Source: Terriglobus sp. TAA 43 (GTDB lineage: Bacteria > Acidobacteriota > Terriglobia > Terriglobales > Acidobacteriaceae). From it: a stretch of DNA of 64,000 bases. How positions within the stretch are numbered: the first letter of the stretch is position 1; each line of letters opens with the position of its first letter. Below, piece after piece: positions 1 through 64,000 of this stretch. Both the position numbers and the translations under genes were made by a program. The notes beneath the pieces are model-generated. The model searched no databases. It saw nothing but the letters and a program-made list of their open reading frames with translations, and was not told the origin of the DNA. Location of the stretch: positions 806,001-870,000 of the forward strand of contig NZ_JUGR01000001.1 in NCBI RefSeq assembly GCF_000800015.1, read 5' to 3'.

Positions 1-59
1 CCCTGCCTGCCCGTCGTGCGGCAACCGCCAACCCCATGGAAGCGCTCCGTACCGAATAA
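1..59 (+). CDS. C-terminal end of an ABC transporter permease (ADOP/MacB-like), truncated by window edge
   Basis: Reading from base 3, an open frame encodes the 18 residues LPARRAATANPMEALRTE and stops with TAA at 57-59. The pattern P-A-R-R-A-A-x-x-x-P-M-x-A-L-R-x-E is the characteristic cytoplasmic tail of MacB/FtsX-type permeases. The complete permease at 26009-28759 in this window ends with the closely matching IPAQRASSINPMDALRME. The rest of the gene lies left of the window. Its job (orphan permease of unknown substrate) is inferred from the tail alone. Confidence 0.7.
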   Translation, partial: LPARRAATANPMEALRTE

Positions 60-142
60 ACACCGCTCCCGTCGCAGAAAGTCCATCCGTCCGGCAAGCC
101 GTCCTTCACCGCAAAAAGGCGAAGAAACGGTAAACTAAATGG

Positions 143-2128
143 ATGGACTTTCAGCTCGCGACGGACTACAAACCACAGGGTGATCAACCAACTGCGATCG
201 CCGATCTGACGCAGGGATTGCGCGACGGCGAGCAGCATCAGGTTCTCCTCGGCGTCACAGGCAGCGGCAAAACCTTCACCATGGCCAAGGTCATTGAAGC
301 CGTAAACCGTCCCGCGCTTGTCCTCGCACACAACAAGACGCTCGCCGCGCAGCTCTATCACGAGTTCAAACAGTTCTTCCCCAACAACGCCGTCGAATAC
401 TTCGTCAGCTACTACGACTACTACCAGCCCGAAGCCTACATCCCCAGCGGCGATCTCTATATCGAGAAGGAAGCCACCATCAACGACGAGTTGGACAAGC
501 TGCGCCTCAGCGCAACGCGTTCACTCTTCGAACGCCGCGACTGCATCATCGTCTCGTCCGTCTCCTGCATCTACGGTCTCGGTTCACCGGAGGCCTATTA
601 CGGCATGTTGATGCTGCTGGAGAAGGGCCAGAAGATCCGCCGCGAAGACATCACCCGTCGTCTCGTTGAAATCCTCTATGAGCGCAACGAAGGCGACTTC
701 CGCCGCGGCACCTTCCGCGTTCGTGGCGACATCATCGAGGTCTACCCAACCTACGACGAACTCGCCTATCGCATCGAACTCTTCGGCGACGAGATCGATT
801 CCCTCTCGCAGATCGATCCGCTCTTCGGTACCGTCAAGCAGAAGTACTCGCGCCTTCCCATCTATCCCAAATCGCATTACGTCGTGCAGCCCGAACGCAA
901 GTCCGCAGCCATCGACTCCATCGTGAGCGAACTTACAGACTGGGAAGCGCAACTCGAAAAAGAAGGCCGCATGGTGGAGGCGCAGCGCATCCATCAACGC
1001 ACCCGCTTCGACCTTGAGATGATCAAGTCCGTCGGCTACTGCCACGGCATTGAGAACTACTCGCGCCACTTCAGCGGACGCTTGCCAGGCGAACCTCCGC
1101 CAACACTCTTCGATTACTTCCCGCGCGACTTCATGATCTTCATCGACGAATCGCACGTCACCGTTCCGCAGCTTCATGGCATGTGGCATGGCGACCGCTC
1201 GCGCAAGGGCAACCTCGTTGATTACGGCTTCCGCCTCCCCTCTGCAATGGACAACCGCCCGCTCAAGTTCGATGAATTCGAAAATCGCGCCGGCCAGATC
1301 ATCTACGTCAGCGCTACGCCCGGCCCCTACGAACTCACCAAAGCCGCAGGCGTCATCACCGAGCAAATCATTCGTCCCACCGGCCTCGTCGATCCGCCAG
1401 TAGAAATCCGTCCCATCAAGGGCCAGATTGACGATCTGCTCGCAGAGATCCGCGACCGCGTATCGAAGAACGAACGTGTTTTGGTAACAACACTAACCAA
1501 ACGCATGGCCGAAGATCTCAGCGGCTATTACACCGAAGTCGGTGTGAAGTGCCGTTACATGCACTCGGAAATCGAAACACTGGAACGCGTGAAACTCCTG
1601 CGGGATTTGCGCAAAGGCGAATACGACGTTCTCATCGGCATCAACCTTCTCCGCGAAGGCCTCGATCTGCCGGAAGTCTCGCTCGTCGCCATCCTTGATG
1701 CGGACAAGGAAGGCTTCCTCCGCTCGCAGGGATCACTCATCCAGACCATCGGCCGAGCCGCGCGACACCTCAACGGCCGCGCCATCCTCTACGCCGACAA
1801 CATGACCGACAGCATGCAACGCGCGCTCGACGAAACCAGCCGCCGCCGCGAAAAGCAGCTTGCCTACAACGAAGAGCACGGCATCACTCCGCAATCCGTC
1901 GTTCGTCCCATCGGTGAAGCTCTCGTCGGCATCGCCGAAGCCGATTACGTCGACGTCACCACCGACGCATCCGTACAGGACTTCGCGTCGCAGCAGGAAC
2001 TGGACAAGCATATCGCCGGTCTTGAAACCGAGATGCGCGAAGCCGCAAAGAACTTTGAATTTGAAAAGGCTGCGAAGCTGCGCGACACCATCAAGGAACT
2101 GCGCACAAAAGAATTCTTCTTCGCTTAG
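143..2128 (+). CDS. uvrB: Excinuclease ABC subunit B (UvrB)
   Basis: UvrB is the damage-verifying helicase-like subunit of nucleotide excision repair; it receives damaged DNA from UvrA and recruits UvrC. The 661-residue length matches the family (E. coli 673). Visible are the Walker A GVTGSGKT (residues 37-44), the aromatic beta-hairpin with [12 protein letters not shown] around residue 90-102 that clamps DNA, a DESH Walker B, helicase motif VI-like QTIGRAARH, and a C-terminal UVR domain (about 620-655, [13 protein letters not shown]) for UvrC contact. An ATG at 139 is out of frame, so 143 is used. uvrA and uvrC are not in the window. Its stop overlaps the convergent EAL gene by 4 bp. Confidence 0.97.
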
Positions 2129-2964
2129 AAAGAGGAGTTGTGGGTCGCCGCGCCGATCTGCAACTCCGGCAACTCGAACTGGACAGTGGGAAGCGCCTCA
2201 AAAGCGGGCCGGGCGAAGTAATAACCCTGCTGAAAGACCACGCCCATATCGCGCAGACGCATCGCCTGGTCGTAGCGCTCCACTCCCTCTGCGATGGTCA
2301 CAATGCCTAGTTCAAAGCAGGCTTGCACAATCGCTTTCACAATCACCTGCGACGTGCGGTCTTCATCCATCGCATGGACAAGCGCCATATCCAGCTTGAT
2401 CACATCGGGCTTCAGCCGCGACAGCAGCTTCAGGCCGGAATAGCCCGCGCCGAAGTCATCCATCGCCACCTTCACGCCGTACTCGCGATACTCATCGATG
2501 ATGGGCTTTAGCTTCGTCAGATCCCAGATCTCTTCATCTTCCACCAGCTCGAGCACAAGCCGATCCAGCGGGAACCCCATCTCGGCGGCTTCATCACATG
2601 TACGCCGAAGATCGCTCGCCTCGTTGATCGCCGCGTTCGGATTCACATTCACACAAAGACGAGTTGGACCAGTCTCGAGAAACCCGCAACGAATGGCCTC
2701 AGACATCGCTTTGGATCGACACGCGCGATCAAACGTATGGAAATGTTCCGTAGGCACACGCGAAAGAACGCTGTGTGCAGAGTCGCCGCTCTCAGAGCGC
2801 ACAAGGGACTCGTAACCGTAAACGCCACCATTGGCGACGTTCACGATTGGCTGAAATGCCATCGAGAACTTAGGAATGCCGCCGTGTGCACGACCGGAGT
2901 GAGATACGGATCGCAACCTGCGTTCTTGTTCACGCACCCAGTATTGGTACTCCAACTCCTGCAT
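2125..2964 (-). CDS. Stand-alone EAL-domain protein, probable cyclic-di-GMP phosphodiesterase
   Basis: A 279-residue protein made almost only of an EAL domain, predicted to hydrolyse c-di-GMP to pGpG in the cytoplasm. The signature is YESLVR (E52; Ser replaces the Ala of EAL). Other metal and catalytic positions look intact: N106 in the VNVN motif, E139 in [13 protein letters not shown] at 169-176, K190 in VIKLD, E226 in AEGVE and Q246 before GYYF. So it is probably active. There is no GGDEF, PAS or membrane segment; the first 30 residues are a charged leader. It is convergent with uvrB. Its upstream region carries repeated CCAAAGG-type motifs (3086-3132). Confidence 0.9.
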
Positions 2965-3085
2965 ACTCCTGACTGGCCTCTTTCAAACGTGAGTATCGGC
3001 AATCCCTAAGACCAGCTCACACACTGAATGATTCAGCCATCCGTTTCCCATTGTTTGGAAAAGTTAGGCAAGCTACAAAGCTGTT

Positions 3086-3132
3086 ACTAAAGGCTACCCC
3101 CAAAGGTGGGTCTTCACTATGTACCAAAGGTG
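3086..3132. promoter_or_regulatory. Three near-direct CTAAAGG/CCAAAGG motifs between divergent genes
   Basis: In the 217-bp space between the EAL gene and the NHL gene, ACTAAAGG (3086-3093), CCCAAAGG (3099-3106) and ACCAAAGG (3123-3130) lie in the same orientation; the last two extend to CCAAAGGTG and start 24 bp apart. This spacing suits a repeated operator or a small structured leader. It is only a pattern; no cognate regulator is identifiable. Confidence 0.3.
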
Positions 3133-3181
3133 TTAGTACCTCGCTCGCGACCCCCGAAAACTGCGATAATCTCCTGACTCC

Positions 3182-5365
3182 ATGAAGCTAAGTTCCTTCG
3201 TGGCCACGATAATTCCTGGCCACATCCACCGTTCCGTGTGCTGTGGCTCTCGACGCCCGCGGCACGCAATGGCGCTTGCTTTCTTTGTCATGGCGTCGTC
3301 TGCGCCTTCGCAGACTCGCCTGATCCTCAACTCCGGTAACACCATGACTACCCTGAGCGGCAGCGGCAGTGATGGCAAGACAACTGCGGGAGATGCCCTC
3401 ACCACGCGCATGGGAACTCCGCGCACGGTCCGTTATGATGCCGCGGGCAACCTCTTCGTTGTCGATAGCCGAAACAACATCGTCACTCGGATTACCCCCG
3501 CGGGCCAACTCGCTGTCATCGCCGGAACAGGACGTGAGGGATACGAGGGCGATGGTGGCGCAGCCACAAACGCTCTCCTCAACCGCCCCACGTCCATCGC
3601 CCTCAGACCCGATGGAACTCTCTTCATTGCAGATACCGGAAACCACTGTATTCGCAGCGTCTCACCCGACGGAACCATCACGACCGTTACGGGCAACGGG
3701 AAGCCCGGAGACTCAGGCGACGGAAGAAACGCTAAGACCGCCCAACTCCGCAATCCGAGCGGTTTAGCCCTCGATGCCGACGGCACTCTCCTCATCGCCG
3801 ACACAGGCAATCACCGTATCCGCCGCCTCGCCGCAAACGGAACCATTGTCGCTGTTGCTGGCACAGGAAAAGAAGGCAATTCGGGTGATGGAGAATCCGC
3901 GGCGAATGCCACATTTCGCAGGCCGACATCTCTCCTGGCTCTTAACGATGGCAAGATCCTGATTGCCGATACCGACGCACGCCGTATCCGCATCCTGTCA
4001 CCCGACGGCACCATCGGCCCCTACGGCAGCACAACCTTCCGCAGCCCGGAAGGCATGACACTCGACGCCTCCGGCAACATCGTCGTTGCCGATGCGCAAC
4101 TGCAACAGGTGCTTCAAACGTCGACCACCGGAAGCAACACTCTCGCCGGCAATGGCAAACAAGGCACCAGTGCAACCGGCGCACTCAACTCCCCCTCTTC
4201 CGTTGCAACAGACGCTAGCGGCGGCATTGCCATCAGCGACCGCGGCAACCATCAGGTGCAACATCTTGCACTCCCCACCATCGACTTCGGAAGCATCCCC
4301 GTCGGGCGTACCTCTGCAGCACAGACATTGCTGCTACAGAATGCCGCAGACACGCCACTGCAGATCGCATCCATCGCTCTGTCGCCTGCGTTTTCCATCA
4401 ACGCAAACGGCAACTGCGGCACGCCGCCCTTCACACTCGCAGCGAAGGCTCAGTGCTCCCTCCAGTTAGCGTTTACTCCACAAGCCAATGGAAGCGCACA
4501 AACAATCGGCCTGGTCCAATCCGCCTCTGCACCGCCGTCCATGTTGCGACTCACAGGCGTCGGAGTCTCCGGCACAAACCTCGCAACGTCGCGCATCTCG
4601 CTGGTCAGCGACGGCTCCATCAGCTATTCCGGAGCCCCCATCAAGCTCACAGCAACGGTGGCAGGTTCTTTGCTAACGCCTCCCACGGGCAATGTCATCT
4701 TCCAGGACGGCAACAACAATCTCGCCACCATACCGCTCGCAGCAGGGACTGCCGTACTCTCCACAACCGTGCTCACGGCTGGCTCTCACACACTCCAGGC
4801 CGTCTATAGCGGCGACAGCATCTACGCCACCAGTACATCGAGCTCAACCACGCAGACGGTTGTCGCAGCGCCTGATTTCTCTCTCACAACATCCGCAGCC
4901 AGCTACAGCGGCAGCGCCAACAACTCAGTGAGCATCCCCATCACGCTCTTACCGTTAAACGGCACACTGAATCACCCCACCACACTCACCATCAGCGGCC
5001 TGCCCAGCGGAGCCACAGCGACCTTTACACCATCCACGTTTACTCTGGCGGGAGACCCGGTCGCGGTATCGCTGCTGATCAAAATCCCCGCAACACTCGC
5101 GCTTCATCCTTCCAATCTCACCGGCATACTCACGGCGTTGCTTCTGCTCGGCATCTTCCCCCTGAAACGAAAGCGCCTCCCTGCCTTCCTACTAATCTGC
5201 TGCACATTCACACTGCAAGGGTGCGGCGGTTTCCGCACCACGGCCAGTACCAGCACCGCAAGCAACACACACCGCTACAACTGCACCATCACCGCCACCA
5301 CCACAGGCGTCGTGGGCGACACGCTCATCCACACCGTCCCAGTGGAACTGGATCTCACGCAATGA
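3182..5365 (+). CDS. Secreted NHL-repeat protein with Ig-like domains and C-terminal membrane anchor
   Basis: A 727-residue exported protein. After a hydrophobic N-terminal segment it has at least five NHL-type repeats (about residues 75-350; recurring LFIADTGNHxIR and GDGGxA blocks), which form a beta-propeller. Then comes a choice-of-anchor/ASPM-SPD-2-like domain (about 362-465, DFGSIPVG start), an Ig-like repeat domain (about 470-560, GNVIFQDG and AVYSGDS) and another beta-rich segment. The C-terminus has a hydrophobic helix, a KRKR cluster, a second hydrophobic helix ending in LLICCTFTLQGCGG (Cys 681) and a short tail. Function is unknown; a surface or cell-envelope role is inferred. Its stop overlaps the next start (ATGA), so the two are probably translated together. 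Confidence 0.8.
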   Translation: MKLSSFVATIIPGHIHRSVCCGSRRPRHAMALAFFVMASSAPSQTRLILNSGNTMTTLSGSGSDGKTTAGDALTTRMGTPRTVRYDAAGNLFVVDSRNNIVTRITPAGQLAVIAGTGREGYEGDGGAATNALLNRPTSIALRPDGTLFIADTGNHCIRSVSPDGTITTVTGNGKPGDSGDGRNAKTAQLRNPSGLALDADGTLLIADTGNHRIRRLAANGTIVAVAGTGKEGNSGDGESAANATFRRPTSLLALNDGKILIADTDARRIRILSPDGTIGPYGSTTFRSPEGMTLDASGNIVVADAQLQQVLQTSTTGSNTLAGNGKQGTSATGALNSPSSVATDASGGIAISDRGNHQVQHLALPTIDFGSIPVGRTSAAQTLLLQNAADTPLQIASIALSPAFSINANGNCGTPPFTLAAKAQCSLQLAFTPQANGSAQTIGLVQSASAPPSMLRLTGVGVSGTNLATSRISLVSDGSISYSGAPIKLTATVAGSLLTPPTGNVIFQDGNNNLATIPLAAGTAVLSTTVLTAGSHTLQAVYSGDSIYATSTSSSTTQTVVAAPDFSLTTSAASYSGSANNSVSIPITLLPLNGTLNHPTTLTISGLPSGATATFTPSTFTLAGDPVAVSLLIKIPATLALHPSNLTGILTALLLLGIFPLKRKRLPAFLLICCTFTLQGCGGFRTTASTSTASNTHRYNCTITATTTGVVGDTLIHTVPVELDLTQ

Positions 5366-5943
5366 AGTACGTCGTCTCATTCCTCGCTGTCGCATTGTCA
5401 TGCGCTGCGGCACAAGCACAAATGCAGGGCGACACTCTCCTGGTAGGCCTGCGCTACTCTGTCACGGCTGCGAATGCCCCACCGGGAAGTTGCGGCTGCT
5501 TTTTCCTTCAAGGAGGCGCCATAGAAGCCTCCATTCCCGTCCTGCCGCATCTCCGCGGGGTGGTGGAAGCAGGCGGCAGCACCGTCGCTCGCGTTCCCGC
5601 AAGCACCCGTGGACTCAGCGAAATCACGCTGCTCGCTGGTCCGCGTTACACCGTACCCATCCATCGCATCCGTCTAAATGCACAGGTACTCTTCGGAGCA
5701 GTACGTGGCTTCGATAGCGACTTCATCATCGCCACCAACACGCACACCGACACCTCAACAAATCTCGCAATGGCATTCGGTGGAAGCATCGACCTCCCAC
5801 TAAACCACGCAGTCCTTCTGCGCCCCGTCCAGGTCGACTACCTGCAGACCAACCTGCCCAACGGCGTCGACGATCGCCAGCGCAACATCCGTTTCGGCGC
5901 AGGCATAATCTTCCGCGTCCACCTACCCGATAACCGTCGCTAA
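5362..5943 (+). CDS. Small outer-membrane beta-barrel-type protein
   Basis: 193 residues beginning with a clear signal peptide (MKYVVSFLAVALSCAAAQAQ) and followed by alternating polar/hydrophobic strands such as LVGLRYSV, GVVEAGGSTVAR, ITLLAGPRYTV, RLNAQVLFGAVRGF, NLAMAFGGSIDLPL and IRFGAGIIFRVHL. This is the pattern of an eight-stranded OmpA/OmpW-like barrel, with the barrel end close to the C-terminus. The ATG at 5362 is chosen because it gives the signal peptide and overlaps the upstream stop by 4 bp. Substrate or partner is unknown; the coupling suggests it works with the NHL protein. Two Cys near residues 40-44 (GSCGCFF) are unusual for a barrel. Confidence 0.65.
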   Translation: MKYVVSFLAVALSCAAAQAQMQGDTLLVGLRYSVTAANAPPGSCGCFFLQGGAIEASIPVLPHLRGVVEAGGSTVARVPASTRGLSEITLLAGPRYTVPIHRIRLNAQVLFGAVRGFDSDFIIATNTHTDTSTNLAMAFGGSIDLPLNHAVLLRPVQVDYLQTNLPNGVDDRQRNIRFGAGIIFRVHLPDNRR

Positions 5944-5960
5944 AACCGACCACAAAATCA

Positions 5961-5987
5961 AAGAGCCCGGCACGAAGCCGGGCTCTT
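5961..5987 (-). terminator. Intrinsic terminator of glnA (possibly bidirectional)
   Basis: An 11-bp perfect stem AAGAGCCCGGC / GCCGGGCTCTT with a 5-nt loop sits between the convergent OMP gene and glnA. On the minus strand it is followed by TTTGATTTTG, so it fits best as the glnA terminator. Confidence 0.8.
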
Positions 5988-6023
5988 GATCTCTTAGCTG
6001 CTACGACGAACACGTGCGAAGCA

Positions 6024-7454
6024 CTAGAACTGGCCCCAGAGGAGCTGGTTGTAGACTTCGTGGTGGAACTGCACTTCGCTGCCCTTCACGACGGTGCCCA
6101 GAAGACGCGGGCAACGGTCAGCCGAAGCCTTCTTCAACTCAGCAAAGCGCTCCTTCACATCCGAACCGAGCAGAGTCGTGATCCACTCCGATCCCTGGAA
6201 GTTCTCGATCGCGGTGTAGATGTTGTCCGGCAGGTAGCGAGCAGCCTGACGCAGGTTTTCAATGTTGCCAACCTGTCCGTCCAGACCCGTCTTGAAGACC
6301 GAGTACAGCACACCGTACGGGTTCGCATCCGGACCAACCGAACGAACCTCAACACGAGCAGACTTCTCGTTGCCGATGGGAATACGAACCATCGATCCAC
6401 GATCCGTAGCCGAAGCCTTGATCTGGTTCGGAGCTTCGAAGTGCGGATCGAGACGGCGGTACGCATTCACTGACGAGTTCAGCAGCAGGCAGATGTCGTT
6501 GCCGTGCGTCAGAATCTTGTCGATGAAGCTCCATGCCAGTTCGCTCATGTTCTCTTCACCGGCCTTGTCGAAGAAGAGGTTCTTCTTGTCCTTGGTGATG
6601 GAAACGTTGGTGTGCATGCCGCTGCCGTTCACACCGGTAACGGGCTTAGGCAGGAACGTTGCGGTCATACCCATCTGCGTAGCAACCTGGCGGCAGATCA
6701 GCTTGTACAGCTGGATCTGGTCAGCAGCGGAAACCACATCGCCATAGGTGTAGTTGATCTCGAATTGCGAAGGCGCAACTTCCGGGTGGTCCTTCTCGTT
6801 TTCGAAACCCATCGCGCGCTGTACTTCCGCAGCGGTGTCAATGAACTCACGCAGCGGATCGCCAGGCAGCGAGTGGTAGTAGCCACCGGCGTTTACGTAC
6901 TCGAAGCTACCGGTCTTGTGATAGCTGCGCTCCGCATCCACACCCTCGAACAGGAAGCCCTCGACTTCGTTCGCAGCGTTCAGGGTGTAGCCCTTCTCGC
7001 TGTACATCTTGTTCGCGTACTGCTTCAGGATGCCACGCAGATCGGCAGCATACGGTGCGCCGTTCTTGTCGATCACTTCGCCGAAGACCATAACCTTGCC
7101 GGTGCCGAACACATCCGACGGCGTCCAGTAGAACGCGTTCCAATCCAGGCCAAGGCGAAGATCGGATTCCTTCTGCGCTGTAAAGCCACGGATCGAAGAA
7201 CCGTCAAAGGTCAGGTTGTCATAGCTGTTGACCAGGAACTTCTTGTCATAGTCCAGCATGTGCAGGCGGCCTTCCAGGTCGCTGAACAGCACGGTGACGG
7301 CCTTAATGCCCTTCGTGTCCGTCAGGTACTTCAGACGCTCTTCCTGAATCTTGTCGATTGCCACGCGCTGCTTGCGCTGGTCCTTAGCTGCCAGGTTAAG
7401 GTCTTCGAGTTCTGCATACGACAGTTCGAGAAAATCGCGGTAGTTGCCGGACAT
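6024..7454 (-). CDS. glnA: Glutamine synthetase, type I fold
   Basis: Converts glutamate, ammonia and ATP to glutamine. With the ATG at 7454 the protein has 476 residues; the frame stays open for 600 bp upstream, but an AAGGAGT ribosome site sits just before this ATG and homologous sequence starts here. Recognisable family blocks are FDGSSIRGF, EVEGFLF, HPEVAPSQFEINY (metal and substrate site), GSGMHTNVSI (ATP/glutamate site), NSSVNAYRRLDP and the RVEVRS arginine loop. The NLYDLP adenylylation motif of GlnE-controlled enzymes is not visible; the matching area reads YLPDNIYTAI. So control by adenylylation is unlikely (inference). It is a single transcription unit with its own terminator. Confidence 0.93.
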   Translation of the reverse strand: MSGNYRDFLELSYAELEDLNLAAKDQRKQRVAIDKIQEERLKYLTDTKGIKAVTVLFSDLEGRLHMLDYDKKFLVNSYDNLTFDGSSIRGFTAQKESDLRLGLDWNAFYWTPSDVFGTGKVMVFGEVIDKNGAPYAADLRGILKQYANKMYSEKGYTLNAANEVEGFLFEGVDAERSYHKTGSFEYVNAGGYYHSLPGDPLREFIDTAAEVQRAMGFENEKDHPEVAPSQFEINYTYGDVVSAADQIQLYKLICRQVATQMGMTATFLPKPVTGVNGSGMHTNVSITKDKKNLFFDKAGEENMSELAWSFIDKILTHGNDICLLLNSSVNAYRRLDPHFEAPNQIKASATDRGSMVRIPIGNEKSARVEVRSVGPDANPYGVLYSVFKTGLDGQVGNIENLRQAARYLPDNIYTAIENFQGSEWITTLLGSDVKERFAELKKASADRCPRLLGTVVKGSEVQFHHEVYNQLLWGQF

Positions 7455-7764
7455 ACGACTCCTTAGTTCCCCCAGGCTGGCTCTGCCAGTACCCCGGTGG
7501 GTTTTCGCTACAGATGTGGTGTGAAAAGGCGGTGAATCACCGATTCCTAAATTAGCAGAAATCCGCCGTAAACCCCTACTGAAGATTGACGTTCTTGAGT
7601 GCGAAAAAACGTGTCGTCTTTCGCTGAGGTAAATATTTGCGATTCCAGCAATTCTCACGGACCAAAAGCCCCGGCAGGGCCTCCAACATGTGATAATTTC
7701 ATTTGGGCTTCTGCTTATAGGCAGCAGCTTTCGAATCAGTCTGGAGGCTACGACTACATTGGGC
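7455..7764. other. 310-bp intergenic region between divergent glnA and arginine decarboxylase
   Basis: This gap must hold both promoters. On the glnA side a small CTGGC-agA-GCCAG hairpin (7474-7486) lies in the leader. On the plus strand a TGTGATAAT extended -10-like string ends at 7697, but no good -35 lies 17 bp before it. A TTGACG (7586-7591) is present without a partner -10. No riboswitch, small RNA or coding sequence is convincing. Confidence 0.4.
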
Positions 7765-8328
7765 ATGAACATGGTTCCGAAGCGCATCTTCTTCACGAAG
7801 GGCGTAGGAAAGCATAAGGAGCGACTCACGTCGTTCGAGATGGCGTTACGTGACGCCGGTATCGCGGCACAGAATCTGGTGCGTGTGTCGTCCATCTTCC
7901 CGCCCAAGTGCAAGCTGATTACTCGCAAGGAAGGTCTCAAGTACCTGAATCCCGGCGAAGTCGTCTTTGCAGTGGTCGCGGAAAACAGCACGCGTGAAGC
8001 GCACCGTCTTTGCGTCTCGTCGATCGGCGTGGCTATCCCCACCGATCGCAACACCTATGGCTACCTCTCGGAGCACCACAGCTTCGGCGAAACCGAAGAT
8101 CAGGCCGGTGACTACGCAGAAGAGCTGGCAGCAGAAATGCTCGCCACCACCCTCGATGTAGATTTCGATCCCGACAAGAGCTGGGACGAGAAGAAGGAAA
8201 TCTACCGCATCTCCAACAAGATCGTCCGCACGGCAAACGTAACGCAGTCCGCCGTGGGCGACAAGAAGGGCCTGTGGACCACCACCATCGCCGCCGCCAT
8301 CCTCATCATGGATGACGAGGAGAAGTAG
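7765..8328 (+). CDS. Pyruvoyl-dependent arginine decarboxylase (PvlArgDC)
   Basis: Decarboxylates arginine to agmatine, first step of the agmatine route to putrescine. The proenzyme self-cleaves between two serines in the motif VSSIFPP, creating the pyruvoyl cofactor; VSS is present. Other family blocks are [41 protein letters not shown] and VTQSAVG. About 187 residues. The ATG at 7765 (MNMVPKR) is used; a GGAGG at 7743-7747 would better fit an in-frame TTG at 7759, which would add two residues. It heads a polyamine set with aguB (9637) and aguA (11028) but has its own terminator, so transcription is probably separate. Confidence 0.9.
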
Positions 8329-8352
8329 CGCTCCGCAGTAACTGGAATCTGC

Positions 8353-8388
8353 AAAGAGCGCTGGCCACAAGCCAGCGCTCTTTCTCTG
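8353..8388 (+). terminator. Intrinsic terminator after arginine decarboxylase
   Basis: A 13-bp perfect stem AAAGAGCGCTGGC / GCCAGCGCTCTTT with loop CACAA (8366-8370), followed by CTCTGT. It separates the decarboxylase from the threonine aldolase gene 40 bp further on. Confidence 0.8.
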
Positions 8389-8427
8389 TCCATCGAGAAG
8401 CATGTTTGCTTCATCGAATGAGGTGAC

Positions 8428-9474
8428 ATGAGCCACATCAGCACTGATAATTCGCAACAGTTCGCCAGCGACAACTACTCTGGCATCTGCCCTGAAGCAT
8501 GGGCCGCCATGCAGGAAGCCAACCACGGCCACGCCACCCCTTACGGCGACGACCCATGGACGGCACGGGCCTCTAACCTCTTCCGCGATCTCTTCGAAAC
8601 AGACTGCGAAGTCTTCTTCGCCTTCAACGGCACCGCGGCCAACTCCATGTCGCTCGCGTCGCTCTGCCAGAGCTACCACTCCGTCATCTGCGCACAGACA
8701 GCGCACGTGGAAACCGACGAGTGTGGCGCACCCGAATTTTTCTCCAACGGCAGCAAGCTCCTCACCGCGCAGACCATCGACGGCAAGATGACGCCAGAAG
8801 CCATCCGCGCACTTGCCACCTCGCGTCAGGACATTCACTTCCCTCGCCCCAAGGCCGTCACCATCACGCAGTCCACCGAGACGGGCCGCGTCTACACACT
8901 CGATCAGCTCAAAGCCATCAGCGAAACCACGCGCGAGTTGAAGATGCACCTGCACATGGATGGCGCACGCTTCGCCAACGCCATCGCGCACGTCGGTTGC
9001 ACGCCCGCTGAAATGACATGGAAGTCCGGCGTGGAAGTTCTCTGCTTCGGCGGCACCAAGAATGGCATGGCTGTAGGCGAAGCGATTCTCTTCTTCAACC
9101 GCGCCCTCGCGGAAGACTTCGACTATCGCTGCAAACAAGCAGGCCAGCTCGCCTCCAAAATGCGCTATCTCTCATCGCCCTGGGTGGGCATGCTGGAAAG
9201 CGGCGCATGGAAGCGCAACGGCGAACACGCGAATGCCATGGCGAAGCGCCTGAATGCAGCCATCGCAGACGTAGCCAACGCCAGCATCATGTTTGACGTG
9301 GAAGCCAACGCAGTATTCCTGCTCGCCAGCGAACCGCATCTGCAACAACTTCGCGAACGCGGCTGGCGCTTCTACACCTTCATCGGCGGCGGCGCACGCT
9401 TCATGTTCGCCTGGGACACCGACCCCGCCCGCGTCGATCAACTCGCAGCAGATATCCGCGCCATCATGAGCTAA
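8428..9474 (+). CDS. ltaE: Low-specificity L-threonine aldolase family PLP enzyme
   Basis: Cleaves threonine/allo-threonine to glycine and acetaldehyde using pyridoxal phosphate (fold type I). 348 residues, the family's usual size. Seen are the N-terminal FASDNYSG block, the GDDPWTA motif, the LHMDGARFANA motif holding the PLP aspartate, and the Schiff-base lysine in CFGGTKNGM (K211). It sits between two polyamine genes but has no direct link to that pathway. The gene is followed by a 14-bp palindrome rather than a clear terminator. Confidence 0.92.
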   Translation: MSHISTDNSQQFASDNYSGICPEAWAAMQEANHGHATPYGDDPWTARASNLFRDLFETDCEVFFAFNGTAANSMSLASLCQSYHSVICAQTAHVETDECGAPEFFSNGSKLLTAQTIDGKMTPEAIRALATSRQDIHFPRPKAVTITQSTETGRVYTLDQLKAISETTRELKMHLHMDGARFANAIAHVGCTPAEMTWKSGVEVLCFGGTKNGMAVGEAILFFNRALAEDFDYRCKQAGQLASKMRYLSSPWVGMLESGAWKRNGEHANAMAKRLNAAIADVANASIMFDVEANAVFLLASEPHLQQLRERGWRFYTFIGGGARFMFAWDTDPARVDQLAADIRAIMS

Positions 9475-9476
9475 AC

Positions 9477-9516
9477 CGGGTGCCCCACATCCCGATTCTT
9501 AGATGTGGGGCACCCG
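9477..9516. repeat. REP-like palindrome after threonine aldolase
   Basis: CGGGTGCCCCACAT (9477-9490) is perfectly complementary to ATGTGGGGCACCCG (9503-9516) around a 12-nt loop. No T-run follows. GGGTGCCCC...GGGGCACCC palindromes of this kind are, from memory, dispersed in Terriglobia genomes; this is the only copy noticed here. Confidence 0.55.
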
Positions 9517-9636
9517 CGCAAAGCGCGAACCAAGGATTCAACCGGCGTTTACACGCAATAGAAGAAGCCGATGCTACAAGCGCCAAAGACTGGACCAAGG
9601 GCCAGAGTCCGCCCTACACGAAGGGAGCACCGCAAG

Positions 9637-10548
9637 ATGAAGAAGACGAACGTAGCCCTCATCCAGATGAGCTGTGAGCCCGATACGCAGAAGAATCTCG
9701 ATAAGGCCGCAGCGCGCATTGAAGAAGCCGCGAAGAACGGTGCAGAACTCATCTGCCTGCCGGAACTCTTCCGTGCGCAATACTTCTGCCAGCGCGAAGA
9801 CCACGCCCTCTTCGCCACCGCCGAATCCATCCCCGGCCCATCGACGGAGCGCATCAGCACAATCGCACGAGACAACAAGGTCGTCGTCATCGCATCGCTC
9901 TTTGAGCGCCGCGCACCCGGCCTGTATCACAACACCGCCGTCACCATCGAACGCGACGGCCACATCGCGGACGTCTACCGCAAGATGCACATCCCCGACG
10001 ACCCGCTCTACTACGAGAAGTTCTACTTCACTCCGGGCGACCTCGGCTTCCGCGCACTCGAATCCACCGCTGGCAACATCGGCACACTCGTCTGCTGGGA
10101 CCAGTGGTACCCCGAAGGCGCTCGTGTAACCGCACTCAAGGGCGCAGAGATCCTCTTCTACCCCACCGCCATCGGCTGGCACCCCAGCGAAAAGGAAGAG
10201 TTCGGCGAAGCCCAGTACGACGCATGGCAGACCACGCAGCGCGCCCACGCCATCAGCAACGGCGTGTGGGTCTGCTCCGTCAACCGCGTAGGCCATGAAC
10301 AGGGCGACGTGATCCACAACGGCGTAAACATGCCCGGCCCCGAAGGCGCAGGCCTCGAGTTCTGGGGCGGCAGCTTCATCGCCGATCCCTTCGGCCGCAT
10401 CATCGCGAAAGCTTCGCACGACAAGGAAGAAACGCTCTACGCAACCCTCGACCCTGCACTCGTAGAAGTCACGCGCCAGCACTGGCCCTTCCTACGCGAC
10501 CGCCGCATCGACGCCTACGAAGGCATAACAAAGCGCTTCTTGCTGTAG
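9637..10548 (+). CDS. aguB: N-carbamoylputrescine amidase (nitrilase superfamily)
   Basis: Hydrolyses N-carbamoylputrescine to putrescine, CO2 and ammonia, the last step of the agmatine route. 303 residues. The nitrilase catalytic triad is visible: E43 in LPELF, K116 in YRKMHIP and C153 in VCWDQWYPE. Blocks such as NTAVTIERDG, FYFTPGD and the FWGGSFIADPFG segment match this subfamily. The ATG at 9637 is preceded by AAGGGA at 9621-9626. aguA follows after one unknown gene that overlaps it; the unit aguB-unknown-aguA is probably an operon. Assignment to AguB rather than another carbon-nitrogen hydrolase rests on neighbours and motif likeness. Confidence 0.92.
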   Translation: MKKTNVALIQMSCEPDTQKNLDKAAARIEEAAKNGAELICLPELFRAQYFCQREDHALFATAESIPGPSTERISTIARDNKVVVIASLFERRAPGLYHNTAVTIERDGHIADVYRKMHIPDDPLYYEKFYFTPGDLGFRALESTAGNIGTLVCWDQWYPEGARVTALKGAEILFYPTAIGWHPSEKEEFGEAQYDAWQTTQRAHAISNGVWVCSVNRVGHEQGDVIHNGVNMPGPEGAGLEFWGGSFIADPFGRIIAKASHDKEETLYATLDPALVEVTRQHWPFLRDRRIDAYEGITKRFLL

Positions 10549-10560
10549 TTCAGGTTGCTG

Positions 10561-11031
10561 ATGAAAGTAATCGAAGAATCCACGATAGTCGGAGACGACG
10601 AGGTCGATACTGTACTTCTGCGAGATATGGCGCAAAGGGCGGAATCCTTCCTGCAAGCTTTCAAATGGTGCAGGAATCTCACCGAAGGAAAATTTGTTGA
10701 TGGCTATGGTGGCATCTTTGCGCTTTTTCTTTTTCGTGCCGACATCGACAAGATTGGCGAAGGCGTTGACTTGTGGGTTTTCATTGGCGACGTTCCAACT
10801 GCGTACTTAGAAGCTAAGGATTTCCCGGTCGCGAGAGACGCCGCAAAGCGCTATCTGGATGGGGTTAGGGAGTGGGTTGTGGCAGTGCGTAATAACACTC
10901 CGCTCAACGAGCTAATTCCAATCGCTCACGCGAAAGATTCGCAATCTCTGGACGAGCTGGAACGAAAATTAGACACGCTAGTCTCGCTCGTTCTTCCGCA
11001 GATATACAACGGTTCGGAAAGTAAACAATGA
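10561..11031 (+). CDS. Uncharacterised cytoplasmic protein inside the polyamine operon
   Basis: 156 residues, not assigned to a named family. It is acidic, with no signal peptide or membrane helix. A central stretch (FKWCRNLTEG, GGIFALFLFRA, LWVFIGDVPTAYLEA) recalls an uncharacterised bacterial family with a W-V-V-G-D-x-P-x-A-Y-L core, but this is memory, not a search. The C-terminal part is charged and helical. The stop overlaps aguA's start (ATGA), implying translational coupling, and it begins 12 bp after aguB. By eye the base composition is more AT-rich than its neighbours, hinting at later insertion. No function is proposed. A TTG 6 bp earlier is an alternative start. Confidence 0.75.
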   Translation: MKVIEESTIVGDDEVDTVLLRDMAQRAESFLQAFKWCRNLTEGKFVDGYGGIFALFLFRADIDKIGEGVDLWVFIGDVPTAYLEAKDFPVARDAAKRYLDGVREWVVAVRNNTPLNELIPIAHAKDSQSLDELERKLDTLVSLVLPQIYNGSESKQ

Positions 11032-12068
11032 CAGACAATACTGGCTACCGCATGCCCGCAGAGTGGGACGCACACACCTCCACCTGGATCGCATGGCCGC
11101 ACAACGCCGAAGACTGGCCCGGCAAGTTCCAGCCCATCCCCTGGGTCTACTCGGAGATCGTCAAGAACCTCTCACAGGTCGAAGACGTCAACATTCTCGT
11201 CAACGACGAGCGCGCACAAAAGGTCGCCACCCGCATCCTCACGCGCGCCGGCGCCAACCTCGCACGCATCCACTTCCATCTCTGGAAGACGGACCGCATC
11301 TGGCTACGCGACAGCGGCCCCATCTTCGTTAAGAAGGCTAACGAAGTAGCCATCACCAACTGGAAGTTCAACGCCTGGGCCAAGTACCCCAACTGGCACA
11401 ACGACGACCTCATCCCATCGCACGTCGCGAAGCACTACAACATGCGCGCGTTTGAGCCGATGATCGGCGATCATCGCGTAGTCCTCGAAGGCGGCTCCAT
11501 CGACGTCAACGGCGCGGGCGCCCTGCTCACCACGGAAGAGTGCCTGCTCAGCGAAGTCCAGCAACGCAACCCCGGCATCAGCAAGCAGCAGCTTGAAACC
11601 TGCTTCCACGACTATCTCGGCATCGACCAGGTGCTCTGGCTCAATCGCGGCTGCGCAGGCGACGACACGCACGGACACGTCGACGACATCGCGCGCTTCA
11701 CCGCCGTCGACACCATCGTCGCCGCCACCGAGCACAACACCGCAGACGAAAATCACCTGCCGCTCGCGGAAAACCTCGACCGCCTGCGCAGCTTCCGTCA
11801 GCCCAACGGCAAGCCTTACAACGTCATCGAACTGCCCATGCCCGCACCGGTCATCTTCGACGGCGAACGCCTGCCCGCCAGCTACGCCAACTTCTACATC
11901 GCGAACGACCTTGTACTCGTCCCCACCTTCAACGACGCGAACGATCGCATCGCACTCAACATCCTCGCGGACCAGTTCCCCACCCGCAAAATTGTCGGCA
12001 TCCACTGCGGCGACTTCATCTGGGGACTCGGCGCACTGCACTGCATGACCCAGCAGGAACCCGCATAA
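11028..12068 (+). CDS. aguA: Agmatine deiminase
   Basis: Converts agmatine to N-carbamoylputrescine and ammonia; with the decarboxylase and aguB it completes arginine to putrescine. 346 residues, guanidino-modifying (PAD-like) fold. Seen: the N-terminal MPAEWDAHTSTWIAWP, WLRDSGPIFV with substrate carboxylates, LEGGSIDVNG, DDTHGHVDDIARF with the catalytic His region (H215/H217), and the nucleophile C339 in GALHCMTQQEP near the C-terminus. It overlaps the preceding unknown gene by 4 bp and ends in a strong terminator. Confidence 0.94.
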   Translation: MTDNTGYRMPAEWDAHTSTWIAWPHNAEDWPGKFQPIPWVYSEIVKNLSQVEDVNILVNDERAQKVATRILTRAGANLARIHFHLWKTDRIWLRDSGPIFVKKANEVAITNWKFNAWAKYPNWHNDDLIPSHVAKHYNMRAFEPMIGDHRVVLEGGSIDVNGAGALLTTEECLLSEVQQRNPGISKQQLETCFHDYLGIDQVLWLNRGCAGDDTHGHVDDIARFTAVDTIVAATEHNTADENHLPLAENLDRLRSFRQPNGKPYNVIELPMPAPVIFDGERLPASYANFYIANDLVLVPTFNDANDRIALNILADQFPTRKIVGIHCGDFIWGLGALHCMTQQEPA

Positions 12069-12085
12069 ACACAACACAAAACAAA

Positions 12086-12131
12086 CGCAGCGCTCGCAGA
12101 TGAATTCCATTGCGAGCGCCGTTTTGTTTTT
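12086..12131 (+). terminator. Intrinsic terminator after aguA
   Basis: CGCTCGCA (12091-12098) pairs with TGCGAGCG (12111-12118), extended by AAACG/CGTTT arms with a small bulge, followed by TGTTTTTTG. It is a clear end for the aguB-unknown-aguA unit. Confidence 0.8.
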
Positions 12132-12191
12132 TGCACGCATCACTGCATGTAATCTGAAAGTGTCCTCGCCAACCGCGGATCGGAGATCATC

Positions 12192-12779
12192 ATGCACAAG
12201 GCATTCCTCGCCGCAGCATCGCTTCTCTGCCTCTTCATCGTTGCAGCGCACGGCATTGACGCCGCACTGCAAACCGATAAGTCCATTCCCATCCCCGCGA
12301 ACTATCGCGAATGGATTTACATGACCAGCGGCATCGACATGAACTACGCCGCGCCCGGTGCAGTAGGACTCACACAGGAACATCACTCCGTCTTCGATAA
12401 CGTCTTCGTCAATCCCGAAGCGTGGGCATCGTTCAAGCAAACCGGCCATTGGCCCGAAGGCACAACCTTCGTGCTTGAGAATCGCACGGCAGAAGAAAAC
12501 ACCTCCATCAACAAAGGCGGCCACACGCAGAACACTGAAGTCAGCGGCCTCGAAATCCATCAGAAGCGCAACAGCGAATGGTCCTTTTACGTGCGCGGTA
12601 AAGATGGCGCAGAACACCTCGTTCCCAAACCCGCAAGCTGCTACACCTGCCACGAATCGCACGGCGCAGTAGACACAAGCTTCGCGCAGTTCTATCCAAC
12701 AGCTCTTCCCATCGCGAAACAAAAAGACACCCTCAGCGACGTCTATCGCGCCGAATCAGCACCTGCCGCAACCAAGTAA
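12192..12779 (+). CDS. Exported cytochrome P460 family protein
   Basis: 195 residues with a signal peptide (about residues 1-24) and a single heme-binding C150-Y-T-C-H154 motif followed by ESHGAVDTSFAQFYP, the typical P460 tail. P460 cytochromes carry an unusual lysine-crosslinked heme c and oxidise hydroxylamine or, in many members, have unknown roles. The N-terminal part has YREWIYMTSGIDMNY and the VFVNPEAW and FKQTGHWPEGTTFVLE blocks of the family. It lies 12 bp before tadA, so they may be cotranscribed, but no functional link is evident. Substrate is not predictable here. Confidence 0.85.
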   Translation: MHKAFLAAASLLCLFIVAAHGIDAALQTDKSIPIPANYREWIYMTSGIDMNYAAPGAVGLTQEHHSVFDNVFVNPEAWASFKQTGHWPEGTTFVLENRTAEENTSINKGGHTQNTEVSGLEIHQKRNSEWSFYVRGKDGAEHLVPKPASCYTCHESHGAVDTSFAQFYPTALPIAKQKDTLSDVYRAESAPAATK

Positions 12780-13238
<459 letters not shown>

Positions 13239-13269
13239 CAACGATAGCCTTCCCTGCATCCAACTCCGC

Positions 13270-14046
13270 ATGAGCGAAGGCAAACTCGCAGGCAAAGTAG
13301 CACTAGTCACTGGTTCGTCATCCGGCATTGGTCAAGGCATCGCCATCCGGCTCGCAAAAGACGGTGCAGATATCGTCGTCAACTACTCCGGCAATCCCAC
13401 AGGCGCAGACACAACCAAACAACAGATCGAAGCACTCGGTCGCAAAGTAATCAGCGTCAAGGCTGATCTCTCCAAGGTCTCTGATTGCCAATCGCTCGTG
13501 CAGTCCGGCATTGATGCCTTCGGTAAGCTCGACATCCTCATCAACAACGCAGGCGTTGAAAAAGGATCGGATTTTGTCGATGTCACGGAAACGGATTACG
13601 ACTACGTGCTCAACGTAAACCTCAAGGGTGTCTTCTTCACCACACAGGCCTTCGTGAAGAACCTGCTTGCAAAGAACATGCCAGGCCGCATCATCAACAT
13701 CTCCTCCGTGCATGAGGACATGGTCTTCCCTCATTTCGCCAGCTACTGCGCAGCCAAGGGTGGCGTGCGCATGCTCATGCGCGACCTCGCCGTGGAACTC
13801 GGCCCAAAGAACATTACGGTCAACAACATAGCGCCCGGCGCCATCATCACGCCCATCAACCAGTCATTGCTGAACGACAAGCCAAAGCTCAATGCGCTAC
13901 TGCAAAACATACCGTTGGGCCGCATGGGAACAGTAGACGATGTCTCTGCTCTCGCAGCCTTTCTCGCCAGCGATGAAGCGGCTTACGTCACCGGCTCCAC
14001 GTATTTCGTCGACGGCGGCCTCATCCGCAACTACCACGAGCAATAG
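13270..14046 (+). CDS. SDR family oxidoreductase (glucose/polyol dehydrogenase-like)
   Basis: 258-residue classical short-chain dehydrogenase. The cofactor motif TGSSSGIG is at residues 14-21, NNAG follows, and the active site is Ser in INISSVHED with Y159-C-A-A-K163. The N-terminal half NYSGNPTGADT after the second beta strand has no acidic residue in the usual NAD-selecting place, which suggests NADP use (inference). C-terminal TGSTYFVDGGL is typical. Closest by look to glucose 1-dehydrogenase-like or 3-oxoacyl-ACP reductase-like members; the real substrate is open. Followed 23 bp later by a glutaredoxin. Confidence 0.88.
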   Translation: MSEGKLAGKVALVTGSSSGIGQGIAIRLAKDGADIVVNYSGNPTGADTTKQQIEALGRKVISVKADLSKVSDCQSLVQSGIDAFGKLDILINNAGVEKGSDFVDVTETDYDYVLNVNLKGVFFTTQAFVKNLLAKNMPGRIINISSVHEDMVFPHFASYCAAKGGVRMLMRDLAVELGPKNITVNNIAPGAIITPINQSLLNDKPKLNALLQNIPLGRMGTVDDVSALAAFLASDEAAYVTGSTYFVDGGLIRNYHEQ

Positions 14047-14069
14047 TCATAAAGAGGTAAACTAGAAGC

Positions 14070-14330
14070 ATGGATCTGAAGGTTTATTCCGCTGACTGGT
14101 GCCGCGACTGCTTCGTTGCTAAGCGCTTTCTGGCACAGCACAACATCCCCTACACCGAAGTCAACATTGAAAAGACTCCGGGCGCTGTTGATGAACTTGT
14201 TCAGAACGTAGGCAAGAAAGCCATCCCGCAATTCGTCATCGATGGCAAATGGATACAGCCATACCGTCCCGGCAAGGGCTTCCTATTCGATGAGATGTCG
14301 ACACTGTTCGGCGTACAGCAGCCGGGATAA
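14070..14330 (+). CDS. Glutaredoxin-like (mycoredoxin-type) protein
   Basis: 86 residues, thioredoxin fold. The redox motif is C11-R-D-C14 near the N-terminus; the cis-proline is P53 in KKAIPQFV. The dicysteine C-x-x-C with basic Arg differs from the CPYC of classical glutaredoxins and is close to mycoredoxin-like NrdH/Grx members. It probably reduces mixed disulfides in the cytosol. The last gene of a plus-strand run, followed by a hairpin shared with the convergent ClC gene. Confidence 0.85.
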   Translation: MDLKVYSADWCRDCFVAKRFLAQHNIPYTEVNIEKTPGAVDELVQNVGKKAIPQFVIDGKWIQPYRPGKGFLFDEMSTLFGVQQPG

Positions 14331-14351
14331 CTTCACCCTCAATTTGATACT

Positions 14352-14383
14352 GAAACGCCCTGCATCCGCAGGGCGTTTCTTAT
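14352..14383. terminator. Terminator hairpin between convergent glutaredoxin and ClC genes
   Basis: A 12-bp perfect stem GAAACGCCCTGC / GCAGGGCGTTTC with a 4-nt loop, followed on the plus strand by TTATT. It ends the glutaredoxin transcript and overlaps the ClC stop codon. Confidence 0.75.
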
Positions 14384-16107
14384 TGCTGATAACGGTCCAA
14401 CACATCCTGCAGCGTCACCACGCCTTCCACCACGCCACGCATCGCGCGATTGGAGACAGGCAACAGAGGCCAGTTCTTGAAGTAAGGCAAAGCGTGCGCC
14501 AGCGGCTGATCCGGAAACAGCATCGGCGTCCTGCTCGCCGCCACGCTCTGCTCCAGTGTTTTGTCGCCCTCATCCTGCGCCTTGCTCAACAGCGCTTGCA
14601 TCTCTTCCTGCCGTGCGGCATACCATCCATCGCTACAACGAATCAGAACAACAGAAGCAACGCAAATCTCGCGCTCCAGTTCCTTCAACATCTCGCCGCC
14701 GTTCAGCACTGGAACATCGGCAGGTCGTAACGCATCTTCCAGCCGTAACTCCGTATCTTCGCGCTCCTCTTCCAGTGAGGGCAGATACAGACCATCCTGA
14801 TGCGTGAAGACCTCAAGAATCGGCACTGGCTGCAGCGAACGCGAGATGATGTACGCAATCGTGTTCGACACAATTACCGGCAACACAATCGTGTAGTTGC
14901 CGCTCATCTCCATGATCATGAACACACTCGTAAGCGGCGCGCGAATGAACGCCGCAAAGAACACACCCATGCCCACCAGCGCATACGATCCCACTGAACC
15001 CGTAAGCGATGGAAAGAAGTGATGTTCAAACGTCCCCACCGCAGAACCCAGCATTGCGCCAATGAACAGCGCAGGTGCAAACAATCCACCGGGCGCACCG
15101 GATGAAAACGAGAACGTAGTCGTCAGCAGTTTGATCCCTGCCAGCAACAGCAGAAACCCAATCGTGTACTCCGCGTGCATGGCGGCATCCATAGTGCCGT
15201 ACCCCACGCCCAACACTTGCGGCACACCAAGATACGCAATCGCCCCGACCAACAAACCAGCAAACGCTGGCGCAAACACCTGTCGATTCGCAGGCAGGCT
15301 CCGCAGACGAGGCCGCAGATATTCCAATGCACGTGTCAGCAGAAGCGATGCAAATCCGCCGATCACACCCAATACCGCATACGCCAGCAACTCGCGCGGA
15401 TCACGCAGATTCACGTTCGGAACGCGGAACATCGCCTGCGATCCCCAGAACCATCGCGCCACCACCACCGCGGAAACAGCGGACAAAACAATGGACCCAA
15501 GAATCGCCGCTGTCCACTGCCCGATGACTTCCTCAATCACAAACAGCACAGCAGTAATCGGCGCATTAAACGCCGCAGCCAAACCCGCCGCTGCACCCAC
15601 AGGCCCAAACAGCCGCAGCCTCGCACGCGACAACCCCACATAACGCCCAATGCGCGAAGCCACACCAGCGCCTAAATGCAGCGAAGGATCCTCCGGCCCC
15701 AGCGATTGTCCCGAACCAATCGACAACGCAGCCAGCAGAAACTTGCCGATCATCGTCTTCGTAGAGATGTAGCCGTTGTGAATGTAGAGAGCAGCCTTCG
15801 TCTGGTTAACACCAGAACCGCGCACATCCGGAAAGACGTAACGCGTCATCAGTCCCAACACCACACCCACCACCGTAGGCACAATCAACAATCGCAACTG
15901 GTGAGGCGCTGGCGCCGACCCCTGCAGCAACACCGTCAGCCACTCAATGGCCATGCGGAACGAAACCACCAGCAGGCCAGAGATCAGTCCAATGAAAATG
16001 CTCAGCAGAAGAAACAGGCGACCTTCACGCTTCGAAGAATGTTCCACCTGTTGCTCTGCGGCAGCTTCCATCTCCTGCAGAACCACCACCGGTTCTTGCG
16101 CGCTCAT
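14380..16107 (-). CDS. ClC-family chloride channel/transporter with C-terminal CBS region
   Basis: 575 residues, many membrane helices (about 30-430) and a cytoplasmic CBS-type tail (about 440-575). ClC proteins carry chloride or exchange chloride for protons. The selectivity blocks are present: GSGQSLGPEDPS (GPEDP in place of GREGP, keeping the gating glutamate) and GAPGGLFAPALFIGA (G-x-F-x-P). The SGNY block also fits. Divergence of the first motif means exchanger versus channel behaviour cannot be told. It overlaps the upstream TPR gene by 4 bp, so both form one minus-strand operon. Confidence 0.9.
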   Translation of the reverse strand: MSAQEPVVVLQEMEAAAEQQVEHSSKREGRLFLLLSIFIGLISGLLVVSFRMAIEWLTVLLQGSAPAPHQLRLLIVPTVVGVVLGLMTRYVFPDVRGSGVNQTKAALYIHNGYISTKTMIGKFLLAALSIGSGQSLGPEDPSLHLGAGVASRIGRYVGLSRARLRLFGPVGAAAGLAAAFNAPITAVLFVIEEVIGQWTAAILGSIVLSAVSAVVVARWFWGSQAMFRVPNVNLRDPRELLAYAVLGVIGGFASLLLTRALEYLRPRLRSLPANRQVFAPAFAGLLVGAIAYLGVPQVLGVGYGTMDAAMHAEYTIGFLLLLAGIKLLTTTFSFSSGAPGGLFAPALFIGAMLGSAVGTFEHHFFPSLTGSVGSYALVGMGVFFAAFIRAPLTSVFMIMEMSGNYTIVLPVIVSNTIAYIISRSLQPVPILEVFTHQDGLYLPSLEEEREDTELRLEDALRPADVPVLNGGEMLKELEREICVASVVLIRCSDGWYAARQEEMQALLSKAQDEGDKTLEQSVAASRTPMLFPDQPLAHALPYFKNWPLLPVSNRAMRGVVEGVVTLQDVLDRYQQ

Positions 16108-17297
16108 GACTGACCTCCGAACTGCGTCGCCGGATGGTCCGCCAGGTAAAGCAACAACGCATCATCGCCCGTAGGCGCGCCACATACATTCTGCGCACTT
16201 CGTTCGCTGCTGAAAATCAACCGCCGATACTGGTCCTGCACATCATCGTCGTGCCGCAGCTCCACACGATTCTTCTCCGTATCCAGCGCCTTCCACTGCG
16301 CCTGCAATTGCATCATGTCAGCCTGCTCTGCATGTTGCACAAGACAACCATCGACGCGCGCGATCGCAATCCGCGAAGCCTTCAACAAATGCTCCGCACG
16401 CAACTGAGAAGGCACATCATGCGAAAGAACAAACTCTCGCAACCACTCCGAACGATCCTGCAACGCACTCATGCGCTGCTTCTGTTCCGCCGTCCACGAA
16501 GTCGTGCGCAAAGCCCGCGTCAACTCCTCCGAAGCACACGCATAGTCACCCTGCGCATAACAAAGCTCGCCCAGCTTCGCCTGCGCCGTCGCAGCGAAAG
16601 TTTTGTCGTCACTCGCATTGCGATAAGCCGTAGCAGCCTCTTTCGGAGCATCCGCTGCCTCCAGCGCCTCACCAATGCGAAGCTGCGAAGACGCATCCGG
16701 ATTATTCCCCGCCGCAATCAACAACTCCGCACGAGCTGCCTTGCCCTGCCCCAGCCCCACCAGGTAGCTCGACAACTCCAGCCGAGTATCCCGTCGCCGC
16801 GCAGGACCATCGCCGCTCCAATTACCAAAAATCGCCGCGCGATAGTACTCAATCGCGTTGAAAGACCTGCCCTGTTGCCGCGCCAACCGGGCCAGCTCTA
16901 GGTTGATACCGCCATCGCCCGGCTGCGTCTGCCACAAATTCAGAAAGTAATTCTCTGCCTCGTTCACGCGACCGCTCGCTGCCAGCGCACGCGCCAGGGC
17001 AAGCTGGTTCTCACGAACATCCGGTCGAAATCCCAGCGAAGTGTGCAGAGCAGTAACAGCTTCCGCCGGTTTTCCCGCCGCCAGCGCCTGCTGCCCGCGC
17101 TCCGCCCATCGCACCGCCAAAACTTCGCGATGCGCCTCAAAGCTGCGAAACAGCAGCGTCGTTACGCCGCTCATGAGCAGCGCAACAACCGTAAGTGTCA
17201 GGAATTTGAGGCCATCTCGCAGCATCAAGCGTCGCCGAGCGGCCTTCACCTGGGCAGGTAAAGGCGCCACCACGACATCGCGACTTCGTGCGTCCAT
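16104..17297 (-). CDS. Membrane-anchored tetratricopeptide-repeat protein
   Basis: 397 residues with one N-terminal membrane helix (about 30-50) after a basic leader, then a helical region with TPR-like repeats (for example WAERGQQALAAGKPAEAVTALHTSL and YRAAIFGNW), rich in Ala and Arg. The TPR part is probably periplasmic. Role unknown; TPR domains mediate protein contacts. The translational overlap with the ClC gene (4 bp) suggests a common function or only operon packing. Divergent from purB: the two start regions almost touch. Confidence 0.75.
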   Translation of the reverse strand: MDARSRDVVVAPLPAQVKAARRRLMLRDGLKFLTLTVVALLMSGVTTLLFRSFEAHREVLAVRWAERGQQALAAGKPAEAVTALHTSLGFRPDVRENQLALARALAASGRVNEAENYFLNLWQTQPGDGGINLELARLARQQGRSFNAIEYYRAAIFGNWSGDGPARRRDTRLELSSYLVGLGQGKAARAELLIAAGNNPDASSQLRIGEALEAADAPKEAATAYRNASDDKTFAATAQAKLGELCYAQGDYACASEELTRALRTTSWTAEQKQRMSALQDRSEWLREFVLSHDVPSQLRAEHLLKASRIAIARVDGCLVQHAEQADMMQLQAQWKALDTEKNRVELRHDDDVQDQYRRLIFSSERSAQNVCGAPTGDDALLLYLADHPATQFGGQS

Positions 17298-17365
17298 TAA
17301 ACTTAATGGTAGCGCCTGAGCAGCCCGCGCTTATCCCGGCCACCACGCCAAAGAGGTACGTTCCC

Positions 17366-18685
17366 TTGATCGATCGCTATACACGCCCCGCCATGCGCAA
17401 GCTCTGGTCCGACGAATCGAAGTTCCGTGCATGGCTCGAAGTCGAAGCGACCGCAAGCGAAGTCCTCGCCGACGCAGGCATCGTCCCGCAGGAAGCCGCC
17501 AAGGCCATCCGCACCAAGGGTGACTTCGACATCGCACGCATCCAGGAGATCGAGCTCCAGACGCGTCACGACGTCATTGCCTTCACTACCGCAGTCGCTG
17601 AAAAGGTCGGCCCTGAATCACGCTGGCTGCACTTCGGCCTCACCTCCACCGACGTCGTCGACACCGCACAAGCCCTGCTGCTCAAGAAGGCCTCCGCAAT
17701 CATCCTCGACGGCCTGCAAGCGCTATCCGTCGTCCTCAAGTGCCGCGCCATCGAGTTCGCGCTCACACCCTGCATCGGCCGCACCCACGGCGTCCACGCA
17801 GAACCCACCACCTTCGGCCTCAAGCTGCTCCTCTGGTACACCGAGTGCCAGCGCAACATCACGCGCTTCACCGCCGCCGCAGAAGACATGCGCGTAGGCA
17901 AACTCTCCGGCGCAGTCGGCAGCTACGGCACCGTCACGCCTCAGCTAGAAGAAGAGATCTGTAAGCGCCTCGGCCTCAAGGCCGCTGAAGTCAGCACACA
18001 GGTGCTCCAGCGCGACCGCCACGCCGCCTACATCGGCGCCATCTCCATCATCGCGTCCTCGCTCGACAAGATCGGCACAGAAATCCGCCACCTCCAGCGC
18101 ACCGAAGTCCGTGAAGCCGAAGAGTTCTTCAGCGAAAAGCAGAAGGGTTCCAGCGCCATGCCGCACAAGCGCAACCCCATCACCTGCGAGAACATCTGCG
18201 GCCTTGCCCGCGTGATGCGAGCAAACTCTCAAGTAGCACTTGAAGATGTTGCCCTCTGGCACGAGCGCGACATCTCGCACTCCTCCGCCGAGCGCGTCAT
18301 CCTCCCCGACACCACCACCCTCGCCGACTACACACTCAGCAAGGCCACCAACCTCATCGACAAGCTCATGGTTTACCCCGAGCGCATGTTGAAGAACCTG
18401 AACCTCACCGGCGGCCTCGTCTTCTCCGGCCAGCTCCTGCTCGACCTCGCAGAAGCCGGCATGCTCCGCGAAGACGCATACAAAACGGTCCAGACCCTCG
18501 CGATGAAGGCCTGGAAAGAAGACCTCGTATTCAAGGAACTGGTCGCCGCCGATCCGCAGATCACCAGCCTCCTGCCGCCCGAACGCATCGCCCGCGCCTT
18601 CGACGTGAACCGCCGCCTCAACAACGTCCCCGCCATCTTCGAACGCGTCTTCGGCAAGCCACTAAGCGAACTGCAAGCGCAGTAA
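17366..18685 (+). CDS. purB: Adenylosuccinate lyase
   Basis: Acts twice in purine synthesis: SAICAR to AICAR plus fumarate, and adenylosuccinate to AMP plus fumarate. The fumarase/aspartase signature SSAMPHKRNP is present, with HFGLTSTDVVDTA and RTHGVHAEPTTFG as the other active-site blocks. The start is a TTG at 17366 with AAAGAGG nine bases before it, giving MIDRYTRPAM, which matches the family N-terminus and 439 residues. Upstream in-frame starts (GTG 17288, ATG 17306) would lengthen it by 20-26 residues, and the GTG one would overlap the divergent TPR gene. Confidence 0.94.
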   Translation: MIDRYTRPAMRKLWSDESKFRAWLEVEATASEVLADAGIVPQEAAKAIRTKGDFDIARIQEIELQTRHDVIAFTTAVAEKVGPESRWLHFGLTSTDVVDTAQALLLKKASAIILDGLQALSVVLKCRAIEFALTPCIGRTHGVHAEPTTFGLKLLLWYTECQRNITRFTAAAEDMRVGKLSGAVGSYGTVTPQLEEEICKRLGLKAAEVSTQVLQRDRHAAYIGAISIIASSLDKIGTEIRHLQRTEVREAEEFFSEKQKGSSAMPHKRNPITCENICGLARVMRANSQVALEDVALWHERDISHSSAERVILPDTTTLADYTLSKATNLIDKLMVYPERMLKNLNLTGGLVFSGQLLLDLAEAGMLREDAYKTVQTLAMKAWKEDLVFKELVAADPQITSLLPPERIARAFDVNRRLNNVPAIFERVFGKPLSELQAQ

Positions 18686-18694
18686 GAGCCAGCC

Positions 18695-19279
18695 ATGCTG
18701 CCCCCCGACGACAGTCAACTCATCCAGCTCATGGACGCCGCACTCGCAGACGCAACGCGTCGCAGCGGCCCATGGCTGGCCTGTCGTCCGGGATGCAGCC
18801 AATGCTGCACCGGCGTCTTCCGCATCGGCCCGCTCGACACCGAACGCCTCCGCGAAGGCTTCCATCAAGCCCCGATCGAGACACAACAACGCATACAAGA
18901 ACGCGTTCAACAATCCATCGCAGATCTAAGCACCGACTTCCCCGGCGACACGACGACAGGCATCCTCTACGAAGACGAAGCCTCCCTCGAACAATTCGAA
19001 GACTTCGCCAACGACGCGGTGTGCCCCGTTCTCGATCCCGCCACAGGCACCTGCGATCTCTACGCGCATCGCCCCATGACCTGCCGCACCTTCGGCCCGC
19101 CCGTCCGCATAGAAGACGATGGCTTCGGTGTCTGCGAACTGTGTTTTGTAGGAGCGCCAGCAGAGACCATCGCCGCAGCAGAACTGCATCTACCCGAACC
19201 GGCGCTCGAAGCCACACTCGACGAACAGACCAGCATTACCGGCACCACCATCGTCGCCTTCGCGCTGAAGGATCAGTAG
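18695..19279 (+). CDS. YkgJ-type cysteine-cluster protein
   Basis: 194 residues. The N-terminal CRPGCSQCC and the later CPVLDPATGTCDLYAHRPMTCRTFG reproduce the C-x3-C-x2-CC ... C-x7-C-x2-Y-x2-RP-x2-CR pattern of the YkgJ (putative zinc or iron-sulfur) family, plus CELCF near residue 149. Biochemical role is not known for most members. It follows purB by 9 bp and may be cotranscribed with it. The C-terminal 40 residues (PAETIAAAELHLPEP) have no recognised motif. Confidence 0.82.
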   Translation: MLPPDDSQLIQLMDAALADATRRSGPWLACRPGCSQCCTGVFRIGPLDTERLREGFHQAPIETQQRIQERVQQSIADLSTDFPGDTTTGILYEDEASLEQFEDFANDAVCPVLDPATGTCDLYAHRPMTCRTFGPPVRIEDDGFGVCELCFVGAPAETIAAAELHLPEPALEATLDEQTSITGTTIVAFALKDQ

Positions 19280-19282
19280 CAG

Positions 19283-20344
19283 CTACTTATCAGGCAACCC
19301 CATAAACGAGAAAGCCTTCGTTTCCTTGAAGTCTTTAGCCGCGTTTCCAGAGAAAGTATTCTTCTGGTCTTTCCCCAGGTCTAGTTTCATCACTTTGCCC
19401 GTCTCATGCGAGAAATCAATATCGCTCAGCTTCACCCAGAACACATTCGGTGTCAGAGCTGACTCGAAGAAGTAGACCAGCCGCTTCTGATCCGCCACCG
19501 TCCGCCAGCGCGTCGACGAGATATTCGGCTGATCCGCCGTCGTAATACCAAACGGCACAGACACATTGCGAATCACGCTGAACACACTCGCCACCGCCAT
19601 GTCCGGGTCTTCACTCTTGGGAATCGCATTGATATAAAACGAAGCACGCGCAAAACGATCCGCAGCGCGATTCGTTCCCGGCAACATCGTCGTACCGCCA
19701 ATATCCTTCCAATACGATTCCAGCGCCAGCTGTTGATCGTAGGTCGGTGAATTCGTCATCACCTGATACTCACGGCCATGATGAATCACCTGCTTGCCTT
19801 TCACATACTCCACAACAGCACTATCGCCGCTCGAATCTGACATCGACATGTGCAGGTTCGCAAGCCTCTCTTCACCTGGCACCTGCGCCGTAGCCACCAG
19901 CAATGGCTCTTTTTCAAGCGCATCAATGGCCTCAGCCACCGTCGCATACTTGTCCAGCATGTACTGCGCCCACAGCGAAATAGCCAGTCCAGGCTTGCTT
20001 CCATCAAACTTCGGATACTCTGACTCGGCCAGCCACAACAGGTTCACCACCAGGCCTTTTTCATTCATGCCATCTGTGGTGGAGATGTCATATCCGCTCG
20101 CGATCACACTGCCATACTTCGATGTCCAGTGAAGAGAACGCGGGCCGGTAGCACCACTCCGTTCCATCCCACGCGGCAAAATCCAGAGGTTGGTTCCAAC
20201 GTCCACCTTCCAGTCCATGGAACGCGCCGTAATCACCTCGCCATCCGCACCGTGATACACCGCACGCGTACAGGCATCGGCAGAAACTGGTAGCAGCAAG
20301 GAGACAGAAAGCAGTGCAGAACAAAGCGGACGGATAAAACGCAT
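19283..20344 (-). CDS. Exported linear amide C-N hydrolase (choloylglycine hydrolase/penicillin V acylase family)
   Basis: 353 residues of the N-terminal-nucleophile family. A signal peptide ends ...SADA followed by C25, which would become the free nucleophilic cysteine after cleavage. R41 and D44 in ARSMDW stand 16 and 19 residues after that Cys, exactly as Arg17/Asp20 stand after Cys1 in family members. An internal MTNSPTYD block holds the usual Asn. Start: ATG at 20344 has GGAGG upstream; a further in-frame ATG at 20359 is less good. Substrate may be bile-salt-like amides, penicillin V or acyl-homoserine lactones; not determinable. A choline-free soil bacterium suggests N-acyl compounds rather than bile salts (inference). 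Confidence 0.88.
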   Translation of the reverse strand: MRFIRPLCSALLSVSLLLPVSADACTRAVYHGADGEVITARSMDWKVDVGTNLWILPRGMERSGATGPRSLHWTSKYGSVIASGYDISTTDGMNEKGLVVNLLWLAESEYPKFDGSKPGLAISLWAQYMLDKYATVAEAIDALEKEPLLVATAQVPGEERLANLHMSMSDSSGDSAVVEYVKGKQVIHHGREYQVMTNSPTYDQQLALESYWKDIGGTTMLPGTNRAADRFARASFYINAIPKSEDPDMAVASVFSVIRNVSVPFGITTADQPNISSTRWRTVADQKRLVYFFESALTPNVFWVKLSDIDFSHETGKVMKLDLGKDQKNTFSGNAAKDFKETKAFSFMGLPDK

Positions 20345-20422
20345 GCAACGAACCTCCAAAGCACTTCCTGAACCACACGCAACAACAAACCGCCATGTTC
20401 AACTTGAAGGCTTCTCAGGCGT

Positions 20423-21478
20423 TCAGTTGCCGCCGCCCTCTGCCTCAAGCAATGGAACCACCGTCGAACACATCTTCGCTTCCATAAACGGCGGTGGAGT
20501 CATCGGCAGTTGAATCCGGTCGTCGGCAATCATAATGCCAACGGGTTGCGACGGTGTTTGTAACTGCGCCATCACTGGCGCAGTTTTCGGCATCTTGAAG
20601 CGCCCGGTGCCCACATACGCAACCACCAGGCCCACTGCTGTGGTGGGCGAAAAGAACGCTAGAGGCACAATGTATTTCTTTGATCGCACCACCGTCTCTG
20701 CAATACCATTCACCCTCCGGCTGCGTGGGAGCGTCCCTGGAACCTGCGGTATCTGGAAGGTCTGAAATTGCAATTCAGGATTCTTCATACCGAACTTCGT
20801 CACCAGCCGCGCCAGATGCTTTGGCGTCGTCAGCCAGAAATCCGCCATCGCATTCCGAGGAATTGATCCCGGAAACGTACTGCGCAGAATGGTGCGCGCA
20901 AAATCCGCGCAGTTCCGATAGAGCAGGTTGAACTCACCCCGATTGCGGCTGTCATTCAATCTCGCCATGATGGCCTCATCCTGCTCTCGCGTCGTTTCCA
21001 GTTGAAACCCGTAGATGTGCCGATCGTAGGATGCGCCAATCAGTTGAATCCAGTCGCCACCGGGTGCGCTGCCATCCTCCCGACTCGGTGCCAGGTCCAA
21101 TAGATGCGCCCGCCGATAGCGATCGCGCAGCTCTTTTTCCAGCAAAACCGTAGCCTTCTCCGGTACGTCGGAAATATCTTCCACCGCGTAGAGATACGGG
21201 ATCAATGGAATCGCAACCCAGTCATAGCCGTTCACGTTGCTGTAGCGGCTTATCACCACTCCAAGTTCCGCGCCATGGCAAAGCCGCAACCGCGTCGGCG
21301 AATCTGCGCAGACATTGTCCAGATACACAGCAGCGTGACCAGTGGAGGTAAACGAACCAAAAGATCCAAACGGCTCCTCCACCAGCAGGCTGATACTGGC
21401 GTTCGCACGCAATGGCGTAAGAAGCGCAATGCACAATGCGGCGGCGAGAAAGTTTGCGGCATGTCGCAATTGCGGCAT
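20423..21478 (-). CDS. Exported protein with a permuted NlpC/P60-like His...Cys pattern
   Basis: 351 residues with a signal peptide (about 1-26). I do not recognise a named family with confidence. Early in the mature protein is STGHAAVYLDNVC, and about 130 residues later LLYRNCADFARTILRSTFPG; the His-before-Cys order resembles circularly permuted papain-like/NlpC-P60 (LRAT-like) hydrolases, which cleave amide or ester bonds. A short hydrophobic stretch lies near residue 270 (IVPLAFFSPTTAVGLVVAYVG). The ATG at 21478 is preferred over 21484 because AAGGAG is six bases upstream. Followed 78 bp later by the choloylglycine-hydrolase-type gene, a possible envelope amide-hydrolase pair. Confidence 0.65.
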   Translation of the reverse strand: MPQLRHAANFLAAALCIALLTPLRANASISLLVEEPFGSFGSFTSTGHAAVYLDNVCADSPTRLRLCHGAELGVVISRYSNVNGYDWVAIPLIPYLYAVEDISDVPEKATVLLEKELRDRYRRAHLLDLAPSREDGSAPGGDWIQLIGASYDRHIYGFQLETTREQDEAIMARLNDSRNRGEFNLLYRNCADFARTILRSTFPGSIPRNAMADFWLTTPKHLARLVTKFGMKNPELQFQTFQIPQVPGTLPRSRRVNGIAETVVRSKKYIVPLAFFSPTTAVGLVVAYVGTGRFKMPKTAPVMAQLQTPSQPVGIMIADDRIQLPMTPPPFMEAKMCSTVVPLLEAEGGGN

Positions 21479-21609
21479 GATCATCTCCTTCAGGACGTCG
21501 GGCTATGGACATGTGAGGCGGCCTTTGGGGGGCGCGGCCTATTCTTTAAGACGCAATCTGGAACCACGTGTGCCGATGAAAATTTCAGCTTTCGACGATA
21601 ATCGATGGC

Positions 21610-22239
21610 GTGAGTCCATTTTCTCAAAGCCACGACCTCACCCACGCGCGCCTCACCGTTGCGATGACAGGTGCTAGCGGAGCACTCTTCACCGCGCATC
21701 TGCTTCGACTTCTCAACAACGACGATCGCGTGGAAACCGTTCACTTCATCGCATCGGATCATGCCTTGCGCGTAGTGACGGAAGAACTTAGCCTCGCCGG
21801 CGGGCGCGCGTCGCTGTTGGAAACACTTCTCGACGGCCCGCCTTCCAGCAAGTTCACGGTATTCCGCAATGACGACATTGCAGCCCCCGTTGCCAGCGGC
21901 AGCCATCCTTCCGATGGCATGATTGTGCTGCCCTGCTCCATGGGAACGCTCGCGTCCATCGCGAACGGTATGGCCGCGCGACTCATCGACCGCGCAGCGG
22001 ATGTCACATTGAAGGAGCAGCGGCCGCTGATTCTCTGCGTCCGGGAAACTCCCTTCAACCGCATCCATCTTCGGAACATGACGCTTGCGGCGGAGGCTGG
22101 GGCCGTGATCTACCCCGTAATCCCCGCCATGTACTTCCGGCCACCAAGCCTGGATGACATTGCTCGTCAATTTTGTTGTCGCGTATTAGGCCACATCGGC
22201 CTTCCGCAACCCTCCGCATACCGCTGGAAGGAAGACTAG
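21610..22239 (+). CDS. ubiX: UbiX-like flavin prenyltransferase
   Basis: 209 residues. UbiX attaches a dimethylallyl group to FMN to make prenylated FMN, the cofactor of UbiD-type decarboxylases. Motifs TGASGALF near the N-terminus, LPCSMGTLASIANGMA (phosphate and Ser/Cys site) and RPLILCVRETPFNRIHLRNM (C-terminal FMN/prenyl site) are all visible. The start is GTG at 21610; a nearby ATG at 21605 runs into a stop after two codons. No ubiD lies in the window. Convergent and directly abutting the next gene's stop. Confidence 0.9.
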   Translation: MSPFSQSHDLTHARLTVAMTGASGALFTAHLLRLLNNDDRVETVHFIASDHALRVVTEELSLAGGRASLLETLLDGPPSSKFTVFRNDDIAAPVASGSHPSDGMIVLPCSMGTLASIANGMAARLIDRAADVTLKEQRPLILCVRETPFNRIHLRNMTLAAEAGAVIYPVIPAMYFRPPSLDDIARQFCCRVLGHIGLPQPSAYRWKED

Positions 22240-23211
22240 CTACTGCGGCGCGTCCGCGTAACTGGTAGAACGTGATAGCGGTGGGTCGGCATTCAGGAAC
22301 TTCAGCGTCTCCTCCACCACCGGTGGCGCACATTCCGCTGCAGTCAAATGCCCGCACTTCCTCACGCCCAGAAACACTGACTGCGGCACCAGGTCGTGCA
22401 TCCGCAGCCCAACCTCCACGGGAATCAAGCGATCCTCCGTGCCCCACACAATCAGCATGGGCATCTTCAATCCACCCAACCGGAAGTCCAGCAACTCTCG
22501 CCCATGCAGCATGCTGCCAAATGATTGCTGCACAATGAACTGGTTCTTCTGAAAGTTGCGGATCATTCCGGGAATCATCATCGACGGAATTTTCGTACGC
22601 CACCGGCTGGGCTCAATCTTGTCCATCAGCGCATCGAAACTCGCGCGGTCATGCGGCGAAAACAGCGAAGGTGGAAAATCCAGAACGAAGTACAGCCCGG
22701 CCGTGTCATACACCATCAACCGCCGCACCATCTCCGGATGATCCAGCGCCATCTTCATGGCAACCCAACCACCCATCGACCATCCGCCCAGGTCCACTTT
22801 CTGCAGTTTCAGCTCCCGCAGAAAATCAGTCGCAATACGCTCTTCCCCATCCAGCGTGTAGTCGCCATCCTTCGGCTTCGGCGAATCGCCATACCCCAGC
22901 AGATCCAGTGCATACACGTGGTATCCGGCCTTCGCCAGATCGGGAATCATCTTCGCCCAGTCAGAAGCGCGAGCCCCCAACCCATGCACCAGCAGCACCG
23001 GCTTCTCCGGTCCATTCCCTGCCGGTTTGGCTTCCAGATAATGAATCCGGTAGCCATCCACCATCACGTAATGATGCTGAATCCCCTTACCCCGCAGGTA
23101 AAGGTTCACCGACCGATCCACCAGCCACATTGGGTTCCAGTAAAGATAGGTGCACGCCACGGCCACCAACGCCGCAACTCCAAGAAGCGTCGCTATGAAG
23201 CCGCGCCTCAC
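22240..23211 (-). CDS. Membrane-anchored alpha/beta hydrolase
   Basis: 323 residues with one N-terminal helix (about 7-27) and an alpha/beta-hydrolase domain. The triad is visible: nucleophile S145 in GGWSMGGW, D260 in WGTEDRLIP and H288 in CGHLTAAE; the oxyanion block is VHGLGARASDW. The substrate is unknown; such proteins are often lipases, esterases or epoxide hydrolases. The ATG overlaps the upstream nitroreductase stop (4 bp), so they are one operon. Its stop abuts that of ubiX. Confidence 0.85.
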   Translation of the reverse strand: MRRGFIATLLGVAALVAVACTYLYWNPMWLVDRSVNLYLRGKGIQHHYVMVDGYRIHYLEAKPAGNGPEKPVLLVHGLGARASDWAKMIPDLAKAGYHVYALDLLGYGDSPKPKDGDYTLDGEERIATDFLRELKLQKVDLGGWSMGGWVAMKMALDHPEMVRRLMVYDTAGLYFVLDFPPSLFSPHDRASFDALMDKIEPSRWRTKIPSMMIPGMIRNFQKNQFIVQQSFGSMLHGRELLDFRLGGLKMPMLIVWGTEDRLIPVEVGLRMHDLVPQSVFLGVRKCGHLTAAECAPPVVEETLKFLNADPPLSRSTSYADAPQ

Positions 23212-23891
23212 CGCAGTGGTTTCCCGAACTCTTCCGCAAAGGCCACGTGATTCAGATCGAAGCGGCCGCCGTTATATTTATCCGGCCCCTTCAATCTTCC
23301 AATCGCCAGCAGCGACACCACCCAGTAACTTAAGGGCAGCCGCAGAGCTTCCTTCACTTCGTTCTGCTCAAAGCCTTCCATCGCAGCGGTGTCATAGCCC
23401 ATTACTTCAGCGGTCAATTGCATGTAAGCCGCGGCATACGTCACCTGCTTGTTCAGCCAGCCATGCATCTGGTCAGCATTCAAACTCAGCAGATAACTCT
23501 CCACGTAACTCTTCAACTGCGAGGCATAGCCTTCGCTCATGCCGCCTTCCAGCCCCATGCGCACAATATCGTCCGCATCGCGACGCCAGCTATCCACGTC
23601 GCCACAGCAGGCAATCACGACAGAAGCTTCTTCCACCTTGGCCTGGTTGTAGCAAGCCGCGCGCAGCTTCTTTTTCTGCTCCGGCGACTGCACCACGACA
23701 AAGCGCCACGGCTGCACGTTATACCCAGAAGGCGCGGCAATCCCCGCCTCCAAAATCGTACGGATATCCTCTGCCGGAATCGGGCTGCCATCGAACGAGG
23801 GCGTACTGCGACGTTCGCGAATGGCATCCGGAAGAGATTTCAAAGACTCACTCACCGCCACAGTGTAACGGCAGTTGGGCAAACCATCCAC
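23208..23891 (-). CDS. Nitroreductase family flavoprotein
   Basis: 227-residue FMN-dependent nitroreductase-fold protein. The FMN-binding start RERRSTPSFDG and the AAPSGYNVQPWRFVVVQ block are typical, as is the C-terminal GRLKG. Members reduce quinones, nitro compounds or flavins with NAD(P)H. The true start may be a GTG at 23861 or 23855 (MAVSESLKS), because the first ten residues from the ATG at 23891 do not look like family sequence. In an operon with the hydrolase downstream; divergent from pdxT. Confidence 0.85.
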   Translation of the reverse strand: MDGLPNCRYTVAVSESLKSLPDAIRERRSTPSFDGSPIPAEDIRTILEAGIAAPSGYNVQPWRFVVVQSPEQKKKLRAACYNQAKVEEASVVIACCGDVDSWRRDADDIVRMGLEGGMSEGYASQLKSYVESYLLSLNADQMHGWLNKQVTYAAAYMQLTAEVMGYDTAAMEGFEQNEVKEALRLPLSYWVVSLLAIGRLKGPDKYNGGRFDLNHVAFAEEFGKPLR

Positions 23892-23955
23892 ATCAGGCTT
23901 AAGACTTTAGGACGACCGCTCCGTCTTCCAGCGAAAAATGCAGCTATGATGAACC

Positions 23956-24561
23956 ATGGCCGACAGTTCTACCGCCAACTTCCAGCCAACCATCGGCGTT
24001 CTCGCGCTTCAGGGTGCCTTTGACGCGCACGCCCGCATGCTCCAGCAATGCGGTGCGAAAACGGTCTTCATCCGCAAGCCCGAGCAACTGGCAAACATCG
24101 ACGGCCTAGTCATCCCCGGCGGCGAATCCACCACCTTCCTCAAGGCGCTCGAACGCGGCGGCTTCTTCGACGCGCTCCAGGAATTCGTCCAGACGAAACC
24201 CACCTTCGGCACCTGCGCTGGCGTCATCCTCATCGCCAAACACGTCACCCACCCCGAGCAGAAGTCCCTCGGCGCGCTTGACGTCACGGTAGAACGCAAC
24301 GCCTACGGCCGCCAGAACGACTCCCGCATCCTCGAAGCCGAAACCACCCTGCCCGGCGGCCCGTTCGAAATGGTCTACATCCGCGCGCCCCGCATCACCC
24401 AGACCGGCCCCGGCGTGGAAACGCTCGCAGAGCGCGACGGCTCCCCCACGCTCGTCCGTCAGGGCCACCTGCTCGCGGCCACGTTCCACCCCGAACTCTC
24501 CACCGACAAGCGCGTCCACGAACTCTTCCTCGACTCCGTCCGCGCGGCGCACAACGGATAA
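23956..24561 (+). CDS. pdxT: Pyridoxal 5'-phosphate synthase glutaminase subunit PdxT
   Basis: 201 residues, class I glutamine amidotransferase. It hydrolyses glutamine and passes ammonia to PdxS, which builds PLP. The glutaminase triad is visible: C87 in GTCAGVIL, H178 and E180 in TFHPELS. The family blocks GVLALQGAFDAH, IPGGESTTF and VERNAYGRQ are present. pdxS, usually adjacent, is not in the window, so its location is unknown. No PLP-linked regulator is seen. Confidence 0.93.
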   Translation: MADSSTANFQPTIGVLALQGAFDAHARMLQQCGAKTVFIRKPEQLANIDGLVIPGGESTTFLKALERGGFFDALQEFVQTKPTFGTCAGVILIAKHVTHPEQKSLGALDVTVERNAYGRQNDSRILEAETTLPGGPFEMVYIRAPRITQTGPGVETLAERDGSPTLVRQGHLLAATFHPELSTDKRVHELFLDSVRAAHNG

Positions 24562-24641
24562 CCTTGCCACTGTGAGCCACGTCACATGCACACGGCTCAT
24601 TTGCGGAGTACTATCAAGGCCATAACGGCGTTGTTGCCCCC

Positions 24642-25421
24642 ATGCCTACCATCCTCCATCCCGATGAGGTCGTCGAAAAGCTCCCACCCCGGCGCCCTGA
24701 TGAAGCCGACATCGGCGGAGGACGCCTCCCACCCATCGAGCCCAAACACACCGGCGGTGGCGGCGACGGCGACAACTGGAGCAACAACCCCGTAGGCCGC
24801 CGAGGCCCTCGCGAAAAACTCCAGACCTACCGCTTCGCTGTCTTCTCGTTCCTCGCAGGCGACCTCATCTTTTTCATGACGCTCGTCAGCGCGTTCTTCG
24901 TCACCAAGCACGCAGCGCACATCGACGCCTACAACCACTACGTCCGCACATGGATTCCCATCGGCATCCCGTCCATCCTCTGGCTCAACACAGCCGTCCT
25001 GATCCTCTCATCGGTCACAATTGAACTCGCACGCCGCTCCGTCTTCCGCGAAATCGACGTCATGGAAGAGTGGCTCGGCCTCGGCAGCCCCACACGCCGC
25101 AAAGCGCTCCCCTGGCTCATCGCCACCACGCTCCTCGGCGCAGCCTTCGTCTGGGGACAGATCCTCGCATGGCGACAACTCGTCGCGCAGCACGTCGTTT
25201 ACTCAGCGAATCCGTCTTCGCGCTTCTTCTATCTGATCACCGGCGTCCACGGTATCCACCTCATCCTCGGCATCGTGATGCTGATCACAGCCATCGTCGG
25301 CCTGCGCTCACTGAAATCCATCCAATCCCGCCAGATCATGGTCGACAGCACCTCCTGGTACTGGCACGCCATGGGCGTCCTCTGGATCTTCCTCTTCGCC
25401 CTACTCCTCTGGGGCCAATAA
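24642..25421 (+). CDS. Heme-copper (cytochrome c) oxidase subunit III
   Basis: 259 residues with five predicted helices (about 62-87, 104-128, 154-176, 190-217, 238-258) after a proline/glycine-rich cytoplasmic leader. Blocks GVHGIHLILG and WYWHAMGVLWIFLF are the typical subunit III core, and AWRQL in a loop is also usual. Subunit III stabilises the oxidase and binds phospholipids. Subunits I, II and IV are not in this window, so it is an orphan gene here. Candidate partners must lie elsewhere. Confidence 0.9.
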   Translation: MPTILHPDEVVEKLPPRRPDEADIGGGRLPPIEPKHTGGGGDGDNWSNNPVGRRGPREKLQTYRFAVFSFLAGDLIFFMTLVSAFFVTKHAAHIDAYNHYVRTWIPIGIPSILWLNTAVLILSSVTIELARRSVFREIDVMEEWLGLGSPTRRKALPWLIATTLLGAAFVWGQILAWRQLVAQHVVYSANPSSRFFYLITGVHGIHLILGIVMLITAIVGLRSLKSIQSRQIMVDSTSWYWHAMGVLWIFLFALLLWGQ

Positions 25422-25491
25422 GCACTCCGTAAAACCTCACCAACCAACAACTCTTGGCAAAGGCACGGCCTACGAACAGCCGCAGCCCTAA

Positions 25492-25572
25492 GCGCCAAAG
25501 GCGCGACGAAATATTAGCCTAGGCCGAAGGCCTAGGTGTAAGTCCGTGCAGGCAAACAAGGGCCAAAGGCCC
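25492..25572. repeat. Cluster of three short palindromes with AAA/GAA loops
   Basis: GCGCC-AAA-GGCGC (25492-25504), CCTAGGCC-GAA-GGCCTAGG (25518-25536) and GGGCC-AAA-GGCCC (25560-25572) lie in an 81-bp stretch between COX3 and padR. Each is a perfect stem with a 3-nt purine-rich loop. The same design recurs at 41090-41220. They look like a REP/interspersed element rather than a terminator, since no T-run follows. Confidence 0.5.
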
Positions 25573-25663
25573 GCTCTATAGCCTCGCCACCGAATCTTCA
25601 AACTCTCCCCTTGCACTTCTACAACAACCCCATGTACTCTTCTGTCGAAGTGAAAGGGGAAGC

Positions 25664-25996
25664 ATGGCTGGCGACTACTTAGACCTCCCACAAGGCACAC
25701 TCGATCTTCTGATCCTGCGCACGCTCGCATTGGGCTCACAACACGGCTGGGCTATTTCAGAACGCGTACAACAACTCTCCAGCGACGCACTCCGCATCCA
25801 GCAAGGCTCGCTCTACCCCGCACTCCATCGCCTCGAGCGTCGCGGTCTCATCAAGGCCAAGTGGCAAACCACTGAGAACAACCGACGCGCCAAGTACTAC
25901 GAACTCTCGAAGAAGGGCCGCGATCAACTCGAAGTTGAAAAGGAAGCATGGGCAAAGCTCACCGCAGCGGTAGCCCAGGTTCTTGAAGCCGTGTAA
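25664..25996 (+). CDS. PadR-family transcriptional regulator
   Basis: 110 residues, winged-helix DNA-binding repressor. The start LDLPQGTLDLLILRTLALGSQ and QGSLYPALHRLERRGLIKAKW, then RRAKYYELSKKGRDQL, are the standard PadR wing and helices. In Acidobacteriota, PadR genes are regularly followed by ADOP permeases; here the permease starts 12 bp later. It probably represses this operon (inference). The effector is unknown. Confidence 0.92.
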   Translation: MAGDYLDLPQGTLDLLILRTLALGSQHGWAISERVQQLSSDALRIQQGSLYPALHRLERRGLIKAKWQTTENNRRAKYYELSKKGRDQLEVEKEAWAKLTAAVAQVLEAV

Positions 25997-26008
25997 GGAG
26001 GAGCGCAT

Positions 26009-28759
26009 ATGTTCAGCGATCTGATCTTTCGTCTACGAGCCCTGTTCCGCAGGACCACCGTCGAAAACGAACTCGATGAAGAACTGCGCTTCCACTTCGA
26101 TCAGCAGGTTGAAAAGCACATGCGTTCCGGCCTCTCCCAGCAGGAAGCCACCCGTAGAACGCGACTTGAATTTGGAGGCATGGCCCAGGTGAAAGAAAAC
26201 TGTCGCGAATCCCGAGGCACCAACCTCCTTGAAACCATCGGTGCCGACATCCTCTTCGCATTTCGACAACTGCGTCGAACACCTGCATTCACCATCACCG
26301 CGCTGTTAACACTCGCTCTCGGCATCGGTGCCAACGCGGCCATCTTCACACTCGTGCATGCTGTCCTGCAAAAGGACCTCCCCGTCGCAAATCCTGCATT
26401 GCTCGTGCGCCTCGGCGACACCAACGATTGCTGCGTCGGCATGGGCATGAGCGACTCCATGTCGTACTTCTCTACCGATGCTTACGAACACTTAAAAAAG
26501 AACACGCCAGAGTTTGAAGAGCTCGCCGCCATGCAGGCGGGCTTCGGCTATCGTCCCATCGTCGTGCGTCGCGAAGGCACACAGGACCCACCGCGCTCGG
26601 TCGCAGGTGAATTCGTCTCCGGAAACTACTTCCACACCTTCGGTCTGCAACCCCATGCGGGACGTTTCTTCACAGATGCGGACGACAAAGAAGGAGCGCA
26701 GCCCACCGCAATCATCAGTTACGAAGCATGGCAGACACGCTTCCAAGGCGACCCCACTGTCATCGGCAGCACCTTCCGCGTCAACACACGGCCCGTCACC
26801 ATCATCGGCATCGCGCCTCGCAACTTCTTCGGCGATCGACTCATCCGCAACCCGCCTGAGTATTACCTGCCCATCGAGACCATGCCCGCACTGGCGAATG
26901 TGCCTTACGTGCACAATCCGAAGCAGAACTGGCTGTACATGATCGGTCGTGTCAAACCCGGCACGGACCTCGCCCAGTTACAACAGAAAATCACCGCGGA
27001 ACTTCGCAATGAACTTGTAGCCGTAGGTCGTTTCTCTCCCGACCATGACAAGGCGAAACTCACGAGACTTCACATCACACTTACTCCCGGTGGCGCTGGC
27101 ATCACCACCATGAAGGAACAGTATGGCGATCATCTGAAACTCCTCATGGCCACCGCGGGTCTGGTACTCCTCATCGCCTGCGCCAACATTGCGAACCTGC
27201 TATTGGTGCGAGGCATCGCTCGAACAACAGAAATGTCCGTGCGCACTGCGCTCGGTGCCATGCGTTCACGCATCATCCGCCAGCTGCTTACAGAAAGCGT
27301 CCTGCTCGCCATCCTTGGCGGCATCGCCGGCCTTCTCGTGGCCTATGCAGGAACACGCATGCTGTTGGCTCTCGCATTTCCTGATGCCGCCAGCATTCCT
27401 GTCCACGCAACACCGTCGCTTGCAGTCGTAGGCTTTGCCTGTGCGTTGTCACTCGTCACCGGCATTCTCTTCGGCCTCGCACCAGCATGGAACGCATCAC
27501 GAACCCAACCAGCAGATGCACTCCGTAGCAGCTCCCGCACCTCCACCTCCGGCGCATCACTCCTGCAAAAGGGATTGGTTGTCTTTCAAATTGCGCTCTC
27601 ACTCGTGTTGCTCATCGCTGCATGTCTGTTCCTTCAAAGCCTCAAGAAGCTGCAGGGCTCTGACATGAAACTGAACGCGACCAATCGCTACATCATTCAC
27701 ATCAACCCGCAGGCAGCGGGCTACACACAGTTTCAGCTCGATGCGCTGTACCACACCATGGAAGACCGCTTCCATGCATTACCCGGTGTCACAAAAGTCG
27801 GCATCGCCTCATACACACCCATGGAAGACAACAACAACGGCTGGGGAATAGAAGCTCACGCGCATCCTCAGAAGGGAGCGATCTCATCCGTCATTCGCAT
27901 CAACGGCGACTACTTCGATTCCGTGGGAACCCGCGTCCTCATGGGCCGCGGCATCAATGAACGCGATACACCCACCGCGCCTCGCGTTGCGGTCGTAAAT
28001 CAAACCTTCGTTCGCAAAATATTCCAACCCGGCGAAAACCCCATCGGCCAACACTTCGGGTTCCCCGGCGCGGATACGAATAACGCATGGGAGATCGTCG
28101 GCGTTGTGGAAGACACCATCTATCAGAACGTGCGGTGGAAGGATCACCTCATGTTCTTCATTCCCACCATGCAGGAACCGGAATCAAGAACCGATCCCAT
28201 CGACAAGGATGACGCCCTCTATGCCGGCGCTTTGGTTGTCGCTACAGACCATCCCGTCGACGGCATGGAAGCCATCGCGCAGCACACGCTCGCATCCATT
28301 AACCCCGACCTAACCGTGGTGCGCTTCGATACGTTCGACCAGCAGATCGCCGCAAACTTCACCGAAGAACGCTTGATCTCACGACTGACCATGCTCTTCG
28401 GTGGACTAGCACTCCTGCTCGCAGCCATCGGATCGTACGGCGTCACCGCTTATTCAGTTGTCCGCCGAAACCAGGAGATCGGTGTCCGCATGGCCCTCGG
28501 TGCAAACCGCTCCACCGTCATGCTCATGATCCTGCGTGGCGCAACCATTCAAACCGCGCTCGGCATGCTCATCGGCATCCCGGTCGCATTGCTCTGCGTC
28601 CGCTTCGTTCAATCCCAGCTTTATGAGATTGCAGGTCTCGACGCCATCGTCATCACGAGTTCAGTCATCATCCTTGCCGTCGCGGCAGCTATAGCCGCCA
28701 TCATCCCCGCGCAACGCGCCTCATCCATCAATCCCATGGACGCCCTACGAATGGAGTGA
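26009..28759 (+). CDS. Large ABC transporter permease of the ADOP type
   Basis: 916 residues. It has an N-terminal soluble extension (about 1-80, with ELDEELRFHFDQQVEKHM), then a first membrane helix (86-115, RTPAFTITALLTLALGIGANAAIF), a MacB-like periplasmic core, and FtsX helix blocks near 375-450 and 795-900. The repeated LGAMRSRI and LGANRSTV phrases show the duplicated FtsX unit. No ATPase gene is nearby, as usual for acidobacterial duplicated orphan permeases. GGAGGAG precedes the ATG. The substrate is unknown; MacB relatives move macrolides, peptides or lipoproteins. Cotranscribed with padR. Confidence 0.92.
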   Translation: MFSDLIFRLRALFRRTTVENELDEELRFHFDQQVEKHMRSGLSQQEATRRTRLEFGGMAQVKENCRESRGTNLLETIGADILFAFRQLRRTPAFTITALLTLALGIGANAAIFTLVHAVLQKDLPVANPALLVRLGDTNDCCVGMGMSDSMSYFSTDAYEHLKKNTPEFEELAAMQAGFGYRPIVVRREGTQDPPRSVAGEFVSGNYFHTFGLQPHAGRFFTDADDKEGAQPTAIISYEAWQTRFQGDPTVIGSTFRVNTRPVTIIGIAPRNFFGDRLIRNPPEYYLPIETMPALANVPYVHNPKQNWLYMIGRVKPGTDLAQLQQKITAELRNELVAVGRFSPDHDKAKLTRLHITLTPGGAGITTMKEQYGDHLKLLMATAGLVLLIACANIANLLLVRGIARTTEMSVRTALGAMRSRIIRQLLTESVLLAILGGIAGLLVAYAGTRMLLALAFPDAASIPVHATPSLAVVGFACALSLVTGILFGLAPAWNASRTQPADALRSSSRTSTSGASLLQKGLVVFQIALSLVLLIAACLFLQSLKKLQGSDMKLNATNRYIIHINPQAAGYTQFQLDALYHTMEDRFHALPGVTKVGIASYTPMEDNNNGWGIEAHAHPQKGAISSVIRINGDYFDSVGTRVLMGRGINERDTPTAPRVAVVNQTFVRKIFQPGENPIGQHFGFPGADTNNAWEIVGVVEDTIYQNVRWKDHLMFFIPTMQEPESRTDPIDKDDALYAGALVVATDHPVDGMEAIAQHTLASINPDLTVVRFDTFDQQIAANFTEERLISRLTMLFGGLALLLAAIGSYGVTAYSVVRRNQEIGVRMALGANRSTVMLMILRGATIQTALGMLIGIPVALLCVRFVQSQLYEIAGLDAIVITSSVIILAVAAAIAAIIPAQRASSINPMDALRME

Positions 28760-28769
28760 CAAACGAAAG

Positions 28770-29005
28770 CTGTCAAGACCCAGATGCACTCAAACCGAAC
28801 AAATCAAAAGAAATAGAGTTGGCATACTATTTCCACCAAACCGCTAAAATAGAACTAGAGAGAAAAGGGCCGCGCGAAAGCGCGGCCCTAACTCTTTTAG
28901 AAAGACGATTTTGCCTCTAACCCCAATGGGCAGACGATTTTACAGCCACTGATTCCGTAAACCCAATAGAAAGATGATTTTAGAAAAACAGGGGGGAGGG
29001 GGTAC
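28770..29005 (-). repeat. Copy A of a roughly 240-bp repeat immediately after the hydrolase stop codon
   Basis: The element matches copy B at 35365-35608 in inverted orientation; in the 200-bp core I count about 15 differences by hand. Read on the minus strand it begins at the stop of the 29006 gene with GTACCCCC, has three AAAATC(A/G)TCT repeats (plus-strand 28903-28912, 28932-28941, 28972-28981), a terminator hairpin AGGGCCGCGC/GCGCGGCCCT (28866-28889) followed by TTTCTCTC, and ends with TTGACA (28771-28776). It replaces a simple terminator. Confidence 0.8.
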
Positions 29006-29689
29006 CTACAGCCCAAAGAACTTCCGCCCAAGCCAATCCTGCATCGCCAGGCGCATCCGATCCAGTTTCGGCTGAGGCGATCCCGGAACACCAGCGAAGA
29101 AGTGCTCCGCACCCTCAATCCACTGCATCTCTGTGTCGCCGCCAGCCTCATCGAAGTAGCTCTCCATTACGAGACGTGGTGCAAACGGATCCTGCGCTCC
29201 GGTCAGCAACAGCTTCGGCTGGTCGCAGTGCGCCATGAACTCATACGAGTAACTCCGGCCACCGGCCTGCAACGGCATCCCAAGCCCCACCAGCCCCTTC
29301 ACCCGGTCATCCCCGCAAGCCGCCCGAAACCCGATGTTTGCGCCAAACGAAAATCCAGCCAGCAGAATCGGCAAGCCGTACTCGTGCTGTAGCCAATCGA
29401 GAGCAGCCTTCACATCCGCAATCTCGCCCGGTCCGTTATCGTGCGTGCCTTCGCTCAACCCGGTTCCACGGAAGTTGAACCGCAGCACCGGAACACCGAA
29501 GTGTGAGAAGGCCTTCGCCGCGTGATACACCACCTTCGTATGCATCGTGCCACCCGAAGGAGGATGCGGATGACACACCACAGCACTGTAAGCGGCATCG
29601 GCAGCGCCCACATTCAGCAGCGCCTCAAGTCGTCCCGCGGGTCCGCGTAGAGTCTCAACAGTCTGTATCGTTCCGGCCATCACACCCAT
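29006..29689 (-). CDS. Alpha/beta hydrolase, dienelactone-hydrolase-like
   Basis: 227 residues of the small soluble alpha/beta-hydrolase group. HPHPPSGGTMHTKVV (oxyanion region), nucleophile S114 in AGFSFGAN, D167 in TGAQDPFAP and H196 in GAEHFFAG are visible. The FNFRGTGLSEG stretch is typical. No signal peptide, so cytoplasmic. Probably a carboxylesterase/acyl hydrolase of unknown substrate. The start is ATG at 29689; a second ATG at 29680 is possible. Divergent from the M20 peptidase gene, 45 bp away. A repeat element directly follows the stop codon. Confidence 0.85.
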   Translation of the reverse strand: MGVMAGTIQTVETLRGPAGRLEALLNVGAADAAYSAVVCHPHPPSGGTMHTKVVYHAAKAFSHFGVPVLRFNFRGTGLSEGTHDNGPGEIADVKAALDWLQHEYGLPILLAGFSFGANIGFRAACGDDRVKGLVGLGMPLQAGGRSYSYEFMAHCDQPKLLLTGAQDPFAPRLVMESYFDEAGGDTEMQWIEGAEHFFAGVPGSPQPKLDRMRLAMQDWLGRKFFGL

Positions 29690-29734
29690 GTTAACTGGCC
29701 CGAATGCCCTTTGGCTGTCGGGTATCCTTAGGCC

Positions 29735-30763
29735 ATGGCAATCGATCCTATTCAGCTGACACGACAGCTAGTCGACATTGAGTCGACGACCTATTTCGAG
29801 GGAGCGTGCGGACTCTTCCTGCACGAGTACCTGCAAGGCCTTGGCTACGAAGTGGAACGTCAACCGGTGGAACAACCGGGTGTGAACGGCGCTACAGGCG
29901 AGCGCTTCAACCTCTACGCGAAGATGCCCGGCACACAGCCGAAGATCACCCTCTCCACGCACTTCGACACGGTTCCGCCATACTTCCCGTCCTCTGAGGA
30001 CGACACTTACGTCTACGGCCGCGGCTCCTGCGACGCCAAAGGCATCCTCGCCTCACAGGTTGCAGGCGCGGAGAAACTGCATAAGGGCGGCATTCCAGTC
30101 GGCCTGCTCTACGTAGTAGGCGAGGAGCGCGACTCCGCCGGCGCCAAGGTAGCCAATCGTGACGGCAAAGGCTCCCGCTTCCTCATCAACGGCGAACCCA
30201 CATCCAACCGTCTCGCACTCGCCACCAAGGGCGCTCTTCGTGTGGAACTCCGTGCCAGCGGCAAGATGGCCCACTCCGCCTACCCGGAGCTGGGCGAGTC
30301 CGCCATCGACAAGCTGGTCGATGTCCTCCACGAACTCTCCCGCACCCAACTGCCGGTCGACCCCGAGATCGGTGAGTCCACCCTCAACGTGGGCCTCATC
30401 AGCGGGGGCCGTGCCCCCAACGTCATCCCCGACGCCGCCGAAGCCCACGTCCTCATCCGCACCATCGGCGACTCCCAGATCGTCAAGGACACAATCACTC
30501 GCGTCGTCGGCAACCGCTGTGACGTGAAGTTCGCCCTCGACCTGGCAGCAGTACGTATGAAGCGCCTCCCCGGCTTCGACACCATGATCGCCAAGTACGC
30601 CACGGACATCTCCTCCCTGACCAACTGGGGAGAGCCACTCCTCCTAGGCCCCGGCACCATCCACGTAGCCCACACCCCCGATGAAAAAGTTCTGAAGTCC
30701 GAACTCCTCGAAGCCGTGGACAAGTACGCGGAACTGGCAAGCGAGCTCTCAAAGCAGCTCTAA
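29735..30763 (+). CDS. M20-family metallopeptidase/deacylase
   Basis: 342 residues. The two-metal site is visible: H76-x-D78 in THFDTV, D100 in GRGSCDAKG, the catalytic pair E130-E131 in VVGEERD, E154 in INGEPT and a late His in GTIHVAHTPDE. The middle has the dimerisation lid (KMAHSAYPELGES). The family includes acetylornithine deacetylase, DapE and CPG2-like carboxypeptidases; specificity is not clear. No signal peptide. It is alone on this strand between a divergent hydrolase and a kinase operon. Confidence 0.88.
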   Translation: MAIDPIQLTRQLVDIESTTYFEGACGLFLHEYLQGLGYEVERQPVEQPGVNGATGERFNLYAKMPGTQPKITLSTHFDTVPPYFPSSEDDTYVYGRGSCDAKGILASQVAGAEKLHKGGIPVGLLYVVGEERDSAGAKVANRDGKGSRFLINGEPTSNRLALATKGALRVELRASGKMAHSAYPELGESAIDKLVDVLHELSRTQLPVDPEIGESTLNVGLISGGRAPNVIPDAAEAHVLIRTIGDSQIVKDTITRVVGNRCDVKFALDLAAVRMKRLPGFDTMIAKYATDISSLTNWGEPLLLGPGTIHVAHTPDEKVLKSELLEAVDKYAELASELSKQL

Positions 30764-30773
30764 GAGCAACACA

Positions 30774-30833
30774 CGGAGTTCACAAGGACACACAGGAAGC
30801 TCAATGCATTCCGCGTAACACTTGTGAACTCCG
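30774..30833. repeat. 13-bp inverted repeat with 34-bp spacer after the M20 gene
   Basis: CGGAGTTCACAAG (30774-30786) pairs with CTTGTGAACTCCG (30821-30833). It is not followed by a T-run, so termination is doubtful; it may be a dispersed repeat or a weak rho-type region. Beyond it, to 31034, only the sigma-54-like site is notable. Confidence 0.4.
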
Positions 30834-30976
30834 CGTTCTATCGCCATCTATGGGATTTTGTAGATGCTTCCGCTGTTAGGGATTCTTCTCTGCTACAGCG
30901 CGTATCATGAAGACGATACAGCAGCATCATTGTTGGGCGGCAACGGCGTGAACGATGCTCTGTCGATCGTTTTGGA

Positions 30977-30993
30977 TTGGCCCCCAAAGTGCA
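30977..30993 (+). promoter_or_regulatory. Candidate sigma-54 (-24/-12) promoter for the kinase-regulator operon
   Basis: TTGGCCCCCAAAGTGCA has GG at 30979-30980 and GC at 30991-30992 with exactly 10 bases between, and fits the TTGGCAC-N5-TTGC pattern with two mismatches. The predicted start of transcription would be near 31004, about 30 bp before the ATG at 31035. The operon encodes a sigma-54 activator, so autoregulation is possible. GG-N10-GC alone is common, so this is tentative. Confidence 0.4.
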
Positions 30994-31034
30994 TGTACCT
31001 TACTAATTAACCTGTACCAGGGACCCTGGAGGAG

Positions 31035-33950
31035 ATGGGCAAGGCGCTACAAACCCGCGTGACCGCCGTAGTGTTGGCGCTCGTGACGCTGCTGGTCTGT
31101 GCCCTTGGCATCTCCAACTTCCTACAGGAAAGCTCTTACGACGCACCCACCGATGGCGTGTGGTGGCTGGAATCCGACGGCGGCCTACACGCTGAACGCG
31201 TCCCACTGACCTCCCCTGCACACCGTGCCGGAGTACGTGAAGGCGACCTCCTCGTCGCCGCTGACGGACATAAGACTCTCACCGTCGCCCCGCTGGAACG
31301 CGAGATGCACCGCATCGGAACGTACAGTCGCGTAACGTACTCGCTCATACGCGGCAAGGCACCGCTGGATGTTCCCGTCATCCTGGAACCTACAGACCAC
31401 AGTCGCAACCAAGGGCTGCGCCTTATTGCGATGGCCTATCTCGCCATCGGCATGTACGTTCTGCTGCGACGCTGGACGGCTCCCAAGGCGATGCACTTCT
31501 ACGTCTTCTGCCTAGTAAGCGGTGTGCTGTACAGCTTCCGCTATACAGGTGCTTTCGACACGCTGGACTGGATCTGCTACTGGGGTGCGCTACTGGCTGG
31601 CACATTGCAACCTGCAGTGTTCCTTCACTTCGCAGTCTCGTTCGGTGAAAGCGCAATCTCTCTGCGCCGCAAGGCCCTGGTCGCTCTCTTGTATCTTCCG
31701 GGAGCATTGATCTTCGGTCTGCAGGTGGTTGCTATCGAACTGTGGTCTGCGACCGAACGCCTGAAGCATCGGCTGGATCAGATCGGTGTTGGCTACCTGG
31801 CTCTGTACTACGTCATCGCGGCAACCGTCTTCTTCTTCCGTTATCGCGCTGCGGACAAGCCGCTGGAGCGCCAGCAGTTGAAGTGGCTGACGCGCGGCAC
31901 ACTACTCTCAGTGGTGCCATTCACGGTGCTGTACGCCATTCCGTATCTTGCCGATGCTGATGTACCGCTTGGCATGGCTCGCGCGGCTGGCTTCACGCTG
32001 ATCTTCCTGCCGTTGACCTTCGCATGGGCGATTGTCCGTTATCGCCTGATGGATACGGACCTGATCTTCAAGCGTGGAGTGACCTACACGCTGGCAACGG
32101 CCGCACTGGTTGGTGTTTACTTCGGTGTTGTAGCCGTGACGGGCGAACTGGTCCATACACGCCTGCCGAACCTGCGTGTGTGGGGCTTGATGGCAGGCAT
32201 CATCGCAACGGCACTCATCTTTGAGCCGATCAAGGCAGCGATTCAGGCGCGAGTAGATCGGCTCTTTGATCGCAAGCGTTTCGACTATCGTGAGACATTG
32301 ATTGAGTTCAGCCGAGGTCTCTCGTCACAGACGGACCTTACGACGCTGTCGCGCTCCGTCGTCGAGCGTCTGTCTCAGACACTTCTGGTATCGCGTGTAG
32401 CTGTGTTTGTGGCGGCGGACGATGGCGCCGGCCGCACGTTCACACTTGCGGCATCGCATGGCATGCCAGATATCGTTCTGGCCGACCTCCCTGAAGAGCT
32501 CTCGCATAACTCATTCCTCAACTTCGGTCTGCTGTCGCAAGAACACATCTTCTTCGAGAACCCGCAACTGCTGCCGCATCTCGAGCCTGCGGAACAGCGC
32601 GTAGCTTCCCTGCTGGACCTGAACTATTACCTTCCGTGTCGCGTCTTCGGACGCAACGGGCACTCCACACGTCCCATCGCGATCATTGGTCTCGGACGCA
32701 CACAAGAAGGTGACTTCCTCTCGTCGGAAGATATGGAGTTGCTCGCATCACTCGCGGGTTACATCGGGATCGCCATCCAGAATGCGCAACTCTTCAATCG
32801 CCTCGAGAAGCAGATCAACGAGTTCGAGCGACTGAAGGAGTTCAACGAGAACATCGTGGAATCCATCAAGGTGGGCATCTTCACGCTGGATCTGCAGAAC
32901 TGCGTGGAGAGCTGGAACACCGAGATGGAAGTGCTGTATGCACTGTCACGCGCGGAAGTGATCGGGAAACACGTTTCGGAGATCTTCTCGCCGGAGTTCC
33001 TGGAGACATTCCTTGCTGCCGCGAATGAGCCCGGAACGCACCACTTGTCCAAAGTGACGCTGGACCTACGAACTGGCGAGAGCCGCACTGCCAATATCTC
33101 CATCGCACCGCTGCTGACACGCGACTTCGTCTCCGTTGGTTCTACGGTGATGATGGAAGACATCACTGACCGCACACGCCTTGAAGGCCAGTTAACGCAA
33201 GCGGAGAAGCTATCTTCTATCGGTCTGCTGGCTGCAGGCGTGGCACACGAGGTCAACACGCCTCTCGCCGTTATTTCCTCCTACGCGCAGATGTTGCAGA
33301 AGCACACGCGTGATGATCAGCGGTTGGCACCTGTGCTGGAGAAGATCACGCAACAGACCTTCCGAGCGAGTGAGATCGTCAACAACCTGCTGAACTTCTC
33401 ACGTACAAGCTCCACAGTGTTCGCGTCGCTGGATGTGAACTCCGTTGTACGCGAGACGCTTACGCTGATCGATCATCAACTACGCACTGCAAAGGTCAAC
33501 GTGGACATTGACCTGCAGCTTCCGCTGGCGAAGATTTATGGCAGCCACGGCAAGCTACAGCAAGTGATCCTCAATCTGGTTTTGAATGCGAAGGATGCCA
33601 TGAATGACGGTACGGGTGGCACCATCCGCATTGCCAGCTTAGACGATGGTCGGACTGTCACGCTGCGGATTGCGGACACCGGCAGTGGCATTGCGCCTGA
33701 GCATCTGCACCGTATCTACGATCCGTTCTTCACCACCAAGAATGCGCCGCGGCAGGGCCAGCACAAGGGTACCGGGCTGGGGCTGTCGGTGTCGTACGGC
33801 ATTGTGCAGGAGCATCAGGGACGTATCCACGTGGAGAGCAAGATCGGTACAGGGACGACGTTTACACTGGAGTTCCCGGTGGAACGCGTTGGCGGTGCCG
33901 ACGAGACGTCCCCGGACACTACACGAGACACAAGGACAGTGAATGCCTGA
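31035..33950 (+). CDS. Multi-domain membrane sensor histidine kinase
   Basis: 971 residues. An N-terminal helix (about 11-28) is followed by a PDZ-like periplasmic domain (about 35-120, HRAGVREGDLLVAADGH), a series of membrane helices (about 130-380), a GAF domain (about 400-570), a PAS domain (about 590-700) and a HisKA/HATPase pair. The phospho-acceptor is H738 in GVAHEVNTPL; the ATP site has NAKDAM, DTGSGIAPEH and GTGLGLSVSYGI. Its stop region overlaps the regulator's start by 8 bp, so they are one pair. The PDZ domain suggests it senses envelope proteins; the signal is unknown. Start is ATG 31035 after GGAGG. Confidence 0.9.
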   Translation: MGKALQTRVTAVVLALVTLLVCALGISNFLQESSYDAPTDGVWWLESDGGLHAERVPLTSPAHRAGVREGDLLVAADGHKTLTVAPLEREMHRIGTYSRVTYSLIRGKAPLDVPVILEPTDHSRNQGLRLIAMAYLAIGMYVLLRRWTAPKAMHFYVFCLVSGVLYSFRYTGAFDTLDWICYWGALLAGTLQPAVFLHFAVSFGESAISLRRKALVALLYLPGALIFGLQVVAIELWSATERLKHRLDQIGVGYLALYYVIAATVFFFRYRAADKPLERQQLKWLTRGTLLSVVPFTVLYAIPYLADADVPLGMARAAGFTLIFLPLTFAWAIVRYRLMDTDLIFKRGVTYTLATAALVGVYFGVVAVTGELVHTRLPNLRVWGLMAGIIATALIFEPIKAAIQARVDRLFDRKRFDYRETLIEFSRGLSSQTDLTTLSRSVVERLSQTLLVSRVAVFVAADDGAGRTFTLAASHGMPDIVLADLPEELSHNSFLNFGLLSQEHIFFENPQLLPHLEPAEQRVASLLDLNYYLPCRVFGRNGHSTRPIAIIGLGRTQEGDFLSSEDMELLASLAGYIGIAIQNAQLFNRLEKQINEFERLKEFNENIVESIKVGIFTLDLQNCVESWNTEMEVLYALSRAEVIGKHVSEIFSPEFLETFLAAANEPGTHHLSKVTLDLRTGESRTANISIAPLLTRDFVSVGSTVMMEDITDRTRLEGQLTQAEKLSSIGLLAAGVAHEVNTPLAVISSYAQMLQKHTRDDQRLAPVLEKITQQTFRASEIVNNLLNFSRTSSTVFASLDVNSVVRETLTLIDHQLRTAKVNVDIDLQLPLAKIYGSHGKLQQVILNLVLNAKDAMNDGTGGTIRIASLDDGRTVTLRIADTGSGIAPEHLHRIYDPFFTTKNAPRQGQHKGTGLGLSVSYGIVQEHQGRIHVESKIGTGTTFTLEFPVERVGGADETSPDTTRDTRTVNA

Positions 33951-35364
33951 GGCAGCAATACTCGATACTAGTAACTCCCTGGGCGCACGCATCCTCATCA
34001 TCGACGACGAAGCCGGAATCCGCGACTCCCTAGAGACGCTGCTGACGTTTGAGGGCTTCACCGTGGAGATGGCGCCCGAAGGCCAGTCCGGCCTGGAGAT
34101 GCTCTCCTCCAACGAGTACGATCTGCTGCTGTTGGATCTGTCCATGCCGGGCGAGAGCGGTATTGATCTACTTCCCCGCATCAAACGGATGCGTCCGGAG
34201 CTGCCGGTGATCATGATCACCGCTTATGGCACGGTCGGCAATGTGGTCGATGCTCTGCGCGCGGGCGCGGACAACTTCGTCCAGAAGCCGTGGGATAACG
34301 AGAAGCTACTCGCCGACATCCGCACCGCCATTGCCAAGCAGCGTTCGCTGCAGGAAGTCACTCAGCTTCGTCGTACGCTCAAGCAGCGCTACTCCTTCGA
34401 CAACATCGTGGGTAAGTCCGATGTGATGGGGAAGCTATTGGACACGGTTGCGCAGGTGGCTCCGGCGAAGACCACCGTGCTGATCCAGGGTGAGAGCGGC
34501 ACAGGCAAGGAACTGATCGCCAAGGCCATTCATACTGCGTCGCCGCGCCACGACAAGCCGTTCGTTGCCATCAATACTGGCGCGGTTCCAACGGACCTGC
34601 TGGAGTCGACACTCTTCGGCCATGTGAAGGGTGCCTTCACTTCCGCAGTCGCCACGAAGAAGGGCCTGTTCGAGACGGCGGACGGTGGAACGCTGTTCCT
34701 GGACGAGATTGGCACCATGCCGCTGGATACGCAGGCGAAGGTGCTGCGTGCGCTGCAGGAGCGTCGCTTCCTTCCCGTAGGTGGAACGACGGAGGTTGCC
34801 GTTGACGTTCGCATTGTGGCAGCGACGAACGTGAACCTGCAGACAGCGGTGAAGGACGGTCGTTTCCGCGAGGACCTGTTCTATCGCCTGTCTGTCATTA
34901 ACCTGGATCTGCCGCCTCTGCGTCAGCGTCGCGAGGACATTCCTCTGCTGGCAACACACTTCCTGAAGCGCTACAGCGATGAGAACGGTTTTGAGCTGCG
35001 TACGCTTGCTCCGGATGCGCTGCGAGCCATGATGGATTACGAATGGCCCGGAAACGTGCGTGAGCTGGAGAATGCGATGGAACGCGGTGTTGTGCTGTCA
35101 TCTACGCCAACCGTCACGCTGGAGATTCTGCCGCAGCAGTTGAGTGGAACTGTTTATACCGCTGCTGCTCTGGATACGAAGGCGGATTCCAGTCTCTTCG
35201 ACATCATGGAAGAGATTGAGCGCCGCATTATTTCGGACCGACTGGAACGCTGCAACTGGAACCAGACGGAAGCCGCGGAGTTCCTGAAGATTCCTCTGAG
35301 TACGCTTAACCAGAAGATCAAGCGTCTGAACGTGGAAATCAAGAAACGTAAGGATCGGGAGTAG
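33943..35364 (+). CDS. Sigma-54-dependent response regulator (NtrC family)
   Basis: 473 residues in three parts: receiver (about 10-130, phosphorylation D65 in LLLLDLSMPG), AAA+ domain (about 155-400) with Walker A GESGTGKE (183-190) and Walker B-type LFLDEIG, and a Fis-type helix-turn-helix at the C-terminus (NQTEAAEFLKIPLSTLNQKI). It is predicted to remodel sigma-54 RNA polymerase after the kinase phosphorylates it. The sigma-54 contact loop reads GAFTSA (230-235), not the canonical GAFTGA. Target promoters are unknown; one candidate is its own operon (30977-30993). Followed at once by repeat copy B with a terminator. Confidence 0.93.
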   Translation: MPEAAILDTSNSLGARILIIDDEAGIRDSLETLLTFEGFTVEMAPEGQSGLEMLSSNEYDLLLLDLSMPGESGIDLLPRIKRMRPELPVIMITAYGTVGNVVDALRAGADNFVQKPWDNEKLLADIRTAIAKQRSLQEVTQLRRTLKQRYSFDNIVGKSDVMGKLLDTVAQVAPAKTTVLIQGESGTGKELIAKAIHTASPRHDKPFVAINTGAVPTDLLESTLFGHVKGAFTSAVATKKGLFETADGGTLFLDEIGTMPLDTQAKVLRALQERRFLPVGGTTEVAVDVRIVAATNVNLQTAVKDGRFREDLFYRLSVINLDLPPLRQRREDIPLLATHFLKRYSDENGFELRTLAPDALRAMMDYEWPGNVRELENAMERGVVLSSTPTVTLEILPQQLSGTVYTAAALDTKADSSLFDIMEEIERRIISDRLERCNWNQTEAAEFLKIPLSTLNQKIKRLNVEIKKRKDRE

Positions 35365-35608
35365 CGGGGTACCCTCCCTCCCCTCCCTGTTTTTCTAAAA
35401 TCGTCTTTCTATTGGGTTTACGGACTCAGTAGCTGTAAAATCGTCTGCCCATTGGGGTTAGAGGCAAAATCGTCTTTCTAAACGAGTTAGGGCCGCGCCA
35501 AAGCGCGGCCCTTTTCTCTCTAGTTCTATTTTATCGGCTTGGCGGAAATACCATGCCAACTCTATTTCCTTTCATTTGTTATGGTTGGGTAGCTTAGGGG
35601 CTTGACAG
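35365..35608 (+). repeat. Copy B of the roughly 240-bp repeat, starting at the regulator's stop codon
   Basis: Plus-strand copy of the element at 28770-29005. It begins next to the TAG of the response regulator with GGGGTACCCTCCC, has three AAAATCGTCT repeats, the hairpin AGGGCCGCGC/GCGCGGCCCT (35489-35512) with TTTCTCTCTAG tail, and ends with TTGACA (35602-35607). The hairpin is expected to end the kinase-regulator transcript. From 35609 to 35729 I see only a small CGCC-TTC-GGCG palindrome (35629-35639) and the globin upstream region. Confidence 0.8.
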
Positions 35609-35729
35609 GTTTTTCATACCGTTCTGGACGCCTTCGGCGCGTTGCCAGGCGCGATCGTTCCGGTGTTCGCGCCTTGGATGTGCGAGCTTTGCTTTAAGAA
35701 AACTGGAACTTGTTTATGCGTTCGGTGCT

Positions 35730-36146
35730 GTGAGCAACTCAGTTAGGTTATTGAGTGTGGGGATTACGGAAGAACAAATCGCAAACCTTGTTGACGTGTT
35801 CTACGCCAAGGTTCGAACAGACCCCGAGATTGGCCCGATCTTCAACGCGGTCGTGTCCGACTGGCCGCATCATCTCTCTGTCCTGAAGGACTTCTGGTCT
35901 ACGGTGTTGCTGACCTCGGGTCGTTACAAAGGCGATCCAGCGATGCGCCATGTCGGACTTGGTCTTGACCCTGAGCATTTTGATCGATGGCTGGCCCTGT
36001 TCTCCGAGACAACTGTCGAGATATTCCCTGCAGAGACAGCGGAGTGGATTCTGAGCAAGGCTCAGAGAATCGGTCGCAACTTTCAGGATGCTGCGGCCTA
36101 TGTGAGAGGCGCGAACGATCCGTTTGCGTCGTCGGCTGAATCTTAA
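35730..36146 (+). CDS. Group III truncated hemoglobin
   Basis: 138 residues. The block VLKDFWSTVLLTSGRYKGDPAMRH with H74 as probable proximal heme ligand (His72 in Campylobacter Ctb), plus LDPEHFDRWLALF with the conserved Trp, is typical of trHbIII. These proteins bind oxygen or nitric oxide; the exact role is unclear in most species. The start is GTG at 35730; no Shine-Dalgarno sequence is convincing. It stands alone before a VOC gene. Confidence 0.88.
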   Translation: MSNSVRLLSVGITEEQIANLVDVFYAKVRTDPEIGPIFNAVVSDWPHHLSVLKDFWSTVLLTSGRYKGDPAMRHVGLGLDPEHFDRWLALFSETTVEIFPAETAEWILSKAQRIGRNFQDAAAYVRGANDPFASSAES

Positions 36147-36212
36147 CGGCTCGCTTCCCCGTTGCGAGAGGGTGCGTTGTCGCTTGTAACAAATGTCCTG
36201 TAGAGTCGCGGC

Positions 36213-36650
36213 ATGGCATTGAAGCGGATGGATAACGTTGGCATCGTCGTCGAAGATCTTGATGAGGCGATTGCGTTCTTTCTCGAGCTGGGGCTTGAGC
36301 TGGAAGGACGAGCCACGGTCGAAGGCGAATGGGCAGGACGTGTGACCGGACTTGCCGACCAACGTGTTGAGATTGCCATGATGCGCACACCGGATGGGCA
36401 CAGCCGTATTGAACTCTCACGCTTGCTTGCGCCAGCCGTCGTTGAAGATCATCGCAATGCCCCGGTGAATGCCCTGGGCTATCTCCGCGTGATGTTTGCC
36501 GTGGATGACATTGATGACACCCTTGAGAGGCTTTGCATGCGCGGCGCAAGGCTTGTTGGTGAAGTGGTCCGCTATCAGAATTCGTATCGGCTTTGCTACC
36601 TGCGCGGGCCTGAGGGAATTCTGATTGGACTGGCGCAGGAACTCAACTAA
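36213..36650 (+). CDS. VOC (glyoxalase/bleomycin resistance) family protein
   Basis: 145 residues, two beta-alpha-beta-beta-beta modules: VGIVVEDLDEAIAFFLELGLELEGRA in the first and LRVMFAVDDIDDTLERLCMRGARLVGEV in the second, ending YLRGPEGILIGLAQEL. Metal-ligand positions His/Glu are only partly recognisable (E-type ends such as the late GPEG block). Substrate unknown. It follows the globin by 66 bp, so they may share a promoter. Confidence 0.85.
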   Translation: MALKRMDNVGIVVEDLDEAIAFFLELGLELEGRATVEGEWAGRVTGLADQRVEIAMMRTPDGHSRIELSRLLAPAVVEDHRNAPVNALGYLRVMFAVDDIDDTLERLCMRGARLVGEVVRYQNSYRLCYLRGPEGILIGLAQELN

Positions 36651-36885
36651 GTGTGATGGCGCCTGGGCGACGCAATGAGTAGAAACGGATTGTAGTAAGT
36701 TGCGCTAACTTGCAAAAGGACAACCTACAACCTGACGCACCTGTGTTCACGGGCCAAAACAGATCAAAAAATTATGTTGGTATTTAGTTTTTCCCTGCGT
36801 TAGTCTGCCGTCTCACACAGATTGATGGCGTGCGCGGGCGCCAAGCTGTGTTGGAATCTACTCACAATTCACATGGGGTGTTCCC

Positions 36886-38055
36886 ATGATTTTCGGGCGT
36901 AAGTTGTGGCGACGGCTTGGAGTGGTACTGAATCTTCGTGATCCACCAACCGTGCCTCCCTATGGTTGGTCTTATTTCGATCACATTGTTGCGCTGTATG
37001 TGAACGTCAATGTGCCAGATCAACGAGCAGACCGAGTCATTGAAAAGTCTCGTGAGCGACCGGACGATCTTACATGGGGCGATATTTTCCTTTTAGAAAG
37101 TGTCGTCTTCTCGCTGCTGCCGACGGATATGGTGGAACGCAATGCGTGGATCATGCGCGAGCGTTTACGCAGTATTGCGTCGCCCACGATCTACCAGAAA
37201 TACATTGATTCAGGCGTACCATCGGGAGCTGATACTCCGGCCAAAGCTGAGTTGCTTCGTGCAGACCTGAGTCGCATCCTCGACGTTCTGCATTGGTATT
37301 ACTCGCTGATTCCGCAGCGCGAACGCATTCGTAAATCGCTTACTGTGGCGTGTATCTGGTGCGTGGTTCTGTATACGGTATCCCTGGGATTGGCCGCTTA
37401 CAAGTTTCAGCATGATCATTCGCTGATGACGTTGCTTGGTGTGATTTATTGCGGAATCATTGGTGGATTCGTTAGCTCACAGCGACGGATGCAGAACATC
37501 CCCAGCGACGGCGACCCATTGGTGAGCGTTCTTGGACTGGATATCTCCGGCTACTATCTGTGGCTTTCGCCCATGCTGGGCGGCATCTTTGCAGTCTTGT
37601 TGATGCTGATGTTCCTTGGACAGATTCTGCAGGGCATTGCGTTTCCATCGTTTATGCCACCGGACATTGCGCACGCTTCATCGCTCTATCCGTTGCAGCT
37701 TTCTTCAAGTGCCGAGTACGGGAAGCTGTTTGTGTGGGCGTTCCTGGCTGGCTTCGCAGAGCGATTGGTGCCAGATAGCCTTGATCGGCTTAGCGCGAAA
37801 GTGTTGTCCGTGAAAGATCCCGGACCGGCTAGCCCACTACCGCCCGCAAGCCGGAATGGCGCTGCGGCGAATGGAGCGAATAACGACGATGGCGATCAAG
37901 GTGAGCAAGGTGGCCAAGATGACGCAAACAACAATGGCAACGGTAACAGTGATGCTCCAAAGCCGCAGCAAGAGGTTGAGGAGCCTAAGATCGCCGCAGA
38001 GACATTAGAGGACGTGATGCATACGGGCGAAGCACCTGTTGGGCCTTTTCGATAG
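36886..38055 (+). CDS. Uncharacterised multi-pass membrane protein with a low-complexity Asn/Asp/Gly tail
   Basis: 389 residues, not assigned to a family. Residues 1-140 are soluble and rich in charged residues, with no signal peptide. About four helices follow (near 147-170, 181-197, 218-252 and 285-303), the last containing FVWAFLAGFAERLVPD; A-F-x-A-G-F-x-E-R-x-V-P is a phrase I have seen in other multi-pass proteins of unknown role. The tail after about 315 is proline, then a Gly/Asn/Asp/Gln-rich disordered stretch. 235 bp of non-coding DNA precede it. No partner gene is clear. Confidence 0.65.
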   Translation: MIFGRKLWRRLGVVLNLRDPPTVPPYGWSYFDHIVALYVNVNVPDQRADRVIEKSRERPDDLTWGDIFLLESVVFSLLPTDMVERNAWIMRERLRSIASPTIYQKYIDSGVPSGADTPAKAELLRADLSRILDVLHWYYSLIPQRERIRKSLTVACIWCVVLYTVSLGLAAYKFQHDHSLMTLLGVIYCGIIGGFVSSQRRMQNIPSDGDPLVSVLGLDISGYYLWLSPMLGGIFAVLLMLMFLGQILQGIAFPSFMPPDIAHASSLYPLQLSSSAEYGKLFVWAFLAGFAERLVPDSLDRLSAKVLSVKDPGPASPLPPASRNGAAANGANNDDGDQGEQGGQDDANNNGNGNSDAPKPQQEVEEPKIAAETLEDVMHTGEAPVGPFR

Positions 38056-38119
38056 GGTTCGTCATTTGCAAGCTTTGAGAGTGATCTTGGAGTTATAAGT
38101 AAATCGAGTATCCATAATC

Positions 38120-38995
38120 ATGCCGTCAACTGCATCGCCCGAGATCACGATTCGAGCTGCCACCATTGAGGACGCCCATGCGTGTGGGTTGATTTGCTAT
38201 GACGCCTTCGCAGCGATTAGTGCGGCGCATGGATTTCCCTGCGATCTTCCATCTCCGGAGGTCGGTATTGGGCTGCTTTCGATGATGTTTTCTGCGCCGG
38301 GATTCTATGCAGTCGTTGCGGAAAGCGATGGCCGCATTGTGGGTAGCAATGTGCTTGCAGAGCAAGCTGTGATTTACGGTGTGGGTCCGATCACGATTGA
38401 TCCCAATGTGCAGAATGCCGGGGTTGGCCGGAAGTTGATGGCCGCTGTGATGGATCGTGCGGAGCGGAACGGTGCTGCGGGCGTGCGGCTGGTGCAGGCT
38501 GCGTATCACAGTCGTTCGCTGTCTCTGTATGCATCGCTTGGCTTTGACGTGCGTGAGCCGCTTGCGTGTTTGCAGGGTAAGACTCGCGAACGAAGTGTGC
38601 CGGGATGTGTTGTGCGACATGCAGAGCCTGCAGATGAAGCGGCGTGTAATGCGCTCGCCCGGCGGGTTCATGGAGTCGATCGTGGAGTCGAGTTGGCGCA
38701 CGCGATTCGAGAGGGTTCGGCGCGTGTGGTGGAGCGTGAGAACCGTGTGACTGGCTACTCGACTCACCTTGGTTTCTTTGGACATTCCACGGCGGAGACA
38801 AATGTCGATATGCAGGCTTTGCTTGCTTCTGTGGAGTCGTTCTCAGGGCCGGGAGTGCTTGTGCCTTCACGCAATAGTGCGCTGCTGCGATGGTGCCTTG
38901 CGAATGGATTGCGCGTGGTGCAAACGATGACGCTGATGAGCACTGGGCTTTATAACGAGCCTGCTGGCGCGTGGCTACCGTCGATCGTCTTCTGA
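38120..38995 (+). CDS. GNAT-family N-acetyltransferase
   Basis: 291 residues. The first half is a standard GNAT domain: IRAATIEDAHAC at the start, and the acetyl-CoA loop VQNAGVGRKLMAAVMDRA, then YHSRSLSLYASLGF. The second half (about 160-291) looks like a degenerate partner domain of a double-GNAT arrangement (VRHAEPADEAACNAL). Substrate is unknown. It ends 5 bp before the stop of the convergent lipid kinase, so there is no room for a separate terminator. Confidence 0.85.
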   Translation: MPSTASPEITIRAATIEDAHACGLICYDAFAAISAAHGFPCDLPSPEVGIGLLSMMFSAPGFYAVVAESDGRIVGSNVLAEQAVIYGVGPITIDPNVQNAGVGRKLMAAVMDRAERNGAAGVRLVQAAYHSRSLSLYASLGFDVREPLACLQGKTRERSVPGCVVRHAEPADEAACNALARRVHGVDRGVELAHAIREGSARVVERENRVTGYSTHLGFFGHSTAETNVDMQALLASVESFSGPGVLVPSRNSALLRWCLANGLRVVQTMTLMSTGLYNEPAGAWLPSIVF

Positions 38996-38999
38996 CTCT

Positions 39000-39923
39000 T
39001 TAGCGCTTCGCTTCGGTGCTCGGGATGAGGAGCGTTATCGTTCGCTCGCCGAGTTCGGCTGAGAGCGGAAGCGTTCCGATCCATTCGCCGTCAGCTTGTG
39101 CATGGACTTTGCTTTCGCGTGATTCGCAATGGAATGCCTGTACATCTTTCGTGTCGAGATAGGGATTCCAGTGATCGAGATGTAGCCAGGACAAGAGAAA
39201 CCATGTCGGCAGGCCTAGTATCGCTGGTGGTTTCACTAAGACGAGGCGCATGTGCTTGTTGTTCAATGAAGCGCCGCTTGCGATGCCGGGGAAGATGCCG
39301 CCGAGGTTGCCGATGCGAAGCGCCATGGCGCTGATGGCTGAGGTGGTGTGCCACGCTTCATCGGCCGTTTGATAACGCACCTGAAATTGATGGAAGCGTG
39401 CGCGAAGCAGGAGATGCAGCGCGTGCATTGCGTAAGCCCAGCGGCCGAGTCTGCCTTTGGATGTGGTGAGCATGCGATACATCAGTGCGCCGTCGGGACC
39501 TGCACCTGACATGATGAGGAATTGACGCTCGCCTTGCGGTGTTTTGCAGCGCGCTATCTGTACGTCTTTTTGTGATGTTCGCTGATAGGACTCTGCTGCT
39601 TTTAGCGGATGCAGAGGGACGCCGAGTTCGCGGCAGAGGGCGTTTGCGCTGCCTAGCGGGATGATGGCGAGCTTTGCGCTGGTTCCTGCGATTCCCTGTA
39701 AGGCGTCGTGGATTGTGCCGTCGCCTCCGCAGATGAAGATGACTTCTGCGCCGTTTGCGATGGCTTCTTTTACTTGATTGCCTGCACTGCCTCGATGCGT
39801 GGTGGCGAGAATTTCCAGCTCGTAGCCGTGGCTTCGAAGTGTTGTTGCGACTGTTTCCACGATGGAGGCACGGCTGATTCGCGATCGTCCGGATGCCGGG
39901 TTGTAGAGCAGAATGCCGCGCAT
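39000..39923 (-). CDS. Diacylglycerol kinase-family lipid kinase
   Basis: 307 residues. DAGK-catalytic blocks: LLYNPASGRSR at the start, the nucleotide-binding VIFICGGDGTIHDALQG, and IIPLGSANALCRELG in the usual G-T-x-N place. The C-terminal half (HAQADGEW) matches YegS/DgkB-type proteins, which phosphorylate diacylglycerol, sphingosine-like or related lipids. Ca/Mg is needed by relatives. It is the downstream partner of a dehydrogenase gene (33 bp apart), possibly an operon, without evident pathway link. Confidence 0.87.
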   Translation of the reverse strand: MRGILLYNPASGRSRISRASIVETVATTLRSHGYELEILATTHRGSAGNQVKEAIANGAEVIFICGGDGTIHDALQGIAGTSAKLAIIPLGSANALCRELGVPLHPLKAAESYQRTSQKDVQIARCKTPQGERQFLIMSGAGPDGALMYRMLTTSKGRLGRWAYAMHALHLLLRARFHQFQVRYQTADEAWHTTSAISAMALRIGNLGGIFPGIASGASLNNKHMRLVLVKPPAILGLPTWFLLSWLHLDHWNPYLDTKDVQAFHCESRESKVHAQADGEWIGTLPLSAELGERTITLLIPSTEAKR

Positions 39924-39955
39924 GATTTTCCGGAGCGATTCACCGCGAAGCGTGG

Positions 39956-41035
39956 TTACGGCTGGATGACGATCTTCATACTATCGGCTACGGGATGTGA
40001 TGCGAGGTCGATTCCCTTCACTGCATCTTCCAACGAGAAGCGATGGGAGATGAGTTTGGTGAGGTCGAAGGTTCCATCGCGGTAGCCGTCGAAGACTAGA
40101 TCGATGGCTTCGTCCTGGATGGCCACTGAGGATGAGTAGGAGCCCATGAGGGTCTTTTCGTCCATGCAGACGGCGGCGGGATCGAAGGGTGCTTCGCCGT
40201 GTTGGGTCTGTGCGAAGAGGCAGACGCGGCCGCCCGGGCGGATGGCGTTCATGGCCTGCGTGATGAGGCTGTTTGCGCCGACTGCGAGAAGAGCGACGTC
40301 GGCACCGCGGCCTTCGGTGACACGTTTGCATTCGGCGATGACGTCGCTGCTGGCGTCTAGCGGGTGATCGAGGCCGTAGGTCTTTGCGACGGCGTGACGC
40401 TCGGCGTAGAGGTCGCTGGTGAGTACGTGCGGGGTCTTACGTTTTGCGAGTGCTGCGAGCAGGATGCCGATGGGGCCCTGGCCGATGACGAGTACGGTTT
40501 CGTCGTCCTTGAGGTTGAGAAGTTCGATGGCCTTGTAGCAGGTGTTGACTGGCTCGATCCATGCGGCCTGCTCGAACGGGATGTCGTTCGGTATGTGAAT
40601 TAATCCTTTTTCGACGATCCAGTCCATGACGCGGATGTATTCCGCGAAGCCACCGCCGGAGGGTTCGCCAAAGCCTGCGGTTGCGCCGACTTTCTTGTAG
40701 GTGTCGCACTGCGCGAAGGTTTGTTTGCGGCAGTAATAGCAGGTGCCGCAGGGGATGTGATGGAAGCTCATGACGCGGTCGCCGGGTTTGAAGTTGGTGA
40801 CGCCTTCACCGACAGCGACGACGGTGCCGCTCATCTCGTGGCCGAAGACGCGGGGTGCGGAGTGCGAGCCGGTGTGGATCTTCTTGAGGTCCGTGCCGCA
40901 GATGCCGCAGGTGTGGATCTTCATCAGCACTTCGCCGGGACCGATGGTCGGGACGGGAACTTCTTCGATGCGGACGTCGTTTACGGCGCGGTAGACAGCG
41001 GCTTTTTGCGTTGCGGGTGTGGCTTCCATGTTCAT
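39956..41035 (-). CDS. Zinc-dependent alcohol dehydrogenase (MDR superfamily)
   Basis: 359 residues. Catalytic-zinc residues are in CGICGTDLKKIH and GHEMSGTVV; the structural zinc site has four Cys in CGTCYYCRKQTFAQC. The NAD-binding fold has VIGQGPIGILLAALA. This resembles threonine/sorbitol-type or glutathione-independent dehydrogenases; it has no extra domain. The substrate cannot be told. Preceded by the ATG at 41035 with a second ATG at 41029; both are in frame. Confidence 0.9.
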   Translation of the reverse strand: MNMEATPATQKAAVYRAVNDVRIEEVPVPTIGPGEVLMKIHTCGICGTDLKKIHTGSHSAPRVFGHEMSGTVVAVGEGVTNFKPGDRVMSFHHIPCGTCYYCRKQTFAQCDTYKKVGATAGFGEPSGGGFAEYIRVMDWIVEKGLIHIPNDIPFEQAAWIEPVNTCYKAIELLNLKDDETVLVIGQGPIGILLAALAKRKTPHVLTSDLYAERHAVAKTYGLDHPLDASSDVIAECKRVTEGRGADVALLAVGANSLITQAMNAIRPGGRVCLFAQTQHGEAPFDPAAVCMDEKTLMGSYSSSVAIQDEAIDLVFDGYRDGTFDLTKLISHRFSLEDAVKGIDLASHPVADSMKIVIQP

Positions 41036-41089
41036 GACTAGTGTATCGAGTTTGCTCGTACTGCTGCAGGCTGCAGCGAACTGACCTCA

Positions 41090-41220
41090 GGGGCTAAAGC
41101 CCTTTCTTAACCAACGTTGCACCGGCACGACTAAAGTCGTGCCCCTACGATTCGTGCCTCCCACGACATAGTGCTGGCACTACATTCATTCCAGTTGAGG
41201 ACACATCGCGAAGCGATGTC
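41090..41220. repeat. Cluster of short palindromes downstream of hpnG
   Basis: GGGGCT-AA-AGCCCC (41090-41103), GGCACGACT-AA-AGTCGTGCC (41125-41144) and ACATCGC-GAA-GCGATGT (41204-41220). The loops are AA or GAA, as in the cluster at 25492-25572. It fills the 202-bp gap between the hpnG stop and the dehydrogenase start. These look like REP elements; from memory, GGGGCTAAAGCCCC and GGCACGACTAAAGTCGTGCC occur often in Terriglobia genomes. Confidence 0.55.
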
Positions 41221-41237
41221 GAGGACGGCACGAAGTG

Positions 41238-41927
41238 CTAGCGGGGGCGTTCGATGCCGATCTCGTCGGCTATGGCGTTGCAGAGGTTGTTGGCGGCGAG
41301 GCTGGCCTGTTTGCCGAATTGCGAAAGCGCGCTCCAGTAGCGGGGTTTCGTGGCGACGTGCGCGACGAAGCGCGCTGTGGCGAATTTGCCTTGCGCGGTG
41401 ATGAACGGGTTCATGTCCGGCAGGTCTTCTTCGAGGGTGTCGCTGATGGCCTTGATGGCGCGGAAACCGAGGCCGTTGGCGAGCGCGAGGCGCGCGAGGG
41501 TGGCGGCTTCCATGTCGACTGCGACGGAACCGTCGTACGTAGTGGCGAGGCGGTGCTTCTCTTCGCGGCTGGCGACTCGGGATGAGGTGAGCAGCAGGCC
41601 GCCGCTGCCTTCGGCTGCGTACATTTCGCCGGTGTTGAGGTCGCGCACCATGCTGGCCTTGATGACACTGCCCGGTGCGATCTCTTCGCGGAGTGCGCCT
41701 GCCCAGCCTACGGAAAGCATGGTGAGGGGCTGGCAGACCTGGGTGGCACGTGCGAAGGCTCGTGTGGCTGCTGCGGCGCCCATGCCTCCTACGAAGGCCA
41801 TGATGGGGCCTGCTGGGTGTTGCCAGCCGTCGACGCCGTTGACGGATTCGAGCGCGGCCCAACTACGGACGAGCGGCTTCAGTTCGCCGGGCATTGCGGC
41901 GATGATCACGATGGCGTCGTTCGTCAT
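41238..41927 (-). CDS. hpnG: Hopanoid-associated phosphorylase HpnG
   Basis: 229 residues of the nucleoside phosphorylase (PNP/MTA-SAH nucleosidase-like) fold, predicted to remove adenine from adenosylhopane to give the ribosylhopane stage. Blocks seen: VIIAAMPGELKPL at the start, FVGGMGAAAATRAF, VGWAGAL, VDMEAATLARLA (substrate Glu) and IKAISDTLEEDLPD (catalytic Asp). The operon context (hpnA, hpnH, shc) decides the call. Its ATG overlaps the hpnA stop (ATGA). Last gene of the hopanoid operon. Confidence 0.9.
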   Translation of the reverse strand: MTNDAIVIIAAMPGELKPLVRSWAALESVNGVDGWQHPAGPIMAFVGGMGAAAATRAFARATQVCQPLTMLSVGWAGALREEIAPGSVIKASMVRDLNTGEMYAAEGSGGLLLTSSRVASREEKHRLATTYDGSVAVDMEAATLARLALANGLGFRAIKAISDTLEEDLPDMNPFITAQGKFATARFVAHVATKPRYWSALSQFGKQASLAANNLCNAIADEIGIERPR

Positions 41928-42928
41928 GCTTTGCTGTACTGAGGAGCGTAGTTATTCGCTACGAACCACTCCATTGCTGCTTTGAGTGCGTGGTCGATTG
42001 GCTTGACCTGGAAGCCCAGGTCTTTCTCTGCTTTCACTGAGGAGGCCCACATCATCTTCTTGCCCATGCGGACGGCTTCAACGGTGGCGCGTGGTTCTTT
42101 GCCGCGGAGCTTGCCGGTGATGTTCTCGTCGAAGAAGGCGAAGGCCATGGCGACGGCGTGCGGCACCTTGTGCTTGGGCGATGGCAGGCCACTGATGGCT
42201 GCCATGCGGTCGAGTATCTGCTTCAGCGTGAGGTTCTCGCCGCCGAGGATGTAGCGTTCGCCGGGAGTGCCTCTGTCGAGCGCTTCGACGTGCATCCTTG
42301 CGATCTCTTCCACGTCCACGAGGTTGAGGCCCGTGTCGACGTAGGCCGGGAAGTTCTTGTTCAGGAAGTCGACGACAATGCGTCCGGTGGGCGTTGGTTT
42401 GCGATCGAGCGGGCCGATGGGTGTCGTAGGGTTGAGGATCATCACGTACTGGCCTAGACGTGCTGCGGCGATGGCTTCCTGTTCGGCGAGCCATTTGCTG
42501 CGTTTGTAATGTCCGATCATGTCGGCTTCGGAGACGGGCGTGTCTTCGTTGACGATGGTGTCCGTCTTTGTGAAGCCCATTGTGGCGACGCTACTGGTGT
42601 ACACAACGCGATGCACGCCAACTTCGCGAGCCAACTTGAGGAGTTCGCGTGTGCCTTCGACGTTGGCCTTGTACATGTCGTCTGGATCGGGTACCCAGAG
42701 ACGATAGTCAGCAGCGACGTGGACGAGCGCATCGCAACCTTCCAGAGCACTGCGAAGCGCTGGTGCGCTGCGGAGGTCGCCAGTGACAGTCTCCGCGGCA
42801 ATGCCTTCGAGCGAGGCGAGATTGCTGCTGTTGCGTGTGAGCAGACGGAGGTTTGCGCCCTGTGCCGCATAGGCGCGCGCTACATGGCTACCGACGAAGC
42901 CGGTGGCACCGGTGAGGAAGACGTTCAT
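41924..42928 (-). CDS. hpnA: Hopanoid-associated sugar epimerase HpnA
   Basis: 334 residues, extended-SDR fold. NAD motif GATGFVGSHVARAY at the N-terminus, catalytic pair in GHYKRSKWLAE (Tyr-x3-Lys) and an N-terminal AYAAQG. HpnA-type proteins are linked to hopanoid side-chain sugar processing; the exact step is not proven. Overlaps hpnG by 4 bp downstream and is overlapped 4 bp by the AT-rich membrane-protein gene upstream, so translation is chained. Confidence 0.9.
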   Translation of the reverse strand: MNVFLTGATGFVGSHVARAYAAQGANLRLLTRNSSNLASLEGIAAETVTGDLRSAPALRSALEGCDALVHVAADYRLWVPDPDDMYKANVEGTRELLKLAREVGVHRVVYTSSVATMGFTKTDTIVNEDTPVSEADMIGHYKRSKWLAEQEAIAAARLGQYVMILNPTTPIGPLDRKPTPTGRIVVDFLNKNFPAYVDTGLNLVDVEEIARMHVEALDRGTPGERYILGGENLTLKQILDRMAAISGLPSPKHKVPHAVAMAFAFFDENITGKLRGKEPRATVEAVRMGKKMMWASSVKAEKDLGFQVKPIDHALKAAMEWFVANNYAPQYSKA

Positions 42929-43407
42929 GCAGTAGCGGGATGGAACAGGCTTCTCATGTATTCCGCAGCGCCCGATGCCGCGTCAAGAATCAGAAGGATA
43001 GAAACGACGGAAAGGGCAAACAAACTACCGTCGTAAGTGGTGAAGAAGAGTGTAGACGGGGGAAACACAACACCTAATAGAGAAATTCCCACGGCAATTT
43101 TATAACCGGAGACAAACCCACTACCTCCGAAAGAGGCGGCAATCATTGTTGCAATTCCTCCAGAACACCATATTCCCACCATTACAAAAAAAGCCTGACG
43201 CGCACTTATTTGTTTCTTGGAGAAGAAGATTAGCCCTAAATAGCTTAAGAGAAAAACAACTGGACAGACTGCCGTTACCAGCCAGGGTTGATTAAAGGAA
43301 TCTGCCTTAATCAAGTGAATCAAAATATCAGGCGTCCAAAAACAAATCGCACATAGCGATGCCCATCCTACGGACGTTGAGAATTTTCGGATGGACTTGT
43401 TTTCCAT
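42925..43407 (-). CDS. Uncharacterised small membrane protein inserted in the hopanoid operon
   Basis: 160 residues from the ATG at 43407 (a GTG at 43440 would add 11). About five hydrophobic helices, starting near WASLCAICFWTPDILIHLI, then WLVTAVCPVVFLLSYLGLIFF, AFFVMVGIWCSGGIATMI, and two near the end, LYG-free. It matches no family I can name. By eye its composition is clearly AT-richer than the genes around it (long A/T runs in 43000-43400), so it looks like a later arrival. Its stop overlaps the hpnA start. A link to hopanoids would be only positional. Confidence 0.65.
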   Translation of the reverse strand: MENKSIRKFSTSVGWASLCAICFWTPDILIHLIKADSFNQPWLVTAVCPVVFLLSYLGLIFFSKKQISARQAFFVMVGIWCSGGIATMIAASFGGSGFVSGYKIAVGISLLGVVFPPSTLFFTTYDGSLFALSVVSILLILDAASGAAEYMRSLFHPATA

Positions 43408-43478
43408 AAGGAGCCTGCTCACCAATATTATTCCAGCCACGTTCCAGCTGAAGTCTTACGGCAAAGATCTGTCACACA

Positions 43479-43856
43479 CTACGAACGCTGACGAATCTCC
43501 AACACTTCAAAGGCAGCCGCCACGACGTTCAAACCAACTTCAGGGACTACGCCGTCGAAGCTGAGGAGTGCGCCGTCTCCGTAGCCCTGCTGGTTTTGCA
43601 TGAGCCAGCCGGTGGAGAGTTCCTTGCCGATGAAGCAGCTCCATGCCGGGTCCGTGGTGAGGTCGTCCGCGTCTTCGAGTTTCGGGATGGTTTCGAAGGT
43701 GACGGCGATGGCGTCGGAGTCCTCGTTGCAACGGAAGATGAGGGCATCGGCACCGAAGGCGAGGAGTATCTCCTCGCCTTCGCCGGTGTCGTTGCTGAGG
43801 ACTGCGGTCAGTTGCCTGCCCTGCGCTTGCAGGAAAGGCTGCAGATTCTCGCTCAT
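43479..43856 (-). CDS. Small acidic protein, DUF6334-like
   Basis: 125 residues from ATG 43856; upstream frame would only read through the neighbour. Beta-rich with the phrase FIGKELSTGWLMQNQQGYGDGALLSFDG, which reminds me of DUF6334 (W-x-L-x-N-x-Q-G-Y-x-D). The name is a recollection, not a search. No signal or helix. It begins 4 bp after the preceding gene's stop, so it is in the hopanoid operon. Function unknown. Confidence 0.65.
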   Translation of the reverse strand: MSENLQPFLQAQGRQLTAVLSNDTGEGEEILLAFGADALIFRCNEDSDAIAVTFETIPKLEDADDLTTDPAWSCFIGKELSTGWLMQNQQGYGDGALLSFDGVVPEVGLNVVAAAFEVLEIRQRS

Positions 43857-43860
43857 GAAA

Positions 43861-44313
43861 TTAGTCCAGTTTTTCGGGTTCGATCTGGATGTTCTTTTCG
43901 CCTGCAGCCTTCTTTTCCCAGTACTTCTTGACCCAGGCTTCGAAGGTTTTGCCGGCGGCGGTATCGCGTCCACTGAAGTTCAGAGCAGCGATTTCGCTGT
44001 ACGGGATGCTCCGGCGCGAACGGTCTTCGCCCTTGGAGGGCATCACGCGGACCAGAGAATTTTCGAGGGTGGAACCCTGACGACGATCGTAGATGTAGCC
44101 TTCGACGACTTCACCAGACTTGAGCGTGAGCGTGACGTCTCCGCGATAGTCGAAAGCCTTTTCGAAGGCGTCCTTCACTTCCGCTTCCGTGGCGAGTGCC
44201 GGAATCCAGCCTTCGAGGTTTTCGCGGTCGCGGCCAGCCATGACCTCGATCTGGTCGGGGCTGAGCTGCTGCAGTTCTTCAATCTTCAGGTGTTCCTGCT
44301 GTTCGGTTGCCAT
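43861..44313 (-). CDS. Conserved-looking uncharacterised protein coupled to hpnH
   Basis: 150 residues. Its start shares one base with the hpnH stop (TAATG), so the two are translated in series. A charged N-terminal helix region is followed by a small beta-barrel-like core: RGDVTLTLKSGEVVEGYIYDRR, SLVRVMPSKGEDRSR, IPYSEIAALNFSGRDTA, then AGKTFEAWVKKYWEKKAAGE. The core could be an Sm/SH3-like barrel, but this is inference. Not a known hopanoid enzyme. Tight coupling to hpnH makes a role in hopanoid tailoring or in guiding HpnH worth testing. Confidence 0.7.
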   Translation of the reverse strand: MATEQQEHLKIEELQQLSPDQIEVMAGRDRENLEGWIPALATEAEVKDAFEKAFDYRGDVTLTLKSGEVVEGYIYDRRQGSTLENSLVRVMPSKGEDRSRRSIPYSEIAALNFSGRDTAAGKTFEAWVKKYWEKKAAGEKNIQIEPEKLD

Positions 44314-45464
44314 TAGTCACCCACCGCCAGCGATTCCGAATGATTGACGCGCTCCGATTCAGCCGACAGGATGCCAGAGCCGATCTGCACGAGCTGACCG
44401 TGGTTCGTGGGCTTCCAGTCGTTCAGAAGCTTCTGTGCATCGGGGTCTTCATACAGCCCGCCGAACATGGCCTTGGCCGTCGCGATGAGGCCCTTCAGCG
44501 AACCGAAGGTGTAGTTCACGCCCGACGCTTCGTAACCGGAGTGCACCATGCAGTTGGCGCAACGCGGGTTGCCGCTCTCGGTTCCGTAGTTGGCCCAATC
44601 CACTTCATCCAGCAGTTCCTGGAAGGTGTCGGCGTAGCCGTCCTGCAGGAGGTAGCAGGGCTTCTGCCATCCGAAGATGGAGAACGTCGGCATGCCCCAC
44701 GGGGTGCAGGTGAGTTCGCGCTTGCCCATCAGGAATTCCAGGAAGATGGGATTTGCGTTGAACTGCCAGCGCTTCTTGCGGTTCGACAGCAGTGCGCGGA
44801 ACAACTTACGCGAACGTGCGCGACCGAGGAAGTGCTTCTGGTCCGGCGCCTTGTCGTAGGTGTAGCCGGGCGAGATCATCATGCTGTCCACGCCGGCTTC
44901 CATCAACTGGTCGAAGTGACGACGAACGGAGTTCGGGTCAGCACCATCGAAGAGCGTGGTGTTGGTGGTGACGCGGAAGCCCGCAGCCACAGCGGCGCGT
45001 ACGCCTTCCATAGCGATGTCGTGTCCGCCTTCGCGGCAGACACCGAAGTCGTGGTGTTCTTTTTCACCGTCGACATGCACGGAGAACGACAGATACTTCG
45101 ACGGCTTGAAGAGGTGCAGCTTCTCCTTGAGGAGAAGCGCGTTGGTGCACATGTACACGTACTTCTTGCGGTCGATGAGGCCCTGAACGATCTCGGGCAT
45201 CTTCGGGTGCAGAAGGGGCTCGCCACCGGGGATGGACACCATCGGAACGCCGCATTCTTCAACGGCCTTGAAGCATTCCTCGGGGGTGAGTTCTGCTTTA
45301 AGGATGTGTGCGGGGTACTGGATTTTGCCGCAGCCGGCGCAGGCCAGATTGCAGCGGAAGAGCGGCTCGAGCATAAGCACGAGGGGGTAACGCTTGCGGC
45401 CCGCGAGCTTCTGCTTGATGACGTAAGTCGCTACCGTCCATGCCTGAGATACAGGAATTGCCAT
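44313..45464 (-). CDS. hpnH: Adenosylhopane-forming radical SAM enzyme HpnH
   Basis: 383 residues. The radical SAM cluster is C38-x3-C42-x2-C45 in FRCNLACAGCGKIQYP. SAM-binding GGEPLLHPKM follows. HpnH joins a 5'-deoxyadenosyl radical to diploptene to form adenosylhopane, the first step of extended hopanoids. C-terminal CANCMVHSGYEASG resembles the auxiliary-cluster part of the family. It is followed by the coupled 150-residue gene and preceded 58 bp by shc. Confidence 0.95.
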   Translation of the reverse strand: MAIPVSQAWTVATYVIKQKLAGRKRYPLVLMLEPLFRCNLACAGCGKIQYPAHILKAELTPEECFKAVEECGVPMVSIPGGEPLLHPKMPEIVQGLIDRKKYVYMCTNALLLKEKLHLFKPSKYLSFSVHVDGEKEHHDFGVCREGGHDIAMEGVRAAVAAGFRVTTNTTLFDGADPNSVRRHFDQLMEAGVDSMMISPGYTYDKAPDQKHFLGRARSRKLFRALLSNRKKRWQFNANPIFLEFLMGKRELTCTPWGMPTFSIFGWQKPCYLLQDGYADTFQELLDEVDWANYGTESGNPRCANCMVHSGYEASGVNYTFGSLKGLIATAKAMFGGLYEDPDAQKLLNDWKPTNHGQLVQIGSGILSAESERVNHSESLAVGD

Positions 45465-45522
45465 AGGTCTAAGTTCCTCCGGGGCAAAGGCCCCAGCAAT
45501 TACAAACTGGTGTTACGAATCT

Positions 45523-47556
45523 CTATTCCGCAGGAGCGCGCATCGCCTTATCGTAGGTCGTGAGCGCCAGCAGCGGGAAGTACTGCTTGTACAGGTGGTA
45601 CCCCAGATAGAACACACGGGGGAATCCAGTACCGGTGTAGTAGCTTTCGCCGTTGCGGCCCGGAATAAGTTCGCTCCACGTGCCGTCTTCGTGCTGCTGA
45701 TTGACGAGCCAGCGGACGCCCTTGGCCACCGAATCAGAACGGGTGTCACCACCTGCGAGAAGCGCGAGCAGAGCCCATGCTGTCTGCGAGGGAGTTGAAG
45801 GGCCGACGCCACGTGTTCCCGGATCGTCGTACGTTGCGCACCACTCACCCCATCCGCCGTCTGTGTTCTGTACGGAGCGGACCCATTCGACAGACTGCTG
45901 CACTGCGGGTTCGTTCTGATCGAAGCCGATGGCTTCCAGACCACGCAGTACGAGGAAGGTGCCGTAGAGGTAGTTCACACCCCAGCGACCAAACCACGAA
46001 CCGTCTGACTCCTGTTCCTTCAGGATGAACTGCACCGCAGCTTCCACGCGCTTATCGCGACGGGTGTAGCCGTAAGCAGCCAGCGTTTCCAGGATGCGTC
46101 CGGTGATGTCCACCGTTGGTGGGTCCAGCATCGCGTTGTGATCGGCGAAGGGGATGTACTGGAAGATCATCTTCGTGTTGTCGCGATCGAAGGATGCCCA
46201 GCCACCGTTCTTGCACTGCATGCCGAAGACCCAGTTGATGGCGCGCTGCGCAATGTCGTGCTGCTGGCGCTCGTGCGGGTGCTCCACGGCCTTCAGTGCG
46301 AGCAGAACTTCGCCCGTATCGTCCACGTCAGGGTAATGAATATTGTTGTAGAAGAAGGCCCAGCCGCCGGGCTCAACGTTCTTGACCTTCTGCGCCCAGT
46401 CGCCCTTGTGGCGGCTCTCCTTGCTAAAGAGCCAGTCCGCCGCGAGAATCATGCGCGGGTCAGTAGGCGAAATGTCAGCCGAACCGAGTGCCGATACGAC
46501 CTGCGCCGTATCCCAAACGGGCGAGAGGCAGGGCTGCATGCGGAAGGTTGGCGTGGGGTAATTCGGTTCGCCGTTGGGCTTGTCGATGCCGAGCTTTTCA
46601 AACTCGTCCATCGCGCGAATCATCTGCGGGTCGTCCAGCGAATAGCCGAGGTGACGCATCGCAACGATGGCGTTGAGCATGGCCGGGAAGATCGCTCCCA
46701 GACCATCTGAGCCTTCGAAGCGCTCCAGCATCCACTGTTCTGCCTTCTTCAGCGCCTTCTTGCGCAGGGGGCGGATGTGTACACGCTCGTATCCCTGGGC
46801 CAGACGATTCCAGAAGAGGAAGAAGTTGCGCCAGGAGACAGGTTGCTTCTTATCCCAGCGGAGGTGGAGATTCGAGTTTTTACGTCCACCAACGAACAGT
46901 TCCTCAATGCCCTGCTCCGCTGGCAGAAGCTTCAGAGGCTTCTTTGCGTAGATGATCGACAGCGGCACGAGAATGCCGCGCGACCATGCCGAAATCTCGT
47001 AGATGTTGAAGTAAAACCAGTTCGGGAAAAGAACGATCTCGGGCGGAATTGCGGGTACGGCATCGTAGTCGTACTGACCGAATGCGCAGAGATAAATCTT
47101 GGTGAAGGTGTTGCATTCCACCACACCGCCCTGTGACAGCACCGACTCGCGGGCCTTGACCATGACGGGATGCTCTGCGGACCAACCCATCATCTTCAGA
47201 GCGTGATACGCCTTGACGCCGTAATTGATGTTCGAGGGGCCGCCTGGGTAAACGCTCCAACCACCATCTTCATTCTGGTGGCGAAGGATTTCATTTACGG
47301 CGCGCTGCATTTTGCCCGGGTCACCCGTGCCAAGCAGCGTATGCATGAAGATGTAATCGGCCTCCAGCATGACGTCGGCTTCGAGCTCGCCACACCAGTG
47401 GCCATCCGGCTGCTGCTGAGAAAGTAGCCAGTCCGCAGCTTTGCGGACGGCGGTGCGCACATGGTCCAGGCCCAGATCAATGCGCCCAAAACGTGGCTGT
47501 GCCGCGCCGGCTTCGGTGGCCGCCGACGTTCCCGGTCTGTAATTTTGATCCTGCAT
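45523..47556 (-). CDS. shc: Squalene-hopene cyclase
   Basis: 677 residues, near the usual 630-680. It cyclises squalene to hopene/diplopterol. The initiating acid motif is D410-V-D-D413 in YPDVDDTGEVLLAL; several QW repeats are visible (for example QQPDGHWCGEL, CKNGGWASFDRDN, TDGGWGEW, EDGTWSELI), and SDGSWFGRWG. The enzyme is a monotopic membrane protein acting from the cytoplasm side. Hopanoids order membranes as sterols do. It lies 79 bp downstream of ispH and 58 bp upstream of hpnH. Confidence 0.97.
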   Translation of the reverse strand: MQDQNYRPGTSAATEAGAAQPRFGRIDLGLDHVRTAVRKAADWLLSQQQPDGHWCGELEADVMLEADYIFMHTLLGTGDPGKMQRAVNEILRHQNEDGGWSVYPGGPSNINYGVKAYHALKMMGWSAEHPVMVKARESVLSQGGVVECNTFTKIYLCAFGQYDYDAVPAIPPEIVLFPNWFYFNIYEISAWSRGILVPLSIIYAKKPLKLLPAEQGIEELFVGGRKNSNLHLRWDKKQPVSWRNFFLFWNRLAQGYERVHIRPLRKKALKKAEQWMLERFEGSDGLGAIFPAMLNAIVAMRHLGYSLDDPQMIRAMDEFEKLGIDKPNGEPNYPTPTFRMQPCLSPVWDTAQVVSALGSADISPTDPRMILAADWLFSKESRHKGDWAQKVKNVEPGGWAFFYNNIHYPDVDDTGEVLLALKAVEHPHERQQHDIAQRAINWVFGMQCKNGGWASFDRDNTKMIFQYIPFADHNAMLDPPTVDITGRILETLAAYGYTRRDKRVEAAVQFILKEQESDGSWFGRWGVNYLYGTFLVLRGLEAIGFDQNEPAVQQSVEWVRSVQNTDGGWGEWCATYDDPGTRGVGPSTPSQTAWALLALLAGGDTRSDSVAKGVRWLVNQQHEDGTWSELIPGRNGESYYTGTGFPRVFYLGYHLYKQYFPLLALTTYDKAMRAPAE

Positions 47557-47635
47557 TGTTATTAGACGTATTCCCCGTGCCGAGCGATGCTGCTTACTGC
47601 AACTGCGAGAGCACTACTGATACCTTCGACTACTA

Positions 47636-48646
47636 TTACGCAGCCGGTGATGGCGCCGGAGCAATTGCTCGAACAATTTCCGGCGGAAGGCCGAAGCGAA
47701 CGTTCTCCGGCATGACCTCGACTTCATCGACCGAGCCATAACCGATGCCCTGCAGATAAGCGACCACTTCCTGTACGAGAACTTCAGGCGCGGATGCACC
47801 CGCGGTGATAGCCACCTTCTCAACACCCTCCAGCCACTGAGGCTGAATATCCTGGGCCTTGTCGATCAGGTAGCTCTTGGTGCCGAGGTTCTCAGAAACT
47901 TCGACCAAGCGGTTGGAGTTGGAGCTGTTCTTCGAACCGACAACCAGCACCAGGTCTGCACCGTGCGCCACATTCTTTACCGCTGTCTGGCGGTTTTCCG
48001 TGGCGTAGCAGATGTCCTGCGCGTGCGGTCCGACGATGTTCGGGAACTTCTTCTTCAGCGCCTCAATCATGTACTTCGCTTCGTCGAGTGAAAGCGTCGT
48101 CTGTGTGAGGTACGCGAGCTTGTCTGGATCGGGAACCACGAGGGCTTCCACTTCTTCAACCGTGGAGACGACCTGGGTAACCTCAGGTGCTTCGCCTGCG
48201 GTGCCCTCAACCTCTTCGTGATCGCGGTGACCGACGAGAACGAGGGAGTAGCCCTGCTTGGCAAACTTGATGGCTTCGACGTGAACCTTTGTCACGAGCG
48301 GGCAGGTGGCGTCGATGACCTTGAGGCCGCGTTCCTTCGCACGTTCGCGAACGGCCGGCGATACGCCGTGCGCGGAGTAGATCACGCGCTTGCCTTCCGG
48401 CACCTCGTCCAGTTCGTTGACGAAGATTGCGCCCTTCTGGCGCAGGTCGTCCACGACGTAACGGTTGTGAACGATTTCCTTACGCACGTAGATCGGCGCA
48501 CCGAAGGTGTCCAGCGCGATCTTCACGATGTCCACTGCACGCACCACACCCGCGCAGAAACCACGGGGCTTCAGCAGGAGAACGCGCTTCTGTTGTGCGC
48601 TTTCGTTTTCGGTGGATACAGGCGGGTCGAGGGTCAGAGTGCTCAC
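47636..48646 (-). CDS. ispH: 4-Hydroxy-3-methylbut-2-enyl diphosphate reductase (IspH/LytB)
   Basis: 336 residues. Last step of the MEP pathway: HMBPP to IPP and DMAPP. The three cysteines holding the [4Fe-4S] cluster are C31 (PRGFCAGV), C115 (DATCPLV) and C213 (DICYATENR). The start is GTG at 48646 (no alternative Met in the first 30 residues). No Shine-Dalgarno sequence is seen; a -10-like TATACT ends 6 bp before the GTG, so translation may be leaderless. As first gene of the hopanoid operon it supplies C5 units for squalene, whose own genes are not in the window. Confidence 0.95.
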   Translation of the reverse strand: MSTLTLDPPVSTENESAQQKRVLLLKPRGFCAGVVRAVDIVKIALDTFGAPIYVRKEIVHNRYVVDDLRQKGAIFVNELDEVPEGKRVIYSAHGVSPAVRERAKERGLKVIDATCPLVTKVHVEAIKFAKQGYSLVLVGHRDHEEVEGTAGEAPEVTQVVSTVEEVEALVVPDPDKLAYLTQTTLSLDEAKYMIEALKKKFPNIVGPHAQDICYATENRQTAVKNVAHGADLVLVVGSKNSSNSNRLVEVSENLGTKSYLIDKAQDIQPQWLEGVEKVAITAGASAPEVLVQEVVAYLQGIGYGSVDEVEVMPENVRFGLPPEIVRAIAPAPSPAA

Positions 48647-48652
48647 GGTTAA

Positions 48653-48658
48653 AGTATA
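48653..48658 (-). promoter_or_regulatory. Candidate -10 (TATACT) just before ispH
   Basis: On the minus strand TATACT lies 6 bases before the ispH GTG (48646), so transcription would begin at or next to the start codon. No good -35 lies 16-18 bp upstream. It would give a leaderless mRNA for the hopanoid operon; otherwise the promoter must lie in the 48659-48788 gap. Confidence 0.3.
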
Positions 48659-48788
48659 CCGCGAAGTAAACCCCTGCCGCAGTGATTTGAACCTGTTGTG
48701 GTGCAGTCTGACGAAACTACGACAAAGCGCCGTGGCGCACTATGGCGCACAAGACCGGTCGCTAAGCGCTACTGTACCAGTGGAGACC

Positions 48789-48944
48789 CTAAAGTTTGCC
48801 TGTGCAGCCGTTATGGGGGCAGTGGCACGCGATGGCCGTGGGTGCCGCTTTGGCCGCATCTTCACAGTATTGCGAGCAGTATTTGCCCTCTGTCACGGTG
48901 CAGCTACAGGCGATATGTGCGCACTTCTTCGGTTCGTGAGACAT
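48789..48944 (-). CDS. Small metallothionein-like cysteine-rich protein
   Basis: 51 residues from an ATG at 48944 with AGGAG nine bases upstream (48951-48955 region) to a TAG at 48789. It has eight Cys (8, 13, 15, 23, 27, 40, 42, 47) and His 3, 10, 41 and 44. The pattern C-x4-C-x-C ... KYCSQYC ... CHCPHNGC resembles bacterial metallothioneins (SmtA/BmtA type: C-x-C, then YCS-x2-C, then a closing Cys pair with His). It probably binds zinc or copper in the cytosol. No transport or regulator gene is next to it; it follows recN by 70 bp on the same strand and may be cotranscribed. Confidence 0.8.
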   Translation of the reverse strand: MSHEPKKCAHIACSCTVTEGKYCSQYCEDAAKAAPTAIACHCPHNGCTGKL

Positions 48945-49014
48945 CGGTGGATCTCCTCTTGCTGTGAAGTCCGTGATGACTTGGATTGGTTCCCACGATT
49001 TCCGGTTGCCGCGG

Positions 49015-50787
49015 TCAGCGACTGGCTTTAAGCATTTGTTCCGCGTGCTTCAGACTGGTCTCCGTGACGGTGGCTCCGGAGATCATGCGGGCGATTTCGC
49101 CGGTGCGCTCTTCGTCCTTCATCTGGCGGATCTGGGTGCGGGTGCGGCCTTCCTTTTCCGACTTCTCAACGAGGAAGTGCTGATCGGCGAAGGCGGCGAT
49201 CTGGGGCAGGTGGGTGACGCAGAGCACCTGCTGATGCTTCGACAGGGCCTTCAGCTTGGCACCGACCGCTTCTGCGGCGCGGCCGCCGATACCGATGTCG
49301 ATTTCGTCGAAGACGAGGGTACGCGGCAGCGGGATGCGACGCTTGGTGCGGTCTGCCCCACCCTCTTCCACGGAAACCTTCAGGGCCAGCATGACGCGGC
49401 TCATTTCGCCGCCGGAAGCAATCTCTTCGAGGGGCTTGAGAGGTTCACCGGCGTTGGTCGCGATCAGGCATTCGACGTGATCCCAGCCCATGGCTGTCCA
49501 GAAGCTCTGTTCTTTTTGCGGAGCGACTTCGACCCGGAAGCGTACCTGCATCGCAAGGTCGTTGATCTGCTGCTCGGCGAGTTTTTCCAGTTTGCGCGCA
49601 GAGGCAGTGCGTGTCTCGGTAAGGTCCTGCGCGACGCAGGTGTAGATGTGTTCGCATTCGGCTAGCGTCTTCTTCGCCTGCTCGATGAGCGCTTCGCGAT
49701 TCTCTACTTCGTTCAGCTTTGCGGAGACATCTTCGCCATACGCGATGACATCGCCGAGCGTCTTGCCGTACTTGCGCTTCAGGCGATCGAGCGCGGCGAG
49801 ACGGTCTTCAATCTCCGCGAGACGCTCCGGTGACGCATTGATGTTTTCCGCATAATGACGGGCGGTTTCGCTGATGTCGGCAACAGCGGCACGGGCGTTG
49901 GCAATCTGTGTTGCGGCCTCAGTGAATGATGGGTCGTAACGCGCGAGTTCTTCGAGATGCTTCTGTGCAGCCGCGAGCGAGGATTCAGCGCTGGCTTCGT
50001 TCTCGTAGAGAACTTCCTGCGCGTTCATCGCTGCGGTGTAGAGCTTCTCCGCGTTGGCCAAGACACGCTTCTCTGCTTCGAGCTGATCGTCTTCTTCCGC
50101 GGATGCGATGTTGGCGTCTGCGATTTCGCTGCGCTGAAAGATCCACAGATCGACCATGCGGAGGCGTTCCTGCTCATCGGCAGAGAGACGGTCGAGTTCT
50201 TCACGAGCATCGCGCCATAGGGCGTATGCGGTGCGGATGTTTTCGCCTGCCTGCGCAACGTCAAGTCCCTTATGCGATTTGAGTCGTTCACGCAGATCGA
50301 TGACGAGATCTTTGCCCAGGCCTGCATTGGTATTCACACCAGCAAAGCGATCGAGCAGGCCGCGTTGCTGTGCCTGATCGAATGCGCCCATGGTTTCGGC
50401 CTGCGAGTGCACCAGTGCGAGTTCCGGTGCGAGCTGACGGAGAACTGCAACCGTGGCGGGCTGATTGTTGAGGAAGACGCGGCCCTTGCCGGATGCATTC
50501 ACTTCGCGACGAAGAAGAATCTCAGTGCTTTCGACGTCGATACCGTTGGCTTCGAGGATGGCCTCGGCCCCGGCGGTCGCTTCAAAGACACAGGAGACGA
50601 CAGCCTTTTCGGCGCCGTGACGCACCACATCGCTGGCTGCGCGACCGCCCATAAGAAGGGCGAGAGCGTCGACGAGGATGGATTTACCCGCGCCGGTTTC
50701 GCCGGTGAGCAGGTTCAGGCCGCTGCCGAAGGTGGCGACAGCGTGGTCGATGACAGCATAGTTTTCCGCTCGCAGCTCAAGGAGCAT
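49015..50787 (-). CDS. recN: DNA repair protein RecN
   Basis: 590 residues, SMC-like ATPase that acts in double-strand break repair. Walker A GETGAGKS (29-36), the signature/Walker B region SGGEMSRVMLALK and LVFDEIDIGIGGRAAEAVG, and a central coiled coil (about 150-370). Start ATG at 50787 gives MLLELRAENYAVIDH, the typical N-terminus. Divergent from the tol operon over 243 bp. The metallothionein-like gene follows on the same strand. Confidence 0.95.
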   Translation of the reverse strand: MLLELRAENYAVIDHAVATFGSGLNLLTGETGAGKSILVDALALLMGGRAASDVVRHGAEKAVVSCVFEATAGAEAILEANGIDVESTEILLRREVNASGKGRVFLNNQPATVAVLRQLAPELALVHSQAETMGAFDQAQQRGLLDRFAGVNTNAGLGKDLVIDLRERLKSHKGLDVAQAGENIRTAYALWRDAREELDRLSADEQERLRMVDLWIFQRSEIADANIASAEEDDQLEAEKRVLANAEKLYTAAMNAQEVLYENEASAESSLAAAQKHLEELARYDPSFTEAATQIANARAAVADISETARHYAENINASPERLAEIEDRLAALDRLKRKYGKTLGDVIAYGEDVSAKLNEVENREALIEQAKKTLAECEHIYTCVAQDLTETRTASARKLEKLAEQQINDLAMQVRFRVEVAPQKEQSFWTAMGWDHVECLIATNAGEPLKPLEEIASGGEMSRVMLALKVSVEEGGADRTKRRIPLPRTLVFDEIDIGIGGRAAEAVGAKLKALSKHQQVLCVTHLPQIAAFADQHFLVEKSEKEGRTRTQIRQMKDEERTGEIARMISGATVTETSLKHAEQMLKASR

Positions 50788-51030
50788 CTTCGCCCTCTCT
50801 TCGCGCCGAGAATAGCACGGAAGGATTGGTGATCAGATTACATTTCTTTGCTGTGGGCATTGGCGAAAGGAGTTCCTGCGCAGTCAGGACGAGAAAGCGA
50901 TACACAAAGTCTTCGGCAGGAACTTCATGATTCCTTGCGTCTTTTGGACCTGTTTCTTCCGAAGATGCACCTGGAAAGATTCTCCCTCACCTTCAACCCA
51001 CCGCAAGAGTCGATACACTGCGAGCAAGCT

Positions 51031-51813
51031 ATGAGTCTTCTTCTGACACTTCTCCTGCAGGACAGCACACCGGTTAACGCGGCGACTGCACCACCCGATG
51101 CCGCAAACTCTTCCGCATTGGTGGAAATGCTGCACAACAGTGGCCCGGTGGCGCTGACGGTGCTGGCGCTGCTGCTGGTTCTGTCGATTGTTTCGTGGAC
51201 CATCATGCTGACCAAGTGGGGTTCGTTCCGGCGTGCACGCTCCAAGGGGCAGCAGTTTCTACGGGCATTTCGCAAATCATCGCGCCTGAGCGAGATTGCC
51301 ACTGTGGCCGATACGTACAAGCCTTCTCCTCTGGTGAATGTGTTTTCAGAGATTGTGGAGGAGTATCAGCGACAGACCGGTGGTCGTGGATTCCCGCGCA
51401 ATCCTGTTGCCGTGGAACGCGCCGCGCAGATTGCAAGCAGCGAGGCGATGACCGATCTTGAATCGCAGTTGACGTGGCTGGCGACGATTGCGGCGGTGGC
51501 TCCGTTTATCGGATTGCTGGGTACCGTGATGGGCATTGTGGATGCGTTTCATGGCCTGGGGACGCAGGGTGCCGCGACATTGCGCGCCGTTGCTCCGGGT
51601 ATCAGCGAAGCGCTGATCACGACGGCTGCTGGCCTTGTGGTGGCTATCCCTGCAGTCGTTGGCTACAACCAGTTGACTGCAAGCGTGAAGGATTTCGCAG
51701 CGCGCATGGATGACTTTGGTCGCGAACTTTTGAATGCGCTGGAGAATGCCGCAGCGGCCGCTCCGCAGACGGGGCAAGACGATCCGCGCCGCCGCATCTC
51801 GCAGACCAACTAA
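51031..51813 (+). CDS. tolQ: TolQ/ExbB-type proton channel protein
   Basis: 260 residues from ATG 51031 (start chosen because upstream sequence is not homologous in look). Three helices: residues about 42-64 (ALTVLALLLVLSIVSWTIM), 150-172 (WLATIAAVAPFIGLLGTVMGIVDAF) and 190-212 (GISEALITTAAGLVVAIPAVV). With TolR it forms the proton-driven motor of Tol-Pal. The GTVMGIVDAF and AGLVVAIPAV blocks are the family core. First gene of the tol operon. Confidence 0.93.
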   Translation: MSLLLTLLLQDSTPVNAATAPPDAANSSALVEMLHNSGPVALTVLALLLVLSIVSWTIMLTKWGSFRRARSKGQQFLRAFRKSSRLSEIATVADTYKPSPLVNVFSEIVEEYQRQTGGRGFPRNPVAVERAAQIASSEAMTDLESQLTWLATIAAVAPFIGLLGTVMGIVDAFHGLGTQGAATLRAVAPGISEALITTAAGLVVAIPAVVGYNQLTASVKDFAARMDDFGRELLNALENAAAAAPQTGQDDPRRRISQTN

Positions 51814-51834
51814 AGCTTTCGGAGAGAGAACGCG

Positions 51835-52245
51835 ATGGCATTTTCCAGTAGCGGCGGACGCACACGCTCTTCGCTTGCAGAGATCAACATCACACCACTG
51901 GTGGACGTGGTGCTGGTGTTGCTGCTGATTTTCATGCTGACGGCACCGGTGTTGCAGAGCGGCATTGAAGTGGCGGTGCCGCAGACACGCACGGTAAATC
52001 AGCTTACGGACGAACGCACCGTGGTGACGATTGACCATGAACAGCGCGTCTACCTGCAGGACAAGCCGGTGAACCTGGCAGAGTTGCCGAGCCTGCTGCG
52101 CACCAAGGGTGATCCGTCAAAGAAGGTGATCTACCTGCGCGCGGACCAGAAGGTTCCATTTGGTGCGTTTGCTTCTGTGATGGATGCGGTGAAGCAGGCG
52201 GGGATTACGAACATCAGCATTGTGACAAGGCCGATTGAGAAATAA
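51835..52245 (+). CDS. tolR: TolR/ExbD-type biopolymer transport protein
   Basis: 136 residues. One N-terminal helix with the motor aspartate in NITPLVDVVLVLLLIFMLTAPVL, then a periplasmic domain (KVIYLRADQKVPFG). It follows tolQ by 21 bp and precedes the TonB-type gene by 3 bp. ExbD and TolR are alike; the operon makes TolR the better name. Confidence 0.93.
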   Translation: MAFSSSGGRTRSSLAEINITPLVDVVLVLLLIFMLTAPVLQSGIEVAVPQTRTVNQLTDERTVVTIDHEQRVYLQDKPVNLAELPSLLRTKGDPSKKVIYLRADQKVPFGAFASVMDAVKQAGITNISIVTRPIEK

Positions 52246-52248
52246 GCG

Positions 52249-53052
52249 ATGCCCGTAACGATGGAGCCAACCCGGATGCAGGAGCGCACGAAGCAAAACT
52301 TCGTGGTGTCGCTGGTGCTGCATGGCGTGGTGATTGGCGGTGTGCTGGCTGCGGGATACGTTTTTCGCAATCACGGAGAGAAGTGGGGCGATAAAGCTGA
52401 CATTACAGGTGCGGTGCAGGCGACGATGGTGAATTCCCTGCCGCTGCCGCCGCGTGTTCAGCCGAAGGAAGACAATGTGCTGGCGAGCGAGAATCCAAGT
52501 GAAGCTCCTCCGCCGCCGACGCCTGCTGCAGAACCTCCACCGAAGCCCACGGATATTCCCATTCCGGTGAAACAACCGGACAAAAAGACTCCACCGAAGG
52601 TTGCAGAGAAGCCTGCACCTGTACCGCCGCAGAAGCCGCAGCCCACAAAGCCGCAGCCGGACAAAGCAACTTCTGGTGAGACTGCCGGGCTGAAGATGGC
52701 GATGACGTCTGTCGAAAATCGTGCGGGCACATCGGCCACAAACGTGTCGGATTCCGCATTTGGCGAGCGTTATGCGTATTACGTCCGGCAACTGACGCAG
52801 CGGGTGGCGCAGCAGTGGTACACGCAAACGCTCGACAGCGGTGCTGTGGGACATCGCGTGTGGATCAGTTTTCGTGTGAATCGTGATGGCTCGCCATCGA
52901 ACATCCAGATTGCGAAACCGAGTGGTGATGCCACTCTGGATGCGAGCGCCATGCGGGCCTTGCAACGCATTGACACGTTTGGACCTCTGCCGGACAGCTA
53001 CAGCGGTTCGTACATCAACGTGCAGTATTACTTTGATCCGAAGGGCAATTAA
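52249..53052 (+). CDS. TonB/TolA-family energy transducer
   Basis: 267 residues: a short cytoplasmic leader, one helix (about 18-42, FVVSLVLHGVVIGGVLAAGYVF), a long proline- and lysine-rich spacer (about 75-155), and a C-terminal TonB-like domain (about 165-267, SFRVNRDGSPSNIQIAKPSGDATLDASAMRAL). It probably takes the TolA place, linking the TolQR motor to Pal/TolB. The C-terminal fold is TonB-like rather than the E. coli TolA type, usual outside Proteobacteria (inference). Confidence 0.9.
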   Translation: MPVTMEPTRMQERTKQNFVVSLVLHGVVIGGVLAAGYVFRNHGEKWGDKADITGAVQATMVNSLPLPPRVQPKEDNVLASENPSEAPPPPTPAAEPPPKPTDIPIPVKQPDKKTPPKVAEKPAPVPPQKPQPTKPQPDKATSGETAGLKMAMTSVENRAGTSATNVSDSAFGERYAYYVRQLTQRVAQQWYTQTLDSGAVGHRVWISFRVNRDGSPSNIQIAKPSGDATLDASAMRALQRIDTFGPLPDSYSGSYINVQYYFDPKGN

Positions 53053-53157
53053 CCGGTACGCAACGTGAGTTCAAGGCGCGGCGAAAAGAAAATGCCGTAC
53101 CCGCGGAGGAACGTTCTCCACACCGTTTTCATGTTGCAGCGTCTACCATGGACAACG

Positions 53158-54495
53158 ATGGTGAATCGCACACGTTTGAATCTCGTAAAGATGGCTGCTG
53201 TCGCGGCAGTGGTGTTGTTGGGCTCCGCGGCGCTGCATGCGCAGGATAATGTCTTCACCGGAACGAACACGGGTGCAGACCGCATCCGCATTGCCACGGC
53301 AAACTTTCGCGCGGGTTCTGCCGATGCTGGCAGCCTGAAACAAATTTTTGATTCCGTGCTGTTCAACGACCTGCAAAACGCGGGTGTGTTCGATCTTGTG
53401 TCGAAGAGTCTGCAGCCGCAATCCATGCCTGGCACTCCGCAGGAGATGCGCCTGGATGAGTGGACCGCTACGCCGGTCAGTGCGGCTTATGTTGCGTTTG
53501 GTTCGTTGAGCGTTGCAAACAATCGCGTGGTGGTGAACGCCTACGTGGATGACACGCACAACGCGCAGTATCCGCAGGTGCTGGGCAAACAGTACACCGA
53601 AGCTGGTGACGAGAATGGTGCACGCACCATTGCACACAAGCTGGCGGATGAGATCATTCTGCGCCTGGGTGGCGGCATCCCCGGCATTGCAGAGAGCAAG
53701 ATTTATTTTGTGCGCGCGGGTGGCGGCACCAAAGAAATCTGGGCGATGGATTACGACGGCGCGAATGCTCATGCAGTAACGCACCTGGGCACCATTTCAC
53801 TTTCGCCGCGTGTTTCGCCGGACAATTCGCGCATTGCGCTTTCGTCTCTGGGCAAGGACGGATTTCAAATCCGGATGTATTCGCTGCTGCTGAATCGTCC
53901 GATCAACTTCCCTTCTGGTGGCGGAACAAATCTTTCTCCGGCGTGGGCGTCGAACGGTCAGCTTGCGTATTCCTCTTCGCGCACGGGTGATCCTGAGATT
54001 TACGTCACGGATGCCAATGGCGGTGGAGCGCGTCGCGTGACGAACTCGCGCGGACCGGATGTTTCGCCGACATGGAATCCCAAGACGGGATCGCAGATTG
54101 CGTTCATCAGCGGTCGCAGTGGATTGCCGCAGGTGTATATCATGGACGCGGATGGCGCTGGTGTGCAGCGCATGACCGATGGTGGATACGCCACGTCAGT
54201 TTCGTGGTCTCCCAATGGACAATTCCTGGCCTTTGCATGGGACCGCAAGTACGGTCCGGGCGCGCCAGGAGGACAAGACATTTACGTGATGGAGATTGCC
54301 AGCAAGCGCTGGATCCAGCTCACGAACGGCATAGGCCGCTGCGACTTCCCCTCATGGTCGCCGGATGGCCGTCACATCGTTTTTGCCGTGGGCTCTGGCG
54401 CACGCGCAGAAGTTTGGACCATGCTGGCTGATGGTACTGCGAAGCACAAACTTGCAGGCACCGGAAGCGACATGCCCAATTGGAGTTTTCGCTGA
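53158..54495 (+). CDS. tolB: Tol-Pal periplasmic propeller protein TolB
   Basis: 445 residues from ATG 53158, which gives a clean signal peptide ending near ALHA. Upstream in-frame starts (53065, 53092, 53131) would bury the signal peptide behind extra residues. N-terminal domain (IRIATANFRAGS, LQNAGVFDL) and six-bladed PD40 propeller with repeated SPDN/SPNG/SPDG (for example RVSPDNSRIALS, WSPNGQFLAFAW, WSPDGRHIVFAVG). TolB binds Pal. Confidence 0.94.
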   Translation: MVNRTRLNLVKMAAVAAVVLLGSAALHAQDNVFTGTNTGADRIRIATANFRAGSADAGSLKQIFDSVLFNDLQNAGVFDLVSKSLQPQSMPGTPQEMRLDEWTATPVSAAYVAFGSLSVANNRVVVNAYVDDTHNAQYPQVLGKQYTEAGDENGARTIAHKLADEIILRLGGGIPGIAESKIYFVRAGGGTKEIWAMDYDGANAHAVTHLGTISLSPRVSPDNSRIALSSLGKDGFQIRMYSLLLNRPINFPSGGGTNLSPAWASNGQLAYSSSRTGDPEIYVTDANGGGARRVTNSRGPDVSPTWNPKTGSQIAFISGRSGLPQVYIMDADGAGVQRMTDGGYATSVSWSPNGQFLAFAWDRKYGPGAPGGQDIYVMEIASKRWIQLTNGIGRCDFPSWSPDGRHIVFAVGSGARAEVWTMLADGTAKHKLAGTGSDMPNWSFR

Positions 54496-54530
54496 AGTTT
54501 TTTCTGCCGATCAACGATTTTTGAGGAGAG

Positions 54531-55286
54531 ATGATGAGATTGCAAACAACCCGCACCAAATCAATCGTGACAACTGCGATGGCCGCGATGCTGCTGCTGG
54601 CAGGCTGCCATAAGAAGCAGAGCGCGCCGCCGCCGTATACCGCACCGCCGGCTGCTGCACCTGCTGCTGCGCCAACAGCTACGCTGACCGCAGAGCCTGC
54701 GACGATCGACCTGGGCCAGTCTGTTGTTCTGACCTGGCACACTTCGAACGCGACGTCGGTTTCGATTGATGGTGTTGGACCGGTCAACCTGAACGGAACG
54801 ACGAACGTGACGCCGTCAAACTCGACGAACTTCCACCTGGTGGCAACGGGCGATGGTGGCACTGCGGATGCGAACTTCCGCGTGACCGTACGTGTCCCCG
54901 CGGCTCCGGTTGCAGGTACATCGTCGGATCTGCCGGATGATGCTGCGTTCCACGCTGCCGTGCCGGACATTTTCTATGACTACGACAGCTACGATCTGAA
55001 CCCCGCAGGCCACACCGCGGCGCAGCAGGCTTCCACGTACCTGAACCAGCATCCCAACATCAAGCTGCTGATTGGCGGCTACTGCGACGAGCGTGGTTCG
55101 GCTGAGTACAACCTGGCGCTGGGCGAGAACCGTGCGAACGCAGCGAAGACCGCGCTGGTGAATGCAGGCGTGTCGGCTAGCCGCATCCGCGTGATCTCCT
55201 ACGGTAAGGAAAAGCAGTTCTGCACCGAACAGAATGAATCGTGCTGGCAGCAGAATCGCCGCGCACAGTTCAACATCGACCGGTAA
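54531..55286 (+). CDS. pal: Peptidoglycan-associated lipoprotein Pal (OmpA family) with extra N-terminal Ig-like domain
   Basis: 251 residues. Lipobox LLAGC with C26, then an Ala/Pro-rich linker, an Ig-like beta domain (about 48-130, VVLTWHTSNATSVSIDG and STNFHLVATGDGG), and the OmpA-type peptidoglycan domain (about 145-251, IFYDYDSYDLNPAG, GGYCDERGSAEYNLALGENRA). Pal is usually about 170 residues; the extra domain makes the difference. It anchors the outer membrane to the wall. A hairpin follows before cpoB. Confidence 0.93.
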   Translation: MMRLQTTRTKSIVTTAMAAMLLLAGCHKKQSAPPPYTAPPAAAPAAAPTATLTAEPATIDLGQSVVLTWHTSNATSVSIDGVGPVNLNGTTNVTPSNSTNFHLVATGDGGTADANFRVTVRVPAAPVAGTSSDLPDDAAFHAAVPDIFYDYDSYDLNPAGHTAAQQASTYLNQHPNIKLLIGGYCDERGSAEYNLALGENRANAAKTALVNAGVSASRIRVISYGKEKQFCTEQNESCWQQNRRAQFNIDR

Positions 55287-55319
55287 ACAACTGCAATTTC
55301 ACTTAATCTGGTAAAGCAC

Positions 55320-55357
55320 GAACGCATGGCGGGGAGGTACAAGCCCGCCATGCGTTC
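55320..55357 (+). terminator. Strong hairpin (possible attenuator) between pal and cpoB
   Basis: A 14-bp perfect stem GAACGCATGGCGGG / CCCGCCATGCGTTC with a 10-nt loop, followed by TCTTACG. No long T-run, so it could be a partial terminator or mRNA-end stabiliser that lowers cpoB relative to pal. Confidence 0.55.
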
Positions 55358-55379
55358 TCTTACGTGGAGGAACCATCCC

Positions 55380-56351
55380 ATGCACCGCACACTTCGCATT
55401 GTGCCCGCTACGCTTGCACTTGCCGCTGTCCTGTTCACTGCCCCGACTCCCGCCTTTGCTGCAAACAAAGACATGGTGGAGTTGCAGACACAGGTCCGCG
55501 CGCTGCAGGACGCTATTGCACGCCTGCAACAGTCCAACGACGAACGCATGGGCGTGATGAAAGATTTGATTCAGCAGACCACCGACGCCGTGAACAAGAT
55601 GGCGCAGACGATGGATGGTGTGCAGCGCCAGATGCGCGCGCAGAGCGAAAGCACGGGCAAGAACGTGGAACAGCTCTCCGGGCAGATGCAGTCGCTGAAT
55701 GACTCGCTGGATGAGTTGAAGGCTCGCCTTGGCCGCGTTGAGAAGAGCATTGGCGATGTGCAGAGCCAGCAGCAGAGCATCAGCGCGAAGCTGGATTCGG
55801 GTGGTGGTGGAGCTGCCAGCGGTGGCGCACCCATGACGACCGATACTCCCGCTCCGAGCGGTAGCCCGGCTGCGCCGATCGTGCGTAATGGCAAGCCTTC
55901 TGCGGCGATCCCCGCAACAGCAGCGCCTGCGCTACCTACGGCACCTTCTGCCCCGCCGGTGGAAGATCTGTATCGCACGGCCTTCAGTGACTACAACGGC
56001 GCGAAGTACACGCTGGCGTCGGCCGAGTTCAACGATGTGATCAAGTACTACCCCGACTCGAACCTGGCGGGCAATGCCTACTTCTACCTGGGCGAGATTG
56101 ATTACAAGGCCGGTCGTTTCTCCGCAGCCGCGAAGAACTACGACAAGGTAGCGGAACAGTATCCGGGGAATCAGAAGACTGCCGTTTCCCAGCTTCGCAA
56201 GGGCGAGTCGTTGCTGGCGATGAAGCAGACGGATGCGGGTGTGCGTGAACTGCGTTCGCTGATCCAGCGTTATCCCAACACGCAGGAAGCCACTGCCGCA
56301 CGCAGCAAGCTGAATGCGCTGGGTGTGACGGTGGTTCCGCGGACCCGGTAA
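55380..56351 (+). CDS. cpoB: Tol-Pal system protein CpoB/YbgF
   Basis: 323 residues from ATG 55380 with GGAGGA upstream, giving a signal peptide (about 1-27). A coiled coil (about 30-140) is followed by a Gly/Ala/Pro linker and TPR repeats at the C-terminus (YRTAFSDYNGAKYTLASAEF, YFYLGEIDYKAGRF, YDKVAEQYPGNQKT). CpoB couples peptidoglycan synthesis with outer-membrane constriction. Last gene of the tol operon. Confidence 0.9.
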   Translation: MHRTLRIVPATLALAAVLFTAPTPAFAANKDMVELQTQVRALQDAIARLQQSNDERMGVMKDLIQQTTDAVNKMAQTMDGVQRQMRAQSESTGKNVEQLSGQMQSLNDSLDELKARLGRVEKSIGDVQSQQQSISAKLDSGGGGAASGGAPMTTDTPAPSGSPAAPIVRNGKPSAAIPATAAPALPTAPSAPPVEDLYRTAFSDYNGAKYTLASAEFNDVIKYYPDSNLAGNAYFYLGEIDYKAGRFSAAAKNYDKVAEQYPGNQKTAVSQLRKGESLLAMKQTDAGVRELRSLIQRYPNTQEATAARSKLNALGVTVVPRTR

Positions 56352-56387
56352 GACCTGAACAGCGCTTTCTAGTTCGGAGAGAAAACA

Positions 56388-56425
56388 AATGCCTTCCAGC
56401 CATGATGAATCGGCTGGAAGGCATT
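56388..56425 (-). terminator. Terminator hairpin between convergent cpoB and DapA-like genes
   Basis: A 14-bp perfect stem AATGCCTTCCAGCC / GGCTGGAAGGCATT with a 10-nt loop. On the minus strand it is followed by TGTTTTCTC, so it fits best as the end of the 56481 gene; it may also serve cpoB. Confidence 0.65.
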
Positions 56426-56480
56426 CAACGTTTCGGCAAGGAAGATTCGTCGGGATTCTTCGCTTTGCTCAGAATGACAA

Positions 56481-57548
56481 TTACGAGTTCATGCCCCGCA
56501 GGAGAGAAGCAATCTCTTCTGCGCGGTTTGCCGTTACGGACAGAAGCGGGAGTCGGGGACGGCCACCGAAGTAGCCGGAGAGTTCGCTGGCAGCCTTGAT
56601 GGATGGTGTGTCCCACGACGCAATGCCCTGCTCTGCGCGGGCGAGCCTGCCCTGCTTTTCTTCGAGCAGACGAGGGTTGCCGTCTTTCCATGCAGCCCAT
56701 ACTTCAAAGGCAGCCTGCGGTACGGATGTAGCGATGGGCATGGCGAGCGCAACCGAACCTGCGCGGAGCGCGGCGTCTGCATCCGCTGTTGCACCCCAGA
56801 GAACCTGGAAACCAACTTCGCGGGTACGTGTTTTCAGTGCAGGCACCGGAGGAGCGGTGGCTACAGCAGTTCCGCCTGTGAGCGCTGTGGCGCTGACGAA
56901 AGTCCCCGCGACCACGACTTCTGGCTGCTCGACAGCGAGCATGCGGCCGGTAGCTGCTGTGAAGGTGATGGTGGTGGTGGCTGTGTGCTTCACGTTTGCG
57001 GAAACTTCGCGGATCTGTGTCACGCGGCTGACGTGCGTCGATTGCTCCAGCACGCCGATGATGTTGGGGTGTGAGGCGAGTTGCGCGATGAGTTCGATGG
57101 GTAGCGCAACGCGGTCCGCATCGGAGTGCAGAAGGACTGGCAGCGGCGAAGCGTCAGCGATGGTCTGGAAGTACGTCAGGAGGGCCGTGGTGGCGCTGCT
57201 GTCGTTCCAGAGCATTTGGGAGTACTCCACGGGTGCGGCGAGCAGCACGACGTCAAAGCGTGCGGCTGCGGCGGCTGCGGCAAGCTGGATGGACTCGTAC
57301 ACGCTGGGGAGACCAATGCCTGCGGTGAGAACTTTCTCCTTCGCAGCCTCTGCACCGACGGTCTTCAGCACCTGGATGCGTTCGTCCGTTGAGAGCGATG
57401 CCGTCTCGCTATTGGGGCCAAGCGCGATCAGTCCACTGTTTGGCGTAAGCGAATAGCGGCGTACGTTGTGTTCCAGTTTGCGGAGGTTGAGCCGGCCATC
57501 GGGATAAAACGGAGTTGCGAGCGGGACGTGAACGCCTTCAAACAGCAT
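56481..57548 (-). CDS. DapA (DHDPS)-family protein with apparently altered active site
   Basis: 355 residues, longer than the usual 290-310. The fold is that of dihydrodipicolinate synthase/N-acetylneuraminate lyase (VPLATPFYPDGRLNLRKLEHNVRRY, LGPNSETASLSTDERIQVL, C-terminal LRAGSVALAMPIATSVPQAAFEVW). Where normal enzymes have a Schiff-base Lys in G-I-K-x-x-S, this one has GVLEQS, so Lys appears to be Leu; the Tyr motif Y-N-x-P is LHSDADR. So aldolase chemistry may be lost or different. The alignment is by eye. Not next to lysine biosynthesis genes. Confidence 0.75.
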   Translation of the reverse strand: MLFEGVHVPLATPFYPDGRLNLRKLEHNVRRYSLTPNSGLIALGPNSETASLSTDERIQVLKTVGAEAAKEKVLTAGIGLPSVYESIQLAAAAAAARFDVVLLAAPVEYSQMLWNDSSATTALLTYFQTIADASPLPVLLHSDADRVALPIELIAQLASHPNIIGVLEQSTHVSRVTQIREVSANVKHTATTTITFTAATGRMLAVEQPEVVVAGTFVSATALTGGTAVATAPPVPALKTRTREVGFQVLWGATADADAALRAGSVALAMPIATSVPQAAFEVWAAWKDGNPRLLEEKQGRLARAEQGIASWDTPSIKAASELSGYFGGRPRLPLLSVTANRAEEIASLLRGMNS

Positions 57549-57637
57549 GTCTTCATGGTATCGCCAACGATGCCTGCCCGAGGAATTTCCGGCCTGACTC
57601 TTTGCAATTGGCGCAGGAAAAGCTAACGTAGAGGTCG

Positions 57638-58123
57638 ATGGAATCAGTAGAGATTCGCGGAAACAAAACGACGAAAGACCTGGCGCACGAGGCCGGCTGG
57701 TTTGCGTTGCACACGCTGCTGGCGGTTCTGGTGCTGGTAGTGATTGTCGCCGTGTTCTGGGTACTGCATGTCGACCAGGATTCGTCGTTGCCCAAAATCA
57801 TCTGCACCGTGCTGGCGCTGATCGTCCCCATGGGCGCAGGCTACGTTGTGGGGCGCATGTTTCCGGGTACGGTCGCGTCGTATGTCTGGATCTCCGGGCT
57901 ACTGTTTTTCCTGGTGGTGTGTGTGTACACGCTTGACCTGCCCACCGGAAATGGCCTGTGCAACGGCTGCGGCGCCGTGGACAAGCTGTGGCGCACCTTT
58001 TTCACCATTGAGCTCAACAGCGGCCTGCTGGGCGGCGACGGTCTGCTGATCGGAACGTGGATTCCGCTGTCGATGATTGGGTATGCCGTTGGCGCGAAGC
58101 TTGCTCGCAACCTGTCTGAATAA
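57638..58123 (+). CDS. Uncharacterised four-helix membrane protein
   Basis: 161 residues. A soluble start (MESVEIRGNKTTKDL) is followed by helices near 24-45, 53-72, 79-98 and 133-156. Between helices 3 and 4 is a loop with NGLCNGCGAVDKL, a two-Cys pair that could bind metal or form a disulfide. No family recognised. Divergent from the DapA-like gene, convergent with carB across a strong terminator. Confidence 0.6.
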   Translation: MESVEIRGNKTTKDLAHEAGWFALHTLLAVLVLVVIVAVFWVLHVDQDSSLPKIICTVLALIVPMGAGYVVGRMFPGTVASYVWISGLLFFLVVCVYTLDLPTGNGLCNGCGAVDKLWRTFFTIELNSGLLGGDGLLIGTWIPLSMIGYAVGAKLARNLSE

Positions 58124-58136
58124 CACCTTCGTTCTT

Positions 58137-58186
58137 CACAAACAGTAAGGGCCTCCGCTGCGTTGCGGAGGCCCTTACTGTTTGTG
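58137..58186. terminator. Bidirectional terminator between the membrane protein and carB
   Basis: A 22-bp perfect stem CACAAACAGTAAGG.../...CCTTACTGTTTGTG (58137-58158 and 58165-58186) around a 6-nt loop. A-rich and T-rich ends on both sides allow use in either direction. Confidence 0.85.
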
Positions 58187-58194
58187 CCGGTGCT

Positions 58195-61473
<3,279 letters not shown>

Positions 61474-61523
61474 CTATCTCTTCCCTCTTGCTGTTTGCTT
61501 GGCCAGACACACAAGCTCTCATG

Positions 61524-61552
61524 AAAAGGGGCATCCTCAGGATGCCCCTTTT
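61524..61552 (-). terminator. Hairpin with T-run between carA and carB
   Basis: A 13-bp perfect stem AAAAGGGGCATCC / GGATGCCCCTTTT with a 3-nt loop, right after the carA stop. In the direction of transcription the stem ends in TTTT. A full terminator here would separate carA and carB, so it is more likely a partial terminator or attenuator, or carB has its own promoter. Confidence 0.6.
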
Positions 61553-61553
61553 G

Positions 61554-62702
61554 TTACTTCTTCCACTCTTCCATCAACTTCCGGAAGTCCTTAAACAGGT
61601 AGTGCGAATCGTGCGGCCCGGGGCTGGCTTCGGGGTGGTACTGCACGCTGAACATGGGGTGTTCTTTGTGCTTCAGGCCTGCCACGGTTTGGTCGTTCAG
61701 GTTCACGTGGGTGATGGCAACCTTGCCCTCATCCAGCGATTCCGGATCAACAGCGAAGTTGTGATTCTGCGACGTGATCTCCACCTTGCCAGTTTCCAGG
61801 TTCTTGATGGGATGGTTCGCGCCGTGATGACCGAACTTCAGTTTGTAAGTCTTGCCGCCGAGTGCGAGACCGAAGATCTGGTGACCAAGGCAGATGCCAA
61901 ACATCGGCGTCTTCCCTGCCAGTTCCTGCACGTTCTTCTGTGCGTAGTCCAGCGGCTCAGGATCGCCAGGTCCGTTGGAGAAGAACACTCCATCGGGATT
62001 GAGCGCCAGAACTTCGCTTGCAGGCGTGGTTGCGGGAACTACCGTTACACGGCAGTTTTCGCGCGCCAGCATACGCAGAATGTTCTGCTTGATACCGAAG
62101 TCATACGCAACGACATGCATTTCGCGTCCGCCATCAATGGCTGCCGGAAGGAACTTGTCGCCGGTTTCATTGCGCTCTGTCGCCGCGGACCATTCGTAGG
62201 TCTGCTTTGTGGTGACTTTGCTGGCAAGATCCGTGCCGTCCATCTTGGGGATGGAACGCGCCTTCACCACGAGAGCATCCGTGTCGACGACAGCGTCCTT
62301 CTCGAAGGTGGCGATGACACCACGCATCACGCCGTTGGCGCGAAGATGACGAACGATGGCGCGCGTGTCCACGTCAGCAATGACGGGAACGCTGTTCTTT
62401 TCCAGGTACTCGTCTGTGACTTGGGTGGAACGCCAGTTGGACGACACCGGAGAGAACTCACGAACTACGAGACCTTCGATATAGGGCTTCGTGCTTTCGT
62501 CGTCGCTCGGGGTGGTGCCGTAGTTTCCGATTTGTGGATTGGTGAGAACGACAATCTGCCCGGCGTAGGAGGGATCTGTAAAGATCTCCTGATAACCGGT
62601 CAATGCAGTATTGAAAACGACTTCCCCGACGCGTTCGGCTGGGGCGCCGAAGCCTTTTCCGCGGAAGATGCGCCCGTCTTCGAGCGCTAAAATGGCTTGC
62701 AT
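61554..62702 (-). CDS. carA: Carbamoyl-phosphate synthase small subunit (glutaminase)
   Basis: 382 residues. N-terminal CPSase small-chain domain ([34 protein letters not shown]) and class I glutaminase domain with nucleophile Cys in [14 protein letters not shown] and the His/Glu pair in [10 protein letters not shown]. It releases ammonia from glutamine for CarB. GGAGAGG precedes the ATG. No pyrimidine-type leader peptide is seen. Confidence 0.96.
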
Positions 62703-62730
62703 TGCCTCTCCAAAGGAGTGGATTCAATCG

Positions 62731-62759
62731 ATTCTACCAGTCTTTAGCCTCGGAACCAA
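62731..62759 (-). promoter_or_regulatory. Candidate sigma-70 type promoter of carA
   Basis: On the minus strand TTGGTT (62754-62759) and TAGAAT (62731-62736) are separated by exactly 17 bp, about 30 bp before the carA ATG at 62702. Both hexamers are near the sigma-70 consensus (TTGACA/TATAAT). Confidence 0.45.
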
Positions 62760-62851
62760 CTCGCACCGCTCTTTTGCCGGAAAAGCCGCGCCACACATCT
62801 GGCAAACTCAGTCCTGCATCTCAACCTAGTGGAAAGACCTCCCCTGAAACG

Positions 62852-64000
62852 ATGCCGATTCGCCCAATTCCTTCGTCGGTGACAGACGACTCGCACCAAA
62901 GCCATCTGCTGGACCGCGTGCGTCTTCTCGCGGAAATTGACGAGGCTGCGCGCCGTCTTCTTTCGCCAGAGGAAATTGTTCTTCGCTCTGCCACGCTGCT
63001 GGGCGAATTCCTGCGAGTGAATCGCTGCGCTTTTGCCGATGTGGAAGAAGACGAAGACACGTTCAACCTGACCGGCAACTACCTGAACGGTGTGCGAACC
63101 ATTGTGGGGCGTTATACGTTCCATGATTTTTCGCTGGAGTGCCTGCGATGCATGCGGGCAGGCGAGCCTTACGTGGTCTACGACAGCGAGGAAGACTGGA
63201 GCACGCAGGCTGTGCTGGAGGCTTTCCGTGCACCGCAGATTCGTTCGGTGATCTGCGTCTCAGTCAAACGCGGCGGCGTGCTGCTGGCTGCTATGGCTCT
63301 TCACTGCAAGGAGCCGCGTGTCTGGACCGCGGATGAAATCGCGCTACTGCAGGCTGTTGCGAATCGCGTGTGGGAGTCGATCATCCGCATCCGCAGCGAC
63401 AGAAGAGCAGTCGAAGCTCGCGAAGTATTGAACATGGCCCTGGAGGCCGGACACGCAGGTGTTTTCGACTGGAGCATCCAGGATGATCGCATTACGTGGT
63501 CTCCGCAATTGGAAGCACTGTACGGTGTGCCGACCGGCACTTTTGAGGGTAGCTTTTCAGACTGGTCGCGCCGTGTTGTTCCGGAGGATGCGGAACGAGT
63601 CAAGCATGAGATCGCGACCGTCATGCAAATGCAGCAACGCGATTTTGGTTACGATTTCCGCGCCTGCCTGCCTGATGGGACACAGCGATGGCTGCATGGA
63701 CAGGCTCGTTTTCTGTATGCGTACGATGGCACGCCGCTGCGCATGATCGGCATTAACATCGACATCCACGAACGGAGACAGGCGGAACTGGCTCTGCTGG
63801 AAAACGAGAAACTGGCCGCAGTGGGCAGATTGGCAGCTTCCATTGCGCACGAGATCAACAATCCCCTGGAGTCCATTACCAACCTGCTTTACCTATCGCA
63901 GCATAGCGATGACATCACGGAGATCCAGCACTATCTACAGACCGCGGAGAAGGAACTCTCACGTGTTTCTGTTATCAGCGCGCAGACCCTGCGCTTTTAC
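62852..64000 (+). CDS. Soluble GAF-PAS sensor histidine kinase (3' end outside the window)
   Basis: From ATG 62852 the frame stays open to the window edge (383 codons). A GAF domain (about 20-170, EEIVLRSATLLGEFLRVNRCAFADV), then a PAS domain (about 190-300, DWSIQDDRITWSPQLEALYGV), then HisKA with H333 in SIAHEINNPLES. The ATPase part lies beyond the edge. No membrane helix, so cytoplasmic. Divergent from carA. Signal unknown. Confidence 0.85.
   Translation, partial: MPIRPIPSSVTDDSHQSHLLDRVRLLAEIDEAARRLLSPEEIVLRSATLLGEFLRVNRCAFADVEEDEDTFNLTGNYLNGVRTIVGRYTFHDFSLECLRCMRAGEPYVVYDSEEDWSTQAVLEAFRAPQIRSVICVSVKRGGVLLAAMALHCKEPRVWTADEIALLQAVANRVWESIIRIRSDRRAVEAREVLNMALEAGHAGVFDWSIQDDRITWSPQLEALYGVPTGTFEGSFSDWSRRVVPEDAERVKHEIATVMQMQQRDFGYDFRACLPDGTQRWLHGQARFLYAYDGTPLRMIGINIDIHERRQAELALLENEKLAAVGRLAASIAHEINNPLESITNLLYLSQHSDDITEIQHYLQTAEKELSRVSVISAQTLRFY

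Follow-up and report, generated by a model that had tools for sequence, protein, structure and literature searches.

To our knowledge, research on bacterial metallothioneins has centred almost entirely on those of cyanobacteria, pseudomonads and mycobacteria. The cyanobacterial example is SmtA of Synechococcus elongatus (1jjd; PF02069, BmtA family), whose full ligand set is Cys9His2 and in which C9, C14, C32 and C36 make up the zinc-finger site A. Zinc binding by SmtA-type bacterial metallothioneins is very tight (PMC10612145). The metallothionein of Pseudomonas fluorescens holds a Zn3Cys9His cluster and is encoded in an operon without a metal regulator; it is expressed in stationary phase and benefits survival during starvation (PMC7387436). 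The locus described here adds to these systems a metallothionein-like group that extends across the Acidobacteriota, a phylum that ranks among the most abundant in soil. No paper linking Terriglobus with metallothioneins was found in the literature searched, and the titles and abstracts of the literature on Acidobacteria and metallothioneins describe no such proteins.

The stretch of DNA analysed here, hereafter the window, comprises 64,000 nucleotides of the genome of Terriglobus sp. TAA 43. At 48789..48944 (stop codon included) its minus strand carries an open frame, from ATG to stop, that encodes MSHEPKKCAHIACSCTVTEGKYCSQYCEDAAKAAPTAIACHCPHNGCTGKL, a sequence of 51 residues with eight Cys and four His and with the motifs C-x4-C-x-C, KYCSQYC and CHCPHNGC. 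The earlier note, which gave no strand, had listed the same composition and motifs together with a good ribosome-binding site and a proper start and stop, and all of this is borne out: a Shine–Dalgarno-like AGAGGAG (48953..48959, minus strand) lies 8 nt upstream of the ATG and is kept in two same-genus relatives. The frame had also been considered too small for usual gene calling, which is not the case, as common gene finders do call proteins of 51 residues and elsewhere a metallothionein gene with a 168-base CDS has been annotated.

The number of cysteines is by itself weak evidence for a gene, since four of the 217 ORFs of 40–60 aa in the window contain at least eight (the other three start with TTG). 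The argument for a gene comes instead from homologues with conserved Cys and from the substitution pattern. Same-genus orthologues differ mainly at third codon positions, with a dN/dS of about 0.1–0.25, and on these values the close relatives of the window gene are under purifying selection. Judged by both lines of evidence, the ORF is a real, conserved protein-coding gene. A chance Cys-rich ORF is ruled out on the same grounds, and the plus-strand reading of 48789–48944, although partly open, is without support.

A lack of homologues outside this strain, named in the earlier note as evidence that would count against it, is clearly not what was found: 143 distinct homologues were collected, all apparently from Acidobacteriota. 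The source genome has a single copy of the gene. Homologues occur in 62 of 150 genomes sampled from the family, some with two or three copies, and in 45 of 297 genomes sampled from the phylum, where they are spread over many families; carriers include Terriglobus roseus DSM 18391, Granulicella rosea, Acidipila rosea, Occallatibacter savannae and members of the Bryobacterales, Pyrinomonadaceae and Blastocatellia. Outside the phylum, the search consisted of a single collection scan that used two peptide patterns, which were derived from a seven-row alignment, the 27-row alignment being too variable, and within this coverage the group looks confined to Acidobacteriota so far. Searches of plasmids and a scan of genome contigs with the single window protein gave no match. 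An apparent case of spread to the Verrucomicrobia, locus L140 (titled Verrucomicrobia bacterium Tous-C9LFEB), was rejected as the genome index places it in the phylum of the window; this locus carries the metallothionein-like gene between recN and ispH, and its title looks wrong.

Six cysteines are invariant among the 143 homologues and two more are present in 142 of them. His44 is found in 140 (98%) and His10 in 126 (88%), while H3 and H41 of the window protein are not conserved. The position following the loop is Tyr in 126 and Phe in 14 homologues and is followed by Cys-Ser or Cys-Gly, so that the family consensus reads K-C-A-H-x2-C-x-C ... Y-C-S-x2-C-E-D-A ... C-x-C-x-H-x2-C.

The PF02069 search that the earlier note had proposed gave a divided answer. 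The window protein itself remains below the cut-off (7.6 bits, E 6, against 33 bits) and no protein of the 150 family genomes exceeds it; the window protein has no match in NCBIfam or PHROGs, nor in a single-sequence search of the PDB. Its homologues, by contrast, match PF02069 weakly but repeatedly: 24 of 27 at E ≤ 10, and 56 of 84 at E ≤ 1 with a best E of 1.2e-5, the next family being matched by four of the 84. Profiles of 27 or 84 homologues aligned by hhalign with SmtA and four plasmid metallothioneins gave 95.7% and 96.3%, respectively, over 45 columns. The real score of 40.7 lies well above the maximum of 21.6 from 200 column shuffles of the metallothionein profile, or 23.6 when the Cys columns were kept fixed. 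The homologue profile also aligns with SmtA 1jjd end to end and in register, albeit with E values of 2.1 and 0.62 that are not significant alone, and P. fluorescens metallothionein 6gv7 is among the weak profile matches. Taken together, the weak PF02069 matches, the profile–profile alignment above shuffles and the end-to-end alignment with 1jjd support a distant common ancestry of the window protein with the SmtA/BmtA metallothioneins, beyond Cys spacing, and it is in this sense of distant homology that the description as metallothionein-like holds.

The alignment places eight ligands in register, C8, C13, C15, C23, C27, C42, H44 and C47 corresponding to SmtA C9, C14, C16, C32, C36, C47, H49 and C52. 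The equivalents of the site A cysteines (C8, C13, C23 and C27) are each kept in at least 142 of the 143 homologues, and the YCS-x2-C motif followed by a helix is common to both proteins. The window protein differs from SmtA in having His10 in place of Cys11, no counterparts of His40 and Cys54, an extra C40 that creates the C-x-C-x-H-x2-C motif, and a shorter loop before YCS; eight Cys and two conserved His thus stand against the Cys9His2 of SmtA. The likeness to the Pseudomonas metallothioneins (PflQ2 MT, 6grv/6gv7; PmtA) consists of the weak match to 6gv7, of a similar number of ligands, about ten, and of an operon that contains no metal-responsive regulator (PMC7387436), but PflQ2 MT has Cys9His and a disordered His-rich tail, whereas in the Acidobacteriota proteins the eight Cys are joined by two conserved His and a tail is mostly lacking. 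Because of the score below the Pfam cut-off and the altered ligand set, we class the proteins as a divergent sister group of SmtA/BmtA rather than as textbook members, probably working like a metallothionein. PF02069 and NCBIfam miss this whole branch, which had previously not been modelled.

The earlier note had placed the gene between recN and a hopanoid operon and had called this placement unexpected. The upstream neighbour is indeed recN (49015..50787, minus strand; TIGR00634, 482 bits), separated from the metallothionein-like gene by a 70-base gap. The direct downstream neighbour, however, is ispH (47636..48646, minus strand; NF002189 and TIGR00216 ispH_lytB above cut-off; 142-base gap), and shc and then hpnH, confirmed by NCBIfam, follow only beyond it. 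As to the placement being unexpected, this is partly right: recN and ispH flank the gene in an old, conserved arrangement of one clade. In a tree of the 143 proteins, the copies linked to recN group together in a single supported clade of 34 rows (99/91, rough values given the few columns of the alignment), of which 33 are recN-linked. All 27 loci measured show the same order with all three genes codirectional, the gap after recN being mostly 50–140 bases. As recN also adjoins ispH in seven genomes that lack the metallothionein-like gene, we favour a single old acquisition between two genes that were already neighbours, followed by later losses. Two further genomes that lack it, both of the same genus, do not have recN next to ispH.

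Regulatory features of this interval were sought on the minus strand. In front of ispH, about 85 bases (48647..48735, minus strand), ending in TTTACTTCGCGGTATACTTTA, are near-identical in three same-genus genomes, unlike the bases directly after the metallothionein stop; this stretch, which has no match in Rfam, is probably the own promoter or leader of ispH, to judge from its conservation. Neither a promoter nor a terminator could be recognised in the interval from recN to ispH. A regulatory motif shared by the upstream regions of the copies was sought by 7-mer counts, which gave nothing beyond modest GC-rich words. For recN-linked copies, the stretch upstream of the metallothionein-like gene overlaps the end of recN.

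Copies elsewhere adjoin varied genes, including DUF3300/DUF2950, BON-domain, YflT-like, LysM-transglycosylase and cytochrome genes. No recurrent metal transporter was found among the neighbours examined, for which a metal-resistance operon context is ruled out. Neither does the arrangement resemble the cyanobacterial smt operon: tblastn with cyanobacterial SmtB across 148 loci (1.3 Mb) found no SmtB-like gene near the Acidobacteriota genes, and the positive control was found. As these copies lie beside unrelated genes, genomic context gives no confirmation of function. Some of the neighbours (BON-domain, YflT-like, DUF3300 and DUF2950 genes) are of stress type, and PMC11237414 ties the P. aeruginosa PmtA to oxidative stress, so one may ask whether the protein's main role lies in thiol redox buffering or oxidative stress, with zinc being released from the cysteines when they are oxidised. 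We consider this very unlikely, for the neighbours differ widely among clades and the P. fluorescens metallothionein was not required under oxidative stress (PMC7387436).

A structure model built from 27 sequences reached a pLDDT of 77, and a confident one from 84 sequences a pLDDT of 90.9 and a pTM of 0.71; the latter contains no metal and shows a single helix, residues 25–33, that follows the YCS motif. A Foldseek search with the 84-sequence model returned no metallothionein, while the weaker, 27-sequence model found the P. fluorescens metallothionein 6grv at a non-significant E of 4.3. With no significant match, the fold comparison is neutral. The top PDB match of the 84-sequence model, also non-significant (E 2.0), was the gyrase inhibitor YacG. 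This match speaks for an alternative in which the protein stores no metal and its zinc serves a purely structural purpose, in a treble-clef or GATA-like finger for binding a protein or nucleic acid; it might, for instance, be a small regulator that works together with RecN or gyrase. A GATA-like finger does exist inside SmtA-type proteins (PMC10612145), Blindauer 2002, as cited in the same article, names SmtA-like zinc fingers, and the long-term linkage to recN would fit such a role. This alternative is nonetheless unlikely: the family conserves four to six more ligands than one finger needs, the other copies are mostly not located near recN, and a Pfam search of 84 homologues gave no match to YacG, one to DUF2116 (a probable treble clef) and four to the WRKY19 zinc finger.

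We prefer, as the likely reading, a small cytosolic zinc–thiolate buffer or store of metallothionein type, belonging to a divergent, Acidobacteriota-wide sister group of SmtA/BmtA. In such a protein, by analogy with SmtA and the P. fluorescens metallothionein, C8, C13, C23 and C27 would bind one structural Zn tightly, forming a GATA-like finger that includes the short helix of residues 25–33, while C15, C40, C42, C47, H10 and H44, together with bridging thiolates, could hold about two more. The predicted total, roughly Zn3Cys8His2, resembles the Zn3Cys9His cluster of P. fluorescens, which also has ten ligands. The role of the protein would be to buffer or store Zn(II), and Cd(II) could be taken up as well. 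Transcription of the gene may occur with recN or be basal or constitutive, rather than start from a dedicated metal-induced promoter, and given this proposed lack of such a promoter the benefit would be zinc storage, or protection in times of stress or starvation, rather than acute metal resistance. Zinc stoichiometry, the identity of the metal and the regulation are what we infer from this analysis; most likely the protein buffers or stores roughly three zinc ions and its expression is either constitutive or coupled to that of recN.

Copper would be the alternative metal, as in mycobacterial MymT, a copper metallothionein that is likewise small and Cys-rich and with which the present proteins would share metal sequestration. 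A search for the HMA domain (PF00403), which 13 of 14 control genomes have, found none in the source genome, and this together with the cysteine content can be taken to favour a copper-binding protein. We regard copper as extremely improbable, since the relatives with solved structures bind Zn or Cd, the conserved His and the SmtA-type finger site, both distinguishing these proteins from MymT, favour Zn, and no resemblance to MymT appeared in any search. The source genome also has one P1B-type (CPC) ATPase and one KdpB-like ATPase, and with no HMA domain its metal efflux looks lean.

In this new group the ligand set is changed but strictly conserved and a metal-sensor neighbour is absent. A wider proposal, which we think quite unlikely, concerns this large multi-paralogue Acidobacteriota subfamily with its rearranged Cys8His2 and no metal-sensor control: a functional link of zinc buffering to DNA-break repair, or to the supply of metal-sensitive Fe-S enzymes, would be the reason why one clade has for so long retained the gene between recN and ispH. 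The family is suited to testing what effect the exchange of ligands (Cys11 replaced by His, loss of Cys54, gain of C40) has on zinc stoichiometry, and to asking about roles of metallothioneins beyond metal detoxification.

Several individual loci deserve mention. Six loci of one clade have DUF3300 and DUF2950 genes after the metallothionein-like gene, in conserved order, and their metallothionein-like protein is C-terminally extended, to about 65 aa. At locus L052, two divergent metallothionein-like genes adjoin on opposite strands (5003–5218 and 5365–5637), which suggests local paralogues. Finally, T. roseus DSM 18391 (NC_018014.1) carries the region with recN, the metallothionein-like gene and ispH twice, near 2.79 Mb (L131) and near 2.33 Mb (L132); the two stretches are 99.99% identical over at least 10 kb and represent a recent large duplication.
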